Shown here piece by piece: positions 1 through 64,000 of a stretch of DNA of 64,000 nt. The notes below the pieces were generated by a model that ran no database searches, was not told the DNA's origin, and was given only the letters and a program-made list of their open reading frames with translations. Source of the stretch: Lachnospiraceae bacterium (GTDB lineage Bacteria; Bacillota; Clostridia; Lachnospirales; Lachnospiraceae). The position numbers and the translations under genes are program-made. Numbering within the stretch: position 1 is the stretch's first letter; each line of letters starts with the position of its first letter. The stretch is from NCBI GenBank assembly GCA_017473115.1, contig JAFUNC010000006.1:1-64000 (forward strand). The letters run 5' to 3'.

Positions 1-2
1 GT

Positions 3-242
3 GTCAAACTTTCCAAGGCAGAAAAATTCTACACTCCAGGAATGGTTACGGCATATATGATGTTGGCTACATCGGTTTTCAACATTTACTATTTAACAGC
101 AAACAAAATGATAACAGGAAAAGACTGTTTGTTAGGTATTGTTTGTATGTTCGTAAGTTTTGCTATTATGCAAAACAGAGTGCTTGCAATAAATGGTATT
201 TCTTATAAAGATATGCTCAATATAGTAAAGTCAAAGAAGTAA
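3..242 (+). CDS. Membrane protein, C-terminal part (start outside window)
   Basis: The frame is open from the first bases of the window. Thirteen codons (ending in the residues YTPG) precede the first internal ATG at 42, so the true start lies upstream and this is a partial gene. About 80 residues are visible. Two hydrophobic stretches, one around MLATSVFNIYYLTA and one around LLGIVCMFVSFAIM, look like transmembrane helices separated by a short charged loop, followed by a short basic tail. I do not recognise the family. A rho-independent terminator lies 60 bp after the stop. It belongs to the element side of the comEC junction. Confidence 0.5.
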   Translation, partial: VKLSKAEKFYTPGMVTAYMMLATSVFNIYYLTANKMITGKDCLLGIVCMFVSFAIMQNRVLAINGISYKDMLNIVKSKK

Positions 243-303
243 AATTCAATACATAAGACAGTTAGAAAAATTTCAGTTTCACGAATTGAATAATGCATTA
301 GAG

Positions 304-337
304 AGCCGGGTGGTGTAATAACCATTCGGCTTTTTTT
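304..337 (+). terminator. Rho-independent terminator after the partial membrane protein
   Basis: An 11-bp stem (AGCCGGGTGGT against ACCATTCGGCT, with G-U pairs) and a 6-nt loop are followed by a run of seven T. Confidence 0.8.
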
Positions 338-461
338 GTTACAAAAATTTCATATTAATTCCACAAAGAACAAATATAAATATGAAGTTTTACAGTAGAA
401 ATGACTGGATAATATATCTGTTTAGAGTGATGTATAGTAGTACGAAAGGAGTTGATATATT

Positions 462-872
462 ATGACAGAATATCAAAGAGACCAAATTGTGGCTATGAGA
501 AAAGAGGGAATCGGATATCATTCAATCGGAGTTGCCTTGGGGCTTACAAGAGACACTGTAAGGAACTTTTGCAAAGGGCATCAGCTTGCCGGATATGGTA
601 AGAAAATCAAAATGCATTTGCAAGAAGGGAAGACTTGTATGTATTGTGGGAAGCTGATTCAGCAACCAGAAACAGGACGTAAGCGTAAGTTCTGTTCGGA
701 GAAATGTCGAAGGGCATGGTGGAAAGGACATCAAGAATGCATAAAGAGAGGAGAAGGGGCTCTTTACATATTTAAATGTGAATGCTGCGGAAAAGACTTT
801 GTTGCCTACGGAAATGCTAAGAGGAAATACTGTAGTCATGAATGTTATATAAAAGCACGCTTTTGGACATAA
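462..872 (+). CDS. HTH plus zinc-knuckle protein of mobile-element type (often labelled sigma-70-like)
   Basis: The 136-residue product starts with a helix-turn-helix of the sigma region 4 / resolvase kind (roughly residues 1-45, with the stretch YHSIGVALGLTRDTVRNFC). Two zinc-knuckle motifs follow: CMYCGK...RKFCSEKC at about 58-85 and CECCGK...RKYCSHEC at about 105-128. Proteins of this layout are frequently named RNA polymerase sigma-70 subunit in Clostridia genomes, but they are not sigma factors. They occur as accessory genes of integrative elements and their role is unknown. The start has a good AAAGGAG site. The leader TACGAAAGGAGTTGATA is almost the same as the one before the acidic protein at 60861. 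The gene supports mobile origin for the left edge. Confidence 0.75.
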   Translation: MTEYQRDQIVAMRKEGIGYHSIGVALGLTRDTVRNFCKGHQLAGYGKKIKMHLQEGKTCMYCGKLIQQPETGRKRKFCSEKCRRAWWKGHQECIKRGEGALYIFKCECCGKDFVAYGNAKRKYCSHECYIKARFWT

Positions 873-900
873 GGGTGTTTTTGGAAAAGGGGAACACCCT
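872..900 (+). other. Stem-loop just after the HTH/zinc-knuckle gene
   Basis: An 8-bp perfect stem (AGGGTGTT against AACACCCT) closes a 13-nt loop and overlaps the stop codon of the preceding gene. No U-run follows, so it is not a classical terminator; it may protect the 3' end or belong to the element terminus. Confidence 0.5.
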
Positions 901-996
901 ACCTAAATACATAGTGTGCAAGAGGGATAGGACGATAAAAAGCAAAGATACATAGTGGGGTTATTGCCATAATATAGGGTACGCCAAGTTCAGACG

Positions 997-2649
997 GGTT
1001 TACATATATCCATGATTGGAGGCTGCATATATAAGTTATTAAAGAAAATGCATATGAAAGCATGGTATGCAGTTTTAATCGGCATATTTTTTATTGTACT
1101 TTACGGCATTATGATTGGTATGCCGCCATCGGCATTTCGTGCCATTGTAATGTATGCATTTGGTCTTATTGCACCATTGTTTCTGCGCAGTCATGATAAA
1201 TTGACCTCTATGGCGGTGGCTGCAGCCTGTTTGGCGGTTGCGGAGCCGCTGCTGATGTATGATGCCGGGGTGCAGTTATCATTTCTTGCAGTATTGGGTA
1301 TTGTGGTTTTGTACCCCACGTTTTTAGATATTCATAAACATCATATGAAAGTTGCGGATGGAGTATGGGTCAGTTTGGCGGTTACTTACATGACGCTACC
1401 GATTATTATGAAATCCTATTATGAGATTCCTATGTATTCTCTTGCAGTAAATGTATGTGTGTTGCCTTTTATACCATTACTTCTTGGCCTTGGTTTGGGC
1501 GTTATTATACTTGGTCCCTGCCTTCCTGTTTTCGCAACTCTTTTTGCAGAAGTAATACATATTGTGTTAACATTTTATGAGAAGTTTTTGTCTCTTGTAG
1601 CAAGATTGCCAGGCAGTTCGTATATAACAGGTGCACCGGCGAATGAACGGATTTGGATATTTTATATTGTGCTTGTAAGTTTGATATGGTTTGTCTTAAA
1701 AATAAAACGAAGGCTGCTGATTCGTTCTCTTGCCAGTGAAAATGCTTATGCAGAAGGCAGGCAGCGGGAATATGTGTGTGAACAAAAGAAAATTCGAAAT
1801 CGCATGCGGTGTATAAGATGTGTACAGGCGGCGGTAATGTTGATATTGTTTATTTTATTGCTTGTGCCGGAGCGGTTTGACGACAGGATTACATTTCTGG
1901 ATGTGGGACAGGGAGACGGATTTTGCGTGGAACTGGGGCAAGAGGTGTTTATGATTGACGGTGGAAGTACCTCCCGGGAAAATATAGGAAACTATATTCT
2001 TTTACCGTTTTTGAAACATCAGGGGATTTCGGAAGTGGACGGATGGTTTTTGACTCATCCGGACAAGGACCATACAAGCGGATTTGAGGAATTGTGTCTA
2101 AACGAAACGATGGGAGGTATATCCGTGGATACCTTGTACATTCCGGCTGTTTTGGAAAATGAATTTAGAAATATTGTCCGGCTGGCCGAGCAAAAAGAAA
2201 TTGAAGTGGTTCTGCTAAAAGCAGGAGATATTTTACAAACAGAAAAAGGACAGTGGCGGGTTTTATCTCCGTCAGAACAGGTACTGTATGAAGATGAAAA
2301 TGCCGCATCACTGGTGCTGTATTTGCAAAGTGACGAATGGGACGGTTTGTTTATGGGAGATGCGGGTACGTCGGCGGAAGAGAATATTGCGGAGATGGGT
2401 ATCAAAGATATTTTGTTGTTGAAAGTGGGACACCATGGTTCTTCCATAAATGCAAATTCGGAACATTTTATTCATTCGATGAATCCGCAACTTGCTGTTA
2501 TTTCTTGCGGTGAAAATAATGTTTACGGACATCCGCACAAAGAAGTTCTTGAACGGCTGGAAACCAACGGGAGCCGTATTTGGATTACGGCAGCGGACGG
2601 AGCCCTGACCGTGACTTTTGATAAAAAAATCCGAATGAGCGGACCTTAG
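997..2649 (+). pseudogene. comEC: comEC/rec2, 3' part only: DNA-uptake channel interrupted by an element
   Basis: ComEC forms the inner-membrane channel that imports single-stranded DNA during transformation. The part left here starts at GLHISMIGG, a conserved motif of the competence membrane domain. It continues through several transmembrane helices (to about residue 235 counted from the ATG at 1012), then carries a complete metallo-beta-lactamase-like domain: DVGQGDG, DGG, THPDKDHTSG, GDAG, LKVGHHGSS and YGHPH. The N-terminal OB-fold and the first helices are missing, and 545 residues remain where the family usually has 700-800. Upstream codons are in frame back to 973 but do not match ComEC. 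An ATG at 1012 has no clear ribosome site. The truncated product is unlikely to support uptake; the soluble domain might still fold. Confidence 0.85.
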
Positions 2650-2724
2650 GCGTTTGAAAGAAAAAGAAGGTTTTTTACAATAATTATAATGACAAATAAT
2701 TGAAATACCTTTAAAATCGAAATG

Positions 2725-2733
2725 TGATATAAT
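2725..2733 (+). promoter_or_regulatory. Extended -10 promoter before the DNA methyltransferase gene
   Basis: TGATATAAT is an extended -10 element (TG, one base, TATAAT) about 108 bp before the start codon. I see no convincing -35 hexamer, which extended -10 promoters do not strictly need. Confidence 0.5.
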
Positions 2734-2840
2734 ATATAAAAATGTCATAAGTCAAGCGGATGAAATGAGGTTATTTGACCGAGACCGCGAAATATAATTG
2801 GCATAGTGAAATCATGATATATAAAGAAGTGAGGTTAATC

Positions 2841-4031
2841 ATGAATAAATTCAGATATATTGATTTATTTTCCGGCATCGGCGGATTTCATCAGGCAATG
2901 AGTCATTTGGGTGGTGAATGTGTGCTCGCATCGGAAATTGATGAATCTGCAATAAAGACATATATGAAAAATTACGGGATTGATTCCAAACATGATATCA
3001 ATGATATTCAGAATGAAGAGATACCGGAGCATGATGTGTTGTGCGCGGGATTTCCTTGCCAGGCATTTTCCAAAGCGGGGAAACAAATGGGTTTTGATGA
3101 TCCTACCAAGGGAACGCTTTTTTTTCAAATTGCCAGAATTTTAAGAGCAAAAAAACCGAAGTATATTGTGTTGGAAAATGTGAGAAATCTGATGTCCCAT
3201 GATCATCATAACACTTGGAATGTAATCGCAAAGGTGTTGGATGAAGTTGGTTATAATGTGAAACCGATTATTATGAGCCCCCATCAGTTGGGCGTTCCGC
3301 AATTAAGAGAACGAGTTTATATTTTGGGAATCAGAAAAGATATATACAGCGGCGAACTGGAGTTTACAATTCCCGATAAAAGAGATAAGACGGTACTGAA
3401 TGCGTATGAAGCAGGCATTTTTGACCGGGTGGTTGATGAAAAATACAACATTAGTGAACAGGAAGAAAAAGTGTTGGAATGTTGGGATGAATTTTATCAG
3501 GGGATTGATTTAAAGGTAATCGGTTTTCCGGTCTGGTCTTCTGAATTCGGTGCAACATATCCGTTGGATGAGTACCCGGGCTGGAAAGCGGATTTTTGCA
3601 GAAAAAACAGAAAGTTATATTTGGATAATCAGGCGTTTATAGATAAATGGCTAAAAAAATGGAATCACTTATCCGGTTTTACTCCTACCAACAGAAAGTT
3701 TGAATGGCAGGCCGGGACCTCCATATCATCTGTCTGGGACGGATATATTCAATTCAGACCGTCGGGCATCAGAGTGAAGCGCCCCGATGCGTTCCCGGCG
3801 CTTGTTGCCATGGTACAAATTCCGGTTATAGGAAAGTACAGAAGACGTTTGACACCCAGGGAGGCAGCACGCCTGCAAAGTTTTCCGGATACTTTTATTC
3901 CGGATGAAAATGATTTTCAGGCGTATAAACAGTTTGGCAACGCAGTGAACGTGAATTGTGTTGAGTTTTTGGCAAAACAATTATTTGCATACGGCGAAAA
4001 GAATGTGAATGAGAACCGCACCGAAGCATAA
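2841..4031 (+). CDS. Orphan DNA (cytosine-5-)-methyltransferase
   Basis: This 396-residue enzyme transfers a methyl group from S-adenosylmethionine to C5 of cytosine in DNA. Motif I is DLFSGIGGFHQA (residues 8-19). Motif IV is GFPCQAFSKAG with the catalytic cysteine at 73. Motif VI contains ENV, motif VIII reads QLRERVYILG, and the C-terminal motifs RLTPREAARLQSFP and QFGNAV are present, so the enzyme looks intact. The start at 2841 is chosen for its GAAGTGAGG ribosome site; an in-frame codon at 2775 lacks one. No restriction nuclease gene is next to it, so it is an orphan methylase, protective or regulatory. It sits between broken comEC and apt, where comEC and holA would usually be neighbours, which hints at acquisition. 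Recognition sequence cannot be read from the protein. Confidence 0.92.
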   Translation: MNKFRYIDLFSGIGGFHQAMSHLGGECVLASEIDESAIKTYMKNYGIDSKHDINDIQNEEIPEHDVLCAGFPCQAFSKAGKQMGFDDPTKGTLFFQIARILRAKKPKYIVLENVRNLMSHDHHNTWNVIAKVLDEVGYNVKPIIMSPHQLGVPQLRERVYILGIRKDIYSGELEFTIPDKRDKTVLNAYEAGIFDRVVDEKYNISEQEEKVLECWDEFYQGIDLKVIGFPVWSSEFGATYPLDEYPGWKADFCRKNRKLYLDNQAFIDKWLKKWNHLSGFTPTNRKFEWQAGTSISSVWDGYIQFRPSGIRVKRPDAFPALVAMVQIPVIGKYRRRLTPREAARLQSFPDTFIPDENDFQAYKQFGNAVNVNCVEFLAKQLFAYGEKNVNENRTEA

Positions 4032-4040
4032 TCTTTATTC

Positions 4041-4070
4041 TTGTGAAATGTGTAATGATTATGGTACAAT
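4041..4070 (+). promoter_or_regulatory. Promoter of the apt / purine permease operon
   Basis: TTGTGA (4041-4046) and TACAAT (4065-4070) are separated by 18 bp and lie 51 bp before the apt start. No purine riboswitch is visible in the short leader. Confidence 0.55.
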
Positions 4071-4120
4071 GCTTGTGTATCATAAACTTATATCTATAGA
4101 AGATAAGAAGGGGGTATGGT

Positions 4121-4645
4121 GTGAAGAAAATCGAAGAATATGTAAGAAGTATTCCTGATTTTCCGGAAGAAGGAATTATCTTCCGAGATGTTACCAGTGT
4201 GTTACAGGATGCCGACGGATTGAAACTCGCAATCGATTCAATGATGCAGTTATTGGATGGGGTTGATTATGATGTAATTGTGGGTACGGAATCCAGAGGA
4301 TTTATCTTCGGTGTGCCGATTGCCTATGAGATGGGAAAACCATTTGTACCGGCAAGGAAGAAAGGCAAATTACCCTGTGAGACTATTTCGGTTACCTATG
4401 ATTTGGAATACGGAAGTGCAGAAGTTGAAATGCATAAGGATGCCATTAAACCCGGGCAGAAGGTTGTTTTGGTGGATGATTTAATTGCTACCGGAGGTAC
4501 GATTGAAGCATGTGCCAAAATGGTTGAGATGCTTGGCGGGGAAGTGGTTAAGATTATCTTTTTGATGGAACTTGCCGGATTGAAAGGCAGGGACAAGTTA
4601 CAGAAGTATGATGTGGCTTCGGTCATTACATACGAGGGCAAATAG
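4121..4645 (+). CDS. apt: Adenine phosphoribosyltransferase
   Basis: Apt makes AMP from adenine and PRPP in purine salvage. The 174-residue length is normal. The PRPP-binding loop VVLVDDLIATGGT is at about 120-132, and the family start IPDFPEEGIIFRDVT and the flexible-loop region ARKKGKLPCETI are present. The start is a GTG at 4121 preceded by AAGGGGG. The gene ends 11 bp before a purine permease gene, so uptake and salvage of the base are probably made from one transcript. Cytosolic. Confidence 0.95.
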   Translation: MKKIEEYVRSIPDFPEEGIIFRDVTSVLQDADGLKLAIDSMMQLLDGVDYDVIVGTESRGFIFGVPIAYEMGKPFVPARKKGKLPCETISVTYDLEYGSAEVEMHKDAIKPGQKVVLVDDLIATGGTIEACAKMVEMLGGEVVKIIFLMELAGLKGRDKLQKYDVASVITYEGK

Positions 4646-4656
4646 GAGGAGAAGGT

Positions 4657-6021
4657 ATGCTCGAAAAACTATTTAAGTTAAAAGAAAACAAGACAAATGT
4701 CAAAACTGAGATTATTGCCGGTGTTACAACCTTTATGACAATGGCATATATTTTGGCAGTAAATCCCAGTATTCTTTCCGCAACCGGAATGGATGCAAAT
4801 GCAATATTAATTGCTACCGCCCTGGCTTCCTTTGTGGGAACTTTATGTATGGCTTTATTTTCAAATTATCCTTTTGCATTGGCACCCGGTATGGGATTGA
4901 ATGCATATTTTGCATATACCGTTGTTTTGGGTATGGGCTACTCATGGCAGCTTGCTTTGTTGGCAGTATTTGCAGAAGGAATTATTTTTATTATTCTTTC
5001 CCTTACAAATGTGCGTGAAGCAATTTTTAATGCAATTCCCATGACTTTAAAGTCTGCTGTTGGTGTCGGTATCGGTTTGTTCGTAGCATTTATCGGTTTG
5101 CAGGATGCAAAATTAATCGTAAAAAGTGACGCAACCCTTATTACATATCAAACTTTTAAGGGAGATACTTTCTCGTCAGTCGGTGTAGGTGCAATCCTTG
5201 CATTGATCGGTGTTATGATTACAGCGATTCTTCTTGTTAAGAAGGTAAAAGGTGGTATCCTTTTGGGTATCTTTGCTACATGGATTCTTGGTATTATTGC
5301 AGAACTTTGTGGTATCTATGTGCCTAACGCAGATGCAGGTATGTACAGTACAATTCCCGGTGGAATTATCAGTTTTGATTTAAGTTCTTTTGGTTCTACT
5401 TTCGGACAGGTATTCAAGGCGGATTTGGCAGGTATTGATTGGATTAACTTTATCGTTGTTATGTTTGCGTTCTTGTTTGTAGATATTTTTGATACCTTGG
5501 GAACCTTAATCGGTGTATCCAGCAAAGCCGATTTTTTGGATAAAGACGGCAAACTTCCTCGAATTAAAGGTGCGTTGTTAGCAGATGCTGTTGCTACAAC
5601 CGCCGGAGCAATCTTTGGTACTTCTACAACTACAACTTATGTTGAAAGTGCTTCAGGTGTTACTGCAGGCGGAAGAACCGGTCTTACCGGTGTAGTAACA
5701 GGTTTATTATTCCTGTTATCTATGTTTTTCTCACCTTTGTTTTTGGCAATTCCGTCCTTTGCAATCGCGCCCGCATTAATCATTGTTGGTTTTTACATGA
5801 TGGGTGCAGTTGTTAAAATTAACTTTGATGATATGTCTGAAGCAATTCCTGCATTCCTTACCATTCTGTTTATGCCTTTGGCTTACAGTATTTCGGAAGG
5901 TATTGCTGTAGGTGTTATTTCTTACACGTTAATTAACTTAATTTGTGGTAAGTATAAGAAATTAACACCGCTTATGTATATTCTTACGGTATTGTTTATT
6001 TGTAAGTATATCTTTTTATAA
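4657..6021 (+). CDS. NCS2-family purine permease (AzgA/PbuG type)
   Basis: A 454-residue polytopic membrane protein of the AzgA-like branch of nucleobase:cation symporters, which import adenine, guanine or hypoxanthine. Family hallmarks are the N-terminal TEIIAGVTTFMTMAYILAVNP, FALAPGMGLNAYF, the FVDIFDTLGTL segment and the GTSTTTTYVESASGV loop. About twelve to fourteen hydrophobic segments are visible. It follows apt by 11 bp with a GGAGGAG site, so the two likely act in sequence: import of a base, then conversion to a nucleotide. Which base it prefers cannot be told from the sequence; the link to apt favours adenine. Confidence 0.93.
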   Translation: MLEKLFKLKENKTNVKTEIIAGVTTFMTMAYILAVNPSILSATGMDANAILIATALASFVGTLCMALFSNYPFALAPGMGLNAYFAYTVVLGMGYSWQLALLAVFAEGIIFIILSLTNVREAIFNAIPMTLKSAVGVGIGLFVAFIGLQDAKLIVKSDATLITYQTFKGDTFSSVGVGAILALIGVMITAILLVKKVKGGILLGIFATWILGIIAELCGIYVPNADAGMYSTIPGGIISFDLSSFGSTFGQVFKADLAGIDWINFIVVMFAFLFVDIFDTLGTLIGVSSKADFLDKDGKLPRIKGALLADAVATTAGAIFGTSTTTTYVESASGVTAGGRTGLTGVVTGLLFLLSMFFSPLFLAIPSFAIAPALIIVGFYMMGAVVKINFDDMSEAIPAFLTILFMPLAYSISEGIAVGVISYTLINLICGKYKKLTPLMYILTVLFICKYIFL

Positions 6022-6037
6022 CCATTAAAAGCAATGC

Positions 6038-6093
6038 AAATTTAGGGGAACGGCCGTGTAAGCTTGCTTATATAAGGTCGATTCCCTAAATTT
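6038..6093 (+). terminator. Long nested hairpin between the permease gene and holA
   Basis: The outer arms AAATTTAGGGGAA (6038-6050) and TTCCCTAAATTT (6082-6093) pair with one bulge. Inside lies a second stem (CGGCC against GGTCG) and a third (TAAGC/GCTTA). The 3' arm is T-rich but no long U-run follows, so termination is likely but not certain. Confidence 0.55.
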
Positions 6094-6147
6094 ATATGGC
6101 TCTGAATTGTCAAATAACTGTAATTATTATTGATACCCGGAGGGAAC

Positions 6148-7152
6148 ATGTACGCGATAAATGAGGATTTAAAAACAGGTAAATACAAATCCGTATATCT
6201 TTTATATGGGCCCGAAGGGTATCTGGTTAGAAGATACCGGGATAAACTGTTAAATGCATTTTGTGGAAGCAGTAGCAAAAAAGCGTTGGCGGATGATATG
6301 AATTTCAATGCTTTTATCGGAAAGGAAGTTTCGGTGGGGCAAATCATTGACTTGGCAGAAACGTTACCGTTCTTTGCGGACCGCAGAGTAATTTTAATAG
6401 AGGATTCCGGTCTTTTTATGAAAGACGGAGATAAACTGGCAGAGTATCTTGGGGACAAACCGGAAACAACGGTTTTTCTTTTTGTGGAGAGCAATGTTGA
6501 TAAACGTTCCAAACTTTATAAAGCAGTAACGGGTATCGGGCACGGGGCAGAATTCCGGGTGCAGGATGAAGATACATTGAAACGCTGGATTGTGTCTATC
6601 GTGCGGCAGGAAAATAAGCAGATTACGGTGCGGGCAGTGGAAGCACTTTTAGAACGAACTGCTTCGGATATGGAGTTGTTATCAAAAGAAATGGAAAAAT
6701 TATTTTGCTATACGCAAGATAAAGAAGCCATCGATTTACCGGATGTGGAAGCGATTTGCACAACCGTAATTGGAAATCATATTTTTGATATGATTGCAGC
6801 GATGGCAAATAAAAATCAAATGGAGGCTCTTCGCTTATATTATGAATTGTTAGCCCTTCGCGAGCCGCCAATGCGTATCTTAAGCCTGATCGGACGCCAT
6901 TTCGCTCAGTTGCTTATGGTAAAAGATTTACGAAATCGCGGATATGATAAAAGAAAGATTTCCGAGAAAACAGAGATTAAGCCCTTTATCGTAGATAAGT
7001 ATTTAGGGCAGGCAGGAAAATTCAGTGCAGGCACGTTGAAAGCAGCAATTGAAGATTGTGTAAACTTTGATGATGCTGTTAAAAAAGGTAACATCGGTGA
7101 CCGGATGTGCGTGGAATTGCTGCTCGTAAAATACAGCGGTGCGGCTGAATAA
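6148..7152 (+). CDS. holA: DNA polymerase III subunit delta
   Basis: HolA is the clamp-loader subunit that opens the beta sliding clamp. The product is 334 residues, with the typical start YLLYGPEGYLVRRYRDKL, the NAFIGKEVSVGQIIDLAETLPFFADRRVILIED segment spread over residues about 53-87, and the C-terminal collar domain. As in other members the Walker-type loop is degenerate, since delta itself does not hydrolyse ATP. The start at 6148 has a GGAGGG site six bases upstream; an earlier TTG at 6130 is less likely. In Firmicutes holA usually follows comEC directly; here three genes separate them. Confidence 0.92.
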   Translation: MYAINEDLKTGKYKSVYLLYGPEGYLVRRYRDKLLNAFCGSSSKKALADDMNFNAFIGKEVSVGQIIDLAETLPFFADRRVILIEDSGLFMKDGDKLAEYLGDKPETTVFLFVESNVDKRSKLYKAVTGIGHGAEFRVQDEDTLKRWIVSIVRQENKQITVRAVEALLERTASDMELLSKEMEKLFCYTQDKEAIDLPDVEAICTTVIGNHIFDMIAAMANKNQMEALRLYYELLALREPPMRILSLIGRHFAQLLMVKDLRNRGYDKRKISEKTEIKPFIVDKYLGQAGKFSAGTLKAAIEDCVNFDDAVKKGNIGDRMCVELLLVKYSGAAE

Positions 7153-7236
7153 ATAAGTCCTTTTTATTGTACTTTTGATTTGCTATTTTTATGATGTAAA
7201 AAGCAGACAGAAAGTATTATAAGGAGGACTTTTATT

Positions 7237-7608
7237 ATGAAAAAATATATGGATATGATTGTACCGGCAATTGGAATGAGTATCTTAGTTATTATCTTTG
7301 CTTTGGTAATCGGCGGTAAGGTATATGCAGAAAATGCGGAAGCGGCAGAGCGCGCACAGAGAGAAACGAAAGAAAGTGAATATGTTACCTGTATCAGACA
7401 GGAACTGCAGGAAAATGGTTTTTGCAACAGTGGTGTTAATATGACAAAAGAAACCAATGAGGCAGGGGAATGGGAGTATACGGTTACTGTGTATCATCGT
7501 TCTTTTCTGTGGATGGATGATGCGGAACGGGCAAATTTTGAGAAACAATTGGAGGATGTCGGGAAAGATACCCTTGGTAAAATTTCTCTGGAATTATGTG
7601 TAAGATAA
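7237..7608 (+). CDS. Small membrane-anchored protein of unknown function
   Basis: A 123-residue product with an AAGGAGG site. A hydrophobic segment (about residues 8-28) acts as an uncleaved signal anchor, followed by a charged helix (residues 30-50, rich in E, A and R) and an extracytoplasmic domain with three cysteines. The family is not recognised. It is a separate gene 84 bp after holA. No enzymatic motif is visible. Confidence 0.7.
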   Translation: MKKYMDMIVPAIGMSILVIIFALVIGGKVYAENAEAAERAQRETKESEYVTCIRQELQENGFCNSGVNMTKETNEAGEWEYTVTVYHRSFLWMDDAERANFEKQLEDVGKDTLGKISLELCVR

Positions 7609-7727
7609 GAATGACAAAATACGGAAAAAGCATTATAATAAAATGTAGGGTGCGAAGTTTATGTTCATAATTGAAATTGCATCATTAACAGGAAGCAAAT
7701 GCTTAGTTTCATTCGGAGGTTTTTAAG

Positions 7728-8207
7728 ATGAGAGAAATTCCCAAGGCAGGAGAAGTTTACAGACATTTTAAGGGAAATAATTATGAGGTGATATCCATTG
7801 CTACCGGTTCGGAAGACGGTGAGTCGCAGGTGGTATATAAGGCATTATACGCCCCGTACACTGTGTATGTTCGTCCGTTGGAAATGTTTATGGAGAAAGT
7901 AAATAAAGAAAAGTATCCCAATGCGATACAGGTATATCGATTTGAAAAGATTGATCCGGAGAAAGAAGCACAGGAAGAAGAGAAAAAGATTGACCAGCGC
8001 CTGATTGCTTTTTTGGAGACCAAAGATTATCAGGGGAAATTGGATATTTTAGACAGCATGGAATATAATGTTTCCGAACAGACGGTAATTGCAATGGCGG
8101 TTTCCATGGATATTGAATTAAATGACGGAACCGTGGAAGAAAAGTTTCGTTCGTTACGTAAATGCATTCAGACAATGCAAATGTATGAAGGCAAAAGACT
8201 CAGATAA
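7728..8207 (+). CDS. DUF1653-domain protein
   Basis: The N-terminal half (about residues 5-70; GEVYRHFKGNNYEVISIA... YRPLEMF-like) matches the DUF1653 fold, a small beta-rich domain of unknown function found alone or with nuclease or methylase genes. The C-terminal half is acidic and helical, with EKEAQEEEKKIDQRL at about 83-97. The start at 7728 follows a GGAGG site. The gene is monocistronic, ending in a strong hairpin. The role is unknown; the domain call is fairly sure. Confidence 0.78.
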   Translation: MREIPKAGEVYRHFKGNNYEVISIATGSEDGESQVVYKALYAPYTVYVRPLEMFMEKVNKEKYPNAIQVYRFEKIDPEKEAQEEEKKIDQRLIAFLETKDYQGKLDILDSMEYNVSEQTVIAMAVSMDIELNDGTVEEKFRSLRKCIQTMQMYEGKRLR

Positions 8208-8215
8208 AAGTGATG

Positions 8216-8250
8216 TGGGAAGGAGGCAGGCTTCTTCCCACCTTTTATAT
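8216..8250 (+). terminator. Rho-independent terminator after the DUF1653 gene
   Basis: TGGGAAG (8216-8222) pairs with CTTCCCA (8234-8240), followed by a T-rich stretch. Confidence 0.8.
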
Positions 8251-8281
8251 TTTATTGCATAATGAGTGATAAAGGAGAAGG

Positions 8282-8329
8282 ATGCAGCCGTATGATTGCG
8301 GATGCTACCCTGCATTGAAGAAAAAATGA
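8282..8329 (+). CDS. Possible 15-codon leader peptide coupled to mutY
   Basis: An ATG at 8282 lies four bases after an AAAGGAGAAGG site that is otherwise too far from mutY. It encodes MQPYDCGCYPALKKK and stops with TGA overlapping an ATG in the mutY frame (ATGA at 8326-8329). This layout is typical for translational coupling. A functional peptide is not implied. The alternative is that mutY starts at ATG 8302 or TTG 8296 and the small frame is chance. Confidence 0.35.
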   Translation: MQPYDCGCYPALKKK

Positions 8330-9387
8330 GACAAAAGGAAATAGATAATCTGCTGAACTGGTACTATGCGAATGCAAGGAAACTTCCGTGGCGTGAAAAT
8401 CCTAACGCTTACGGCGTTTGGGTGTCGGAAATTATGTTGCAACAGACCAGAGTGGAAGCAGTAAAGCCCTATTATAAAAGATTTTTGGAAAAATATCCGG
8501 ATGTACTTGCTTTGGCAGAAGCAAAAGAAGAAGAACTGTTGAAGTATTGGGAGGGATTGGGATATTACAATCGTGTCCGTAATATGCAAAAAGCAGCCAT
8601 ACAGATTCGTGATATGCATAAAGGAATTTTTCCGACAGAGTATGAAGTGTTAATTGAATTGGCCGGTATTGGTCCTTATACAGCAGGTGCGATTGCATCC
8701 ATTGCCGGAGACGAGAAAGTACCTGCAGTGGATGGAAATGTTTTACGTATCATGACACGTTTAAACGGAGACTACTCCAATATATCGGAGCCGGCTACCA
8801 TTAAAAAAATTCGGGAAGAATTATTTGCCTGTATGCCGGAATGTGCAGGGGATTTTAACCAGGCATTGATGGAACTTGGGGCTACGGTTTGTTTACCTAA
8901 CGGAGAACCTAAATGTGAGGAATGTCCATGGAAGTCAACCTGTAAGGCAAAGAAGAGAACTATTATTTCGGAATTACCTGTAAAAAATAAGCCTCAAAAA
9001 AGAAAAGTTGAAGAACGTACGTTGATTCTTTTATCCGGTTCTAATGGTGTAGCATTACGCAAACGTCCGGTAAAAGGATTGTTGGCAGGTATGTATGAAA
9101 TTCCGGCGTTAGAAGGGTATAGGAGCGAACAGGAAGTGCTGGAGTATGTGAAAGAAATCGGTTATCATCCGTTACATGTTAAGAAGATTGAAGACCATGT
9201 TCATATATTCAGCCATATTGAATGGCATATGAGGGCTTTTTTGTTGCGAATTGACGAAATTTCGGATAGTATGAAAACGGATACTGCCAACGATTTCTTT
9301 TTTGTGGAACCGGAAGAAATCATGGTAAAATATCCATTACCTTCTGCATTTGCACCCTATCGAAAATATATAGAAACAAAGAAATGA
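8326..9387 (+). CDS. mutY: A/G-specific adenine DNA glycosylase
   Basis: MutY removes adenine mispaired with 8-oxoguanine. The N-terminal part carries LPWRENPNAYGVWVSEIMLQQT-like sequence around residue 20-40, the helix-hairpin-helix LAGIGPYTAGAIASIA at about 112-127, and the catalytic Asp in PAVDGNVLRI. The [4Fe-4S] cluster ligands are in CLPNGEPKCEECPWKSTC, with C-x6-C-x2-C-x5-C spacing. The C-terminal third is a NUDIX-like domain that reads 8-oxoG. The start is uncertain: ATG 8326 fits an ATGA overlap with a short leader; ATG 8302 gives eight more residues (MLPCIEEK) but lacks a spaced ribosome site. Confidence 0.93.
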   Translation: MRQKEIDNLLNWYYANARKLPWRENPNAYGVWVSEIMLQQTRVEAVKPYYKRFLEKYPDVLALAEAKEEELLKYWEGLGYYNRVRNMQKAAIQIRDMHKGIFPTEYEVLIELAGIGPYTAGAIASIAGDEKVPAVDGNVLRIMTRLNGDYSNISEPATIKKIREELFACMPECAGDFNQALMELGATVCLPNGEPKCEECPWKSTCKAKKRTIISELPVKNKPQKRKVEERTLILLSGSNGVALRKRPVKGLLAGMYEIPALEGYRSEQEVLEYVKEIGYHPLHVKKIEDHVHIFSHIEWHMRAFLLRIDEISDSMKTDTANDFFFVEPEEIMVKYPLPSAFAPYRKYIETKK

Positions 9388-9446
9388 TGATTGTAGATTG
9401 AAGGTATACCATGAATGACTTATAATAATACAAGCGAGGTACCATC

Positions 9447-9941
9447 ATGGCGAAAAATAAAGAAATAAAAACCAATGCAATGAGAATTCTGGATTCATTT
9501 AAAATATCTTATGACAGTTATTTTTATGAGTGCGATGAATTTATTGATGCGTTAAAAATTGCTGACCAACTTGGTTTACCTTATGAAAAGGTTTATAAAA
9601 CGTTAGTTGCAAGGTCAGCGAGCAAAAATATCTATGTATTTGTAATTCCCATTGCGGAAGAGTTGGATTTAAAGAAAGCGGCTAAGGTTGTCGGCGAGAA
9701 ATCCGTGGAAATGATACATGTAAAAGAGATTAACAGTATTACGGGGTATATCCGCGGCGGCTGTACTGCCATCGGAATGAAGAAAAAATATGTAACGAGA
9801 GTGGATGAGTCAGCAAAAAATATGCTGACCATAGTGGTCAGTGGCGGCAAAATCGGTGTTCAACTGGAAATGAAACCGGAAGATTTACTGAAAGCCTGTG
9901 ATGGTGAGTTTGCAGATTTGATTGTAGGGAGAGCAGAGTGA
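9447..9941 (+). CDS. ybaK: Cys-tRNA(Pro)/Cys-tRNA(Cys) deacylase, YbaK family
   Basis: YbaK hydrolyses cysteine wrongly attached to tRNA(Pro). The 164-residue protein has the family start NAMRILDSFKISY, the LGLPYEKVYKTLV segment, the VFVIPIAEELDLKKAAK stretch with the conserved Lys, and the glycine loop GYIRGGCTAIGMKKKY, all typical of the YbaK/EbsC fold. Its last codons overlap the next gene by four bases (GTGA), so the two are probably translated together, although their functions look unrelated. Cytosolic. Confidence 0.92.
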   Translation: MAKNKEIKTNAMRILDSFKISYDSYFYECDEFIDALKIADQLGLPYEKVYKTLVARSASKNIYVFVIPIAEELDLKKAAKVVGEKSVEMIHVKEINSITGYIRGGCTAIGMKKKYVTRVDESAKNMLTIVVSGGKIGVQLEMKPEDLLKACDGEFADLIVGRAE

Positions 9942-10522
9942 AAAAAACAAGTATAAGAACGCGGAAACTGTGCTTTGCAGCATTGCTTCTTGCACTGGGA
10001 TGGTTATTGCCGCTTTTAACAGGGCAGAATCGTGATTTGGGCAATATGTTGAGTTTAATCCATATTCCTGCGTATTTGGGTGGTTTCCTTTTGGGTCCCT
10101 GGTACGGAATCCTTTTAGGATTTTTGATACCGATAAGCCGGTCTGTTTTATTTGGTATGCCGATTTTATATCCAAGAGCCTTATGTATGGCATTTGAAAT
10201 GGCTGCTTACGGTGGGATTGCCGGCGGAGTTTACCGTATTTTCAAGAACAAGAAAAAAGTAAAAAAGATAGTAAATATATACGTATCCATTGTACCTGCC
10301 ATGCTTCTCGGGCGTGTAGTCTGGGGAGTGGGAAGAACGGTTTGCGGATTGTTTTCGACGGAACCGTTTACTTGGGCGGCTTTTGTTGCCGGAGGCTTTG
10401 CGACTGCCTGGCCGGGGATGATAGCCCAACTGATTTTGTTGCCGGTGCTTGTAATGGCTTTGGAACGGTCCGGGTTATTTGACAAAGGCACGGAGCAGAC
10501 AATGGAAAAAAAGGATAATTAA
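9938..10522 (+). CDS. ECF transporter substrate-binding (S) component
   Basis: A 194-residue membrane protein with about six hydrophobic segments. The beginning (KLCFAALLLALGWLLP), the LGNMLSLIHIPAYLGGFLLG region and the short length are typical of S components of energy-coupling factor transporters, which bind a vitamin or similar substrate and borrow a shared EcfA/A'/T module. The substrate is not clear; I see no riboswitch upstream that would reveal it. The GTG start at 9938 overlaps the ybaK stop. A basic loop (FKNKKKVKKI) near residue 103 should face the cytoplasm. Confidence 0.8.
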   Translation: MKKTSIRTRKLCFAALLLALGWLLPLLTGQNRDLGNMLSLIHIPAYLGGFLLGPWYGILLGFLIPISRSVLFGMPILYPRALCMAFEMAAYGGIAGGVYRIFKNKKKVKKIVNIYVSIVPAMLLGRVVWGVGRTVCGLFSTEPFTWAAFVAGGFATAWPGMIAQLILLPVLVMALERSGLFDKGTEQTMEKKDN

Positions 10523-10560
10523 GCATTTTTATTTTGCATATGAAGAGCAGGAGGTTACAT

Positions 10561-11427
10561 ATGAAATCAAAAGTATATTTTTCGAGAACCATTTCGCCGG
10601 AAAAAGTATTGGAACTTTATAAGTTGCTTGGCAAGGAATTGCCGGGGAAAGTGGCGATTAAGGTACATTCCGGAGAGGTGGGAAATCAGAATTTTTTGAC
10701 ACCGGAATTTTGGAAGCCGACGATTGATTATGTAAAAGGTACTGTAGTTGAGTGTAATACCGCCTATGAAGGCGAACGTAATACTACAGAGAAGCATTTG
10801 AAAACTTTTGAAAAACATGGTTGGATTAAATATTTTGATGTGGATTTGATGGATGCCCAAGGCCCTGACAAGGAACTTGATATTCCGAACGGCAAGGTGA
10901 TTCAAAAGAATTATGTAGGTAAAAATATTGAAAACTATGATTCCATGTTGGTGTTGTCTCATTTCAAAGGGCATCCCATGGGTGGCTACGGCGGTGCTAT
11001 TAAGCAGTTGTCCATCGGAGTGGCATCTTCCTACGGAAAAGCATATATTCACGGCGCGGGCGATGCAGATAAAATATGGACGGCAGACCATGATCTGTTC
11101 CTGCGTTCCATGGCGGATGCGGCCGGTAGTGTGGTGGAGTATTTCAAGGGCAATGTGGCATATGTTAATGTTATGATGAATATGTCAGTGGATTGTGATT
11201 GTTGTGCGGTGGCAGAGGACCCTTGTATGAAGGATATTGGTATTTTGGTGTCGGATGACCCTATTGCAATCGACCAGGCATGCATTGATTTGGTGTATGC
11301 GTCCAATGATCCCGGAAGAGATCATTTGTTAGAGCGAATTGAGTCGCGTAACGGTGTATTAACCATTGAAGCGGCATCAGGGCAGGGATACGGCAGTCGA
11401 GAATATGAACTGATTACCGTAGAGTAA
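10561..11427 (+). CDS. DUF362 family protein
   Basis: A 288-residue DUF362 protein. The family carries out unknown redox-related chemistry and many members have ferredoxin domains. The typical features KVAIKVHSGEVGNQNFL, VLSHFKGHPMGGYGGAIKQLSIG and the late SDDPIAIDQACIDLV are clear. A cysteine group DCDCCAVAEDPC at about 206-217 could bind metal or an Fe-S cluster, although the classical two-cluster ferredoxin motif is absent. The start at 10561 has an AGGAGG site; the alternative at 10534 does not. Cytosolic. The gene ends in a strong terminator that also faces asnB. Confidence 0.82.
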   Translation: MKSKVYFSRTISPEKVLELYKLLGKELPGKVAIKVHSGEVGNQNFLTPEFWKPTIDYVKGTVVECNTAYEGERNTTEKHLKTFEKHGWIKYFDVDLMDAQGPDKELDIPNGKVIQKNYVGKNIENYDSMLVLSHFKGHPMGGYGGAIKQLSIGVASSYGKAYIHGAGDADKIWTADHDLFLRSMADAAGSVVEYFKGNVAYVNVMMNMSVDCDCCAVAEDPCMKDIGILVSDDPIAIDQACIDLVYASNDPGRDHLLERIESRNGVLTIEAASGQGYGSREYELITVE

Positions 11428-11436
11428 AATGATAAA

Positions 11437-11478
11437 TAAAAAGGTATCATTGCTGTGGCAACAATGATACCTTTTTTT
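11437..11478. terminator. Bidirectional terminator between converging DUF362 and asnB-like genes
   Basis: A 12-bp perfect stem (AAGGTATCATTG against CAATGATACCTT) is flanked by A5 on one side and T7 on the other, so it can serve both strands. Confidence 0.85.
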
Positions 11479-11531
11479 AGTTTAGGAAAGCGTTAAGATA
11501 TTGTAGCCGAGAAAGCGTTCCATTCTTCGAC

Positions 11532-13382
11532 TTACAGACTAATTTTAACCTTATATTCTTTCATCCAGAAGTCAATCTGAATCAGATAAGCCATCATCTG
11601 AGGACCGGCCATCAATTGACCATACCAGGGAGCACCGAGATTTTTCTTTTCATTCATAAAAACAGAAAGTGCATTTGTATCAATAAAATGATGCAAGGGG
11701 CTTGCTGTGTCTGTAATGATTTCCTGCAGACTGTATTTTAACAGATTTTCATATGCGGGATGATAGGTTTTCGGGTAGGGTGATTTTTTTCGGAACAGTA
11801 CTTCTTCCGGAACAATTCCTCGGAATGCTTCACGCAATAAATTCTTGGTAACGCCGCCACGCTGTTTCATATCCCAAGGCGTATTGTAAATGTATTCAGC
11901 GAGATTGCGGTCGGCAAAAGGGACGCGTGCAATTAAATCTGCCTGTGCGCTGCAACGTTCCATACGATTTAGTAATGTAACCATAAACCAGTAGAGGCTT
12001 AAATATCCGTTTCTTCTTTTGGCCTTATCCGTATCGCTTTCAGAGGGCAGATAGTCAATCTGTTGAAGGGTTTTATGATATGCATTTTGCACATAATCTT
12101 CCATAGACAGGGCATCCATAAAATCTTTCTTTAAAAGTCTGGTACGGGGCTCCAGGGACATCGTCCAAGGGAAGGTATCAGCCTTTAATAAATCTTCCCT
12201 GTGAAACCAGGGATAGCCACCGAATACTTCGTCAGCACATTCGCCGGTCAGCACGATGTCTGCATCTTTTTTCACCTGTTTGCAGAAGTAAAGCAGGGAA
12301 GAATCTACATCTGCCATTGCGGGTAAATCATGAGCAAGAACAGAATCTTTTAAATGATGAAAAAGAGTATCCTGTGTGCATTCCAAGTATTTATGGTTTG
12401 TGCCCAAAGCGCCGGCCATGATGTCTACAAAAGGACGGTCCATAGAGGGCTGAAAAGCATTTGATTCAAAATATTCTGCATTGTCCTGATAGTCAAAAGA
12501 AAATGTTTTTAAGGATTCGTTTTGTTCGGAAAGATATTTTGCACCCACGGCGGTTACGACACTGGAATCAACACCGCCGGAAAGAAGTGCGCCAATACTT
12601 CCTTTGTGAGAGCATTGTCTCCGGATGGCATCTTTTAGTAATTCGTTGGTTTTGGAAACGGTTTCCTCGTAGGAGTCGGTATGAGGTTTGGCTTTTATGC
12701 GCCAATAATTTTCAGAATATAATCCATAGGGAGAAGCGCAAATCCATTCGCCGGGTTTTACTTCATATATGTTCTCAAATACGCCGCAACCGAGACTGCG
12801 TGCCGGACCTAAAGAAAAGATTTCGTTTAAGCCTTTTTGGGTAAGGACGGGATTTACATAGGGATGAGCCAAAAGTGCTTTGAGTTCGGTGCCAAAAACG
12901 ATTGTGTCATTTATATGTGTATAAAAGAGCGGTTTACAGCCAAAACCGTCTCTTACCATATAAAGACGCTGCTCATCTTCTTCAAGGAGAACAAAAGAAA
13001 AAACGCCTTCCGGTTCTTTGAAAAACTCTGTTCCGTACTGTAAAAATCCGTAAAGAAGCACTTCTTCTTCCGTATCGGTATCGAAAGTAAAATCTGTTAA
13101 GCCTTTTTTTAAGGTGTTCATATTATAAAATTCACCGGCAAAGGCGATGTGAAAGGTTTTACCGTATAATCTTCTGGTGAAAGGCTTGAATACTGATTTG
13201 TGGTCTGTCTCTGTACTGAAATGATTGTGAGCCAGGCCGCAATTGGCGGTAAGTAACATTGCATCTTTGGCATCCCCGCGATGTGACTGCGTATAATGCA
13301 TTTTTTCTAGAAGTGAATAGTAATAATCGTAATTGTTTAAAAAGGAAGATTTGGTTTGAAAAAAGCCTGAAAAACCGCTCAT
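11532..13382 (-). CDS. asnB: Asparagine synthase-like protein with altered glutaminase site
   Basis: AsnB-type enzymes hydrolyse glutamine in an N-terminal class II domain and use the ammonia to convert aspartyl-AMP to asparagine. The C-terminal synthetase domain looks intact, with the PP-loop ALLSGGVDSSVV near residue 258, LTGECADEVFGGYPW and RKKSPYPKT. The glutaminase domain is odd: the mature N-terminus should be Cys but reads MSGFSGFF, so the nucleophile is Ser, and the usual NGE-YN motif is AGEFYN. HRG is kept. The start at 13382 has an AGAGGTG site; a start at 13406 would bury the N-terminus. The protein has 616 residues. It may depend on free ammonia or make a different amide or ring, like beta-lactam synthetases, which lost the same Cys. 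Confidence 0.85.
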   Translation of the reverse strand: MSGFSGFFQTKSSFLNNYDYYYSLLEKMHYTQSHRGDAKDAMLLTANCGLAHNHFSTETDHKSVFKPFTRRLYGKTFHIAFAGEFYNMNTLKKGLTDFTFDTDTEEEVLLYGFLQYGTEFFKEPEGVFSFVLLEEDEQRLYMVRDGFGCKPLFYTHINDTIVFGTELKALLAHPYVNPVLTQKGLNEIFSLGPARSLGCGVFENIYEVKPGEWICASPYGLYSENYWRIKAKPHTDSYEETVSKTNELLKDAIRRQCSHKGSIGALLSGGVDSSVVTAVGAKYLSEQNESLKTFSFDYQDNAEYFESNAFQPSMDRPFVDIMAGALGTNHKYLECTQDTLFHHLKDSVLAHDLPAMADVDSSLLYFCKQVKKDADIVLTGECADEVFGGYPWFHREDLLKADTFPWTMSLEPRTRLLKKDFMDALSMEDYVQNAYHKTLQQIDYLPSESDTDKAKRRNGYLSLYWFMVTLLNRMERCSAQADLIARVPFADRNLAEYIYNTPWDMKQRGGVTKNLLREAFRGIVPEEVLFRKKSPYPKTYHPAYENLLKYSLQEIITDTASPLHHFIDTNALSVFMNEKKNLGAPWYGQLMAGPQMMAYLIQIDFWMKEYKVKISL

Positions 13383-13586
13383 ATTTTGCACCTCTAAAGG
13401 CATCATCGGTTTAGTATATGCAACAGAGAGAAGGATGTGCTTAAGGAAATAAAATTGAAAAAACTGTATAGGATAATTTATATAGCGGTATGCAAAAAAT
13501 GGATGTTATTTGCGGAGAGTTTTATTCATATTATGGCGAGAAAATCAAATACTATACGTAGAAGTTTTCAAAAAAGGAGGACTTTT

Positions 13587-13952
13587 ATGAGCAGAAGAGT
13601 AAGTTATATTTTAGAAATTATTCTTGCGTTGATAATTTATTGGATCGGAATGGCAAATGTGCCTGTTCTATTTGTAAACGGAGTCCGGTCTGCAGCAATT
13701 ACCTTAGGTATTATAGGGTTGTTTTTTTATATTACGAATACAATGGGATACGTAATGAGAAATCCTTTACATCCCATAGCATTAATCGGCAGTATCTTTG
13801 CTATCATTGGTGCTGTGCTGTTGGTGTTTCAGATTTTTGGATTTCAATTTTGGATTTTTGGAAATCCGGTTTTTGCCCTAACCTATTTTGCTCTTGCAAT
13901 GATTGTAAAAGCAGTGCTGGCAATGTTTCTGCCACTGGCGGATATTTATTAA
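13587..13952 (+). CDS. Small four-helix membrane protein of unknown function
   Basis: A 121-residue product starting at 13587, seven bases after AAAGGAGG. Four hydrophobic segments are visible (about residues 6-30, 36-58, 62-84 and 92-115), with few charged residues. The family is not recognised. It is a single gene divergent from asnB and ending in a perfect stem-loop terminator. An open frame continues upstream to 13437, but that stretch has no ribosome site and unlike composition. Confidence 0.72.
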   Translation: MSRRVSYILEIILALIIYWIGMANVPVLFVNGVRSAAITLGIIGLFFYITNTMGYVMRNPLHPIALIGSIFAIIGAVLLVFQIFGFQFWIFGNPVFALTYFALAMIVKAVLAMFLPLADIY

Positions 13953-13985
13953 AAAATCCCGCACCATACAGGTGCGGGATTTTCA
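13953..13985. terminator. Bidirectional terminator
   Basis: AAAATCCCGCACC pairs perfectly with GGTGCGGGATTTT around a 4-base loop. A and T runs on both sides allow use from the membrane protein gene and from the DHH gene. Confidence 0.88.
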
Positions 13986-14002
13986 TATTATGTAAAAGTA
14001 AT

Positions 14003-14920
14003 TTATTCCTGATAGTTTACAATATCATCAATTAATAACTTGATGTTTTCATCCATTACTTCATCGGCAAACTGGCAGGTACCAACGGCTTTGTGACCAC
14101 CGCCGCCGTACTTCAACATAAGGCTTCCGACATTCACGTTGGAAGTTCTGTTCAAAATACTGTAGCCTACAGCACAGGAGCAACCTTTGCCGCCCTTGCC
14201 GTTTACAATCCACATAGAAATGTTCTGTTCGGGATATATGCTGTAAATCATAAAACGATTACCGGAGTAGATAGGGTCTACACCACGTAAATCGGATACA
14301 ATCAAGTCACCAATAACTTTCGTATGAGCAGTAACCATTTCTTTGAATTTATCAGCCTGTTCAAAGTATACATCAATACGTTCCTGAACATCAGGAAGTG
14401 CAAGAATTTCTTCGGTTGACATTGTGCGGCATGCTTCAATTAATTTTTCCATCAACTGGTAGTTGGAAATGGTAAACTCACGCCAGCGTCCAAGGCCTGT
14501 ACGAGGGTCCATCAGAAAACCGATTAAAACCCATCCCTTGGGATTCTGGATGTCATCAATGGTAAGGTTGCCGGAGTCAACCTTATCAACTGCTTCCATC
14601 ATATCATCAAAATGAGCAAAGCGTTCTTTGCCGCCATAATAATCATAAATAATACGTGCACAAGACGGGGTAATACGGCTTTCCCCTTTGTACTTGCCTG
14701 CTAATTCATTTCTTTCGTGTTCACTGGAATGATGGTCAAACCATAATCCGCATCCTTCCACATAAGGCACATTTGCTAAACAATCATTTTCGGTAACTTC
14801 TACCAAACCATCCTGCAAATCCTTCGGATGTGCGAATTTCCATGAATCGATAATGCCGGCCTCTTTTAACAGAGCACCACAAGCCAGACCATCGAAGTCT
14901 GAACGTGTAATAAGTCTCAT
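14003..14920 (-). CDS. DHH-family phosphoesterase
   Basis: A 305-residue member of the DHH superfamily, which contains oligoribonucleases, c-di-AMP phosphodiesterases and exopolyphosphatases. The metal-binding motifs are RSDFDGLACGAL (residues 5-16) and WFDHHSSEHE (around residue 68-77), with the VDSGN motif in between. The C-terminal DHHA1-type motif is GGGGHKAVGTCQF. It lacks the CBS or GGDEF domains of GdpP-like proteins. The start at 14920 follows GAGGGGG; the frame is open upstream to 15028 but without a site, and that part runs into the big palindrome. Substrate not determined. Confidence 0.85.
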   Translation of the reverse strand: MRLITRSDFDGLACGALLKEAGIIDSWKFAHPKDLQDGLVEVTENDCLANVPYVEGCGLWFDHHSSEHERNELAGKYKGESRITPSCARIIYDYYGGKERFAHFDDMMEAVDKVDSGNLTIDDIQNPKGWVLIGFLMDPRTGLGRWREFTISNYQLMEKLIEACRTMSTEEILALPDVQERIDVYFEQADKFKEMVTAHTKVIGDLIVSDLRGVDPIYSGNRFMIYSIYPEQNISMWIVNGKGGKGCSCAVGYSILNRTSNVNVGSLMLKYGGGGHKAVGTCQFADEVMDENIKLLIDDIVNYQE

Positions 14921-15004
14921 TTTTTTGTCCCCCTCAGATACATTTTTATAAAAGTAACTCCATCTCAAATTATACTTCATTTTACCCCAATACGCAAGGC
15001 ATAT

Positions 15005-15533
15005 ACCGCTTATATTTGTAACTTTCATCCGCTTTTTCGCCGACCGCTTAGCAGGGGGAGGGGCTTTTCATAAGAGGATTTGTTTTTTGTGCGTTTCCTA
15101 AAAATTGCATATGTTTTCTGTTTGCGATGAAGCCGCTGCTTTTTCGTTGTTTGAACCGATTGTTTCTATTGAACAAGCGGGGCTGCTTTCTGCTTCACAA
15201 ATGCGGATTTTCTAAAAAAGTACGGCAGGCAATGCTTTTAATGCCGGGCTTCGACAAAAACTCGCTACGCTCAAACAATTGTCTTTCGCCCGGCAAACGG
15301 GATAATGCATTGTCTGCCGTACATTAAGAAAATCTCGCATTTGCTTGCAAAGAAAACCGCCCCTGCTTGGCAATGAAACAATTGGTGAGTTTAGAAAAGG
15401 CAGCGGCAATCAAACATCGCAAAAGAAACATATAGCAATTTGTTGAAACGTACAATCGCAAGACGATTATGAAAAGCCCCTCCCCCTGCTAAGCGGTCGG
15501 CGAAGTGGCCCCCCAAGTTGCAAATATGCGGTA
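15005..15533. repeat. Roughly 530-bp imperfect palindrome with perfect 38-bp outer arms
   Basis: The sequences 15036-15073 and 15467-15504 are exact reverse complements over 38 bases (beginning TTCGCCGACCGCTTAGCAGG). Outside them the match goes on more loosely (ACCGC with GCGGT at 15006 and 15528). Inside, the arms still pair over roughly 190 bases each with mismatches and small indels, down to GCCGGGC (15243-15249) against GCCCGGC (15288-15294). The loop has CTCGCTACGCTC. No convincing coding frame is present. It could be a palindromic miniature element, a structured RNA, or a recombination site. It separates divergent genes (DHH on minus, glnS on plus). Confidence 0.85.
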
Positions 15534-15575
15534 AAAAATTATTTTGCGGGAAGTCTTTATTATTTTAGGGGTTTG

Positions 15576-15584
15576 TGATATTAT
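15576..15584 (+). promoter_or_regulatory. Extended -10 promoter before glnS
   Basis: TGATATTAT (TG, one base, TATTAT) lies 60 bp before the glnS start, just outside the palindrome. Confidence 0.45.
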
Positions 15585-15644
15585 GGAAATGTTGAAAATT
15601 GAGAGGGTGTTGGAGATATACCCTTTGGGAATGGAGTTAGAGTT

Positions 15645-17351
15645 ATGGAGAAGAATGAAATGCTTAACGGTGTGGAAAATGAAGAGAAGGAAGTGATTTC
15701 CCGCAATTTTATTGAGCAGATTATAGACAAGGATTTGGAGGAAGGTGTTTATGAAACCGTGCATACACGTTTTCCGCCGGAGCCGAACGGATATTTGCAT
15801 ATCGGACATGCCAAGAGTATTCTTTTGAATTATGGATTGGCTGAGAAGTATAACGGTTTGTTTAATATGCGTTTTGACGATACCAATCCTACTAAGGAAA
15901 AGGTGGAATTCGTAAATTCCCAGTTGGAAGATATTAAGTGGCTTGGTGCCAAGTGGGATGACCGCTTGTTTTTTGCATCCGATTATTTCGGACAGATGTA
16001 TGAAGCTGCAGTTAAGTTAATTAAGAAGGGGAAGGCGTATGTGTCTGATTTGACAGCGGATGAAATCAGAGAGTATCGCGGAACTTTAACCGAGCCCGGT
16101 AAAGAAGATCCTTATGCAGGCAGAAGTGTGGAAGAAAACTTAGAGTTGTTTGAAAACATGAAGAACGGTGTATATAAGGATGGCGAGAAGGTGCTTCGTG
16201 CAAGAATCGATATGGCATCTCCCAATATGAATATGAGAGATCCTGTTATTTATCGTGTGGCACATATGACACATCATCGTACCGGCGATACATGGTGTAT
16301 TTATCCCATGTATGATTTTGCGCATCCCATTGAAGATGCCATTGAAGGAATTACCCACTCTATCTGTACTTTGGAGTTTGAAGATCACAGACCTTTGTAT
16401 GATTGGGTTGTTCAGGAGTTGGAATATCCCCATCCTCCCAAGCAGATTGAGTTTGCGAAATTATATTTGAAGAATGTGGTTACCGGTAAAAGATATATCA
16501 AGAAGTTGGTAGAAGACGGTATTGCAGACGGTTGGGACGATCCCCGTTTGGTATCCGTGGCTGCTCTTCGAAGAAGAGGCTATACACCGGAATCCATTAA
16601 GAAGTTTGTGGAACTTTGCGGTGTGTCCAAGGCACAGTCTACCGCAGACATGGCAATGCTTGAATATTGTATCCGTGAGGATTTGAAATTAAAGCGTCCC
16701 CGTATGATGGCAATTTTAGATCCTGTAAAATTGGTAATTGATAACTGGGAAGACGGCAAGATTGAAATGCTGGATGCACCCAACAACTTGGAGAATGAAG
16801 CATTGGGAAGCAGACAGTTGCCTTTTGGTAAGGAACTCTGGATTGAGCGTGAAGATTTTATGGAAGAACCGCCCAAGAAGTATTTTAGATTGTTCCCCGG
16901 CAATGAAGTTCGTCTTATGAATGCATACTTTGTTACCTGCACAGGCTGTGTGAAGGATGAAACAGGTAAGGTTACGGAGATTCACTGTACTTACGATCCC
17001 GAAACTAAGTCAGGTTCAGGCTTTAATGCCCGCAAGGTAAAAGGTACCATTCACTGGGTAAATGCTTCAACCGCTATCGAAGCAGAAGTTCGCCTTTTTG
17101 AGAACATCATTGATGAAGAGAAGGGCGTATACAACGAGGAAGACGGAAGCATCAATGTGAATCCTAATTCCAAGACCGTGATTACAGCCTATTTAGAGCC
17201 TGCTTTAAAAGAAGCAAAGGCATATGAGAGTTTCCAGTTTGTAAGAAACGGATTCTTCTGTGTGGATTACAAGGATTCTAAGGATGGTGCGCCGGTATTT
17301 AACAGAATTGTTTCCTTAAAGAGTTCTTTCGTGTTGCCGAAGAATGACTAG
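15645..17351 (+). CDS. glnS: Glutaminyl-tRNA synthetase
   Basis: GlnRS charges tRNA(Gln) with glutamine. The 568-residue product has the class I signature [21 protein letters not shown] near residue 45, the [26 protein letters not shown] block, and the two beta-barrel anticodon domains with [13 protein letters not shown]. The KMSKS-equivalent loop, MSKR in the E. coli enzyme, reads VTGKR (16479-16493), which keeps the Lys-Arg pair only. Length and rest are normal. Most Clostridia make Gln-tRNA by amidation, so a GlnRS here may come from horizontal transfer in an ancestor. It ends in a strong terminator and is transcribed alone. Confidence 0.95.
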
Positions 17352-17376
17352 TATCGTATACTGACATAAGAAACAG

Positions 17377-17416
17377 CAAAATGCAGTTTCGGGAAAACTC
17401 CGGGACTGCATTTTTC
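17377..17416 (+). terminator. Rho-independent terminator of glnS
   Basis: AAATGCAGTTTC and GGGACTGCATTT form a long stem followed by TTTTT. Confidence 0.85.
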
Positions 17417-17444
17417 AACAATAACAAAAGAGTGGGGTAGTATT

Positions 17445-18314
17445 GTGGATTTATTTTCAGGATTGGAAAACTTGGGGATAGAAGGTTTAGATAATTTGGA
17501 TATTTACGGTGATGATGCCACAAAGTATGAAGACGGTACAGCGGAAAATTTAAAGACCGTAAAAGTAAAAACACCGGAGGAACTGGAGGCGGAGTATATT
17601 TTTGATAAAACATATACCTGTCCGGTTTGTGATAAGAGTTTTAAAAGTAAAACAGTAAAGTCAAATAAGGCAAAATTAATCAGTACGGATTTGGATTTGC
17701 GTCCCGTGCATCAGAATATTGATATTGTAAAATATGATATGATAGCCTGTCCCTGTTGCGGCTATGCAGTATTAAACCGATATTTTGCACCCTTAACATC
17801 TGTGCAGATTAGAAAAATCAAAGATGCAATCAGCAGAAATTATAAGATAAAAGATGAAAAGAAAAGAAAAATCTATTCCTATGATGAAGCAATTGAACGT
17901 GGTAAACTGGCACTGTTATCTTCTGTAATAAAAGTAAGCAAAGACAGTGAAAAAGCCTATGTTTGTTTAAAGACTGCCTGGTTATATCGAGGAAAGGCTG
18001 AGCATTTGCCGGAAACGGAAGTCGAAGAAATTAAGAGATGCCAAAGAGAAGAAGAGGCATTTCTTGCGAAGGCATATGACGGAATGGTTTCAGCAAGGCA
18101 AAAAGAATTGTTTCCGATTTGCGGAATGGATGAGATGACTTTTGATTATTTGCTTGCGGCGTTGGCGCACCGACTGGGGCATTTGGATGTCAGTGCCCGC
18201 TTGGTGGGAGAAATTATGGCAAAGCCTTCTGCGAACAGACGAATAAAAGAGAAGACGGGAATCTTGAAAGAAGTGTTGAAGAAAGATATTCAGGCGCAGA
18301 AGCAGAAAGAATAA
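17445..18314 (+). CDS. DUF2225 family protein
   Basis: The 289-residue product has two Cys pairs, CPVCDKSF (about residue 58-65) and CPCCGYAV (about residue 103-110), which look like one zinc site. A helical tail with TPR-like helices follows (AIERGKLALLSSV, CLKTAWLYRGKAEH). This layout is DUF2225, widespread in Clostridia and of unknown function. The GTG start at 17445 follows GTGGGG. The N-terminal 50 residues are acidic and low in complexity. Cytosolic; single gene between two terminators. Confidence 0.85.
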   Translation: MDLFSGLENLGIEGLDNLDIYGDDATKYEDGTAENLKTVKVKTPEELEAEYIFDKTYTCPVCDKSFKSKTVKSNKAKLISTDLDLRPVHQNIDIVKYDMIACPCCGYAVLNRYFAPLTSVQIRKIKDAISRNYKIKDEKKRKIYSYDEAIERGKLALLSSVIKVSKDSEKAYVCLKTAWLYRGKAEHLPETEVEEIKRCQREEEAFLAKAYDGMVSARQKELFPICGMDEMTFDYLLAALAHRLGHLDVSARLVGEIMAKPSANRRIKEKTGILKEVLKKDIQAQKQKE

Positions 18315-18334
18315 TACAGAAAGAATAATAAAAG

Positions 18335-18363
18335 AAAACCGGACAAATATGTCCGGTTTTTGT
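18335..18363. terminator. Bidirectional terminator between DUF2225 gene and minus-strand gene
   Basis: AAAACCGGACA and TGTCCGGTTTT form an 11-bp perfect stem with loop AATA; T5 on the plus side, A-rich on the other. Confidence 0.88.
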
Positions 18364-18381
18364 TTTATAAAATGCAAATTT

Positions 18382-18783
18382 CTATTCAGCCTTATCTTCT
18401 GTTACCTTTTCAGCAACTTCTTCCACTGCTTCAACGGTTTCTTCTACAGCAGTCTCAGCAACTTCTGCTGCATCTTCCACGATTTCGGTTACATCTTCTG
18501 CAACTTCCTTTTTGCTATCTTTCATTTCTTCGATTTTATCTTCAACCTTTTCCCAGGTTTCTTTTGCTTTGTCTACGGTTTTCTTGTATGCTTCGCTTAC
18601 TTTTGCTTTGGCATTATCCATATCAATAGGTACGTAAGTACGTTTGATTTCAGTAGTTCCGTCGGGGTTAACTACTTCTTCGGTTTTTACGAATTTTTCT
18701 TTGTTCTTGTATACGTAATATGCGCCGGCAGCGGCAGCAGCCACACCAATACCAAGTAAAAAGCCTTTGGTCTGTTTTTTCAT
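18382..18783 (-). CDS. Membrane-anchored acidic coiled-coil protein (YtxH-like layout)
   Basis: A 133-residue protein. The N-terminus KKQTKGFLLGIGVAAAAAGA is a hydrophobic anchor of about 18 residues, then a short basic linker (YKNKEKF). The C-terminal 60 residues are a long acidic helix with a heptad-like pattern of Ala, Val and Glu (AEVAETAVEETVEAVEEVAE). The layout recalls YtxH-type stress proteins, but I cannot assign the family by sequence. Start at 18783 with AAAGGAG ten bases upstream. Repeated GAA/GTT codons make the opposite strand open; that frame is a shadow. Confidence 0.72.
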   Translation of the reverse strand: MKKQTKGFLLGIGVAAAAAGAYYVYKNKEKFVKTEEVVNPDGTTEIKRTYVPIDMDNAKAKVSEAYKKTVDKAKETWEKVEDKIEEMKDSKKEVAEDVTEIVEDAAEVAETAVEETVEAVEEVAEKVTEDKAE

Positions 18784-18985
18784 GTTAGTAATGCTCCTTT
18801 CAAAATAGCCATTCATAAGATATCTCTATTTTAATACTATTTTGTTAAAATGAAAAGAGAATATACAAAAAAACATAAAAAATCATCAAAAAAGTATGAA
18901 AATAAGCATTGAATTGACCGGGCTGCTGTGTTATGCTGATTAATAGACCCAATAAGTCAATTATAATTATTGGAGGGGAAAAGGG

Positions 18986-19603
18986 ATGAATGAAAAGTTT
19001 TTTGAACTAAAAAAAGATAAGCAGGATCGAATGATAAACGGTGCAATGAAGGTGTTTGCACGAAACGGATATAAAAGAGCCAGTACTGACGATATGGTAA
19101 AAGAAGCAGGCGTCAGCAAGGGATTATGGTTCCACTATTTTGGGAATAAATTAGGCTTGTATGATTTTGTCGCGGATTATGCCGTAAAATATATGAATAT
19201 GGAACTTATGGCAATGTCAAATCGCCATCCGGAAGATTATTTTGAGACAACTCTGGCTGTAGAATTGACTAAGATGTCCGTAAGAAAATCTTATCCGTAC
19301 ATACCTCTGTTTTTGTCTTCCATGGAAAGAGAAAAGGATGAAGAGGCATTGACCGTACTGGGCGAATATAAAGATTCTTATCGTAAAGCGCGCATGAAGG
19401 CGTACGAAAAGGTTCGTATGGATAATTTCAGGGATGAAGTCTCTATGGAGATACTGGCAAGAACCTTGGGGTTGACTTTGGACGGTTTTTTAAGAGAAGA
19501 ATATGAAGAAGATCATTTCTCGGAGGAGAATTATAAACAGGAAGTTGAAAATTATCTTCGAATGATGTCTTCTCTTGTTGTAAATAATGAGGAAACTGAA
19601 TAA
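18986..19603 (+). CDS. TetR/AcrR family transcriptional regulator
   Basis: The 205-residue product has the TetR DNA-binding domain at residues 10-60: INGAMKVFARNGYKRASTDDMVKEAGVSKGLWFHYFGNKLGLY, including the typical helix-turn-helix. The remaining ligand domain is helical and diverse, so the inducer is unknown. The start has GGAGGGG. No gene is close enough to be an obvious target; the neighbour on the other strand is the coiled-coil protein 200 bp away. Its own terminator follows. Confidence 0.88.
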   Translation: MNEKFFELKKDKQDRMINGAMKVFARNGYKRASTDDMVKEAGVSKGLWFHYFGNKLGLYDFVADYAVKYMNMELMAMSNRHPEDYFETTLAVELTKMSVRKSYPYIPLFLSSMEREKDEEALTVLGEYKDSYRKARMKAYEKVRMDNFRDEVSMEILARTLGLTLDGFLREEYEEDHFSEENYKQEVENYLRMMSSLVVNNEETE

Positions 19604-19611
19604 TTCTTAGG

Positions 19612-19637
19612 AAAAGGGCTTGCAAAAGCCCTTTTAT
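19612..19637 (+). terminator. Terminator of the TetR-type gene
   Basis: AAAAGGGCT and AGCCCTTTT pair around TGCAAA, followed by ATCG rather than a long U-run. Confidence 0.7.
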
Positions 19638-19658
19638 CGTGTTACAATATCTTTCGCT

Positions 19659-19725
19659 GAAAGACAAATGTTCGCAATAGAAAGACATAAAAACATAAAA
19701 TCCACCATGGAAAGACAAATGTCCG
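19659..19725 (+). promoter_or_regulatory. Three GAAAGACA direct repeats in the ACT-protein leader
   Basis: GAAAGACAAATGTTCG (19659), GAAAGACATAAAAACA (19680) and GAAAGACAAATGTCCG (19710) repeat at 21- and 30-bp intervals before the ACT gene. They may be binding sites for a regulator of this and the hom cluster; function is inferred from position only. Confidence 0.4.
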
Positions 19726-19769
19726 ACAAGTGTGGATTGATAAGGAATTATGTCGGGCGGAGGCAACCA

Positions 19770-20213
19770 ATGAGTGAGAGCAGTGGATATTACGTTGTAA
19801 AAAAGAAAGCACTGCCGGAAGTTTTATTAAAAGTGGTGGAAACGCAGGCGCTTTTAAGAACCGGTAGAGCAGCCACCATTCAGGAGGCGGTAGATAAAAC
19901 CGGCATCAGCCGCAGTTCCTTTTACAAGTATAAAGATGATATTTTTCCTTTCCATGACAGTACGGAAGGAAAAACACTTACTTTTACCTGTGAAATGGAG
20001 GATGAACCCGGAATTTTATCGGATGTGCTAAAGATTATTGCAGATTTCGGAGCAAATGTATTAACCATACATCAAAGTATCCCTATTAATAATATGGCAT
20101 CTTTAAGTATCAGTTTGCAGATTCTTCCGTCCACAAGGAATGTGGGAGAGATGGTGCAGGCAATCGAAAGTAAGCCGGGTGTAAAATATGTAAAGATTGT
20201 AGCCAAAGAGTAA
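19770..20213 (+). CDS. ACT domain protein, UPF0735 (PheB-like) family
   Basis: A 147-residue protein: an N-terminal HTH-like segment (AATIQEAVDKTGISRSSFYKYKDDIFPF, about residues 33-60) and a C-terminal ACT domain (TCEMEDEPGILSDVLKIIADFGANVLTIHQ at about 72-100), which binds amino acids in many regulators. This matches the UPF0735/PheB family. Start at 19770 behind a GGAGG site; the longer frame from 19620 runs through the repeat leader. It lies 83 bp before hom, so it may sense an aspartate-family amino acid, though that is inference. Confidence 0.85.
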   Translation: MSESSGYYVVKKKALPEVLLKVVETQALLRTGRAATIQEAVDKTGISRSSFYKYKDDIFPFHDSTEGKTLTFTCEMEDEPGILSDVLKIIADFGANVLTIHQSIPINNMASLSISLQILPSTRNVGEMVQAIESKPGVKYVKIVAKE

Positions 20214-20296
20214 GCAAAAAACCAAAGAAGAAGAGGTACGCATTTTTGTGAGGCCTTTTACAATAAAATGATAAAAGGAAAGCAGGAGGAAAAGAT

Positions 20297-21508
20297 ATGA
20301 TTCAAATCGCAGTATTAGGGTACGGTACCGTAGGTAGCGGTGTGGTTGAAGTAATCAACAAAAATCAGAATGAGGTAAGTAAGAAAGCGGGCGTAGGCAT
20401 TGCCGTAAAATACATATTGGATTTAAGAGATTTTCCGGGAGATCCCATGGAAAAGCATGTGGTACATGACTTTGACGTTATTTTAAATGATCCTGAGGTA
20501 AAAATTATCTGTGAAACCATGGGTGGTGTAGAACCTGCATATACTTTCTCCAAGAAAGCATTGTTGGCAGGAAAGAGCGTATGTACATCCAATAAGGAAT
20601 TGGTGGCAAACCACGGTCCCGAATTGATTCAGATTGCAAAAGATAATAATTGTAATTATTTATTCGAAGCAAGTGTAGGCGGTGGTATTCCTATTATCCG
20701 TCCTTTGAATGCATCATTGACTCCGGAGAAAATTGACGGTATTACAGGTATCTTAAACGGCACTACCAATTATATGTTGACCAAGATGGACGATGAAGGA
20801 ATGGATTATGCGGAAGTGCTCGCACAGGCCCAGGCAAAAGGTTATGCAGAGCGTAACCCCGAAGCAGACGTGGAAGGTTATGATGCCTGCCGTAAAATTG
20901 CAATTCTTTCTTCATTGGTATACGGTAAGACCGTTCGATATGAAGATATTTATACAGAAGGAATTACGAAAATTTCCAAAGAAGATTTCAAGTATGCGAA
21001 GGCAATGAAGAGAAGCATCAAACTTCTTGCCATGAGTAAGGATATGGATGGAAAGTGTTTTGCTATGGTAGCACCTTTTATGATTCGTTCCGACAATCCT
21101 TTGTACTGTGTAAAAGATGTATTTAATGCAGTTTGTGTACACGGCAATATGCTGGGAAGCACAATGTATTACGGTCGCGGTGCAGGTAAATTACCTACCG
21201 CTTCGGCAGTGGTATCCGATATTATTGATTGTGCAAAGCATCAGGGCAAGTTTATCTTCTGTTTCTGGGATCGGGAAAAGGTAGAACTTTCATCTAAGGA
21301 TGAAATGAGTTGGAAATTCTTTGTAAGAGTAAAAGGTAATCTTGAAGAATCAGGTGTAAAAGAAGTATTCGGCGAAACCGAAATCATTCAGTTGCCTGAA
21401 TGTGCAGATGAATTTGCATTTATCACAGATGAAGTAAGCGAAAAAGAATTTGATGAAATGATTAAAGGCGTAAAGAACGTAATTACAAGAATTCGTTTGG
21501 AGGGCTAA
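20297..21508 (+). CDS. hom: Homoserine dehydrogenase
   Basis: Hom reduces aspartate semialdehyde to homoserine, the branch to threonine and methionine. The NAD(P)-binding motif is AVLGYGTVGSGVV (residues 4-16), followed by TSNKELVANHG and the catalytic segment with GTTNYMLTKM and NPEADVEGYDACRKIAIL, including the Lys. A C-terminal ACT-type domain (residues about 340-400) is the usual feedback site. The length of 403 is normal. A GGAGGAAAAG site precedes ATG. Hom is followed after 3 bp by the phosphomutase-like gene and then aspartate kinase, so these form one operon. Confidence 0.95.
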   Translation: MIQIAVLGYGTVGSGVVEVINKNQNEVSKKAGVGIAVKYILDLRDFPGDPMEKHVVHDFDVILNDPEVKIICETMGGVEPAYTFSKKALLAGKSVCTSNKELVANHGPELIQIAKDNNCNYLFEASVGGGIPIIRPLNASLTPEKIDGITGILNGTTNYMLTKMDDEGMDYAEVLAQAQAKGYAERNPEADVEGYDACRKIAILSSLVYGKTVRYEDIYTEGITKISKEDFKYAKAMKRSIKLLAMSKDMDGKCFAMVAPFMIRSDNPLYCVKDVFNAVCVHGNMLGSTMYYGRGAGKLPTASAVVSDIIDCAKHQGKFIFCFWDREKVELSSKDEMSWKFFVRVKGNLEESGVKEVFGETEIIQLPECADEFAFITDEVSEKEFDEMIKGVKNVITRIRLEG

Positions 21509-21511
21509 AAG

Positions 21512-22714
21512 ATGAAATATGTTGTTGTATTATGCGACGGCATGGCAGATGAATCTATAGAGCAGTTGGGTGGTAAGACACCTTTGGAATATGCCAAGAC
21601 ACCCAATATGGATACTTTGGCACCGGTGTCTGAAGTTGGTATGGTACATACCATTCCCGAAGGGATGTCACCGGGAAGTGATACTGCCAATTTGTCGGTT
21701 CTTGGGTATGATCCCAAGAAGTATTATTCGGGTCGTTCACCGCTGGAAGCATTGAGCATCGGAGTAGATATGGAAGATAGCGATATCGCAATCCGTTGTA
21801 ATATTGTGACTATTTCCGATGACGATGTACCGTTTGAAGAGAAGACCATCATTGACCACAGTTCTTCCGAAATCAGTACGGAAGATGCAGCAGTGCTTTT
21901 AAATGCTGTACGTGAAGCAGTGGAAACGGACGAATATAAATTTTATGTAGGAACCAGTTATCGCCATTGCCTGATTTGGAAGGGTGGAAAGGTAGAGAAA
22001 CTTTCACAGCCCCACGATGTGTTGGAACAGGTAATTAAGCCGCATCTTCCGGCAAATGAAGTGTTCCTTGCAATGATGAAGAAGAGTTATGAAATCTTAA
22101 AGGATCATCCTATTAATGTAGCGCGTAAAAAGGCAGGTTTAAATCCTGCAAATTGTGTATGGTTTTGGGGGGCGGGCACTAAACCGATGTTGTCTGATTT
22201 TACGGAGAAGACCGGTAAAAAAGGTGCGATGATCTCTGCGGTTGACCTTTTAAAAGGGATTGCAATCGGCGCGAATATGAATGTGATTGAAGTGGAAGGT
22301 GCCAATGGAGGACTTCATACCAATTACACAGGAAAGATGGATGCTGCGGTCAAAGCAGTGACCGAAGAAGGCAATGATTTTGTGTATATTCATATTGAAG
22401 CTCCTGATGAGATGGGTCATCAGGGCAGTTTTGAGCGTAAGATCAAAGCAATTGAGAATATAGACGAAATGATTGTGGGTCCGTTTGTGAAGAAGATGGT
22501 GGAAAAAGGCGAAGACTTCAGAATGTTGATTTTGCCGGACCATCCCACACCGGTACGTCTGCGTACCCATACGGCAGACAGTGTACCATATCTTTTATAC
22601 GACAGTACAAAGAAGACCGGAGACGGTGTACTTTATTGTGAGAAATGTGCCGCAACAACAGGTCATTTTACGGCACAGGGTCATAATATAATCGAGAAGC
22701 TTTTTGAAGCTTAA
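21512..22714 (+). CDS. ApgM-like phosphomutase superfamily protein, probable homoserine kinase
   Basis: The 400-residue product belongs to the alkaline-phosphatase fold of archaeal-type 2,3-bisphosphoglycerate-independent phosphoglycerate mutases: VVVLCDGMADE with the metal-binding Asp, the SPGSDTANLSVLGYDP motif with the nucleophilic Ser, and late HIEAPDEMGHQG and LPDHPTPV metal ligands. Proteins of this type next to hom or thrC have been proposed to be alternative homoserine kinases. Here it lies 3 bp after hom and 19 bp before lysC, and no ThrB-like gene is in the window, which favours that role over glycolysis. Function is inferred from context. Confidence 0.85.
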   Translation: MKYVVVLCDGMADESIEQLGGKTPLEYAKTPNMDTLAPVSEVGMVHTIPEGMSPGSDTANLSVLGYDPKKYYSGRSPLEALSIGVDMEDSDIAIRCNIVTISDDDVPFEEKTIIDHSSSEISTEDAAVLLNAVREAVETDEYKFYVGTSYRHCLIWKGGKVEKLSQPHDVLEQVIKPHLPANEVFLAMMKKSYEILKDHPINVARKKAGLNPANCVWFWGAGTKPMLSDFTEKTGKKGAMISAVDLLKGIAIGANMNVIEVEGANGGLHTNYTGKMDAAVKAVTEEGNDFVYIHIEAPDEMGHQGSFERKIKAIENIDEMIVGPFVKKMVEKGEDFRMLILPDHPTPVRLRTHTADSVPYLLYDSTKKTGDGVLYCEKCAATTGHFTAQGHNIIEKLFEA

Positions 22715-22733
22715 TACGATGGAGGTAAGAAAA

Positions 22734-23942
22734 ATGTTAGTAGTTAAGAAATTCGGTGGAACATCGGTTGCCAACAAAGAGCGAATCTATAATGTGGCAA
22801 GACGATGCATTGAAGAGTACCAGAAGGGAAATGACGTAGTAGTTGTTTTATCTGCGATGGGTAAAATGACAGACGAATTGATTGAACTTGCAAAAAGTGT
22901 AAATCCGAACCCTTCCAAAAGAGAAATGGATATGCTTTTTACAACCGGTGAACAGACTTCCGTAGCACTTATGGCTATGGCAATGGCAGCACTTGGTGTA
23001 CCGGCAATATCATTAAATGCTTTCCAGGTAGCAATGCATACCACATCTAATTATGGAAATGCAAGATTAAAAAGAATCGATACCGAGCGTATCCGTCATG
23101 AACTGGAATCCAGAAAAATTGTTATTGTAACAGGTTTCCAGGGTATCAACAAATATGATGATTATACCACACTTGGTCGTGGTGGTTCCGATACTACAGC
23201 AGTGGCATTGGCAGCAGCACTTCGTGCGGATAAGTGTGAAATTTACACCGACGTTGACGGTGTGTACACAGCGGATCCCCGTATTGTTAAAACAGCGAAG
23301 AAGTTGGATGAAATTACTTACGACGAAATGCTTGACCTTGCAACTTTAGGTGCAGGTGTTTTGCATAACCGTTCTGTTGAAATGGCTAAAAAATACGGAG
23401 TTCAGTTAGTGGTACGTTCCAGTCTTACCAATGAAGAAGGAACAACAGTTAAGGAGGATGTGAAAGTGGAAAGAATGTTAGTGAGCGGCGTAGCCGTAGA
23501 TAAGAGTGCAGAAAGAATTTCAGTAGTAGGTCTGGCTGATAAGCCCGGTACCGCATTCCGTTTGTTTGACGCACTTGCAAAAGCAAATATTAACGTAGAT
23601 ATGATTTTACAGTCTGTTGGTCGTGATAACAGCAAGGATATTACTTTTACCGTTGACGGTAACTGTGGTGAAGAAGCATTGAAGGTAATCGAAGAAGCAA
23701 AGGCAAGACTTAATTATCAGCATGTGGAAATCGAAAAGAACGTATGTAAAGTTTCCGTTGTAGGTGCCGGTATGATGTCTAATCCCGGTGTTGCTGCGAA
23801 GATGTTTGAATGTCTCTATAACGAGCACATTAATATCAAGATGATTTCTACATCAGAAATTCGTGTAACTGTTTTGATTGATGTAAACGAAGCAGAACGT
23901 GCAGCAAATGCAATCCACGATATCTTCGGATTGGCTGAATAA
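22734..23942 (+). CDS. lysC: Aspartate kinase
   Basis: LysC phosphorylates aspartate, the first step to lysine, threonine and methionine. VVKKFGGTSVANKERI at the N-terminus, FTTGEQTSVALMAMA and GRGGSDTTAVALAAALRADKCEIYTDVDGVYTADPRI (around residue 150-185, split here) are family motifs. Two ACT domains form the C-terminal half (ISVVGLADKPGTAFRLFDAL and VSVVGAGMMSNPGVAAKMF), the usual allosteric site. The start at 22734 has GGAGGTAAG; the 402-residue length is typical. An internal GGAGG at 23454 before a GTG could make a separate beta subunit, as in Bacillus. Ends in a terminator. Confidence 0.95.
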   Translation: MLVVKKFGGTSVANKERIYNVARRCIEEYQKGNDVVVVLSAMGKMTDELIELAKSVNPNPSKREMDMLFTTGEQTSVALMAMAMAALGVPAISLNAFQVAMHTTSNYGNARLKRIDTERIRHELESRKIVIVTGFQGINKYDDYTTLGRGGSDTTAVALAAALRADKCEIYTDVDGVYTADPRIVKTAKKLDEITYDEMLDLATLGAGVLHNRSVEMAKKYGVQLVVRSSLTNEEGTTVKEDVKVERMLVSGVAVDKSAERISVVGLADKPGTAFRLFDALAKANINVDMILQSVGRDNSKDITFTVDGNCGEEALKVIEEAKARLNYQHVEIEKNVCKVSVVGAGMMSNPGVAAKMFECLYNEHINIKMISTSEIRVTVLIDVNEAERAANAIHDIFGLAE

Positions 23943-23964
23943 TATTTCTTTGATAAAAAGAAGA

Positions 23965-24001
23965 AGCGAGGAATATTGTTTTATATTCCTCGCTGTTTTT
24001 A
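23965..24001. terminator. Terminator after lysC, facing the LUD gene
   Basis: AGCGAGGAATAT and ATATTCCTCGCT form a 12-bp perfect stem, then G and five T. Confidence 0.85.
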
Positions 24002-24002
24002 T

Positions 24003-24635
24003 TTAGTATCCCAAATTCTCTGCTACAAGAATGACCTTAATTCGTTTGGGCTGGGTGCTGCGTCTGGTGATTACAATCTGGCTGCAGATGCTGTCCTGTG
24101 AGTAGCAGTCGCCGCACTTGCCGGTAACGGAACAGGGGGTTTTGCGATTCAAACGTAACGTGTTGGCGGGACAGGCAACATTTCGGATGCGTCCTATAGC
24201 CGCAGGAACGTCACAAACCAATTTATTCATGCCGACTATCACGTAAACGTTTTGAGGCCCGTGTAAGAGGCAGGAAAGACGATTAGAAGCACCGTCTATG
24301 TTTACCAGTTCACCATTTTCGGTAATGGCATTGGTGCTCATTAAAAAAGCATCTGCCATAACGACTTTGGAATAAAATTCACGATATTCTTCCGGTTTTA
24401 CGGCAGAACGGTCTAAAAGATTGAAGTTTCCTGCTTTTATGGCGTCCATAAGGCCGCATTCTTTGATGGTTTCACTTCCGCCCCAACTTATGGTGGCGTG
24501 TTCGGGAAGAAGCGAGAGAACAAGTTCTACAGCGTCTTTACTGCTTTCGCAGAAAAAACCTTCCATATTTCTTTTTTCCAGTTCTTTGATAATGGATTTG
24601 GCGGTTAAGGCAAATCCTTCCTGTTGTTTGGTCAT
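24003..24635 (-). CDS. LUD-domain protein (LutC/YkgG-like)
   Basis: The 210-residue protein has the LUD fold found in lactate-utilization subunits: ISWGGSETIKECGLMDAI (around residue 49-66), VVMADAFLMSTNAITENGELVNIDGASNRLS and VYVIVGMNKLVCDVPAAIGRIRNVACPANTLRL. The family acts in L-lactate oxidation with LutA/LutB, or alone in stress settings. No LutA or LutB is near, so it is a solo LUD protein and its substrate is unknown. Four Cys in the C-terminal part (CSVTGKCGDCYSQDSIC) could hold a metal or Fe-S cluster. Start ATG at 24635 with GGAGGAT upstream. Confidence 0.85.
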   Translation of the reverse strand: MTKQQEGFALTAKSIIKELEKRNMEGFFCESSKDAVELVLSLLPEHATISWGGSETIKECGLMDAIKAGNFNLLDRSAVKPEEYREFYSKVVMADAFLMSTNAITENGELVNIDGASNRLSCLLHGPQNVYVIVGMNKLVCDVPAAIGRIRNVACPANTLRLNRKTPCSVTGKCGDCYSQDSICSQIVITRRSTQPKRIKVILVAENLGY

Positions 24636-24689
24636 AAGATATCCTCCGTTTGTATTTTTAATATTTTGTAGAATCGTTTGGATGACGGA

Positions 24690-25679
24690 TTACTTCCTGT
24701 TACGGTTTCCTGTCAGAATGCCGAGAAATTTCGGACATATCCAATGAAGAAGATAGTATAATAAATAACATGTAAGCAGGGTTAATCCTATATTTGCAAA
24801 CATATAGATTTTTTCACTTGTAAAATAGCCTGATAGCGGTGTGATATGCCACAGGGAATGTAAATAACAATGTGCCATATTAATAAAAAAGGCGGGCATT
24901 GCAATATATGCAATCAGTTTCTTCGAACAGAACAGTTTATCCGGCAGGGCTTCCCAAATGGTAACAGGAAGTAACATTAGAAAGAGCCAACGTAATATGG
25001 GCGGAATATTATATAACAGTAATATTGCCATAATACAACTGCTTGCGATGCCAATGATACTTTTACCGAAGGTTACATTTATTTTATCAGAAAAATGATA
25101 GCCAATGAAAGCACCGAACAAATAAGGAAGGTAATATTGAAACATTCTTATGATATATCCGCCGATGTACGGAATTTCATAAAGTTGCAGTTGGAAGTGC
25201 AGATATCCCAAATAAGCAATAATGCAAGAAACTGCAAATAAAATAACAGTCGATATCTTACGTTTGAAACACCAATAAAAAAGCGGTGCCGGCAAAAAGA
25301 AGAGAAAGAGTGTCGGCAGATACCAGGACGGTGTGCATAGCGGTTGTATCGTAAAATTATAAATCAGATTATGTAGTGTAAATTCATAATTCTTAATGTG
25401 TAGCAGCAAATAAATCACATTCCACAAAAGATACGGTAAAAGCAAAGTGAAACAACGCTTTTTTAAGCGAATTTTATAATTATCATTGCTTATATCTTTG
25501 TAAAAGAAGAAAGCGGATATGTAGAAAAAGTACGAAATTGCAATGGATGTAAGTTCTGACATAAAAGGATACATATATCGTAAATCAGAATGATACAAAA
25601 CAATGATGCAGGTAAAAAATAAAGAAAGTAAGGATATCTTACTGCTTGTTTCATTTTTGATTTTATATGGTGTATGCAT
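24690..25679 (-). CDS. Membrane acyltransferase, acyltransferase-3 family
   Basis: A 329-residue polytopic protein with about ten hydrophobic segments. The N-terminal SLFFTCIIVLYHSDLRY includes the family His, and RCFTLLLPYLLWNVIYLL is the typical second motif. Such proteins O-acetylate or O-acylate sugars, cell-wall polymers or lipids. The substrate is unknown. The LUD gene lies downstream on the same strand with a 54-bp gap, so the two may share a transcript. AT-rich and less typical in codon use than the neighbours. Confidence 0.78.
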   Translation of the reverse strand: MHTPYKIKNETSSKISLLSLFFTCIIVLYHSDLRYMYPFMSELTSIAISYFFYISAFFFYKDISNDNYKIRLKKRCFTLLLPYLLWNVIYLLLHIKNYEFTLHNLIYNFTIQPLCTPSWYLPTLFLFFLPAPLFYWCFKRKISTVILFAVSCIIAYLGYLHFQLQLYEIPYIGGYIIRMFQYYLPYLFGAFIGYHFSDKINVTFGKSIIGIASSCIMAILLLYNIPPILRWLFLMLLPVTIWEALPDKLFCSKKLIAYIAMPAFFINMAHCYLHSLWHITPLSGYFTSEKIYMFANIGLTLLTCYLLYYLLHWICPKFLGILTGNRNRK

Positions 25680-25904
25680 AATAACCTCTTTGGTATTGTT
25701 TTACAGCGCTATTATAACATTTTGTGTATGAAAAGAAAAATAGTTTCTTGCTGTTTATGGGTGAAAAATTGATTGATTTGCGGAGCGAAGCGCTTTCGAA
25801 ATATAAAAATATCACATTTATGCCACGTACAAAACAATAATCTGATAAAATAAGAAAAAATATCTAAATTTTCAGAAAAATAATAAATAATTTACAAAAT
25901 TGTA

Positions 25905-25933
25905 TTGACAAATTCAAACCAACGGGTTATACT
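25905..25933 (+). promoter_or_regulatory. Consensus promoter of the ncRNA
   Basis: TTGACA (25905-25910), a 17-bp spacer and TATACT (25928-25933): close to a perfect vegetative promoter, followed by no ORF but by a structured sequence. Confidence 0.85.
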
Positions 25934-25939
25934 CAATAC

Positions 25940-26222
25940 ATAATAAAACTTCAGATAGATATCCTAAAGAAAAGGAGGTACGGACCACCCGAAACGTAAG
26001 TTAACAAACCTGAAGTTCCAGGTACAAGACAAACAAGAACGGAGTATTCCAAATCACATCTGATAAGTGGTGAAAGCGCATCGGAGGAAATGCCCGCTAC
26101 AGTATAATCAATACAATGGAAAGAGTGGAAGGAATGCAGAAGAGAATTGGAGGTATGGTCCAATGGATCAAATAGTTGAGTAGGAAGCCCTGTGATCGAA
26201 ATCGCGACGCAGGGCTTCTTAC
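25940..26222 (+). ncRNA. Structured non-coding RNA, about 280 nt, family not identified
   Basis: The segment lies between a consensus promoter and a strong terminator and has no plausible reading frame on the plus strand. Local stems are AACTTCAG (25947-25954) with CTGAAGTT (26010-26017), competing with ACCTG/CAGGT (26008-26022); GGTACGGACC; GCGCAT/ATGC around 26078; and TTGGA/TCCAA around 26148-26164. The GC is higher than in the flanks. I find no tmRNA, RNase P, SRP or T-box hallmarks. Candidates by size and lineage are 6S RNA or the raiA-type RNA, but I cannot match either by eye. A tRNA-Gly gene follows 98 bp on with its own promoter. Confidence 0.7.
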
Positions 26223-26229
26223 ATTTTAA
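26182..26229 (+). terminator. Terminator of the ncRNA
   Basis: GAAGCCCTG pairs with CAGGGCTTC, enclosing a small GAT/ATC hairpin; the 3' side reads TTACATTTT. Confidence 0.8.
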
Positions 26230-26250
26230 AATAAATTTTAAAAAAAGTTG

Positions 26251-26279
26251 TTGACAATTCATTTTACTTATAGTAATAT
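26251..26279 (+). promoter_or_regulatory. Promoter of tRNA-Gly
   Basis: TTGACA (26251-26256), 17-bp spacer, TAATAT (26274-26279), 42 bp before the tRNA. Confidence 0.8.
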
Positions 26280-26320
26280 AACTATTGTTCGCGGCGGACA
26301 GCACGAACAAAACAGAATAT

Positions 26321-26393
26321 GCGATAGTGGCGTAGTTGGTAACGCGCGACCTTGCCAAGGTCGAGACCGCGGGTTCGAGCCCCGTCTATCGCT
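26321..26393 (+). tRNA. tRNA-Gly (anticodon GCC)
   Basis: The acceptor arms GCGATAG (26321-26327) and CTATCGC (26386-26392) pair fully, with discriminator T at 26393. The D-loop has AGTTGGTAA, the anticodon stem CGACC/GGTCG encloses TTGCCAA, giving anticodon GCC, and the T-loop is TTCGAGC. The CCA end is not encoded. Confidence 0.95.
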
Positions 26394-26400
26394 CTTACGG

Positions 26401-26427
26401 AAACCCTTGATTTTCAAGGGTTTTTTA
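26401..26427 (+). terminator. Terminator of tRNA-Gly
   Basis: AAACCCTTGA pairs with TCAAGGGTTT around TTT, then T-run. Confidence 0.88.
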
Positions 26428-26469
26428 TTTGAAAAAAGTAACAACAATATACATACAATATCTGCCAGT

Positions 26470-26498
26470 AAAAGTACCTTGACAAAGGTGCTTTTTTC
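26470..26498 (+). terminator. Second stem-loop with U-run before the M15 peptidase gene
   Basis: AAAGTACCTT pairs with AAGGTGCTTT (one G-U) around GACA, followed by TTT. It may be a back-up terminator or an attenuator in the leader of the next gene. Confidence 0.6.
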
Positions 26499-26554
26499 TA
26501 TAAAAATGGTAACGATAATACTGTTACTATTTTGTAAAGCGAAGGATTTATATT

Positions 26555-27478
26555 ATGTCAGATATAAATAGAAGAAAAAAGAAAACAAAACAAAAGGCAG
26601 ATCCGTTTATCATTATGGCATATGGTTTGGGCGCAGTAATTGTTTTGGTTTGTGCAATTATCATCATAGCCATCCTGGTAAAGGAAAATAATGCAGAGCC
26701 TGTGCAGGAACTTGTGAGTATTGATTTCGAGAGTGAAGCAGAAGATGTGTCCGAAAACACAAAGGAGATATCGGAAGAACTTGAGCAATCAGAGCGTGAG
26801 TCGGAAATTGCTTCCGTAATTGCAAACTGGGAAAGTATTCCTGCGGGAACGGTTCTTGAGGCAGAAGATATTGATTGGAATAATCTTTCACAATATTTTA
26901 TGGCCTATGAAATTTCGGATGAAGTATACCATTATATCAACGACAAATCCTATCGGGAGAACGAAAATGTTTCGTTGGCGGATTTGCGGTATATGAAATT
27001 ATTACATTATAATTTTGACCATGAATTGCAGGTGGGAGAATTGATTGTGTCGGCAGAATTGCAGGAAGATTACATTGGTATTTTTACGGAACTGTTTGCT
27101 GCGGAGTATGAAATTCAATCCATGTATCTGCCGGATCGTTATTGGACCGGAGATCCTACGGACACGGATACGGCATCCATTGATGATAATAACACATCCT
27201 GTTTCTTATACCGACCGGCTACCGGTTCGTCCAAATTGTCCATGCATTCTTACGGTAGGGCCATTGATATTAATCCGCAACAGAATCCGTATGTAAGTTA
27301 TCGCACGGGAGAACCCGTCTGGGAACATGAAAATGCCAACGATTATATTGACCGAACCACCGGACTGCCTCATGTGATAACTGAAGAAGATATCTGTTAT
27401 CAAATTTTTGTCAAATATGGTTTTGAATGGGGCGGAGAATGGACTAATATTAAAGATTATCAACATTTTGAGAAATAA
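26555..27478 (+). CDS. Membrane-anchored M15-family metallopeptidase
   Basis: A 307-residue cell-wall enzyme. After a basic N-terminus a single transmembrane segment (about residues 20-44, MAYGLGAVIVLVCAIIIIAILV) anchors it, then an acidic linker rich in Glu and Ser. The C-terminal 130 residues are an M15C-type D-Ala-D-Ala or endolysin-like peptidase: MHSYGRAIDINPQQNP gives the first zinc His and Asp, and WGGEWTNIKDYQHFEK the final His. The catalytic domain is outside the cell and should cut peptidoglycan peptide stems. Start at 26555; ribosome site GAAGGA. Single gene with a clean terminator. Confidence 0.88.
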   Translation: MSDINRRKKKTKQKADPFIIMAYGLGAVIVLVCAIIIIAILVKENNAEPVQELVSIDFESEAEDVSENTKEISEELEQSERESEIASVIANWESIPAGTVLEAEDIDWNNLSQYFMAYEISDEVYHYINDKSYRENENVSLADLRYMKLLHYNFDHELQVGELIVSAELQEDYIGIFTELFAAEYEIQSMYLPDRYWTGDPTDTDTASIDDNNTSCFLYRPATGSSKLSMHSYGRAIDINPQQNPYVSYRTGEPVWEHENANDYIDRTTGLPHVITEEDICYQIFVKYGFEWGGEWTNIKDYQHFEK

Positions 27479-27480
27479 AA

Positions 27481-27508
27481 AGCGCAACCTTAGGTTGCGT
27501 TTTTTGTT
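27481..27508 (+). terminator. Terminator of the M15 gene
   Basis: AGCGCAACC and GGTTGCGTT pair around TTA, followed by six T. Confidence 0.87.
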
Positions 27509-27578
27509 TAAAATGCTAGTATTAGTTGGTAGAATAATACTATGAAATACGGTAAACTGTTGGAAAAGGAGGAAAGGT

Positions 27579-27989
27579 ATGTTAAGTGAGAATATTCAAA
27601 CATTACGTAAAATAAATGAAATGTCGCAGGAGCAGGTGGCGGAGGCTCTGGGGGTATCCAGACAGGCTGTGGCGAAATGGGAGTCCGGAGAGGCACAACC
27701 TGATTTGACAAAGTGTACGGCATTGGCAAAACTGTTTGACATTACGTTGGATGAACTTGTTAATTATGACAGCAAAGAGTCTTTCGGGGCACCGATAGGT
27801 CCGAAGGGCAAGTATATGTTTGGCATGGTTTCCGTGGGGGATAAGGGTCAGATTGTGATTCCTGCCAAGGCACGAAAGGTTTTCGATATCAAGCCCGGTG
27901 ACAAGTTAATTGTTTTAGGAGATATTGAGCAAGGGTTGGCAATGATAAAGGCAGATTTTATAGAGATGTTTTTTAATAAAAAAAGATAA
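27579..27989 (+). CDS. XRE-type HTH regulator fused to an AbrB-like domain
   Basis: The 136-residue protein joins two DNA-binding folds. Residues 5-60 are a Cro/CI helix-turn-helix (LRKINEMSQEQVAEALGVSRQAVAKWESG). Residues about 80-125 are an AbrB/SpoVT swapped-hairpin domain (VSVGDKGQIVIPAKARKVFDIKPGDKLIVLGD). This fusion is common in Clostridia; members usually control neighbouring transport or membrane genes. It ends 19 bp before a membrane acyltransferase gene, so it may regulate its own operon. GGAGGAAAGGT precedes ATG. Confidence 0.88.
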   Translation: MLSENIQTLRKINEMSQEQVAEALGVSRQAVAKWESGEAQPDLTKCTALAKLFDITLDELVNYDSKESFGAPIGPKGKYMFGMVSVGDKGQIVIPAKARKVFDIKPGDKLIVLGDIEQGLAMIKADFIEMFFNKKR

Positions 27990-28008
27990 CGGAGGTTTTT
28001 ATATCAAA

Positions 28009-29127
28009 ATGGAGAGTAAAACAACCAGAAAGCATTACATAGACAATATACGCTGGACTACAGTGATATTGGTTATTGTATATCACGCGATTTATATGTT
28101 TAACAGTATGGGGATTCTTACCAATTTGGCGGAACCGGGAATCCCGGAAATGGATTTCTTTGCAGCGATTGTATATCCCTGGTTTATGGTGTTGCTTTTT
28201 GTAGTAGCCGGGATGAGTGCAAGATATTCGCTTGAGAAGCGTGGCAGTAAATCATTTGCTAAGGACAGAACGGTTAAACTGTTGATTCCCTCGTTTGCAA
28301 TTATTTTTATTTATGGATGGGTGAACGGACTGATTACGGATTTAGAGATTGATATGTTTAAAGATGCGCCGGGAGAAGTTCCGGGTATTATAAAATTTGT
28401 TATTTATTGTATGTCCGGAATCGGCCCTTTGTGGTTTGCAAGAGAACTATTCTTTGCGTCTATGCTTCTTTTATTGATTCGTAAAATTGATAAAAAAGAT
28501 AAACTCTATGAATTGGGCAGAAAGGCAAACATAATCGTATTGCTTGCATTGTTCGCGGCAGTTTGGGTCAGCAGTTTCCTTTTGAACACACCGATTATTG
28601 AAGTGTATCGTAACGGAATTTATTTCTTTACGTTTTTCCTGGGATATTATGTATTTTCACATGAAGAAGTGACGGACAGACTTGTGAAATGGAAAATTCC
28701 GCTTTTGATTGGAGCCGTGTTGGCCGGTGTGGGATATGGGCTTCTTTTTTATGGTGAGAATTATACCACCAAAGAATGTTTAAGACATATTGTAACCAAT
28801 TTATACTGCTGGATGACAGTACTTGCGGTTATCGGTTGTTTTAAAGCATGGTTTAACAAAACCAATGCGTTTGCAACTTATATGACCAAAGCAAATTTTG
28901 CATTTTATGTATTGCATTATACCGTAATGCTTGTGTATGCTTACCTTTGGGTACGAAATACGGAGTTCCCTCTGATTTGGCATTATATTGTGCCGTTGGC
29001 GGCCACTTTGATTACGTTGCCCCTTTTATATGAAATCATCAAGAGAATCCCTGTGTTACGCTTTTTGATTCTGGGCATAACAAAGCCAAAGGAAAAGGGC
29101 GAAGTAGCAGCGGAGAAGGTATCATAA
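28009..29127 (+). CDS. Membrane acyltransferase, acyltransferase-3 family
   Basis: A 372-residue protein with about ten hydrophobic helices. YIDNIRWTTVILVIVYHAIYMFNS at the N-terminus carries the family His in a membrane helix, and ARYSLEKRGSKSFAKDRTVKLLIPSF is the arginine-containing second motif. These enzymes move acyl groups to sugars, cell-wall polymers or lipids. Unlike the gene at 24690 it is coupled to an XRE-AbrB regulator, with a 19-bp gap and GGAGG site. Substrate unknown. Terminator follows. Confidence 0.87.
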   Translation: MESKTTRKHYIDNIRWTTVILVIVYHAIYMFNSMGILTNLAEPGIPEMDFFAAIVYPWFMVLLFVVAGMSARYSLEKRGSKSFAKDRTVKLLIPSFAIIFIYGWVNGLITDLEIDMFKDAPGEVPGIIKFVIYCMSGIGPLWFARELFFASMLLLLIRKIDKKDKLYELGRKANIIVLLALFAAVWVSSFLLNTPIIEVYRNGIYFFTFFLGYYVFSHEEVTDRLVKWKIPLLIGAVLAGVGYGLLFYGENYTTKECLRHIVTNLYCWMTVLAVIGCFKAWFNKTNAFATYMTKANFAFYVLHYTVMLVYAYLWVRNTEFPLIWHYIVPLAATLITLPLLYEIIKRIPVLRFLILGITKPKEKGEVAAEKVS

Positions 29128-29149
29128 AAATAATCAGTGAATAAAATAA

Positions 29150-29190
29150 AAGCCCTTTTATAAGACAAATGGTATCTTATAAAAGGGCTT
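29150..29190. terminator. Bidirectional terminator
   Basis: AAGCCCTTTTATAAGA and TCTTATAAAAGGGCTT form a 16-bp perfect stem between converging genes. Confidence 0.88.
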
Positions 29191-29205
29191 CATTATTTCA
29201 TGGAA

Positions 29206-30357
29206 TTAATAACTTACATGATAGGTTTTTTCAACGATATCAAATAAATCATAGTTATCGGAAGTGAATTCCACCGCAATGTAGTGGGTGTAATCATCTT
29301 CGGGACTATCTAATACCCAAACTACCAGAAAGATATCTTCATCGGGGTAGTAGCCGTATACCTGGAAGGCTTCGCAACCATCCAAGGTTACCATTGCACC
29401 GGTTACGGAAGAAGGATCAATACCGGTATCTGTTTCAAGTTGTTCAAGAAGATTATATGCAAGATTTTCAGCATCAATATAGGACTCTTCATAATATGTC
29501 ATAGTAAGGATGTTGGTACCTGTAGGATCCGAGTACTGGATATAATCTCCGTCGTTGTAGGGATCTGTGAAAACCACGTAATCTGCGGGAATATCGGTAT
29601 AACCGTACTTTTCATCACCGACACGCTGTACATCTCCGGTTACGGCAACATCTTCAGATGATGTCTCTTCATCCGTAAAAGTATAGAAGGATAAAATATT
29701 CTGTTCGTTCATATCGATTAAGTCGAAATAAATCATATCATCATCTGTAGACTCATATCCGATATAGGGAAGAATATCATAATTGCCTTCGCCGATATAG
29801 GTGTCATCTTCGTATACTGCCATATCTGAGAAAACAAGGCAGAAATATTTATCGGTAGATTCCAGTCCTTCCATAGCCTCACGCTGCTCTGCTTCGGTAA
29901 GACCATATTCGGATAAATCATTAGCAATATACTGTACTGCATCCTCGTTGTAGTAGCATTCGTAAGTTGCTAAAGTATAATGGGTTGCATCATCATACAA
30001 TACGGCATTGTCTTCATAAAATACCCACATTACATCTTCGTCATCTGCACTGAACCAAGCGGTTCCGTCCATCAAATCATCATAATCAGAAGAATCGAGA
30101 ACATCATCTTCCGATGTTTCAAGGTCATCAAAATCATCAAAGTTAAATTCAAAGTCAGAATTATCTTCGGAAGGTTCATCAGAAGGCTCTTCAGAAGGTT
30201 CTACTGAATCGTCAGGTTCGGGAGTAACGATAGAGGTGGGACCATCGGAACCGCCGTTTTGCATCGCATCCTGAATCAAATTAAAAGGGAAGCATCCGGC
30301 TAAGGAAACCATCAGCATTGTGCAACAAAGAATTGCAAGAATCTTTCGTGTTTTCAT
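29206..30357 (-). CDS. Acidic lipoprotein of unknown function
   Basis: A 383-residue protein with a lipoprotein signal peptide: basic start KTRK, hydrophobic core, and lipobox LAGC with the lipid-bearing Cys at 22. A Pro/Glu/Ser/Asp-rich spacer (EPDDSVEPSEEPSDEPSED) follows to about residue 80, then a tyrosine- and aspartate-rich domain of about 300 residues with no recognised family. It should sit on the outer face of the membrane. GAGGAG precedes ATG. The very low pI and the many DD/YE pairs are unusual; calcium binding is possible but unproved. Confidence 0.75.
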   Translation of the reverse strand: MKTRKILAILCCTMLMVSLAGCFPFNLIQDAMQNGGSDGPTSIVTPEPDDSVEPSEEPSDEPSEDNSDFEFNFDDFDDLETSEDDVLDSSDYDDLMDGTAWFSADDEDVMWVFYEDNAVLYDDATHYTLATYECYYNEDAVQYIANDLSEYGLTEAEQREAMEGLESTDKYFCLVFSDMAVYEDDTYIGEGNYDILPYIGYESTDDDMIYFDLIDMNEQNILSFYTFTDEETSSEDVAVTGDVQRVGDEKYGYTDIPADYVVFTDPYNDGDYIQYSDPTGTNILTMTYYEESYIDAENLAYNLLEQLETDTGIDPSSVTGAMVTLDGCEAFQVYGYYPDEDIFLVVWVLDSPEDDYTHYIAVEFTSDNYDLFDIVEKTYHVSY

Positions 30358-30524
30358 TTCATTCTCCTCTTACATATGTTAAAATTGTTTTATCGTGATA
30401 ATTCTAGCAGATAATGTACAAAAATGAAAGTAAATTTTAAATTCGGCATGTATAATAGAAACAATATGGTTATCCGTGTGGTAAATGAATCATGCAAAAA
30501 GGCAATAAAACAGGAGGTATTTTT

Positions 30525-31283
30525 ATGGTAAATGTAAAAGGGAAATGGGCGTTCATTACAGGTGCAGCAAGAGGAATCGGATATCTGTCCGCACTTTTTA
30601 TGGCGGAGAGAGGATGCAATCTTATTCTGCACAGCAGAGACTTGGAACATACCCAAAAAGTTGTTGCGGAGTGTGAGGCTTTAGGTGTAAAAGCAGTGGC
30701 GGTTGCGGCAGAACTTGTGAATCCGGACAGCGTAAAAGGAATGCTCGCTGAGATCGATCAGTTGGGTGTGGAAGTTGATATCGTTTTAAACAATGCCGGT
30801 ATGCAGATTGCATATCGCACGGAATATTTTGAGACTCCGGTATCGGATTATACGGACAGTTTCTTAATCAATACAATTGCGCCGGCATTGATTTGCTATC
30901 ATTTTATGCCGAAGATGAAAGAAAAGGGCTTTGGACGTATCGTAAATACCACCAGCGGTATCCGTCTGGATCCTTATCAGGCAGGATATTCCGCAAGTAA
31001 GGCGGCATTGAATAAAATTACCGTGGATTTGGGATATACCGTTGATGGTACGGATGTTATTTTAAGTTTGGCAGATCCCGGCTGGTGTCGTACCGACCTT
31101 GGCGGAAATCAGGCACCTAATTCTCCTGAAAGCGCATTGCCCGGCGTTTTGGTTGGTGCTTTTGTAGATGACCAAAAATCCGGCAGATTATTCTCTGCCC
31201 AGGACTTCGCAGGAATGACTTTGGAAGATGCTGTGAAGATGGCGGAAGAGAAGATTCAGCCTTTGGAATCTTATGCTGATTAG
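30525..31283 (+). CDS. Short-chain dehydrogenase/reductase (SDR)
   Basis: A 252-residue classical SDR with the cofactor motif TGAARGIG (residues 12-19), NNAG near 87-90, and catalytic Ser and YSASK near 149-153. The substrate cannot be told. Start at 30525 behind CAGGAGG. It lies before the long palindrome and the acid-activation operon but has its own upstream region, so co-regulation is not shown. No terminator other than the palindrome follows. Confidence 0.88.
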   Translation: MVNVKGKWAFITGAARGIGYLSALFMAERGCNLILHSRDLEHTQKVVAECEALGVKAVAVAAELVNPDSVKGMLAEIDQLGVEVDIVLNNAGMQIAYRTEYFETPVSDYTDSFLINTIAPALICYHFMPKMKEKGFGRIVNTTSGIRLDPYQAGYSASKAALNKITVDLGYTVDGTDVILSLADPGWCRTDLGGNQAPNSPESALPGVLVGAFVDDQKSGRLFSAQDFAGMTLEDAVKMAEEKIQPLESYAD

Positions 31284-31314
31284 AAGTAATCTCTGCCTTG
31301 TGATTTAACAGACC

Positions 31315-31555
31315 GGATATTTCAGCCGGATAAATTGGAAGATATATTCATTGATGCAATGCTGTACAGATATTTGTATTCCGTAAAGAACCGTTTTCAA
31401 CTGCATCAGCACTTAATGAGCAAGAAGTATTTCTTGCGAATTTAGTACTGCTACGTAGTTGAACGAGCGAGAGCGTGTTCTGTTGGAATACAAAATAATC
31501 TGTACGGCATTTGTTGATTTCTAAGCAATCCAATCAATCCGGTTGAAATCATATT
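31315..31555. repeat. Long palindromic element, copy A (minus orientation), about 240 bp
   Basis: The outer arms 31316-31381 and 31485-31555 pair (for example CCGGAT with ATCCGG-like, GTACAGAT with ATCTGTAC, TGTATTCC with GGAATACA). The core 31382-31484 folds again (CAACT/AGTTG and GCAAGAA/TTCTTGC). Read on the minus strand, its core matches the plus-strand core of the element at 35707-35931 over about 110 nt, including paired changes in both sides of the same stems. No reading frame of note. It lies between an SDR gene and the acyl-CoA synthetase promoter; T-rich sequence follows the plus-strand end. Confidence 0.8.
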
Positions 31556-31591
31556 TTGTTTTTACAAAGCAAAGATTACATCCCGAAAACA

Positions 31592-31620
31592 TTGACCGAA
31601 ACGGCTTTTAATGTTATATT
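31592..31620 (+). promoter_or_regulatory. Promoter of the acyl-CoA synthetase / iorAB operon
   Basis: TTGACC (31592-31597), 17-bp spacer, TATATT (31615-31620). Confidence 0.75.
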
Positions 31621-31624
31621 AGTG

Positions 31625-31648
31625 GTTAGACGCTTTAAAGCGTTAAAC
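31625..31648 (+). promoter_or_regulatory. Putative operator sharing a motif with the symporter gene
   Basis: GACGCTTTAAAGCGTTAAAC holds the perfect palindrome CGCTTTAAAGCG (31631-31642) and lies at about +1 to +20 of the promoter, where a bound repressor would block transcription. CTTTAAAGCGTT is repeated exactly before the symporter gene at 36902. Confidence 0.6.
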
Positions 31649-31682
31649 TAAACAAAAGTGATAGATTTGGAAGGGGATTAAA

Positions 31683-33317
31683 ATGCCTATTACAGAATTT
31701 TTGGAGAGAAATGCGAGAGAGTTTCCCAATGACGTATGTCTTGTGGAAATGAATCCCGAAATAAAAGAAGACCGTCGCGTAACCTGGAAGGAATATGAAT
31801 TGATTGAACCCAGTGCCAAAACCAGTTACAGACGTGAGATTACCTGGAGCGTATTCAATGAGAAAGCAAACCGTTTTGCAAACCTTTTAATTCAGAGAGG
31901 AATCCAGAAGGGAGATAAGGTTGCAATCCTTATGATGAACTGCCTTGAGTGGTTGCCGATTTACTTCGGTATTTTAAAAACCGGTGCCTTGGCAGTGCCT
32001 TTGAATTTCCGCTATTCTTCTGATGAAATTGAGTACTGTGTGAATTTGGCAGAAGTGGATATTCTGGTATTCGGACCTTCTTTTATCGGTCGTGTGGAAG
32101 AAATCGCAGATCGCATCAGCAAGGGAAGATTGTTAATGTATGTTGGTGAAGGTTGCCCCAGTTTTGCGGATGATTACAATTCACTTGCAGCAAACTGTTC
32201 CAGCCAGAGTCCTGACATCGCGTTGGACGACCAGGATTATGCGGCAATTTATTTCTCTTCGGGAACTACAGGCTTCCCCAAAGCGATTTTACATAAACAT
32301 GAAAGTTTGGTGCATTCCTGCAAGGTAGAGCAGAATCACCACGGGCAGCAGAAGGATGATGTATTCTTATGTATTCCGCCTTTGTACCATACCGGTGCGA
32401 AGATGCACTGGTTCGGAAGTCTTTTATCGGGAAGCAAAGCAATCCTTTTAAAAGGAACCAAACCTGAGTTTATCTTAGATGCGGTATCCAAGGAGAAATG
32501 TACCATCGTTTGGCTCTTAGTACCCTGGGCACAGGAAATTCTGGAAGCCATTGAAAGCGGTAAGGTGAACTTGGATGATTACGAGTTGGCTCAGTGGAGA
32601 CTGATGCATATCGGCGCACAGCCTGTACCTCAGAGTTTGATTAAGAAGTGGAAGAGCATTTTCCCGAACCACGATTACGATACGAACTATGGTTTATCAG
32701 AGTCCATCGGACCGGGCTGCGTACATCTTGGTGTTGAGAATATACATAAGGTGGGTGCCATCGGAAAGGCTGGCTACGGTTGGGAAGTAAAAATTGTGGA
32801 TGAGAACCGGAATACCGTAGCGAAGGGCGAAGTTGGTGAACTTGCAGTCAAAGGTCCCGGCGTTATGACCTGTTACTACAGAGATGAAAAGGCGACCAAT
32901 GAGGTGTTGGCAGACGGATGGTTATTTACCGGCGATATGGCCCAGGAAGACGAAGACGGCTTTATCTTCCTTGTAGACCGTAAAAAGGATGTTATCATCA
33001 GTGGTGGTGAGAATCTTTACCCCGTACAGATTGAAGATTTTATACGTACCAACGATAAGGTGCATGACGTGGCGGTAATCGGTTTGCCGGATAAACGTCT
33101 CGGCGAAATCGCCGCTGCCATCATTGAATTAAAAGAGGGCATGGAAATGACCAAGGAAGAAATGGATGAGTTCTGCTTAGGTCTTCCCAGATACAAGAGA
33201 CCCAAAACCGTTATTTTTGCAGATATCCCCAGAAATCCTACCGGTAAAATTGAAAAACCGAAGTTACGTGAGAAGTACGGTGCGGGCAAGTTGATTGCGG
33301 ATCAAAATAACGGTTAA
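31683..33317 (+). CDS. Acyl-CoA synthetase (AMP-binding enzyme)
   Basis: The 544-residue enzyme activates a carboxylic acid to its CoA thioester through an acyl-AMP. The P-loop is YFSSGTTGFPK near residue 190, the adenine motif YGLSES near 338, and the core hinge GDMAQEDEDGFIFLVDRKKDVI near 420-441. The catalytic Lys is in NPTGKIEK near 520. An unusual insert near residues 30-55 (KEYELIEPSAKTSYRREITW) precedes the conserved N-terminal block. It stands 63 bp before iorA. With an indolepyruvate oxidoreductase as partner the likely acids are aryl- or branched-chain acetates, working in either direction. Confidence 0.88.
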   Translation: MPITEFLERNAREFPNDVCLVEMNPEIKEDRRVTWKEYELIEPSAKTSYRREITWSVFNEKANRFANLLIQRGIQKGDKVAILMMNCLEWLPIYFGILKTGALAVPLNFRYSSDEIEYCVNLAEVDILVFGPSFIGRVEEIADRISKGRLLMYVGEGCPSFADDYNSLAANCSSQSPDIALDDQDYAAIYFSSGTTGFPKAILHKHESLVHSCKVEQNHHGQQKDDVFLCIPPLYHTGAKMHWFGSLLSGSKAILLKGTKPEFILDAVSKEKCTIVWLLVPWAQEILEAIESGKVNLDDYELAQWRLMHIGAQPVPQSLIKKWKSIFPNHDYDTNYGLSESIGPGCVHLGVENIHKVGAIGKAGYGWEVKIVDENRNTVAKGEVGELAVKGPGVMTCYYRDEKATNEVLADGWLFTGDMAQEDEDGFIFLVDRKKDVIISGGENLYPVQIEDFIRTNDKVHDVAVIGLPDKRLGEIAAAIIELKEGMEMTKEEMDEFCLGLPRYKRPKTVIFADIPRNPTGKIEKPKLREKYGAGKLIADQNNG

Positions 33318-33380
33318 TTGTTTGAAAAGCAGAAATGCCGATGTGGAAACGGTTATTACAGTACAGAAAGGAAATACACG

Positions 33381-35120
33381 ATGAGTGAAGTAAAGATTAT
33401 GTTAGGTAATGAGGCCATTGCCAGAGGTGCTTTTGAAGCAGGCGTGAAAGTATCTGCAGCATATCCCGGCACGCCCAGTACCGAGATCAGTGAAAATATC
33501 GTAAAATATCCGGAGATTTACGCAGAATGGTCTCCCAACGAAAAGGTAGCAATGGAAGTTGCCATTGGTGCATCCATCAGCGGTGTAAGAGCAATGGCAT
33601 CTATGAAGCACGTTGGTGTTAATGTGGCTTCTGACCCTCTTTACACCATTTCTTACGGCGGTGTAAACGGCGGACTTGTCCTTGTGGCAGCAGATGATCC
33701 CGGCCTCTATTCTTCTCAGAATGAGCAGGATTCCAGATGTGTGGCGAGAGCGGCTATGGTGCCCGTTTTAGAGCCTTCAGACTCGCAGGAAGCCAAAGAT
33801 TTTATGAAGTATGCGTTTGATTTATCCGAGAAGTATGATACGCCGGTTATGGTACGTACCACAACACGTTTGTCGCATTCTCAAGGCCCTGTTACTTTGG
33901 AAGAGCGTTGTGAGCCCGTAGATATTACTTATGAGAGAAATGTAAGCAAGTTTGTTATGATGCCCGGCAATGCCAAGGGCAGACACGTATATGTAGAACA
34001 GCGTCTCAAAGCCATGGCGGAAGACGGTTGCGATATGCCTATTAACCGCGTGGAAATGAACGATACCAAGATTGGTTTTATTACCAGTGGTATTGCATAT
34101 CAGTACGTAAAAGAAGCCTGTCCCGAAGCATCTGTGTTAAAACTCGGTATGGTACATCCAATTCCCCGCAAAATGATTGAGGAATTTGCTTCTAAAGTTG
34201 AGACACTTTACATTTTTGAAGAGTTGGAACCTGTTTTTGAAGAGCAGATTAAGTCTTGGGGTATTAAGTGTATCGGTAAGGAAATTTTTACCGTACAGGG
34301 TGAGTACAGTGCCAATATGCTTCGTAAGGCTGTTTTAAAAGAAGATGTAGACAACAAGGCGGCAGCGCAGGTGCCTGCACGTCCTCCTATTCTTTGCCCG
34401 GGCTGTCCGCACAGAAGTGTATTCTCTGTCTTAAATAAGTTAAAAATTCACGCAGCAGGCGATATCGGATGCTATACCTTAGGTGCGGTTGCGCCTCTTA
34501 GCGTAGTGGATACCACCGTATGTATGGGTGCAAGTATCTCTACACTTCACGGTATGGAGAAGGCTAAGGGTAAGGATTACATCAAGAACTGGGTTGCGGT
34601 AATCGGTGATTCCACTTTTATGCATACAGGTGTGAACTCACTTATGAATATGGTTTATAACCAGGGTACAGGAACCGTAATGATTCTTGACAACTCCACT
34701 ACCGGTATGACAGGTCATCAGGACCATGCGGCAACCGGTAAGACTTTGATGGGCGAAGTGGTACCCGCAATCAATATCTACGAACTTTGCAAGGCTATGG
34801 GTATTAAGAATGTTGTGGAAGTGAATGCATTCGATACCGCGGCTCTTGAGAAAATCGTAAAAGAAGAAGTTGCAAAGGATGAGGTATCCGTAATTATTAC
34901 CAAGTCTCCCTGCGTACTTTTAAAAGGAAATAAATTCCCTTATAAGTGCGCTCCCGTTGCAGATAAGTGTAAAAAGTGCGGCATGTGCTTAAAGCCCGGT
35001 TGTCCTGCACTTACCAAGAATACAGACGGCACAATCTCTATTGATGCTACCATGTGTAACGGTTGCGGATTGTGTATGAATCTTTGTAAGTTTGACGCAA
35101 TTGAGAAAGTGGAGGTGTAA
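33381..35120 (+). CDS. iorA: Indolepyruvate:ferredoxin oxidoreductase, alpha subunit
   Basis: IorA/IorB convert aryl-pyruvates to aryl-acetyl-CoA with ferredoxin, or run in reverse. The 579-residue alpha subunit starts with the pyrimidine domain MLGNEAIARGAFEAGVKVSAAYPGTPSTE (spread over 6-36), has the TPP-binding GDSTFMHTGVNSLMNMVYN region near 413 and CPGCPHRS near 345, and ends in two 4Fe-4S motifs: CKKCGMCLKPGC and CNGCGLCMNLC. The start at 33381 follows AAAGGAAA; a start at 33318 would add an unlike tail. It is complete. Two bases separate it from iorB. Confidence 0.95.
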   Translation: MSEVKIMLGNEAIARGAFEAGVKVSAAYPGTPSTEISENIVKYPEIYAEWSPNEKVAMEVAIGASISGVRAMASMKHVGVNVASDPLYTISYGGVNGGLVLVAADDPGLYSSQNEQDSRCVARAAMVPVLEPSDSQEAKDFMKYAFDLSEKYDTPVMVRTTTRLSHSQGPVTLEERCEPVDITYERNVSKFVMMPGNAKGRHVYVEQRLKAMAEDGCDMPINRVEMNDTKIGFITSGIAYQYVKEACPEASVLKLGMVHPIPRKMIEEFASKVETLYIFEELEPVFEEQIKSWGIKCIGKEIFTVQGEYSANMLRKAVLKEDVDNKAAAQVPARPPILCPGCPHRSVFSVLNKLKIHAAGDIGCYTLGAVAPLSVVDTTVCMGASISTLHGMEKAKGKDYIKNWVAVIGDSTFMHTGVNSLMNMVYNQGTGTVMILDNSTTGMTGHQDHAATGKTLMGEVVPAINIYELCKAMGIKNVVEVNAFDTAALEKIVKEEVAKDEVSVIITKSPCVLLKGNKFPYKCAPVADKCKKCGMCLKPGCPALTKNTDGTISIDATMCNGCGLCMNLCKFDAIEKVEV

Positions 35121-35122
35121 TC

Positions 35123-35698
35123 ATGGCAAATACAACGAAGAATATTATGATTGTTGGTGTAGGTGGTCAGGGTACACTTCTTACCAGTAGAATTTTGGGC
35201 GGTATTACCGTGGCAGCAGGATATGATGTAAAATTGTCCGAAGTTCACGGTATGGCACAGCGTGGCGGTAGTGTAGTTACCTTTGTCCGTTATGGTGAAA
35301 AGGTGGCGGAACCCATCGTAGAAGAAGGTCAGGCAGATGTTTTAATTGCATTCGAGAAGTTGGAAGCATTGCGCTATGCACACTTCTTAAAGAAAGATGG
35401 TGCTATTGTAGTAAATGACCACAGAATCGATCCGATTACGGTAGTAACCGGAGTTGCGCAGTATCCTGAAAACATCATTGAAAATTTAGAGAAAGAATAC
35501 AGTGTATATAAAGTAAATGCGATGGAAGAAGCATTGAAACTCGGCAATTCCAAGGTATTTAACATTATTGTTCTCGGTGTGGCTGCTAAGCACATGGATT
35601 TTTCAAAGGAAGCATGGCTTGAAGTCATTGAGAAAACAGTTCCGCCTAAAACAGTGGAAATGAATAAAAAAGCCTTTCTTTTAGGTTATGAAAGTTAG
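35123..35698 (+). CDS. iorB: Indolepyruvate:ferredoxin oxidoreductase, beta subunit
   Basis: The 191-residue beta (gamma-like) subunit: NIMIVGVGGQGTLLTSRILG at the N-terminus, VKLSEVHGMAQRGGSVVTFVRYG, and PADVLIAFE-like region ADVLIAFEKLEALRY. It pairs with IorA in the alpha2beta2 complex in the cytosol. GGAGGTG precedes ATG two bases after the iorA stop, so the subunits are made together. Likely role: salvage of arylacetates to aromatic amino acids, or the reverse in fermentation. Confidence 0.95.
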   Translation: MANTTKNIMIVGVGGQGTLLTSRILGGITVAAGYDVKLSEVHGMAQRGGSVVTFVRYGEKVAEPIVEEGQADVLIAFEKLEALRYAHFLKKDGAIVVNDHRIDPITVVTGVAQYPENIIENLEKEYSVYKVNAMEEALKLGNSKVFNIIVLGVAAKHMDFSKEAWLEVIEKTVPPKTVEMNKKAFLLGYES

Positions 35699-35706
35699 AT
35701 AAGAGA

Positions 35707-35931
35707 GTCCCAATTCTCATGTTTGCATTTTTAATCGTGGAATGTTGTATAAATTATTTTACATTCCAACAGGACACACTTTCGTTCGTTTGCCTGACGT
35801 AACAGTACTAAACTCACAGTGCATTGCATTTCTGTTCGTTAAGTACTGACGCAGTCAAAAACGGTCCTTTACAGAATGAAAATATTTATACAACAAGTAT
35901 CAACTTAGAATGCAAATAAAAGAATTGGGAC
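35707..35931. repeat. Long palindromic element, copy B (plus orientation), about 225 bp
   Basis: GTCCCAATTCT (35707) and its partner ending AGAATTGGGAC (35931) open arms of about 60 bases each with scattered mismatches (TTTGCATT with AATGCAAA, TTGTATAAAT with ATTTATACAA). The core, about 35767-35876, is the same as in copy A at 31375-31485 read on the other strand. Where the copies differ in stems, both sides change: AGAAC/GTTCT in A is AGGAC/GTCCT in B. TTTTTT follows the right arm, so it may also end the iorB transcript. Confidence 0.8.
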
Positions 35932-36042
35932 ATATTTTTTGTGTTATATGCAGATAATAAATGCAAGTGATGAGTTATATAAGTACATTGTGGTTATAAA
36001 ATAATGATAAAGTGACAAGGTTGGATATAAAGAGGTAAAGAT

Positions 36043-36843
36043 ATGATTATTGATTTTCATACACATATATTTCCGGATAAAATTGCGGCACGTACCATAG
36101 AGGCGTTGGAAACAAAGGCGGGGCTTACTGCATCTACGGATGGTACATTAAACGGTCTTCTCGCATCTATGGAAAATGCCGAAGTGGATATGTCGGTTGT
36201 ATTGCCGGTGGTGACCAAACCGAGCCAATTTGAGACGGTTAACACGTTTGCGGCAAGTGTTAACGAGCAATATAAAGGAAAACTTCTTTCCTTTGGCGGA
36301 ATCCATCCTGATACGGAAGATTATAAGGGCGAATTGAATCGTATCAAGGATTTGGGATTGAAAGGGATTAAAATTCATCCGGACTATCAGGGCGTTATGA
36401 TTGATGATGTGCGTTATATGAATATTATCGAATATGCGGATGCGTTGGATTTGATTATTTTAACCCATGCAGGTATCGATATCGGTCTTCCGGAACCTGT
36501 ACATTGTCCGCCGGATAAAATGCGCAAAGTAATGGATCAATTAAAACCTAAGAGAATGGTGGCAGCACATTATGGCGGTTGGAACCAATGGGAAGAGGTG
36601 TATGAATATCTTGCCGGTGAAAATCTGTATCTGGATACCGCGTTTACTTTTGGATACATTCAGGAAGAGATGTTTTATAAAATTATAGAGAAACACGGTT
36701 CGGATAAAATTTTATTTGCCACAGATTGTCCTTGGGGATATCAGAAAGAAGATGTGGAAAGGTTAAAGAAAATGGACTTGACTAATGAAGTCAAAGACGC
36801 TGTGTTTTATAAAAATGCGAAAAAACTATTGGAAATACAATAA
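36043..36843 (+). CDS. Amidohydrolase-superfamily (amidohydrolase-2) metal-dependent hydrolase
   Basis: A 266-residue TIM-barrel hydrolase. DFHTHIFPDKI near the start gives the first metal His pair, KGIKIHPDYQG near residue 107-117 the next, LTHAGIDIG the third, and FATDCPWG near 226-233 the catalytic Asp. These match the amidohydrolase-2 branch (decarboxylases or lactonases such as LigY/ACMSD). No signal peptide. The substrate is unclear; the place between iorB and the symporter suggests acid metabolism but no shared operator lies upstream of this gene. Confidence 0.83.
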   Translation: MIIDFHTHIFPDKIAARTIEALETKAGLTASTDGTLNGLLASMENAEVDMSVVLPVVTKPSQFETVNTFAASVNEQYKGKLLSFGGIHPDTEDYKGELNRIKDLGLKGIKIHPDYQGVMIDDVRYMNIIEYADALDLIILTHAGIDIGLPEPVHCPPDKMRKVMDQLKPKRMVAAHYGGWNQWEEVYEYLAGENLYLDTAFTFGYIQEEMFYKIIEKHGSDKILFATDCPWGYQKEDVERLKKMDLTNEVKDAVFYKNAKKLLEIQ

Positions 36844-36848
36844 TTTTA

Positions 36849-36880
36849 TAAAAACCCTTGCAATTCTTGTAAGGGTTTTG
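36849..36880 (+). terminator. Terminator overlapping the next promoter
   Basis: AAAACCCTTGCAA and TTGTAAGGGTTTT form a 13-bp stem around TTC (one wobble pair). The -35 of the symporter promoter lies inside the stem. Confidence 0.83.
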
Positions 36881-36886
36881 TATAAT
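36858..36886 (+). promoter_or_regulatory. Promoter of the sodium:solute symporter gene
   Basis: TTGCAA (36858-36863), 17-bp spacer, TATAAT (36881-36886). Confidence 0.72.
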
Positions 36887-36890
36887 CATA

Positions 36891-36935
36891 AATGCTTTAA
36901 CACTTTAAAGCGTTTAACTTCTAAAGTTTAAAGCA
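36891..36935 (+). promoter_or_regulatory. Putative operator sharing CTTTAAAGCGTT with the iorAB operon
   Basis: GCTTTAA (36894), CTTTAAAGCGTTTAAC (36903) and TTTAAAGC (36927) lie in a row starting four bases after the -10 box. The middle unit matches the operator at 31632 in 12 of 12 bases (CTTTAAAGCGTT). Confidence 0.6.
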
Positions 36936-37010
36936 ATAATGAAAAATATGTATAGTAAATATTTTATTAGAAGAGCAAAGGTACATACATATATTCTTAA
37001 GGAGGCAGAT

Positions 37011-38537
37011 ATGGCAGTAAAAATTATTTTTCTGGTTATTTTCTTCGCGGTTATGATTGGCGTAGGCTTATATTCCAGAAAACACGCAACCAATGTAAAC
37101 GACTTCGTACTCGGAGGCAGGAGTGTAGGTCCCTGGCTTACAGCTTTTGCTTATGGTACTTCTTACTTTTCGGCAGTAGTATTTGTAGGTTATGCCGGAC
37201 AGTTTGGTTATAAGTACGGTCTTGCGGCAACATGGATTGGTATCGGTAATGCGGTAATCGGTTCATTGCTTGCTTGGGTGTTGTTGGGCAGAAGAACCCG
37301 TGTTATGACGAAACACTTGTCTGCGGCAACCATGCCGGATTTCTTTGGTAAAAGATATGATTCCAATGCATTAAGAATTGCTGCATCCATGATTTCATTT
37401 ATATTCCTGATTCCTTACACTGCCTCTGTATATAACGGTTTATCCAGACTGTTTGAAATGGCTTTTGATATTCCGTATGCAGTGTGTGTAATTGTAATGG
37501 CTGCATTAACATGTGTATATGTTGTGCTCGGCGGTTATATGGCAACTGCAATTAATGATTTTATTCAGGGTATTATTATGTTGTTCGGTATTGTTGCGGT
37601 TATTGTTGCGGTATTAAACGGACAGGGCGGTTTTTATGAAGCGGTAAGACAGTTATCAACTTTCGAAAGTGATGTACCGGTTACCATGGGTCAGCAGGGG
37701 GTATTTGCATCTTTCTTTGGACCGGACCTCCCGAATCTACTCGGTGTTGTTATTTTAACTTCTCTCGGAACATGGGGACTTCCGCAGATGGTACATAAAT
37801 TTTATGCAATTAAAGATGAGAAGTCTATTAAGACAGGTACTATTATTTCTACTGTTTTTGCAATTGTTGTATCCGGCGGATGCTATTTCTTGGGTGGTTT
37901 TGCAAGATTGTTTGATACGGAAGCAATTTACAATGAAAACGGTAAAATTGTTTATGATGCAATTATTCCCAGTATGTTGTCTACGTTACCTGATATTTTA
38001 ATTGGTATTGTAATTGTATTGGTATTGTCAGCATCTATGTCGACTTTATCATCATTGGTATTGACATCAAGTTCCACATTAACATTGGATTTTATTAAAG
38101 ATAATATTGTAAAAAATATGACGGAAAAGAAGCAACTTCTCTGTATGAGAATATTCTTGGTTGTATTCCTTGTGCTTAGTGTTGTAATTGCTTTGGATCC
38201 CCCTGATTTCATTGCCCAACTTATGGGTATTTCATGGGGCGCACTGGCAGGTGCTTTCCTTGCTCCGTTTATCTATGGCTTGCGTTGGAAAGGTGTTACT
38301 AAGGCTTCTGTGTGGGCAAGTTTCGCATGTGGTGTGCTTCTTACTGTTTTAAATATGTTCTTTAAGTTTATTGCATCACCTATTAATGCGGGTGCAATTG
38401 CAATGGTTGCAGGTTTGATTATTGTTCCCGTAGTCAGTTTGATTACACCGAAGATGAAGAAAGAAAAGGTGGATGAGATTTTTACCTGTTTGGATGAAAC
38501 CGTTGTCGTACATAAGAGAAATTCTATTGAAGAGTAA
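37011..38537 (+). CDS. Sodium:solute symporter (SSS family)
   Basis: A 508-residue carrier with about thirteen transmembrane helices. KHATNVNDFVLGGRSVGPWLTAFAYGTSYFSA (across 22-53) and GGYMATAINDFIQGIIML are SSS hallmarks; the family uses the sodium gradient to import organic acids, amino acids or sugars. The start at 37011 has AAGGAGG; an earlier ATG at 36939 lies in the operator region. The operator it shares with the acyl-CoA synthetase/IorAB operon suggests that it brings in the acid those enzymes use. Substrate not proven. Confidence 0.87.
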   Translation: MAVKIIFLVIFFAVMIGVGLYSRKHATNVNDFVLGGRSVGPWLTAFAYGTSYFSAVVFVGYAGQFGYKYGLAATWIGIGNAVIGSLLAWVLLGRRTRVMTKHLSAATMPDFFGKRYDSNALRIAASMISFIFLIPYTASVYNGLSRLFEMAFDIPYAVCVIVMAALTCVYVVLGGYMATAINDFIQGIIMLFGIVAVIVAVLNGQGGFYEAVRQLSTFESDVPVTMGQQGVFASFFGPDLPNLLGVVILTSLGTWGLPQMVHKFYAIKDEKSIKTGTIISTVFAIVVSGGCYFLGGFARLFDTEAIYNENGKIVYDAIIPSMLSTLPDILIGIVIVLVLSASMSTLSSLVLTSSSTLTLDFIKDNIVKNMTEKKQLLCMRIFLVVFLVLSVVIALDPPDFIAQLMGISWGALAGAFLAPFIYGLRWKGVTKASVWASFACGVLLTVLNMFFKFIASPINAGAIAMVAGLIIVPVVSLITPKMKKEKVDEIFTCLDETVVVHKRNSIEE

Positions 38538-38570
38538 ATTTGTATGTGCTAATATACTATTGTAAAAGAT

Positions 38571-38606
38571 AAAAAATCCGGTGCTTTTACGGCATCGGAT
38601 TTTTTG
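38571..38606 (+). terminator. Terminator of the symporter gene
   Basis: AAAAATCCGGTGC pairs with GCATCGGATTTTT around TTTTACG. Confidence 0.85.
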
Positions 38607-38619
38607 TGAGGTATGATTT

Positions 38620-39582
38620 ATGCAGTTTTATCTTGCGCCTATGGAGGCAATAACGGGTTTTGTATATCGTAATGTATATCACTCCATGTTTGGAGATATG
38701 GATAAATATTTTGCGCCTTTTATTACGCCTACCCAAAAGAAAATTCTCAGAACCAGAGAGCGTAAGGATGTGGCACCGGAGAATAATGTCGGAATGTATA
38801 TGGTACCGCAGATTCTCACCAATCATGCAGAACAGTTTATTGAAACCTGTGAATTTCTTTCACGGCAAGGGTATCGTGAAATTAATTTAAATTTAGGCTG
38901 TCCGGCGCCTACGGTGGTGACCAAAGGGAGAGGCAGCGGTTTTCTTGGAGAGACCGTAAAACTGGAGCGCTTTTTTGACGAAGTATATCGTTGGAATGCA
39001 GGATTGCCGAAAGAAGAATGTTTTGAAATTTCAGTCAAGACACGTCTTGGGTTGGAAGATGCAGATGAGTTTGAAGAATTACTGGAAATTTATAACAGTT
39101 ATCCTTTGAAAGAGGTAATTATTCATCCAAGAGTCCGCAGGGATTTTTATAACGGGAAACCTGATTTGGATGCTTTTGAAAAAGCAATGGAGAATTGTAA
39201 ACATCCGATTTGTTATAATGGTGATATTAATACAAAAGAAGATTATGTAAACCTTTTGAAGCGTTTTCCGGACATTGATAAAATTATGATTGGTCGCGGT
39301 ATCATTGCAAATCCGGGCCTTGTGAGAGAAATTCTAACAGGTCAACGCATTACCAAGGAAGAATTGAAACTTTATCATGATGCATTGTATGCAGGGTATC
39401 TTGCTGATTTGGGAGCAGAAGCGGACGTACTTTTTAAAATGAAGGAATTATGGTTTTATTTGGGACAGAATTTTGCGGATTCCGATAAACGGATTAAGAA
39501 ACTTCATAAGGCAAAGAAACCGGAGGAATATAAGGCATTACTGAAAGAAGTATGGCCCATGCTGGAGATGGAATCATTATGA
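38620..39582 (+). CDS. dus: tRNA-dihydrouridine synthase family protein
   Basis: Dus enzymes reduce uridines in tRNA with FMN. The 320-residue product starts with FYLAPMEAITGFVYR (flavin loop), has YREINLNLGCPAPTVVTKGRGSGFL with the catalytic Cys near 97 (CPAPTV), VKTRLGLED, IIHPRV, and NGDINTKED and IMIGRGIIANPGL phosphate loops. This branch lacks the usual RxxQ of DusB and is common in Clostridia. It overlaps the next gene by four bases (ATGA), so both are likely co-translated. Confidence 0.9.
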   Translation: MQFYLAPMEAITGFVYRNVYHSMFGDMDKYFAPFITPTQKKILRTRERKDVAPENNVGMYMVPQILTNHAEQFIETCEFLSRQGYREINLNLGCPAPTVVTKGRGSGFLGETVKLERFFDEVYRWNAGLPKEECFEISVKTRLGLEDADEFEELLEIYNSYPLKEVIIHPRVRRDFYNGKPDLDAFEKAMENCKHPICYNGDINTKEDYVNLLKRFPDIDKIMIGRGIIANPGLVREILTGQRITKEELKLYHDALYAGYLADLGAEADVLFKMKELWFYLGQNFADSDKRIKKLHKAKKPEEYKALLKEVWPMLEMESL

Positions 39583-40124
39583 AATATTTGATTTCTTTAT
39601 ATTTTGATGACAATACAAATAAAAAGATTTTAGAATATATGAAAGCAGTGGCAAATGCCACGGGAAATGATTATATGTTGACGAATTCCGTACCGCCGCA
39701 TATTACAATTTCTTCTTTTGAACTGAACAAAGCGGAAGACAGTCCGGAAATCCGACGGCTGGAGCAGAGTATGGAAGCGGTGCTGCGGAATACCTGTGCA
39801 GGAGAGTTACAGTGGGTCGGTTGCGGTGCTTTTATGAGTTCGGTATTGTATTTGGCGCCGGTCTTGAACGAATATCTGCAGACCCTGATGGAGAAACTAT
39901 ATGCGTGTGTATCGGATTGTCCGGATGCGGTAATCAGCAGATATTACAGACCGTATGAATGGCTTGCTCATACAACCATCGGTAAAAAGATGAGCGCAGA
40001 AGAATTAACCAAAGGATTCGATGCCGTGCAAGGTTCTTTTTACATTATAAAGGGAAAAGTAGTACGAATCGGTTTGGCCAAAGCCAATCCCTATGAAGAA
40101 ATCTGTGAATGGATTTTGAAATAA
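39579..40124 (+). CDS. 2H phosphoesterase / 2'-5' RNA ligase-like protein
   Basis: A 181-residue protein with the two HxT/S motifs of the 2H superfamily: PPHITISSF near residue 42-50 and WLAHTTIGK near 134-142. Members cut or join 2'-5' or cyclic phosphates in RNA. The place, overlapping a tRNA-modifying enzyme gene, agrees with RNA processing. Cytosolic. Start ATG at 39579 inside the dus stop (ATGA). Terminator follows. Confidence 0.85.
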   Translation: MKYLISLYFDDNTNKKILEYMKAVANATGNDYMLTNSVPPHITISSFELNKAEDSPEIRRLEQSMEAVLRNTCAGELQWVGCGAFMSSVLYLAPVLNEYLQTLMEKLYACVSDCPDAVISRYYRPYEWLAHTTIGKKMSAEELTKGFDAVQGSFYIIKGKVVRIGLAKANPYEEICEWILK

Positions 40125-40143
40125 AAGAATAATATTATAAAAA

Positions 40144-40184
40144 TACCCACAGAATCAGGAAAAAGATTCTGTGGGTGTTTTGTT
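40144..40184. terminator. Bidirectional terminator
   Basis: ACCCACAGAATC and GATTCTGTGGGT form a 12-bp perfect stem, T-rich downstream; the minus-strand membrane protein gene converges here. Confidence 0.87.
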
Positions 40185-40192
40185 TCTTTTCG

Positions 40193-42499
40193 TTATTCTG
40201 TTAACTGTTTACTTTTTTTCTTTTTGATATTTTTTATAAAAGGCATTGCAAAAAGGAAAAGTACCGTGAGCGCAGAAATGACTTCTGCAATGCGCCAATA
40301 GAAGGGTTCATGGAATGCAACTTCCATCGTTCCGTCATATCCCGCAGGAATTTCGACCCGTATACAGTTATTAAAACCGTTGGTAATGTTCAAAGTGGTA
40401 CCGGTTTCCGTATCAACGGCAGCATAACCTTTGTAGTGGATTAAAGGTACTTCCAAATAACCGTCAGAACCGAAGTTTTGTAATTGCACTGTCAAAGATG
40501 TTCCGTTTAACTCTTCATAGGCGATATGGATATCGGAAGATGCTTCATATCGCTTGTAAACGATTTCATTCAGTTCGGTATCAAGCGGCAAATACTCGCA
40601 GGTATAAATCTGATAGGAAGGTAATTCGTAAGTGTCATATACACGATACGGTGAACCGCTGTATAAGAAGGAGTAGTAATACCAGCCGGAACTGATTACG
40701 GTACTGATACATAAAAGAATCATTGCCACGGAAGAAAAGGACAATGTGCTTTTGGTCTCGGTTTGTTCAGACATATTTTTTAAGACCTGACACAGGCAAA
40801 CGGTAATAAACAACGTAGCCATGGAAAGAAAACGCCAGGGGAATTGCAAACTTAATGCCAGGGAAGCACCGAATTTGCCGGAATTGGCAATGGCATCCCA
40901 AGGGAATAAGTAACTTGCCATCCATATAGCGAATACCGAACATACGAAAGTAAATACAATCAGTATGAAACCGGAATTGTGTCGTTCCTCTTTCTTTGTC
41001 GTAAACAGATAATAGATGCATACAAAGAATCCTAAGGACAGGGTAAGTCCCAGCGTAGGTCCAAAATCACCAACCAAACCAATGGATGTTGAGGAAGTGG
41101 GGCCTACAGAGTCAAAAAACATACTAAAAATCTGAGTAAAGAATAATCCGTAGTTTTCCACGGAAGAGCGACCCCATTCTGAGGAGTTAATGATAAAATC
41201 CTCCGTAAAATAGTAATCCGCAAAAGGTACCAAGAAACCGGCATTCAGCAACAGGGTAAGTCCCACGGTTAATAAAAGAGTAAAGAATGTGTGGGGACGT
41301 AATGTCTTTTTAATAAATAGAATGCAGGTAAACAATATAAAAATCGCAACCATAATACAGGATAAAGTATGGGTCTGTATGATACCGCTTAAACCGATGG
41401 CAGGAAGGATTGCAAGTTTCCAATTGAACTTATTTTTTTTCTGCGTATAGATGTTGTAGAATCCCAAAAATAAAATGGGAAGGAACATCATGGCACAGAA
41501 TTCTCCTACGGCACCGCGGGTATATACGTTAATCAGTCGATAAGAAGAAAGTGTGTATAACATGGATGCACACAGTCCCCATTTGTTGCTTTGAAACAGT
41601 TTTTTAAAACAAAAGTAAGAGACGAAAACGGTCGCAGCGTTAATTATAAATAAAAAGATCTGATAGGAAGATTGTAATGTCAATCCGAAACTGCGAAGGA
41701 ATGCGGGGATATACATCAGAATATCGCCGTAAAAAACACCTACCGCATAGCCGTGGTCCCGTACAAGCATCGGATATATTTTGACGGGGAAAGTACCGTT
41801 TTGCAAACCTTCCTTGATTCCGTCAATACGAAGCAGGTGAAAGGGAATATCATGTCCTACAAGCAAAAAGTCCATAAATAAAGGGTAGGAGGATAACAGT
41901 ACAATGGCACTGAGGGCTAAGCAGGTTTTCTTTTTGGATAAAGTGGTTGTACAAATATAATATCCAAACAGAAGAAGAATGCAGAAAAAGACTGCGTATA
42001 AAAAGTCCTGTTTGGCCATGTCCGTAGTTTCTACAATATTCAACTGAGAAATTTCAAAAGAACCGGTACCGCAATATTCCGCATGAATTACTACCTCTCC
42101 GGGAGTGTTGATGCGGAAGGATAAGGTTGTTGTGCCGTCAGCGGGCTCGATAAAGCGGTTTGCGTTGGATTGAAAACTATGGGCAGGAATATCGGTGGTT
42201 GATGCACTGATTTTGTTTCCGGCCGTATCAGTGTGATAATTTACGTATACAAGATAACTGCCCCGATCCAATGATAAGGGTGCTGTGGAAGCAAAAATGC
42301 CGCCGCCGGAATTTTCTGTGTTGGCGCAGACTTTTTCTCCGTATACCACATCGGCTTCACATTCCAGTTCATTAGGAAAAATCACCATATCATATAAATT
42401 TGTTTTACACAAAATAAAATTGCCCACGGCAAAAAGTAAAATAATAATCTGTATTAATAAAATAACCAATAACGGTTTGTTATTTTTTAAGTTAGACAT
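40193..42499 (-). CDS. Large GT-C-like membrane protein (YfhO / PTPS-related type)
   Basis: A 768-residue protein with an N-terminal helix, an extracellular beta-rich domain (residues about 35-155), about ten to twelve transmembrane helices, a second extracellular domain (about residues 625-740), and a C-terminal helix with a KKKKSK tail. VGHDIPFHLLRIDGIKEGL near 214 carries the acidic/His loop of this group, which resembles lipid-sugar glycosyltransferases. YfhO-like proteins in Bacillus help glycosylate lipoteichoic acid. Substrate here is unknown. Transcribed alone from the minus strand; no obvious partner. Confidence is for the general type. Confidence 0.78.
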   Translation of the reverse strand: MSNLKNNKPLLVILLIQIIILLFAVGNFILCKTNLYDMVIFPNELECEADVVYGEKVCANTENSGGGIFASTAPLSLDRGSYLVYVNYHTDTAGNKISASTTDIPAHSFQSNANRFIEPADGTTTLSFRINTPGEVVIHAEYCGTGSFEISQLNIVETTDMAKQDFLYAVFFCILLLFGYYICTTTLSKKKTCLALSAIVLLSSYPLFMDFLLVGHDIPFHLLRIDGIKEGLQNGTFPVKIYPMLVRDHGYAVGVFYGDILMYIPAFLRSFGLTLQSSYQIFLFIINAATVFVSYFCFKKLFQSNKWGLCASMLYTLSSYRLINVYTRGAVGEFCAMMFLPILFLGFYNIYTQKKNKFNWKLAILPAIGLSGIIQTHTLSCIMVAIFILFTCILFIKKTLRPHTFFTLLLTVGLTLLLNAGFLVPFADYYFTEDFIINSSEWGRSSVENYGLFFTQIFSMFFDSVGPTSSTSIGLVGDFGPTLGLTLSLGFFVCIYYLFTTKKEERHNSGFILIVFTFVCSVFAIWMASYLFPWDAIANSGKFGASLALSLQFPWRFLSMATLFITVCLCQVLKNMSEQTETKSTLSFSSVAMILLCISTVISSGWYYYSFLYSGSPYRVYDTYELPSYQIYTCEYLPLDTELNEIVYKRYEASSDIHIAYEELNGTSLTVQLQNFGSDGYLEVPLIHYKGYAAVDTETGTTLNITNGFNNCIRVEIPAGYDGTMEVAFHEPFYWRIAEVISALTVLFLFAMPFIKNIKKKKSKQLTE

Positions 42500-42673
42500 A
42501 ACAGACTCCTGCTCTTATTTGCTTTTATTAGTATATCAAAGTTCATTATAATATATATAAGAGGTAAAATCAAAAAATATTTTATTCCGTATTATATGGT
42601 TCCTTTGCTGAATCTTTACCGCTACTTTTGATAGTATGGATATAGAAAAAAACGCAAGAAGGAGTATAGTAAA

Positions 42674-42820
42674 ATGGTTAATTTGTTATATTACTTAATT
42701 GTTGCTATTATGTGTATTTTGGGTGTGGGAAGTGTAGTGGCAATTTGTGGTTATATGTTTATTATCATTATCCAGAAATTCTATCGTAAAATCAGATATG
42801 GAATATCGTTGTTTGATTAA
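42674..42820 (+). CDS. Small single-helix membrane protein (48 residues)
   Basis: ATG at 42674 lies seven bases after AAGGAGTATAG. The product is 48 residues: a hydrophobic stretch from about 4 to 33 (LYYLIVAIMCILGVGS continuing), then a basic helix KFYRKIRYG. It looks like a real small membrane protein of the kind that regulates transporters, or a membrane toxin. No partner gene is next to it; a bidirectional terminator follows before trkH. The family is not recognised. Confidence 0.55.
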   Translation: MVNLLYYLIVAIMCILGVGSVVAICGYMFIIIIQKFYRKIRYGISLFD

Positions 42821-42883
42821 CGTAATTCGCAATGAAGCGGTGTGAATGAAAGGATTTTGAAGTTATATTTTTTTATGAAAAAA

Positions 42884-42930
42884 GGCCCCGGGTCCGGTTC
42901 TGACATAAGAACCTGACTCGGGGTTTTTAA
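42884..42930. terminator. Bidirectional terminator between the small membrane protein and trkH
   Basis: CCCCGGGTCCGGTTCT and AGAACCTGACTCGGGG pair with one weak middle position, with T5 on one side and A-rich on the other. Confidence 0.83.
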
Positions 42931-42948
42931 TAGTTTTGTATAAAATAT

Positions 42949-44403
42949 TTATTTCCGTTTGCGAAAAATTCCGTTCCAGGTACCATGGTGGAACAAAATT
43001 AAAAGAGGGAATAATTCCAAACGTCCTGCAAGCATATCAAACATCAGTACATATTTGGAAAAATCGGAAAAAAATCCGAAGTTGCAAGTAGGACCTACCG
43101 CATCCAATCCGGGACCGATGTTATTAAAGGTTGCCAAAACGGCAGTAAAATTCGTTGTAAAACTGTGCTTGTCAAAGGATAAACAAAAAAGAGATAAACC
43201 ATAAATCAATAAAAAAGTCAGTACGTATACACCGACGGCACGAACGGTTTCATCCTCTACATCTTTACCGTCCAGTTGAAGTTTACGAATGCTTTTGGGA
43301 TGAATATAGGAGTAACATTCTCTGATAACGGATTTTACCATAATAATAAAACGTGATACCTTCAGACCGCCACCGGTACTACCGGCACATGCACCGATAA
43401 ACATAATAATGATTAATGTAGTCTTACATATTTCCGGCCAGAGGTCAAAATTTGCAGAAGCAAAACCCGTAGAAGATATCAGGGATGCTACTTGGAAAGT
43501 AGCGTCTGTCAATGCCTTAAATAAATTGCCGGAAACTTCATAAATATTGGCAGTAATAATACTTACGGCCACTAACACGATTAAGAGGAACCAACGAACT
43601 TCTTCGTTTGAAAATGCTTTTTTAAAATTCCGCAAAAGTAATAAATAAAAGACATTAAAGTTAAATGAAAACAACAACATAAAGATTGCAGTTACCCATT
43701 GTAAATAGGGAGAGTAACTGGTAAAACTGTCATTTTTAATACCAAAACCGCCGGTACCTGCTGTTGCAAATGTTGTATTCAATGCCTCAAAGAACGGCAT
43801 ACCGCCCAGTAATAAAAGAACAAGCTGCAGTATGCTGAGCAAAATATAAATTAAGTACAGAATACGCGCTGTTTGTTTGATCTTCGGCACAATTTTACCA
43901 ACGGAGGGGCCCGGGGACTCGGCTTTCATTAAATTAATGTGGGAGCCGCCGCTCATGGGAATTATAGCCAATAAAAAGACTAAAACGCCCATACCGCCAA
44001 TCCAATGGGTAAAACATCTCCATAAAGTAGAGCAGTGAGAAACTGCTTCGACATCACTTAAAATACTTGCTCCGGTGGTAGTAAAACCGGAAATGGTTTC
44101 AAATAATGCGTCCGTAAAGGAAGGAATTTCTCCTGTAAAAACAAAGGGAAGACAACCAAAAATACTCATCAAAATCCAACTTAATGAGGTTGCAACGCAA
44201 CCTTCTTTCAGATAAAAAACATTACTTTTGGGTTTGCAAAAAGACATTAATTGTCCGATGAATACACAAAACGCAGCGACGGCAAGATAAACAAATCCCT
44301 GCTGTTCTTTATAAATCAGTGCGGTTAAACAGGGAAGTAACAAAAAAAGACCTTCCAGTTTCAAAACCCAACCCAATATATATCGAATCATTGAAAAGTT
44401 CAT
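42949..44403 (-). CDS. trkH: Trk/Ktr-type potassium uptake membrane subunit
   Basis: A 484-residue channel subunit of the TrkH family. Four pore-like repeats are seen, with filter segments such as SGFTTTGASIL, AGTGGFGI, SSTGFASA and NNIGPGLDAVGP. It works with the regulator TrkA, coded 15 bp upstream in the same operon, to import K+. About ten helices and a normal length. Ends with a basic tail (FRKRK). Confidence 0.93.
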   Translation of the reverse strand: MNFSMIRYILGWVLKLEGLFLLLPCLTALIYKEQQGFVYLAVAAFCVFIGQLMSFCKPKSNVFYLKEGCVATSLSWILMSIFGCLPFVFTGEIPSFTDALFETISGFTTTGASILSDVEAVSHCSTLWRCFTHWIGGMGVLVFLLAIIPMSGGSHINLMKAESPGPSVGKIVPKIKQTARILYLIYILLSILQLVLLLLGGMPFFEALNTTFATAGTGGFGIKNDSFTSYSPYLQWVTAIFMLLFSFNFNVFYLLLLRNFKKAFSNEEVRWFLLIVLVAVSIITANIYEVSGNLFKALTDATFQVASLISSTGFASANFDLWPEICKTTLIIIMFIGACAGSTGGGLKVSRFIIMVKSVIRECYSYIHPKSIRKLQLDGKDVEDETVRAVGVYVLTFLLIYGLSLFCLSFDKHSFTTNFTAVLATFNNIGPGLDAVGPTCNFGFFSDFSKYVLMFDMLAGRLELFPLLILFHHGTWNGIFRKRK

Positions 44404-44418
44404 AGAATCTTCGCCCTC

Positions 44419-45807
44419 CTACTCAAGGATATCATTGATATCATTAAAACCGGTATGTGTGGTTACAATCATTACCGTATCACCGGAACAAATGCAGTCC
44501 TGGCCGGTTGGTATAATAATGGAACCGCTACGGTTTATGAAAGCAATTAAAAGATTCTTTTTTAAAGAAAGTTCCATCAGTGGAATGTTGATTACTTTGG
44601 AATCGGGGCGTACTACAAACTCAATGGCTTCCACTCTGGAATCAAACAGATGGTAAAGTGTTTCGATATTGCTTCCCAGGGAATCTTTTTTTGCACGGGC
44701 GTATGCTACAATTGCTTCTGAAGTAAGGTAGCGGGGATAAATTACACTACCCAAATCCAAACTGTTAATTACTTTTTTGAAATTAATATGATTAATTTTG
44801 GTAATTACCTTGGCTTTGGAAACCTGTCTTGCATACATGGTTAACATAATATTTTCTTCATCAATTCCGGTTAAAGGAACAAAGGATTCAATGGTTTCAA
44901 TACCTTCTTCTCTTAAAAGATCTTCATTGGTTCCGTCCCCGTTAATAATGATTGCTTTGGGAAGAAGTGCACTTAATTCTTCACAGCGCTTTTTCTTTTT
45001 CTCGATGATTTTTACATTAATACCGGCAAGGAGCAACTGTTCTGCCAAATACTGTGAAGTTTTACCGCCACCGATAATCATAGTATTATGTACACGTTTT
45101 ACCTTGGTGCCCAGGGCAATGAAAAACTTGCGTGCCTGTTTGCGGGTTGCTACAAAGGTAATGATGTCACCTTCTTTTATAACAAAATTACCGGACGGGA
45201 TGTAGACTTCACCTTCACGTTCAATGGCACAGATTAAAACCTGCTGCGATACGGTTTTACCCAAATTCATAATAGCCAAGTCATTTAACATACTGTCAGC
45301 GGGAACTTTATATTTAATCAGTTCCGCCTGACCGTGGGCAAAGGAATTGACTTCCAGTGCAGAGGGCAATGCCAGAATTTGAGCAATTTCTTTGGATGCC
45401 TCCAAATCGGGGTTGATAATCATGGCAAGCCCCAGTTTTTCTTTTAAATAAGAGGCTTCCTGACTGTATTCCGGAGTACGTACCCTTGCGATAGCAGAGC
45501 AGTTGCTGACACGTTTTGCTACGGTACAACAGAGGAGATTCAATTCATCGGATTCCGTGACTGCGATAAAAAGATTGGCATTCCGGATGCCGGCCTCCAT
45601 CTGAACACTGTATGTGGCACCGTTGCCCACAACACCAAGTACATCATACAGATTGGTGAGAGAAGACACCACTTCTGCATCTTTATCGATAATAGTAATG
45701 TCATTGCCTTCTTTGCTTAACTGTTCCACGATAGTGGCACCTACGCGTCCGCAACCGACAATGATAATTCGCATTTTTTCTTTTGTACCTGAATGATTAC
45801 CGAACAT
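44419..45807 (-). CDS. trkA: Trk potassium uptake regulatory subunit TrkA
   Basis: The 462-residue protein has two RCK modules in tandem: the first NAD-binding motif IIIVGCGRVGATIVEQL near residue 13-29 and the second IIGGGKTSQYLAEQL near residue 240, each followed by a TrkA-C domain. It gates TrkH by binding nucleotide. ATG at 45807 behind GAGGTG; a later ATG (residue 12) would drop the tail. trkA and trkH form one operon on the minus strand. No c-di-AMP riboswitch is seen in the short upstream gap. Confidence 0.94.
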   Translation of the reverse strand: MFGNHSGTKEKMRIIIVGCGRVGATIVEQLSKEGNDITIIDKDAEVVSSLTNLYDVLGVVGNGATYSVQMEAGIRNANLFIAVTESDELNLLCCTVAKRVSNCSAIARVRTPEYSQEASYLKEKLGLAMIINPDLEASKEIAQILALPSALEVNSFAHGQAELIKYKVPADSMLNDLAIMNLGKTVSQQVLICAIEREGEVYIPSGNFVIKEGDIITFVATRKQARKFFIALGTKVKRVHNTMIIGGGKTSQYLAEQLLLAGINVKIIEKKKKRCEELSALLPKAIIINGDGTNEDLLREEGIETIESFVPLTGIDEENIMLTMYARQVSKAKVITKINHINFKKVINSLDLGSVIYPRYLTSEAIVAYARAKKDSLGSNIETLYHLFDSRVEAIEFVVRPDSKVINIPLMELSLKKNLLIAFINRSGSIIIPTGQDCICSGDTVMIVTTHTGFNDINDILE

Positions 45808-45980
45808 AATACACCTCGCACAAATATTTTTTATTATTTTTACACGGTGAATATAACATATTTTACAAAAAAAAGAAAGTAAAACAACAGCAAAGGATAA
45901 ATAGGAATTTGACTATAAAAGTACAGTGAATAAAACGGACGAATTGTATTATGATTTAGGTATACAGGCGTTTAAAAATT

Positions 45981-45989
45981 TGGTATAAT
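45981..45989 (+). promoter_or_regulatory. Extended -10 promoter before the aldo/keto reductase gene
   Basis: TGGTATAAT (TG, one base, TATAAT) lies 66 bp before the start codon. Confidence 0.55.
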
Positions 45990-46054
45990 GTTAGCGTTGC
46001 GTTAATTCATAGAAACAGAATATCTGTTGATTTGCCGGCAATTCGGGAGGTTAT

Positions 46055-47176
46055 ATGTGTAGTCAGGATTATAAACATGTGAAAAAGAAACTTGGTTTTG
46101 GTTTTATGCGTCTTCCTATGAAGAATGATGAGGTGGATTATGATGAAACCGCTCGGATGGTGGATGCTTTTATGGATAACGGTTTTAATTACTTTGATAC
46201 GGCTCACGGCTATCTTGGCGGAAAAAGTGAAATTGCACTTCGTGAATGTCTGGTAAAAAGATATCCGAGAGACAGTTACATATTAGCCAATAAACTTACG
46301 TCTAATTATTTTGAGAAAGAAGAGGATATTCTTCCCTGCTTTGAGGCGCAGTTGGAGGCCTGCGGTGTGGAATATTTTGATTTTTATCTGATGCATGCCC
46401 AAAACAAGGATTTGTTTACACATTATAAAAAATGCCGTGCGTATGAAACCGCTTTTGCATTGAAAGAACAGGGGCTCGTCAAAAATGTGGGTCTTTCGTT
46501 TCATGATAAAGCGGAAGTTTTGGATGATATATTAACAGAATATCCGCAAATTGATGTGGTGCAGATTCAGTTTAATTATGCGGATTATGAAGATCCCGGT
46601 GTGGAAAGCAGGAAATGTTATGAAGTGTGTGTGAAACACAACAAACCGGTGCTTGTAATGGAGCCGGTAAAAGGCGGCAATCTGGTAAATCTGCCTGAGA
46701 GTGCCCAGGCTGTCTTTGATGCATTAGAAGGCGGCAGTAATGCAAGTTATGCCCTACGTTTTGCGGCAAGTTTTGAACAGATTATAATGGTGCTTTCCGG
46801 CATGAGCGATATGGCACAGATGACGGATAACATTAGTTTTATGAAGGATTTCAAACCTTTGACGGAAGAAGAGTTTGCGGCAGTATGGAAGGTATGTGAT
46901 ATTTTCAAGGCGCAGGATTTGATATCCTGTACATTTTGTAAATATTGTATAGACGGATGTCCTATGAATATATCCATTCCGGATTTGTTTTCCGATAGGA
47001 ATTGTCTCAGAAGATATGTGGGATGGAACGGAGAATGGCATTATAATATGCATACTTCAGGCAAAGGGAAAGCATCAGACTGCATTGAATGCGGTCTGTG
47101 TGAAGAAGCCTGCCCGCAACATTTACCGATACGAATGCTGTTAAAAGATGTGGCGGAGACTTTTGAAAGCAAATAA
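46055..47176 (+). CDS. Aldo/keto reductase with C-terminal 4Fe-4S domain
   Basis: A 373-residue fusion. Residues about 12-280 are the AKR barrel: GFGFMRLPM, the NGFNYFDTAHGYLGGKSE motif with catalytic Asp and Tyr, LANKL with the Lys, and FYLMHAQN with the His. The tail has two cysteine clusters, CTFCKYCIDGCP and CIECGLCEEACP, giving two 4Fe-4S sites. This AKR-ferredoxin class is common in anaerobes and may pass electrons to ferredoxin. Substrate unknown. GGGAGG site before ATG. It is followed by an alanine symporter gene after 63 bp. Confidence 0.9.
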   Translation: MCSQDYKHVKKKLGFGFMRLPMKNDEVDYDETARMVDAFMDNGFNYFDTAHGYLGGKSEIALRECLVKRYPRDSYILANKLTSNYFEKEEDILPCFEAQLEACGVEYFDFYLMHAQNKDLFTHYKKCRAYETAFALKEQGLVKNVGLSFHDKAEVLDDILTEYPQIDVVQIQFNYADYEDPGVESRKCYEVCVKHNKPVLVMEPVKGGNLVNLPESAQAVFDALEGGSNASYALRFAASFEQIIMVLSGMSDMAQMTDNISFMKDFKPLTEEEFAAVWKVCDIFKAQDLISCTFCKYCIDGCPMNISIPDLFSDRNCLRRYVGWNGEWHYNMHTSGKGKASDCIECGLCEEACPQHLPIRMLLKDVAETFESK

Positions 47177-47239
47177 TTCATCGGGACGATTTTAAATTAA
47201 AATGAACATGCAGAATACAGAAAGATAAAGGTTAGTTTT

Positions 47240-48634
47240 ATGTTAGAGATGATTAAAGAGATTAATGCAGTGATCAACAATTTTGTGTGGGGGATTCCTG
47301 CGATTGTTTGCATCATAGGTGTAGGATTATACTTAAGTATCCGTACGGGTTTTATACAGATACGCAAATTTCCGCTGGCAATGAAGAAAACCATTGGTAA
47401 GGTATTTGAGAAAAAAGAAGCAAGAAGTGGGGCTATGACACCGTTTCAAGCAGTGTGTACTGCACTTTCGGCTACGGTAGGTACCGGTAATATTGCCGGT
47501 GTGGCAGGTGCAATTGCCATCGGTGGTCCCGGTGCAGTGTTTTGGATGTGGGTATCCGCTTTTTTAGGTATGTGTACCAAGTTCTCCGAAGTAACTCTGG
47601 CAGTACATTTCAGGGAAAAGAATAAAAACGGCGAATATGTCGGCGGTCCTATGTATTATATCAAGAACGGTCTTGGCAAAAAGTGGCAGTGGCTGGCAAT
47701 TCTGTTTTCTGTATTTGGCGTGTTTACCGTGTTCGGTACCGGTAATGCAACCCAGGTAAATACTATTTCTACAGCGATTAATTCTGCATTGTTGAATTTC
47801 AATTTGATTTCGCAGGAACAGGTAACAATCAGTAACTGGATTATCGGTATTGTTATTACGATTCTTGTGGGCATTATTTTATTGGGCGGCATAAAAAGAA
47901 TCGCAAACGTAACTGAGAAACTGGTTCCCTTTATGGCGATTCTGTATATTGTACTTGCATTAGGTGTTGTAATTATTAATATTCAAAATATTCCCGGTGT
48001 GTTTCGTGATATTTTCTATGGTGCATTTCATCCGGCAGCGGTCACCGGCGGAGTTGTGGGAAGTTTCTTTACCAGTATGACAAAGGGCGTATCAAGAGGT
48101 ATCTTCTCAAATGAGGCAGGCCTTGGTACCGGTTCTATCGCACATGCCTGCGCGGATACGGCAAAACCTGTGGAACAGGGATTTTTCGGTATTTTTGAAG
48201 TGTTTGCGGATACGATTATTATTTGTACATTAACTGCAATGGTAATTTTATGCAGTGGCGTACCTGTAACATTCGGGGCAGATGCAGGTGCAGAACTTAC
48301 GATTAGCGGTTTTACCTCTACTTATGGTAATTGGATATCTGTTTTTACTGCAGTGGCTATGTGTTGCTTTGCTTTTTCCACGATTATCGGTTGGGGATTA
48401 TACGGTGCACGTTGTGCGGAATTTATCTTCTCTTCCAAAATCGTAAAACCTTTTATGGTGGTATATTCTTTGGTGGCAATTATCGGTGCAACAGTGGATT
48501 TGGGACTGGTGTGGAGTATTGCAGAGACATTTAACGGATTGATGGTAATTCCAAACCTGATAGCGGTTCTGTTGTTGTCAGGTACGGTATTTAAACTTGT
48601 AAAAGAATATTTCAAGAAGCCGGAAAAAGATTGA
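47240..48634 (+). CDS. Alanine/glycine:cation symporter (AGCS family)
   Basis: A 464-residue carrier with about ten helices. ALSATVGTGNIAGVAGAIAIGGPGAVFWMW (across residues 75-105) is the AGCS signature, with KGVSRGIFSNEAGLGTGSIAHACADT near 285. The family imports alanine or glycine with Na+ or H+. The start at 47240 has a weak AAAGGTTAG site. Gene is complete. The neighbour MurL/MurD2 uses L-Ala-containing precursors, so the adjacency may be more than chance. Confidence 0.9.
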   Translation: MLEMIKEINAVINNFVWGIPAIVCIIGVGLYLSIRTGFIQIRKFPLAMKKTIGKVFEKKEARSGAMTPFQAVCTALSATVGTGNIAGVAGAIAIGGPGAVFWMWVSAFLGMCTKFSEVTLAVHFREKNKNGEYVGGPMYYIKNGLGKKWQWLAILFSVFGVFTVFGTGNATQVNTISTAINSALLNFNLISQEQVTISNWIIGIVITILVGIILLGGIKRIANVTEKLVPFMAILYIVLALGVVIINIQNIPGVFRDIFYGAFHPAAVTGGVVGSFFTSMTKGVSRGIFSNEAGLGTGSIAHACADTAKPVEQGFFGIFEVFADTIIICTLTAMVILCSGVPVTFGADAGAELTISGFTSTYGNWISVFTAVAMCCFAFSTIIGWGLYGARCAEFIFSSKIVKPFMVVYSLVAIIGATVDLGLVWSIAETFNGLMVIPNLIAVLLLSGTVFKLVKEYFKKPEKD

Positions 48635-48739
48635 GTTTGTAAAAAAGAGTGATTATAATAGGTGTGTTAAAGTTTACAAGACGCATATAATGAAAAAGAT
48701 GTTTAATGATACTTAGACTAACGTCAGGAGGCTACAACG

Positions 48740-50062
48740 TTGTTTACTTTTGAAGCATTAAGAAAAGAATACGATTCTTTTATTTATAAAGATTATTCGG
48801 TAGAACGTAAGGAAAATGCTTATCGTGTGGAATATCATTTCAGTATTCCCGGGCTTAAGGATTTTAAGTCAAGTTGGGAGTTCCCGGCGTTGGTGGATGC
48901 GGATGAGGAAATTTTGAATCGTCTGTTTTTTAACTTGGGTATGGTGGAAACCATCAGTTACTGGAAATGTGCCTGCCCGCCCAGATTAATCGTTGAATGC
49001 GGTGAATTATCCAAAGAGCAGTGTGCCTGGTGGGAGAAATTATATTATAATGGCTTGGGTGAGTTTATGTACCGAAACGGCATTGAGGTATCGCAGGATG
49101 AACTGGTCCGTATCGAGTGTCGGGAAACTACTATAGCACCGTTAAAAGATGGTAAGGAATATCAAGGATGTCTGGTATCCGTAGGCGGTGGTAAAGATTC
49201 CGTGGTATCCTTGGAACTGTTAAAAGAAGAAGGCATTACCACCTATGCGGTAAACGGCAATGCAACCACGCATAATGTTATTGATGTCTGTGATTATAAA
49301 AAGGGCACCTATGAAGCAAGGCGTGTATTGGATAAAGAGTTACTGGAGTTAAACAAGTTGGGATATTTAAACGGTCATATTCCGTTCTCTGCGGTAGTGG
49401 CTTTTTCATCTGTGATTTCAGCCTACTTAAGCGGCAATCAATATATTGTTTTATCCAATGAGACAAGTGCCAATGAAACTACGGTGAAGGATTCCTTTGT
49501 AAATCACCAGTATTCCAAGAGTTATGAATTTGAGCAGGATTTTATGTGGTATGTGAAAACGCTGGTGGATACGCCGATTCTGTATTTCAGTCTGTTGCGT
49601 CCTTTGATGGAGATTCAGATTGCCATGCTTTTCGCGAGAAGCAAGCAGTATCATAAGGTATTCCGCAGTTGTAATGCGGGAAGTAAGCAGGGAATCTGGT
49701 GTTGCGAGTGTCCCAAGTGTTTGTTTGTGTATATTATTTTATTGCCGTTCTTAAGTCAGGAAGAACTGGTGGAGATTTTCGGAGAGAATCTTCTGGAGAA
49801 AGAGTCCCTTGATTTGTATTTCAGGGAATTAACCGGGATTGAAGAGAATAAACCCTTTGAATGTGTGGGCACCAGAAAAGAAGTACTGGTATCGTTAAAA
49901 GATTATATTCTCAAGGGTGGCAAGAGTCTTTTAACCGAACGATATAAAGAGTTTATTTTACAGGAACCGGATGTGTTGGAAACCCTGTTACAGGGATGGG
50001 AAAGCGAGAATAATCTTCCCGAGGCGTATAAAAGTATTCTTGAAAGGTGCGTAAAACAGTGA
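48740..50062 (+). CDS. murL: UDP-MurNAc-L-Ala-L-Glu epimerase (MurL)
   Basis: MurL epimerizes the terminal L-Glu of UDP-MurNAc-L-Ala-L-Glu to D-Glu, an alternative to glutamate racemase known from Xanthomonas with MurD2. The 440-residue product carries the PP-loop VSVGGGKDSVVSLELL near residue 148-163, NETSANETTV near 241, CCECPKCLFVYII near 320, in the family order. Start is TTG at 48740 with AGGAGGC seven bases upstream. The partner murD2 overlaps by four bases, which is the main reason for confidence. No racemase gene is in the window. Confidence 0.85.
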   Translation: MFTFEALRKEYDSFIYKDYSVERKENAYRVEYHFSIPGLKDFKSSWEFPALVDADEEILNRLFFNLGMVETISYWKCACPPRLIVECGELSKEQCAWWEKLYYNGLGEFMYRNGIEVSQDELVRIECRETTIAPLKDGKEYQGCLVSVGGGKDSVVSLELLKEEGITTYAVNGNATTHNVIDVCDYKKGTYEARRVLDKELLELNKLGYLNGHIPFSAVVAFSSVISAYLSGNQYIVLSNETSANETTVKDSFVNHQYSKSYEFEQDFMWYVKTLVDTPILYFSLLRPLMEIQIAMLFARSKQYHKVFRSCNAGSKQGIWCCECPKCLFVYIILLPFLSQEELVEIFGENLLEKESLDLYFRELTGIEENKPFECVGTRKEVLVSLKDYILKGGKSLLTERYKEFILQEPDVLETLLQGWESENNLPEAYKSILERCVKQ

Positions 50063-51249
50063 GCATAATTGATAAAATAAACGGAAAAAGAATACTAATC
50101 TGGGGTTACGGCAGGGAAGGACAGTCTACGGAACAATTTTTAAAGAGATGTTGCAAGCCTGCAAGCGTGGAAATCTATGAAGGAAAGAGAGACGGTTTTG
50201 ATGAGGATGCATATGATTGGATTGTAAAAAGTCCCGGCATTGTATATCATGAAGCAAACCTGAAGTATCTTTCCCAGACCGAGATTTTTCTGGAAGAGTA
50301 TAGAGACCGGGTAATCGGCATTACCGGTACCAAGGGTAAAAGTACCACTTCATCCATGTTATACACCGTATTAAAAGAGTGTAGCGGGAAAAAGGTGATT
50401 ATCCTGGGTAATATCGGGCAGCCATGTTTAGATTATTTTGAGGAGGTTGATGAGGATACTATTGTGGTATTTGAAATGTCCTGTCATCAGTTGGCACATT
50501 GTGAAGTGTCTCCTCATGTTGCAATCTTTTTGAACTTTTATGAAGAGCATCTGGACTACTACGTGACGGTAGACAGATATTTTAAAGCGAAAAGTAATAT
50601 TGCCCGTTATCAGAAAGAGGAAGACTATTTCTTTGTGGGTGATAATGTGCCTGCCATTGAAACTAAGGCGCATATCGTGGCTATGAAACGCAGTGAAGAG
50701 CAGTCTTTTGATTTGAATGTTTTAGGAGAACATAATATTTATAATGCACAGTTTGTACATTATATCGCAGTTCGGTTATATGGCTGCGATGAAACCAAAG
50801 TTCTGGAGAGTATGAAGCATTTTAAAGGATTGCCGCACCGTCTGGAGCATATCGGTGATGTGAACGGTGTAGCATTTTATGATGATTCCATTTCTACGAT
50901 TCCGGAAGCAACCATCAGTGCAGTAAAAAGTATTCCGAATGTGCAGACCGTTTTGGTAGGCGGTATGGACAGAGGTATTAAATATGATGTATTAATTGAT
51001 TTTATTCGGAAGAATCCGCAGTACCAATTTATCTGTATGTATGAATCGGGTAAAAGAATCTATGATGCGGTAGGAACATGTGTGCAGTGCCGTTATGTGC
51101 CGGATTTGGAACCGGCGGTGGCAGAGGCCAAAAAGATTACCGCACAAGGTAATGCATGTGTATTATCTCCGGCTGCGGCTTCTTATGGTTACTTTAAAAA
51201 CTTTGAGGAACGCGGAGAAGTATTTAAGAAATATGTAACAGAAACATAA
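50059..51249 (+). CDS. murD2: UDP-MurNAc-L-Ala--L-Glu ligase (MurD2-like)
   Basis: A Mur ligase of 396 residues: an N-terminal Rossmann domain (ILIWGYGREGQST), central ATP loop VIGITGTKGKSTTSSML near residue 90-106, and C-terminal domain with LPHRLEHIG and DDSISTIPEAT. Classical MurD adds D-Glu; the pairing with MurL indicates MurD2, which adds L-Glu first. The GTG at 50059 overlaps the murL stop (GTGA); a GTG at 50047 is too near its ribosome site. The pair supplies D-Glu to the wall without a free D-Glu pool. Confidence 0.85.
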   Translation: MSIIDKINGKRILIWGYGREGQSTEQFLKRCCKPASVEIYEGKRDGFDEDAYDWIVKSPGIVYHEANLKYLSQTEIFLEEYRDRVIGITGTKGKSTTSSMLYTVLKECSGKKVIILGNIGQPCLDYFEEVDEDTIVVFEMSCHQLAHCEVSPHVAIFLNFYEEHLDYYVTVDRYFKAKSNIARYQKEEDYFFVGDNVPAIETKAHIVAMKRSEEQSFDLNVLGEHNIYNAQFVHYIAVRLYGCDETKVLESMKHFKGLPHRLEHIGDVNGVAFYDDSISTIPEATISAVKSIPNVQTVLVGGMDRGIKYDVLIDFIRKNPQYQFICMYESGKRIYDAVGTCVQCRYVPDLEPAVAEAKKITAQGNACVLSPAAASYGYFKNFEERGEVFKKYVTET

Positions 51250-51284
51250 AAAATAACCGACGAAATGTCGGTTATTTTTTTATA
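51248..51284 (+). terminator. Terminator of murL/murD2
   Basis: AAAATAACCGACG(AAA)TGTCGGTTATTTT forms a strong stem with T-run. Confidence 0.88.
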
Positions 51285-51537
51285 TAAAAGTTAAATTTCG
51301 AAAAAACTCTAAAAAAAAGAAAGGAAATTGTCGAAGAAGCAGGAAATATAATTATGTACGCAAATTTTTTCGCGGATAAAGCGGTAGTTTGCGTCAAAAT
51401 ATCTTACAGAGACGTGTCAAAGTCTTTTTAGGACGCTCTATTACGAATCCCAAAATTACAACTGAATATGGAACTGATGCATAACTTTTTTTGTTATGTA
51501 GTAACTTTATTGTCTTTAAAAATAGGAGGAAACCACT

Positions 51538-52401
51538 ATGACAAACAAAGATTTTATTGTAATTGATGCAGTTTCAGAAAAGCAGATTGAAGCATTTGCT
51601 TCCGAGTTACTTTGTTCAGAGGAAGAAGCAGCACTGTCCGAAGAAATGAAGAAGGGCGGCGAGGCGGCGCTGGCTGCGAGAAACCGATTGGTGGAAGCCA
51701 ATATGAAGTTTGTTACATATTTGGCTAAGCAGTATCTGAACTGTGGCATGGATTTGGAAGACTTGCAGTCTATGGGTTACGAAGGTCTTATTCATGCCGC
51801 AATGAAGTTTGACGGCAGCAGAGGAATCCGCTTCTGCACGTATGCGGCATACTGGATTAAGCAGTCGATTCAGCGAGGTATTGCCAATGAAGGAAGCACG
51901 GTACGCATTCCCGTACATATGAATCAGACAATGTATCACATAAAAAAGGTTAAGCAGGAACTGATGCAGGAATCCTATATGGAACCTACCATTGAAGAAC
52001 TTGCCCACCATACGGAACTGCCGGAAGATAAGATAAGAGAGACACTGGCGTTTTCTTATAATATGGTTTCTTTAGACTGTCCCGTTGGGGATGATAAAAA
52101 AACTACCGTGGAGGACTACTGTGCAGATGCCAATGCCGATGATCCTTGTAAAATGGCTATGATGACCGATTTACAGCAGGCGATTGCTTATGCTTTGGAC
52201 AAGTTAGACTCCAAGGAAGCGTTGGTTTTGAAACTTCGCAACGGGTTGATTGGTGATCATCCTATGACGCTGGATGAGATTGCCGTGCTTCCCGGTTTTG
52301 GCGTTACCAGGGAACGTATCCGCCAGATTGAATGTAAGGCACTTGCCAAGATTCGCCGCAGTTATTCCGCAATGGAACGTCTTGAGGAATATGCAGTATA
52401 A
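51538..52401 (+). CDS. Sigma-70 family RNA polymerase sigma factor (group 2/3 type)
   Basis: A 287-residue sigma factor with region 2 (RNRLVEANMKFVTYLAKQYLNCGMDLEDLQSMGYEGLIHAAMKFD, residues 46-90 and FCTYAAYWIKQSIQRGI), region 3 (TVRIPVHMNQTMYHIKK) and region 4 (LRNGLIGDHPMTLDEIAVLPGFGVTRERIRQIECKALAKIR). It lacks region 1.1, so it is an alternative factor near RpoD/RpoH, not the housekeeping one. GGAGGAAA site before ATG. Its own 290-bp upstream gap holds a CGCAAA/TTTGCG hairpin at about 51359-51395. Trigger unknown. Confidence 0.88.
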   Translation: MTNKDFIVIDAVSEKQIEAFASELLCSEEEAALSEEMKKGGEAALAARNRLVEANMKFVTYLAKQYLNCGMDLEDLQSMGYEGLIHAAMKFDGSRGIRFCTYAAYWIKQSIQRGIANEGSTVRIPVHMNQTMYHIKKVKQELMQESYMEPTIEELAHHTELPEDKIRETLAFSYNMVSLDCPVGDDKKTTVEDYCADANADDPCKMAMMTDLQQAIAYALDKLDSKEALVLKLRNGLIGDHPMTLDEIAVLPGFGVTRERIRQIECKALAKIRRSYSAMERLEEYAV

Positions 52402-52426
52402 AATTGTATACCCAAGCAAATAAAAA

Positions 52427-52462
52427 AGAGCATGCTCAATAATTTTAAGCATGCTCTTAACT
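52427..52462 (+). terminator. Terminator of the sigma factor gene
   Basis: AAGAGCATGCT and AGCATGCTCTT form an 11-bp stem around CAATAATTTTA. Confidence 0.85.
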
Positions 52463-52504
52463 GTTTCTTAAATATGCCCTTTACCAAATCTTAAGGGGAA
52501 TATT

Positions 52505-53203
52505 TTATTGTCTAACGACACTGCAACAGGTTCCTACGTATTGAACCTCATCCATTCTTCTTAAAATGATATCAGTGCCCTGGTTATGCAGACATTTTAA
52601 ACGGTAAAAACCGTTGTCTTCAATGAATTTGCGGATAAATAAACGGTCATTACGGAAGAAAACGGCATATTCCCCATTGGACGGGAAACGGTTCTCCAGT
52701 AAAATAATGTCATTCTTGCAATATTTCGGGGCCAAAGCATTACTGGTCAGTTGAACGGAAATATATGCTTCCGGTACGGTTGTTTCAATTTCTATGGTTT
52801 CGCAGGTGTCATAGATGATGCCTTTATGGATGTCGCCGTGAGGCAAAAGGCAGGGAATTAAATGCTTGTCCGCAGCCTCGCGCTCGCCTTTGACGGCACC
52901 TGCTTCGTACTTGGCAATCAATTCAATTAAACTTTTTCCGTGAGGTCCGCAGGAGCGGTAATTGCGAAGAATGGCTTTTTCCTGCGGTGTATGGGCACAT
53001 TTTCCCATCAGACAGTTCATACTGTAACCTGTGGCTTCGGCTATGGCTAAAACTGTGGAAACCTTGGGGTCTGCAGTCTTTCCGTAGTATATATTTTTAA
53101 TGGTTTCTACGGGCAATCCGCTTTGTTCGGCCAGTTTTTCCTTGGTCCAGTTTAAATCAATCAGTATTTCCTGTAAGCGTTTACTTAATATTTGTCCGGG
53201 CAT
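52505..53203 (-). CDS. XRE-family repressor with S24/LexA-like C-terminal domain
   Basis: A 232-residue regulator: a Cro/CI helix-turn-helix at residues 8-64 (LNWTKEKLAEQSGLPVETIKNIYYGKTADP) and a C-terminal domain similar to S24 peptidase-type repressors (SVQLTSNALAPKYCKNDIILLENRFPSNGEYAVFF, then LFIRKFIEDNGFYRL). The typical catalytic Ser is Ser or Asn in SNALAP and the Lys is in FIRKF; self-cleavage is possible but not certain. It is divergent from the Spo0A-C gene, and a TGTCAA-AA-TTGACA site lies just before its start, so it likely represses itself. Confidence 0.85.
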   Translation of the reverse strand: MPGQILSKRLQEILIDLNWTKEKLAEQSGLPVETIKNIYYGKTADPKVSTVLAIAEATGYSMNCLMGKCAHTPQEKAILRNYRSCGPHGKSLIELIAKYEAGAVKGEREAADKHLIPCLLPHGDIHKGIIYDTCETIEIETTVPEAYISVQLTSNALAPKYCKNDIILLENRFPSNGEYAVFFRNDRLFIRKFIEDNGFYRLKCLHNQGTDIILRRMDEVQYVGTCCSVVRQ

Positions 53204-53216
53204 AAATTACCTTTTA

Positions 53217-53230
53217 TGTCAAAATTGACA
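53217..53230. promoter_or_regulatory. Palindromic operator upstream of the S24-type repressor gene
   Basis: TGTCAA and TTGACA are separated by two bases, 14 bp before the repressor start. A weaker copy TGTCAATATTTGAA is at 53281-53294, in the leader of the Spo0A-C gene, so both divergent genes may be controlled. Confidence 0.6.
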
Positions 53231-53343
53231 TTTCCTTTTCCTTTTTTTGACTTTTTAATGTTAAATTAGATATTTCTTTTTGTCAATATTTGAAATAAAC
53301 TCACTTTGTTGCAAAAATAACATCGAAAAGAGGAGACACAAAT

Positions 53344-53751
53344 ATGGCAGCAAGAATTTTATCTTACGACAATGAAGAACTTGAGGGACTAACGGAATTT
53401 AGGATTGCATCCTGTCCGATTCAGGAGATGCTTTTATCAATCGGAATACCTCCTAATATATACGGATATGCATATATTACATATGCAGTGGAACTTTTGT
53501 TAAAAGATTCGGAATATCAGCATTATGTAACCAAAGGATTATACGTTGATATTGCCAAAAAATATAATACTACACCATCCAGAGTGGAACGTGCCATTCG
53601 TCATGCAATCAGTGTGGCATGGCTGCACGGAAATGCGGAACTGATTCATCGCGTATTCCGCAACTGTGTAAGACCGGACAGAGGAGTACCTTCCAATTCT
53701 GTTTTTCTGGCACGACTGTTTTATTATATTAAAGATGCTTCGAGCAAATAA
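53344..53751 (+). CDS. Stand-alone Spo0A C-terminal (effector) domain protein
   Basis: The 135-residue product has only the DNA-binding domain of the sporulation master regulator: IQEMLLSIGIPPNIYGYAYITYAVELLL and the near-invariant YNTTPSRVERAIRHAISVAW recognition region, then NSVFLARL. No receiver domain is present, so it cannot be switched by phosphorylation as Spo0A is. Its predicted site is the 0A box. Start at 53344 behind AGAGGAG. It is divergent from an S24-type repressor; together they may form a developmental or stress switch. Not full-length spo0A. Confidence 0.88.
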   Translation: MAARILSYDNEELEGLTEFRIASCPIQEMLLSIGIPPNIYGYAYITYAVELLLKDSEYQHYVTKGLYVDIAKKYNTTPSRVERAIRHAISVAWLHGNAELIHRVFRNCVRPDRGVPSNSVFLARLFYYIKDASSK

Positions 53752-53756
53752 TAGCG

Positions 53757-53785
53757 AGGACCGTATGAAAATGCGGTCCTTTTCT
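53757..53785 (+). terminator. Terminator of the Spo0A-C gene
   Basis: AGGACCG and CGGTCCT pair around TATGAAAATG, then TTTTC. Confidence 0.83.
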
Positions 53786-53935
53786 TATGTGTAAGTACAT
53801 TATCGTATAAAAACATTCTAGGAATTGTTTGGTGAATATGTTAGAATGATATCAGATGAGGTATAAAGGCATGATTCCGGTTTGGGAATGATGTTAAAAG
53901 GTGTTTGTTTTAGTATAAGAGGTAAGGAAATAGTT

Positions 53936-56128
53936 ATGTTTCAAGTATTGGTTACATTACAAATCATAGGAGTATTTTTATTGATTTGCGCATTGGTATA
54001 TGTGTTTCGCGGTGGTTCCACTTATACACAGCGATTAATGCTTTCTTTTACCATAGCGGAGTTAGTACATAATGCGGGATTCTTATTGGAATTGCTGGCG
54101 AAGACGAAGGAAGCGGCAATGGTGGCCATTAAGGTAGAGTATTTGGGTGGTGCTGCAGTGGCCATTTTCTTTATGATGTTTATTTTTAACTATTGCGGTC
54201 GAAAAGAACATAAAATATTTGAACGTATTCTTTTGTTGTGTGCGTTGACGGTTATTATTATGGTATGGACCGGTGATTTACATGATTTGTATTACAGTGG
54301 TGTGGAATTTGTGAATACAGGTGCATATCCGCATGTACAAATTACTTATGGTCCGGGCTTTTACTTTTATGTATTGACGTGCGTAGCAACCCCGTGGGCA
54401 GTATCGGTTTGGACGCTGGTCCAGACCATCCGCAAGGTAAAGAGCAGAAAACGTTCTCGAAAACTATGGATTATTATCGGAGGCTCCAGTTTCTCTTTTA
54501 GCGTACTTATGTTGTACTTGTGCAAATTGTTCCCGGAAGGCTATGATCCGACACCTCTTGCCATGGCATTGATGTTCTCTGTTTTGGTATTACTGGTGTG
54601 GAACCGTAAGGACTTTGATTTGAGCAGAACAGCAACGGAAACCGTGTTGAATTCCCTTGGTAATTGTATGATTACCCTGAATGAATATAATGAAGTGTTG
54701 ATGTATAATGATGTGGCAAAGACGTTATATCCGGATATTAAAATGTACGGAAAGATTCAGGATGTGGATCAGTTCCCGCTTCAGGTTCTCGAGGGAAAAG
54801 AAGTCCGTTTTGAAAAAGATGGCAAGTATTATAAGGGAGAAACCCGTGCAGTCACTGATAATGAACAATGTGCAAGAGGATATACCATTCTGATTATTGA
54901 TGTTACGGATACCTATGAATATATTGACCAATTGCATAAAATGCGTGAAAAAGCGGAGGCTGCTAATCAGGCAAAATCAAATTTCCTTGCCAATATGTCT
55001 CATGAAATCCGTACGCCCATGAATGCCATCGTAGGTATGAGTGAATTATTAATTGAAGAAAGCCACGGACGTAAAATTCAGGAATATGCTTATGATATTA
55101 AAACCGCTGCCATGAATTTGCTTGCCATCATCAATGATATTTTGGATTTTTCAAAGGTAGAGGCCGGAAAAATGGAGTTGGTGGAGGAAGTGTATTCTCC
55201 CATGGAACAACTTCAGGATACGGTGCATCTGGTGAAAATCAGTGCAGAGCAAAAAGGAATTGAATTTAAGATGGATATTGCTGACGGATTACCGGCTAAA
55301 TTATACGGTGATCCGGGCAGAATACGACAGATACTAATAAATATTATTAATAATGCCATTAAGTTCACCAAGGAAGGATATGTGCATTTGCAGGTTTCCG
55401 GAGAGGCGAAAGACAATGATGTGTTTGATTTAACATTTGTGGTTAAGGATACCGGAATGGGTATTAAAGAAGAGGACTTAGCGGCGATTTTTGAATCCTT
55501 CCGTCAGTTGGATATGAACCGCAATCGTCAGAGCGAAGGTACCGGCTTGGGATTGGCAATTACGAGACAGTTGGTAAGTTTGATGGAGGGTGATATTCAG
55601 GTAGAGAGTGAATACGGCAAAGGAACCTGTTTTACGGTACATATTAAACAAGGTATCGTGAAGAGCAGTGTTGCTGCGGAGGAAGACGCTGTGCAAAAAC
55701 CGGCGAATAATCAAACGGACCACAAAGATGAATTTACGGCTTCCGGATATTCCGTACTTCTGGTGGATGATAATACCATGAACCGTAAAGTTGCGGCGGC
55801 AATGCTTAAAAAGTATGGTTTTAAATTGGCAGAAGCAGACAGCGGACAGGCGGCAATTGAGCGCGTGAAACGCGTTGCGTACGATTTAATCCTGATGGAC
55901 CATATGATGCCGGAAATGGACGGTGTGGAGGCTACCCGCATTCTTCGTAACGAATGTGGTGAAAACGGTAAAAAGACCGTTATTATCGCCCTTACCGCGA
56001 ATGCATTGCAAGGTGCCAGGGAGATGTATCTGGAGAATGGATTTGACGACTTTTTGTCGAAACCGTTTGACAGAAGCCAGTTACATACATTGTTGGGAAA
56101 ATGGGTTCCGGAACAGGCAAGAGATTAA
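53936..56128 (+). CDS. Hybrid sensor histidine kinase with 7TM N-terminal region and receiver domain
   Basis: A 730-residue membrane sensor. Residues about 5-225 form seven hydrophobic helices of the 7TM histidine-kinase sensor type; a PAS-like segment follows (ETVLNSLGNCMITLNEYNEVLMYND). The phosphoacceptor is His356 in NMSHEIRTPMNAI. The ATPase part has NNAIKFTKEGYV, DTGMGI and GTGLGLAI. The C-terminal receiver carries VDDN near 604, Asp655 (LILMDHMMPEMDG) and the Lys in LSKPF. Phosphate may pass on to an outside HPt or response regulator, none in the window. Start at 53936 by its GGTAAGGA site; the frame is open to 53882. Confidence 0.88.
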   Translation: MFQVLVTLQIIGVFLLICALVYVFRGGSTYTQRLMLSFTIAELVHNAGFLLELLAKTKEAAMVAIKVEYLGGAAVAIFFMMFIFNYCGRKEHKIFERILLLCALTVIIMVWTGDLHDLYYSGVEFVNTGAYPHVQITYGPGFYFYVLTCVATPWAVSVWTLVQTIRKVKSRKRSRKLWIIIGGSSFSFSVLMLYLCKLFPEGYDPTPLAMALMFSVLVLLVWNRKDFDLSRTATETVLNSLGNCMITLNEYNEVLMYNDVAKTLYPDIKMYGKIQDVDQFPLQVLEGKEVRFEKDGKYYKGETRAVTDNEQCARGYTILIIDVTDTYEYIDQLHKMREKAEAANQAKSNFLANMSHEIRTPMNAIVGMSELLIEESHGRKIQEYAYDIKTAAMNLLAIINDILDFSKVEAGKMELVEEVYSPMEQLQDTVHLVKISAEQKGIEFKMDIADGLPAKLYGDPGRIRQILINIINNAIKFTKEGYVHLQVSGEAKDNDVFDLTFVVKDTGMGIKEEDLAAIFESFRQLDMNRNRQSEGTGLGLAITRQLVSLMEGDIQVESEYGKGTCFTVHIKQGIVKSSVAAEEDAVQKPANNQTDHKDEFTASGYSVLLVDDNTMNRKVAAAMLKKYGFKLAEADSGQAAIERVKRVAYDLILMDHMMPEMDGVEATRILRNECGENGKKTVIIALTANALQGAREMYLENGFDDFLSKPFDRSQLHTLLGKWVPEQARD

Positions 56129-56217
56129 TTTTATGATTGATTTTTTGCGGCTGAAAGTCTATAAAACCTATGTTTGTAAATAAAAACAAAAAATGTTGTC
56201 AAAAAAAGCAAGATTGC

Positions 56218-56247
56218 TTGGACATTACAGGGAAAATGTGGTATTAT
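56218..56247 (+). promoter_or_regulatory. Promoter of the PH-like / winged-helix gene
   Basis: TTGGAC (56218-56223), 18-bp spacer, and TATTAT (56242-56247) preceded by TG. Confidence 0.6.
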
Positions 56248-56308
56248 GTTGATATGGGTACATCATAAATGATGTAAAAGAATATAATGTTAAAGGGAGA
56301 GGGAAAAC

Positions 56309-57079
56309 ATGTCAAATTATTTGGGAATTTTACACGGTGTCAGAGGACGTAGCATTTTAATTTATGATAACAAGTGCGAAATCAGAATTACTTCAACAGT
56401 AGGTACTGTTTTAACAAGTAACCTTACAAGTAATGCTACCGATGGTATCAAGACTATTTATTACAAGGATTGTGTTGGTGTATTATTTAAGAAAGCCGGA
56501 CTTAAGATTGGATATCTTGAATTGGAAACTCCCGGTTTGAGAGCACACAGCAGTGGTAGCCAGTATTCAGAGAATACATTTACTTTTGAAGAAACAGATG
56601 TATTATCCAATGAATTGATGCAGGAAGTATACGGATACATCACTGACCGCATCGAAGGTTACAAGTATGGTGACCAGCAGTTATTAACCAAGGGTCTTCC
56701 CGCTATGATGGCAAGCAAGTTTAAGAAACCCATCTTCTCAGATTATGAAGAACAGAGTGAAATGAAGAAGAGAAGAGAAGAAGAGCACGAAGCATTAAAG
56801 GCTGCTCAGGGTGACTTGGATGATATTCTTGCAGAAGTAAACAGAGAATATGAAGAGTTGTTTGAAGCAAACGGTATTGATATTTCCGTTAATTCATTGT
56901 CTGATATGGAAAAGACAATCATTAAGGCTGTAGCAGAAGGCGGCAAGGAAACTTCCGTTTCTGAAATTGCAAGAATGATGCCCAGAACCGTTACACCTGC
57001 AGAAGTAACCGAAATCATGAACGGTTTGGTTGCTAAGGGTGTTATGAAGATTGAAGAAGGCGACGTATACAGATTATAA
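56309..57079 (+). CDS. PH-like (DUF4429-type) plus winged-helix protein of unknown function
   Basis: A 256-residue protein. The N-terminal half (VRGRSILIYDNKCEIRITS ... DCVGVLFKKAGLKIGYLELETPG) looks like the bacterial PH-like fold of DUF4429. A middle acidic-basic helix (MKKRREEEHEALKAAQGDLDD) and a C-terminal winged-helix-like segment (EKTIIKAVAEGGKETSVSEIARMM) follow. No catalytic motif. Codon use is of the highly expressed type, with uniform AAG and GAA. Has its own promoter and a UUCG-loop terminator. Cytosolic; function unknown. Confidence 0.75.
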   Translation: MSNYLGILHGVRGRSILIYDNKCEIRITSTVGTVLTSNLTSNATDGIKTIYYKDCVGVLFKKAGLKIGYLELETPGLRAHSSGSQYSENTFTFEETDVLSNELMQEVYGYITDRIEGYKYGDQQLLTKGLPAMMASKFKKPIFSDYEEQSEMKKRREEEHEALKAAQGDLDDILAEVNREYEELFEANGIDISVNSLSDMEKTIIKAVAEGGKETSVSEIARMMPRTVTPAEVTEIMNGLVAKGVMKIEEGDVYRL

Positions 57080-57099
57080 GATTTTTTGAATAATTATGA

Positions 57100-57130
57100 A
57101 AGGATGATACTTCGGTATCATCCTTTTTTT
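57100..57130 (+). terminator. Terminator with UUCG tetraloop
   Basis: AAGGATGATAC and GTATCATCCTT form an 11-bp stem closed by TTCG, followed by five more T. Confidence 0.92.
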
Positions 57131-57255
57131 ATGCGAATGGGTATATTTAACTGTGAGTTGGATGACAAATTAAAATATATTTGCTAAAGTATAATCAGCA
57201 AATCATCAGCAAGCGTACTAAAGTAAAAATATATGGAAGACAGGAGATGAAAATT

Positions 57256-58107
57256 ATGGGAAGAACAGAAAATGTTGCAGTGTTTGAAGATACAGAAAAA
57301 TTATGTAAAACCAATGAAAAATTAAAGGAGTCCCTTGTGAATTCCAGGGTGAAGCAAAGATTGATTCCGGAGAGTGAAATCCTGCCGGAAGAAGCGGTTG
57401 ATTTCAACAAATACAAAAAGCCGGCAGAGATTACGGTTTCCAAAAAGAGAAGTTATGAGGCAGCCAAAGCATACAAGGATATGCAGGTTTGCGTACATAA
57501 TTTTGCGTCGGCAACCAATCCGGGAGGCGGCGTGGTAAAAGGTTCTACGGCTCAGGAGGAGTGTTTGTGCAGATGCTCCGGCCTTTATTTTGCCTTGAAT
57601 ACCAGGGAAATGTGGGACGGCTTTTATCAGCCGCACCGCAACGCGATGAATCCGTTGAATAATGATGATATCATTTATACACCGGATGTGACCGTTTTTA
57701 AGAGCGATACGGACAATCCGCAACTGATGCCGGAATCCGAGTGGTATGATGTGAATATTGTTACCTGTGCGGCACCGAATCTGCGCATAAAACCCAGTAA
57801 TACATATAACAAAAACAATGGCAGTGAGGCTGTTAAAATTACGGATAAAGCGTTGTTGGAACTGCACGAAAAGAGACTGGCGCGCATTCTTGATGTGGCG
57901 GCAATGGAAGGCAATGAAGTTGTAATTCTGGGTGCCTTCGGATGCGGTGCGTTTGAAAACAGTCCCCAGGTGGTTGTGCAGGCGGCAAAACATGTGGTTG
58001 AACGGTATCGTCATGCGTTTAAAACCATTGAATTTGCGGTATATTGCAGTTCAAGGGATGAGCAGAACTATCAGATTTTTCAGAGAGTGTTGGGAGCATT
58101 GAAGTAA
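57256..58107 (+). CDS. Macrodomain protein of microbial PARG type (TIGR02452 family)
   Basis: A 283-residue protein with the poly(ADP-ribose) glycohydrolase-type signature: HNFASATNPGGGVV (residues 81-94) followed by QEECLCR at 100, so GGG-x7-QEE, the catalytic Glu pair. YFALN, DVTVFK and ILGAFGCGAFENSPQVVVQAAK complete the macrodomain. Members remove ADP-ribose from proteins or nucleic acids. The start is at 57256 by its AGGAG; a longer frame starts at 57181. The RecQ-like gene begins 27 bp on, so the two probably share a transcript. This marks the start of an accessory region. Confidence 0.88.
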   Translation: MGRTENVAVFEDTEKLCKTNEKLKESLVNSRVKQRLIPESEILPEEAVDFNKYKKPAEITVSKKRSYEAAKAYKDMQVCVHNFASATNPGGGVVKGSTAQEECLCRCSGLYFALNTREMWDGFYQPHRNAMNPLNNDDIIYTPDVTVFKSDTDNPQLMPESEWYDVNIVTCAAPNLRIKPSNTYNKNNGSEAVKITDKALLELHEKRLARILDVAAMEGNEVVILGAFGCGAFENSPQVVVQAAKHVVERYRHAFKTIEFAVYCSSRDEQNYQIFQRVLGALK

Positions 58108-58134
58108 GGGAAGCATTTGTTGGGAGCCGATAAG

Positions 58135-60504
58135 ATGTTAGAACCAAAAATGAAAAAGAAAATAGAGGAAAAACTCGGTCAATTTTTTCTCAATATCGGA
58201 AATTGTTATGAGAATCTTTACTCGGAACAGCAATATTTTATTGAAAAAATTCTTGCCGGCGAGGATGTGTTTGGGATTTTGTCCACCGGAGTAGGAAAGA
58301 CGGTTTGTTTTCAACTTCCGGCATTGGTATGGGAAGATTCGATTACAATCGTGATTGAGCCTTTGGTTGCGGTGATTCAGGGACAGGTTTCCGAAATCAA
58401 CGAGCACGGTAAGGTGGCAGCGATTTTCAGCCCGAAAAATGTTGATTTGAGAAGAAGCAGCGGCCGTAAAAGATACGATGAAATTGTAGCGGGGAAATAT
58501 CGAATGATTTATATTTCGCCCGAAATGATCGATGATGTGAATTTTAGAAGGCTATTGCGGGAGATTCAGGGCCGTGTCAGGATGATTGTAGTGGATGAGG
58601 CCCATTGTGTATCTACCTGGGGTTATGCGTTCCGTTCCGCTTATCTCGGAATACGCAGATTGTTGAAATTATTTGACAAACGCCCGATTGTAGCGGCTTT
58701 TACGGCGACAGCAACGAATTTTATCGTGCAGGACGTAATTGAAACCATAGGGCTTAAAATCCAAGCGCAGGATATCCCAAATGCGAATTACAATAAGGAT
58801 AATCTCCAACTATCAATGAAGTGTATTTGGCGGACCAAAAAAAAGGAAGTAATCGTGTCCGGTAAAAGTTATGGCGTGCGTGAGATTACTCCGGCACAAC
58901 AACGTCGGAATTATGTCAAAAGAGACGTGGAGAAATATCTGAAACAGGGTAAAAAGGGTGCGATTTTTTGTAATAGCATATCTGCAATCAATGATTTGCA
59001 GAATTATTTGAGCAAGTATGTAAAGGATTTAGAACCGGAGAAAATACTGACTTTTTACGGTGATATGACCCGGGAAGATAAGATAGCAAACCTTGAGTTG
59101 TTCACACAGGAAAAAGGCTATGTTATGCTGTGCACAAATGCGTTCGGAATGGGGGTAAATGTTCCTGACATCGAATATATAATACATTATAATATTCCCC
59201 TGTCGATTATTGATTATTATCAGCAAATCGGACGTGGTGCCCGAAATCGGAAATGCATCTGTGAATGTAAGTTGTATTATTGCATTGAGGATGACCTTTT
59301 GATTGAGAAAATGAACCATACCGATAGTGGGGAACTTAGCCGGATACAACGTTCCGAATTAGATAAAGAACGTTATAAAGCAATGAAAAATCTGGTTACG
59401 AAGTACGGCAAGTCGGAATCACGGCAGATTATGGAGTATATCGGTGATTACTACACGAGAGAACTTCAAAATGCACAGGAAGAAGTAGTCCGAAAAAGCA
59501 GATATCCTGTTTTTATCAACAAATCCATTATCAGCGATTGCATTATAAACGGTCAGTTCCGCGTTACGGAACCCGGTGTTTTGGAACGGAAACGATATAA
59601 AAAGAAGCTGGAAGGTAAGGTTTGCAATTATGTCCGCTTTGAGATTAAGATGGCGGAGAAACAGGGATCGGAAACAAATAATACTTGGGAACGCCTGGAG
59701 TATTTTGATTTGCTTTTGGCAGATGCGGTGTATTCTTTGTGGCTTGGCAGAATGAAAATCACGCCTCGCTCCATTTGGATGCTTTTGAGCGGTGATTCGA
59801 AAATTTCGGTACAGAAAGAGAAGGTTGAGGAAATTATCGAGCGTCTGAAAAAAATGAGCCGGCTCAGCATACGCATTGAATCCGATGATTTACGTTATCG
59901 CCATGAGATGGGTGAGAATATCCCGGATGTATTCGAAGGACGTTTTTTGCCGTTTAAAGAAGAACTGATGAATGCGGGCAAATATGAACTGGAAACCATT
60001 CCGCCTTTTCATCAATACGCGGAATTGCATCGGGATATACAAATGATTCCGGGTGAGTGGATTGATTTGAAGGATGAGAGCCAAAATGATGCGTTTAAGG
60101 TGAATGCGTCAATTGAGACGGTGATTCTTAAGTTCTTTTTATTGGAGCGTATTAAACTGTTAAACAGCAAAGGTGCATTGGCAAACCGAATCCGTTATTA
60201 TGATTCCAAGGAACGGTTCGTATTGGAAAAACGCGGGATTCAAATGTATCCCCAAAAAGAAGACCGGAATCGTGGCTGGGATAAGTATTCCTACAAGCGT
60301 AAACTGGAAGAAATTTGCGGAGTTCCCGGAGAGAAGAAAGGAAAAATTGAGTATCTATTGGATCAATATGTGAAGAAGAAAGTGATTCGGGGATATAAAA
60401 GTTCCGCCCTTAAAAATGAAAAGATTAAAATCGGACCGGATGATTACAAAATCAAAAAATATACGCAGTTGGTAATTCATAATTATCCGCCGCACTTAAT
60501 ATAG
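58135..60504 (+). CDS. RecQ-like DEAD/DEAH helicase with novel C-terminal region
   Basis: A 789-residue helicase. Motif I is STGVGKT (50-56), motif II DEAH (154-157) in the RecQ context VVDEAHCVSTWGYAFR, TAT at about 190, and motif VI is QQIGRGARN in place of QxGRxGR. A zinc-type cysteine group CICECKLYYC is near 379-388. No HRDC domain; the last 400 residues are not a family I recognise. They hold basic stretches and a likely winged-helix part near the end. Start at 58135 by GGGAG; TTG at 58117 is the other choice. With the PARG-type gene upstream this may be a repair or defence pair. Confidence 0.85.
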   Translation: MLEPKMKKKIEEKLGQFFLNIGNCYENLYSEQQYFIEKILAGEDVFGILSTGVGKTVCFQLPALVWEDSITIVIEPLVAVIQGQVSEINEHGKVAAIFSPKNVDLRRSSGRKRYDEIVAGKYRMIYISPEMIDDVNFRRLLREIQGRVRMIVVDEAHCVSTWGYAFRSAYLGIRRLLKLFDKRPIVAAFTATATNFIVQDVIETIGLKIQAQDIPNANYNKDNLQLSMKCIWRTKKKEVIVSGKSYGVREITPAQQRRNYVKRDVEKYLKQGKKGAIFCNSISAINDLQNYLSKYVKDLEPEKILTFYGDMTREDKIANLELFTQEKGYVMLCTNAFGMGVNVPDIEYIIHYNIPLSIIDYYQQIGRGARNRKCICECKLYYCIEDDLLIEKMNHTDSGELSRIQRSELDKERYKAMKNLVTKYGKSESRQIMEYIGDYYTRELQNAQEEVVRKSRYPVFINKSIISDCIINGQFRVTEPGVLERKRYKKKLEGKVCNYVRFEIKMAEKQGSETNNTWERLEYFDLLLADAVYSLWLGRMKITPRSIWMLLSGDSKISVQKEKVEEIIERLKKMSRLSIRIESDDLRYRHEMGENIPDVFEGRFLPFKEELMNAGKYELETIPPFHQYAELHRDIQMIPGEWIDLKDESQNDAFKVNASIETVILKFFLLERIKLLNSKGALANRIRYYDSKERFVLEKRGIQMYPQKEDRNRGWDKYSYKRKLEEICGVPGEKKGKIEYLLDQYVKKKVIRGYKSSALKNEKIKIGPDDYKIKKYTQLVIHNYPPHLI

Positions 60505-60530
60505 CAGATATTTTTATCTGCTATTTTTTT
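60503..60530 (+). terminator. Terminator after the RecQ-like gene
   Basis: AGCAGATA pairs with TATCTGCT around TTTT, followed by A and seven T; the stem overlaps the stop codon. Confidence 0.85.
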
Positions 60531-60685
60531 AAATGAAAATTCGTAAAAAATATGAGATTTTGCAAAAATATACCGTTTTTTGTCCGAAAAACAAAGAAAA
60601 ACGAAGCGGAACATTATTGCGATAGATAGAGGATACTCCGAGATGACAGTCAAAAGCCGTCGCATCATCATAATTTTTTTCTTTC

Positions 60686-60858
60686 CAGTAGCTGACGCTA
60701 CTGCAATTTTGTGAGTGAAAAACAGTAAGTTAAAAGGAGATGATGCCAAGCATCTGACGATGCTTCAACGAATCTAAAAAATACTACGAAAGGAGTTGGT
60801 GCCAAGCATCTGACGATGCTTCAACGAATCTAAAAAAATACTATGAAAGGAGTTGATA
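60686..60858 (+). repeat. Leader with three UGAC-loop hairpins and a tandem 57-bp repeat
   Basis: Hairpins CAGTAGC-TGAC-GCTACTG (60686-60703), AAGCATC-TGAC-GATGCTT (60748-60765) and an exact copy (60804-60821) have 7-bp stems and the same loop. The last two are in tandem units of 56-57 bp that also carry GAAAGGAG (60732, 60788), and a third ribosome site (60845) serves the acidic gene. Small frames in the units end quickly. The region 60531-60685 holds no gene I can support. Confidence 0.75.
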
Positions 60859-60860
60859 AC

Positions 60861-61151
60861 ATGGCATTTGACTGGGAAGGTCTTCTCGGAGAAGACGGAT
60901 ACCGTCACGTCTGTGACTACGGATTAGATTGTTACGAAGACTATCATCCGTATCATGACGAGTATTATGATTACGATGATTATGATGACTCATCAGACCC
61001 CGACGCCGATGGCGTCGACGATGATGAGGATTTCATCGATATTTCTGAAGACGAATGTGACATCATCGAAGACAACTGTGATGTCGACGATGATGAATAT
61101 GATGTCTTCGACGACGAATATGATGTCTTCGACAATAGAGTCGAAGACTAA
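60861..61151 (+). CDS. Small extremely acidic (Asp-rich) protein
   Basis: The 96-residue product has about 32 Asp and 11 Glu (near 45% acidic) with two Arg and no Lys. An N-terminal part (AFDWEGLLGEDGYRHVCDYGLDC) has aromatic residues and two Cys; the rest is Asp/Tyr-rich with a tandem DDEYDVF repeat. Such charge is seen in DNA-mimic and antirestriction proteins and in calcium- or metal-binding proteins. I recognise no family. Start at 60861 with GAAAGGAG. It lies upstream of a Clp-type unfoldase gene with its own promoter. Confidence 0.7.
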   Translation: MAFDWEGLLGEDGYRHVCDYGLDCYEDYHPYHDEYYDYDDYDDSSDPDADGVDDDEDFIDISEDECDIIEDNCDVDDDEYDVFDDEYDVFDNRVED

Positions 61152-61213
61152 TCTTCGTCTTTCTATTCTTTCTAATTATTGCTTTGATGATTTTTTCCAA
61201 TATAACCTCCTTT

Positions 61214-61267
61214 TTTAAAATGGCCCGTATGCAGAATTGTATTCTGCAGCGGGCTAAATTTTAAAAA
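61214..61267. terminator. Long stem-loop between the acidic gene and the Clp-like gene
   Basis: TTTAAAATGGCCCG and CGGGCTAAATTTTAAA pair around a second stem TGCAGAAT/ATTCTGCA. T and A runs flank it on both sides, so it can work as a terminator. Confidence 0.7.
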
Positions 61268-61329
61268 GATTATGTTATTGAAAAAAATGGATATAAAAGT
61301 AGAATTATCTACTTCTTAGACCGCAAATA

Positions 61330-61338
61330 TGCTAGAAT
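61330..61338 (+). promoter_or_regulatory. Extended -10 promoter before the Clp-like gene
   Basis: TGCTAGAAT (TG, one base, TAGAAT) is 19 bp from the start codon; the leader would be very short. Confidence 0.5.
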
Positions 61339-61356
61339 AAAAACGGAGGTGTAGCT

Positions 61357-63213
61357 ATGAATACAGAAGAAAATTTAACAGATGTAAAAGAAACAGATAA
61401 TAATGATAAAAATAATAAGTGTGATAACGATATTGATTTGAACGATTTGACAGACTCTCCCTTTAGCGGACCGTTTCCATGGGATTCGGGAATGGATTGC
61501 AGCGATATCGATATGAGCGAATATCTGATTAATTATAATGATATGTTCTGTGAAGAGTCACCCACATTGTTCCGTGATTCGTTGATTCGCCAGACTATAT
61601 CCTGTCTGATCGGTAAATTCAAACCCAATGCGTTACTGGTTGGACCGGCAGGTGTGGGTAAGACCAAAATTGTAGAGGATCTCGCAAGACGACTTGCCAA
61701 TAATGATCCGTTGATTCCCAAGACGTTGCGGGGATATCAGGTTTGGGAATTACCGCTTACCAATATTGTGTCCGGTTCCGGTATCGTGGGTGAAGTGGAG
61801 CGTAAGACCAAAGCGATTCTGGAATATGCGCAGAATCCGGACAAGAAGGTGATTTTATTTATTGATGAAATCCATATGCTGGCAGAAGGAAATCAGACCT
61901 ATGATAAAATCGCCCAGCTGATGAAGCCGGCACTTGCCCGGGGAAATATGAAAGTAATCGGTGCAACCACGCTACAGGAAGCACAGTCTCTTTTGAATGA
62001 CCCTGCTTTTAACCGTCGTTTTACAAGGCTGATTGTGGACGAGTTATCCAAAGAACAGACGGTGGAGATCCTCTTACATATGGCAGATAATATGATTGCA
62101 CATTATGGTTATGTCATCGATTTGGATGCGCAGGTCGTAAGAGAAGTTGTAAACGTTGCCGATAATTATAAAACCATCGGTTCTCACCGGCCGGATAATG
62201 CAATCGCTTTGTTGGACCGTGCCATGGCGGATGCGGTTTTAAATGAGATGTCGGGTAAAAAGCGAGGCAGAAACAAGGGCGCGGGCCGTATGACATTGCT
62301 GTCGAAAGAACAGATGAAAAAGACCGCGATGAAGTTGATGACCGGCAATAATGAGAGAGTCGAAACCGACATGAACCTGCTCAAAGAAAATTTGAGTGTC
62401 ATCAAGGGCCAGGATGCGGTTTTGGAATATCTGTTGGATGTGCTGGAGCGGGATAATTTAAATCTCTTCCCCAGAAAAGTACCGCTTAGCATTCTTTTTG
62501 CAGGAAACAGCGGTGTGGGTAAAACAGAAATTGCCAAGATTATTTCCCGCACGTTGACCGGAATGGAACCGATTATCCTGAATATGACAGAATTCAGCAA
62601 TTCTGCGGCCTTGAACCGCATTATCGGTGCTCCTGCGGGATATATCGGAAGTAATTCCAAGGCTGAACTGCCGTTTGACATCCTGGAGTCGAATCCTTAT
62701 CAGGTGATTCTGTTGGATGAGTTTGAAAAAGCGGATGTGGCGGTACAGAGATTGTTTATCTCAGCGTTCGATGAAGGATATATTAAAACTTCAAAAGGCA
62801 AGTGTGTGGATTTCTCCAAAGCGATTATAATTGCTACTACCAATGCAGGACACACCACCCGCGGCAGGGCTATGGGCTTCCATGCTGAGCAGCGTAAATT
62901 TAAGGCGGCTACCATTACGGAACTGTCGAACTTTTTTGATGTGGAACTTTTGAACCGTTTTACCGGTGTACTGAATTTTGAACCGATTACGGAGACGGTG
63001 TTTGAAGAGATTCTGAAGGATACATATCGCCGTATGGTGGAAGACATTCATGCAAACAGGGCAGACGTCACTTTGCCGCCTGAATTAGCGGAAGATGCGG
63101 TAAAAGCATTAAAAGAAAAATATTATGAAGCAGAATTCGGTGCAAGACCTGTGCGGATTGCCGTGCAGAAATATATCGAGGAACTCGTGCTGAACCGTTC
63201 CCGTACCGATTAG
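61357..63213 (+). CDS. Clp/Hsp100-type AAA+ ATPase with two ATPase modules and no N domain
   Basis: A 618-residue unfoldase. Module 1: Walker A GPAGVGKT (96-103), Walker B LFIDE (167-171). Module 2: Walker A GNSGVGKT (383-390), Walker B ILLDE (451-455), sensor region ATTNAG (493-498), Arg finger near LLNRF (531-535), GARP sensor 2 (595-598). The Clp N domain is replaced by about 65 acidic, Asn/Asp-rich residues, and there is no long ClpB middle helix. A tripeptide MGF (506-508) sits where ClpA/ClpC carry their ClpP-docking loop. So it may feed ClpP, with the acidic tail selecting substrates. GGAGGTG before ATG. Confidence 0.88.
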   Translation: MNTEENLTDVKETDNNDKNNKCDNDIDLNDLTDSPFSGPFPWDSGMDCSDIDMSEYLINYNDMFCEESPTLFRDSLIRQTISCLIGKFKPNALLVGPAGVGKTKIVEDLARRLANNDPLIPKTLRGYQVWELPLTNIVSGSGIVGEVERKTKAILEYAQNPDKKVILFIDEIHMLAEGNQTYDKIAQLMKPALARGNMKVIGATTLQEAQSLLNDPAFNRRFTRLIVDELSKEQTVEILLHMADNMIAHYGYVIDLDAQVVREVVNVADNYKTIGSHRPDNAIALLDRAMADAVLNEMSGKKRGRNKGAGRMTLLSKEQMKKTAMKLMTGNNERVETDMNLLKENLSVIKGQDAVLEYLLDVLERDNLNLFPRKVPLSILFAGNSGVGKTEIAKIISRTLTGMEPIILNMTEFSNSAALNRIIGAPAGYIGSNSKAELPFDILESNPYQVILLDEFEKADVAVQRLFISAFDEGYIKTSKGKCVDFSKAIIIATTNAGHTTRGRAMGFHAEQRKFKAATITELSNFFDVELLNRFTGVLNFEPITETVFEEILKDTYRRMVEDIHANRADVTLPPELAEDAVKALKEKYYEAEFGARPVRIAVQKYIEELVLNRSRTD

Positions 63214-63235
63214 ACATTACAGAAAGGATAAAAGT

Positions 63236-63490
63236 ATGATTAAATATGATTCTAAGACAAAACAGATTGAATTGGATTTGCCGGAAGGCGAAGCACAATT
63301 TATGAAAGAAGTAAGTTCCATTATTGCCGTTCTTCGCGATAAGTTGTACGAAGGCGGTCATAACGATGATGAAGTAAATAACTTATGTTTTGCGGCGTTC
63401 CGTATGGGAATGGAGAATACGAAGGCATTTCCGTATTCTCCGAAGGCTGCGGCCGCCAGAAAGAAATTAATAGAAGGTAAAAGGCGATAA
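63236..63490 (+). CDS. Small protein of unknown function, 84 residues
   Basis: An 84-residue protein with AGAAAGGA before ATG, 22 bp after the Clp-like stop and 1 bp before the next gene, so it belongs to the same operon. It has a helical centre (EGEAQFMKEVSSIIAVLRDKL) and a basic tail (AAAARKKLIEGKRR). Family unknown. It could be an adaptor for the unfoldase; that is inference from position only. Confidence 0.65.
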   Translation: MIKYDSKTKQIELDLPEGEAQFMKEVSSIIAVLRDKLYEGGHNDDEVNNLCFAAFRMGMENTKAFPYSPKAAAARKKLIEGKRR

Positions 63491-63491
63491 G

Positions 63492-64000
63492 ATGCGAAGT
63501 AAAAAAGAAATTCTTGTACGCAGAGGCTTTGATATCGGAGAGAAGGATGTGGCCACCTATTTTGCCAATTATAAGGGGGAGTGGCGCATTCAAACAATCA
63601 GCAAAGAGGAAATCGTCAAAGAGGAAGATTTATATCAACTGGAGCGGAAGTTGTTTGCCAAAGATACGATTCTGCCTTGTTCGATTGATGCTATGATTGG
63701 TTGTGATACCTTTGACGCTTTTGCACTGCCGGTCATACCTTTTACGGTTTCACCATCGGAGTTGGATCCTTATATTGCGCGCTTTGTTAAGGCGGTAAAT
63801 AAAATCGGTGTTAAGACCGTGATGAGTTGTGACGGATGGCACAAAAATCAGGACATAGGAATCCGGCAGGTCCGCTTATGGATGTCGGATCGATATAGTG
63901 TTCACTGGCTGTGGCTGATTACGGAGTTTGTATTCGGTGAAAAGTGGATTCCTTCCAAAACAGATCGGTACAGCATGTGGAAAGACATCTGGCAGCCGGA
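63492..64000 (+). CDS. Protein of unknown function, 5' part (continues past window)
   Basis: ATG at 63492, one base after the stop of the small gene, opens a frame of 169 codons that runs off the window. The N-terminal part is charged (RSKKEILVRRGFDIGEKDV); a motif TVMSCDGWH near residue 114-122 has Cys, Asp and His that could bind metal, and the region near 132-160 is rich in Trp. I do not recognise the family. Coupled to the Clp-like operon by spacing. Confidence 0.7.
   Translation, partial: MRSKKEILVRRGFDIGEKDVATYFANYKGEWRIQTISKEEIVKEEDLYQLERKLFAKDTILPCSIDAMIGCDTFDAFALPVIPFTVSPSELDPYIARFVKAVNKIGVKTVMSCDGWHKNQDIGIRQVRLWMSDRYSVHWLWLITEFVFGEKWIPSKTDRYSMWKDIWQP

Follow-up and report, generated by a model that had tools for sequence, protein, structure and literature searches.

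REPs are described, in passages of PMC3733652, as paired inverted units located downstream of open reading frames. The palindromes reported here resemble the REP/REPIN/BIME group, as it is portrayed in parts of PMC3733652 and PMC8266576, in being dispersed, intergenic, and downstream of genes, in the opposite orientation of neighboring units, and in their single-strand hairpin features. They differ from this group in that the palindrome family is 5–10 times longer, carries a structured GNRA tip that is replaced independently of the stem, and holds a conserved GTA inside the stem at a bulge (alignment columns 67–69), while inspection showed no end tag. In addition, the Y1 transposase was not found in three copy-rich genomes, with one gene in a further genome, G001. 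A second group, the bacterial MITE-like repeats, is characterized in sections of PMC2229807 as shorter than 200 bp and as bearing, in most cases, TA ends and target duplications. With ERIC/RU-1, RUP, NEMIS/Correia, RPE, and YPAL, covered in the same sections, our elements share a non-autonomous nature, long stem-loops and, in some copies of the genus, terminal inverted repeats. In contrast to the MITE-like repeats, they measure 212–294 bp, have GTCCC tips, show a clear duplication in two copies only, and possess a conserved tip common to elements with different outer ends. A third comparison is with the quasi-palindromes maintained by template switching, which according to parts of PMC8794818 undergo double compensatory changes similar to those seen here; unlike them, the present family keeps a conserved non-Watson–Crick tip and exchanges it between loci. 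A search of the open-access PMC literature returned no description of this palindrome family.

Two related palindromes and their relatives

In the window, by which we mean the whole 64,000-nucleotide stretch of Lachnospiraceae DNA under analysis, a preliminary description had recognized two long palindromes, copies A and B, with related cores in opposite orientation. Repeat search, BLAST, and folding confirmed both at or near the positions given there, and the inverted match between them was recovered by repeat search and by BLAST (75.9% identity, query positions 1–145). Copy A is indeed a palindrome, but the extent first given for it (31315–31555) was too short; read from the fold, it covers approximately 31286–31579. 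Copy A sits between the stop codon of an SDR gene (31283) and an AMP-binding ligase gene (31683), and copy B begins 8 bp past a POR-domain gene that ends at 35698. Their features are as follows.

31286..31579, plus strand: whole palindrome of copy A (arms and core), ends set by eye from the fold
31286..31377, plus strand: left arm of copy A, complementary to 31490–31579, from folds
31378..31489, plus strand (the GNRA strand, read as folded): core unit ATTCC...GGAAT of copy A, from the alignment of cores, position by eye
31412..31445, plus strand: apical stem and hairpin loop of copy A, with a T·T mismatch (31414/31443) and tandem G·A/A·G (31418–31419 with 31438–31439)
31451..31452, plus strand: conserved two-base bulge CT of copy A, between the inner and middle stems, YT in the core alignment (columns 69–70)
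31467..31474, plus strand: mini-hairpin GC-GAGA-GC of copy A, with a GNRA loop
31490..31579, plus strand: right arm of copy A, from folds
35707..35931, minus strand (the GNRA strand, read as folded): whole palindrome of copy B, from inverted-repeat search and fold
35707..35725, plus strand: left outer tip of copy B (GTCCCAATTC...), a terminal inverted repeat, from pattern matches
35763..35877, minus strand: core unit of copy B, from the core alignment and covariance model, ends by eye
35778..35785, minus strand: mini-hairpin AC-GAAA-GT of copy B, with a GNRA loop and a covaried closing pair, read from the sequence
35913..35931, minus strand: right outer tip of copy B, from pattern matches

Folding was compared with dinucleotide shuffles, which gave z scores of −8.1 (A, minus strand), −12.1 (A, plus strand), and −7.9 (B), and none of the shuffles folded as well. 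The RNA fold of copy A over 31280–31600 (z −12.1) reached −115.8 kcal/mol. When DNA folding energies were compared for four copies, the two strands were about equally stable.

Two shorter sites lie nearby. An imperfect palindrome (GACGCTTTAAAGCGTTAAACT-like) is common to 31618–31649, upstream of the AMP-binding ligase gene, and 36888–36919, upstream of an SSF symporter gene, and the former site is conserved in the sister species G001 and G041. This palindrome is possibly an operator of the oxidoreductase-like cluster found here.

Copies A and B have many relatives. A covariance model built on 41 aligned cores identified 46 distinct copies in the same genome (2.23 Mb, 85% complete), counted as 51 rows minus five opposite-strand shadows and including many members of the model's own training set. 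BLAST with copy B alone located 24 other places in this genome at E < 0.001, and copy A located 24 others at E < 1e-7, many of them shared with those of B. Model matches were present in 27 of the 31 genomes of the genus, with G001 the richest, 44 matches in G000, 32 in G041, and 19 in G019, and 20 copies in G012. Order-wide, with at most seven candidates scored per genome and stricter filters, 59 of 392 genomes were positive; all 59 belong to one family, Lachnospiraceae, and the positives span 31 of 173 genera. A pattern scan of public genomes yielded at least 118 stretches. Among the 80 of these that were listed, 56 are titled Lachnospiraceae, and other titles name Eisenbergiella, Pseudobutyrivibrio, Robinsoniella, Marvinbryantia, broader Clostridia, or no taxon. 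Three listed titles (Mogibacterium, Muribaculaceae, and Eubacteriaceae) do not fit and may be mislabeled bins.

Other collections were negative. Phage and plasmid collections searched with the copy A core gave no match, and three pattern matches in viral contigs lacked the matching 5′ half and were taken as chance. Rfam 15, searched with the window at the gathering score and with five loci, one of them holding copy A, at E ≤ 1, gave no match to the element.

Core anatomy, covariation, and pairing rules

Read on the plus strand for copy A and the minus strand for copy B, the core consists of a stem interrupted by a two-base bulge, an apical stem containing the T·T mismatch and tandem G·A/A·G, and a side mini-hairpin whose GNRA loop is closed by two covarying pairs. 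From a set of 188 copies, cleared of duplicate and opposite-strand shadow rows, the mini-hairpin was located in 173 with a pattern whose only fixed loop letters are G (position 1) and A (position 4), and loop position 3 was a purine in 172 of the 173. A looser pattern located it in 174 of 182 copies. A purine at position 3 of a GNRA loop is an RNA hallmark; in this family it suggests that the GNRA strand is the one that folds, with RNA as one possible form. The apical pattern CTTR..GA..GA..YTAG was present in 141 of the 188 copies. The core unit extends from ATTCC to GGAAT. Of 86 genus copies, 51 had both of these ends located, and in 48 of the 51 the unit measured 110–117 bp. Thirteen cores of one subtype, chosen by us, had these ends in common against diverse arms. 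Outside the core, the arms differ between loci yet pair within each locus.

Several copies show rearranged parts. In G325, three copies (L240, L389, and L390) have an extra flanking hairpin, two on the left side of the core and one on the right, as though the core had been inverted between its arms. In L113, L124, and L217, the outer arms or the whole element are tandemly duplicated on one side of the core.

Compensatory changes had been pointed out between copies A and B. The change from AGAAC/GTTCT to AGGAC/GTCCT is correct, and that from TTCAACT/AGTTGAA to TTTGCCT/AGTCAAA holds except for one C·T mismatch in copy B. Beyond the two copies, an alignment of 41 copies made from sequence only had 94.9% of its cells paired, versus 33–39% when the partners were slid along. 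In this alignment 25 of 36 pairs had changed on both sides, giving 196 double-change cells versus 56.0 after shuffling and 17–27 after sliding, and a single pair (75–118) accounted for 19 of the 29 one-sided changes. One of the five covariation measures, that of further pair types, was not above the shuffles (46 versus 47.3). A wider alignment, itself fitted to the model, showed changes on both sides in 35 of 36 pairs, with 558 double-change cells versus 149.5 after shuffling. With further copies and with covariation past A and B, the outcome that the preliminary description had named as refuting it did not occur.

The pairing rules look more DNA-like than RNA-like. Pairs were counted in the 126 of 188 copies that could be anchored on the T·T mismatch, which leaves out 62 unanchored copies and fixes the T·T count by construction. 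The selected core helices contained 2196 Watson–Crick, 15 G·U, 1 A·C, and 51 other pairs (total 2263), a selection that omits 14 of 34 positions chosen after the per-position counts had been seen: the T·T and G·A pairs, the C·A position −4, and gap-rich, bulge-adjacent, and end positions. Over all 34 positions, the counts were 2800 Watson–Crick, 42 G·U, 51 A·C, and 389 other (total 3282), and 42 of the 51 A·C fell on one fixed C·A position. The G·U share of core pairs is 0.7–1.3%, compared with 8.3% in tRNAs of the same genome (52 G·U of 627 in 28 tRNAs; Fisher p = 7e-23 versus the selected core set). The 15:1 excess of G·U over A·C in the selected helices is consistent with folding of the GNRA strand, whether as RNA or as DNA. 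Isolated core mismatches were 45 G·U versus 55 A·C, and the arm mismatches of the 188 copies, 113 G·U versus 109 A·C, showed no strand preference. Terminator-like hairpins under similar scoring had 61 isolated mismatches, including 36 G·U and 15 A·C.

Tip exchange, insertion sites, and candidate movers

Through matching flanks, 19 loci in four species yielded 20 orthologous pairs, with identical core orientation in all. The core was closer to a same-genome paralog than to its ortholog in 17 of the 20 pairs (mean identity 0.89 versus 0.73), whereas the arms were closer to the ortholog in 18 of 20; the paralog taken was the best of many, and the same rule was applied to the arms. For L007, for example, core identity is 98% to L005, a copy in the same genome, and 76% to the ortholog L070, while arm identity (75–150 nt from the center) is 79–87% to L070 and about 52% to L005. 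Within genomes, the cores of 41 pairs were identical at 90% or more of positions; spacers were below 70% identity in 40 of these pairs (means 0.52–0.53, with flanks at 0.49), and L061/L065 was the sole pair sharing its spacer. At a fixed locus, the tip is replaced by the tip of another copy while the stem and outer arms persist.

The nature of the changes between orthologs was also recorded in 25 comparisons, some of which share loci. Double Watson–Crick changes numbered 85 in the core versus 8.5 expected for independent sides, and 81 in the arms versus 15.9. Single-side changes amounted to 87 in the core (23 G·U, 16 A·C, and 48 other) and 259 in the arms (43, 65, and 151, respectively), and double changes left unpaired to 13 and 49. 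Because the core is nearer to a paralog than to the ortholog in most pairs, whole tips must have been exchanged, giving many double changes at once. Selection that keeps the fold and not the sequence, as first proposed for A and B, is therefore not the sole source of the compensatory changes.

Mobility had likewise been suggested, and element-free sites in sister species bear this out. A site was called empty by alignment together with the lack of a model match at E ≤ 1 with filters off. The sites of copy A and of L003 are empty in both G001 and G041. The L010 and L006 sites are both empty in G041. In G001, the L010 site is taken up by other DNA that the model does not match, and the L006 site contains a divergent copy (28.3 bits, E 0.0004). 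For L005, neither species gave a convincing copy (best E 0.8–0.95), and the match of the site in G041 was one-sided. Both species carry an element at the L002 and L004 sites. At the site orthologous to copy B in G041, the element could not be aligned; the model, run with filters off, matched weakly (17.4 bits, E 0.13), which may represent a decayed or divergent copy. The G001 contig stops before this site. Exact insertion borders were not obtained from the empty sites because the intergenic DNA is too diverged.

Of 86 genus copies, 14, with lengths of 212–228 bp, are bounded on both sides by terminal repeats resembling GTCCCRATTYG. Copy A is without the GTCCC tip, and by eye other genera have different outer ends. 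Two of the 14 copies have a target duplication matching at 7 or more of 8 bp, versus 0.1 expected with lengths of 2–10 bp tried; L061 matches at 8 of 8 and L065 at 7 of 8 bp. These two copies are probably young, and L061/L065 is the one case of whole-element copying among the genus pairs compared. Over 182 copies there were 18 repeats of at least 6 bp versus 8.5 expected, several of them self-palindromic. As this is no clear excess, a general target duplication was considered unsupported.

With respect to genes, 114 of 176 copies are closer to a stop codon and 62 to a start codon. An orientation bias, a feature already raised in the preliminary description, appeared in tandem gene pairs: the GNRA strand was antisense in 64 and sense in 40 of 104 (p = 0.024), in an ORF-based recount without annotation that left out 23 orthologous copies. 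Among the matches listed, 28 neighboring pairs within 1.3 kb, collected by hand, comprised 20 (+,−), none (−,+), and 8 direct, one of the 20 being orthologous to another.

No mobilizing gene was found. When 150 flanking proteins, drawn from the 161 available in the wider-family set (310 in all), were assigned to 227 Pfam families, the 25 commonest families included no transposase. Y1_Tnp (PF01797) occurs in 17 of the 31 genus genomes, including one gene in G001, and had no match in G000 (85% complete), G041 (97%), or G019 (74%). The Y1 transposase was set aside as the mover on the lack of a match in these three copy-rich but incomplete genomes, though G001, which has the most copies, carries one gene. 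As a hairpin nuclease that might start tip exchange, SbcD was the obvious candidate; it scored over the cut-off in 8 of the 31 genomes, among them G012, and was set aside on having no match over the cut-off in G000, G001, G041, and G019. An autonomous relative was sought with the tip pattern (at most three mismatches) in the 31 mostly incomplete genomes, and no larger element emerged. An autonomous gene between close inverted copies was also discarded as a candidate, the ORF being a lipoprotein in three pairs about 1 kb apart; beyond these, ORFs between copies were translated for L160 and taken from ORF lists for L453 and L454. Integron attC boxes were dropped since the box-like letters are not conserved across subfamilies.

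Two further observations concern individual genomes. In G005, contigs 3, 4, 8, 10, 13, 16, and 21 carry fragments of a Y1 transposase gene, several at contig ends, which suggest a multicopy IS200-like element breaking the assembly. Three homologous lipoprotein genes (33–53% identity over the aligned parts), at L167 on contig 6 of G000 and at L451 and L452 on contig 12 of G041, each have one copy of the element upstream and another downstream. The upstream copies are 75–79% alike, the downstream copies are 78–89% alike, and the DNA outside is unmatched. The gene and its flanking copies make a possible moving cassette.

Interpretation of the palindrome family

We read A and B as a mobile non-coding palindromic element of Lachnospiraceae that acts as folded DNA and undergoes concerted tip turnover, and we assign this reading a probability of about 0.5. 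Dispersal, the multicopy state, the emptiness of some sites in sister species, the conserved asymmetric tip of about 110 bp, the scarcity of wobble pairs, and the replacement of tips in place are observed. A family with a shared fold and a hairpin DNA element, both put forward in the preliminary description, are supported by these results. The folded DNA would take the form of a cruciform or of a hairpin on transiently single-stranded DNA. The palindrome would extrude or be copied as a hairpin, in which one arm may template the other, and the tip may be templated by other copies. Arm-to-arm templating would leave arms that vary from locus to locus and still match each other, and tip-to-tip copying would produce concerted evolution and sudden "compensatory" double changes. 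The GNRA loop, tandem G·A, T·T, and bulge on one strand are probably recognition features of a candidate protein acting there. Several findings count against this reading: single changes between orthologs are not rare, G·U exceeds A·C in the selected helices, loop position 3 is a purine, DNA fold energies scarcely separate the strands, target duplication is not general, the B site of G041 may hold a decayed or divergent copy, and neither a mobilizing gene nor, over the cut-off in four genomes, SbcD was found, though the genomes are incomplete. Gene conversion between 110-bp repeats at 75–85% identity is expected to be inefficient.

The tip itself could be the mobile unit, which we entertain tentatively as a less probable view. 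A folded module of about 110 bp would then home, directed by structure, into the apex of resident palindromes and replace the tip there. No insertion at a sequence target would take place, and the palindromic arms would serve as landing pads.

It is doubtful that the family is a mobile repeat carrying a structured RNA, whether an sRNA or an element acting in mRNA stability or attenuation, with selection at the RNA level keeping the fold. The covariation in both alignments (25 and 35 of 36 pairs), the loop purine in 172 of 173 copies, the tandem G·A and U·U motifs, the strong folds, and the location nearer to stop codons would suit such an RNA, but its G·U pairs are 6–12 times rarer than those of tRNAs, its arms show no strand bias, and its tips are replaced wholesale. 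With orthologs removed, the GNRA strand is more often antisense to tandem genes, and Rfam gave no match. The RNA reading, which the preliminary description had offered beside that of hairpin DNA, is weakened accordingly.

An ordinary MITE mobilized by a transposase in trans, with a hairpin that merely follows from palindromy and a tip similarity due to ordinary gene conversion, is unlikely. The GTCCCRATTYG-like repeats on 14 genus copies of 212–228 bp, the two copies with duplicated 8-bp targets, and the whole-element pair L061/L065 are what a MITE would leave, but they are set against the outer ends that differ between genera and a conserved asymmetric tip with GNRA, G·A, and bulge. The tip pattern showed no larger element in the 31 genomes, and the commonest flanking families included no transposase.

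We hold it improbable that the family is a REP/REPIN-like single-stranded DNA element moved by a Y1 (HUH) transposase. Its size of 212–294 bp is not the 20–40 bp of such elements, no unpaired GTAG or CGTC end tag was seen, and three copy-rich genomes lack a Y1_Tnp match, although the inverted pairs among the matches listed (20 to 0), the preference for gene 3′ ends, the strand-specific hairpin with its bulge, the lack of a general target duplication, and the single Y1_Tnp gene of G001 are in keeping with it. That the hairpins have no function, replication template switching creating and mending them and conversion homogenizing the tips, is very improbable: template switching can create and maintain hairpins and multibase compensatory changes (in parts of PMC8794818), and the double changes with few wobble intermediates agree with it, but pure arm-to-arm templating should erase the T·T, G·A/A·G, GNRA, and bulge, and one model finds the core in 31 genera.

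The reading of A and B as a mobile element acting as folded DNA suggests that in Lachnospiraceae, an abundant family of bacteria, a candidate protein may recognize a single-stranded hairpin. Covariation is commonly taken to be the strongest evidence for a functional RNA. Among these palindromes the covariation is very strong, yet the pairing rules look more DNA-like and, as the orthologous loci reveal, much of it comes from whole-tip exchange. Compensatory changes can thus arise without an RNA gene, and one route by which they do so is shown here. The palindrome family provides a test case for the origin and upkeep of hairpins, for mobility directed by DNA structure, and for false positives in RNA discovery.
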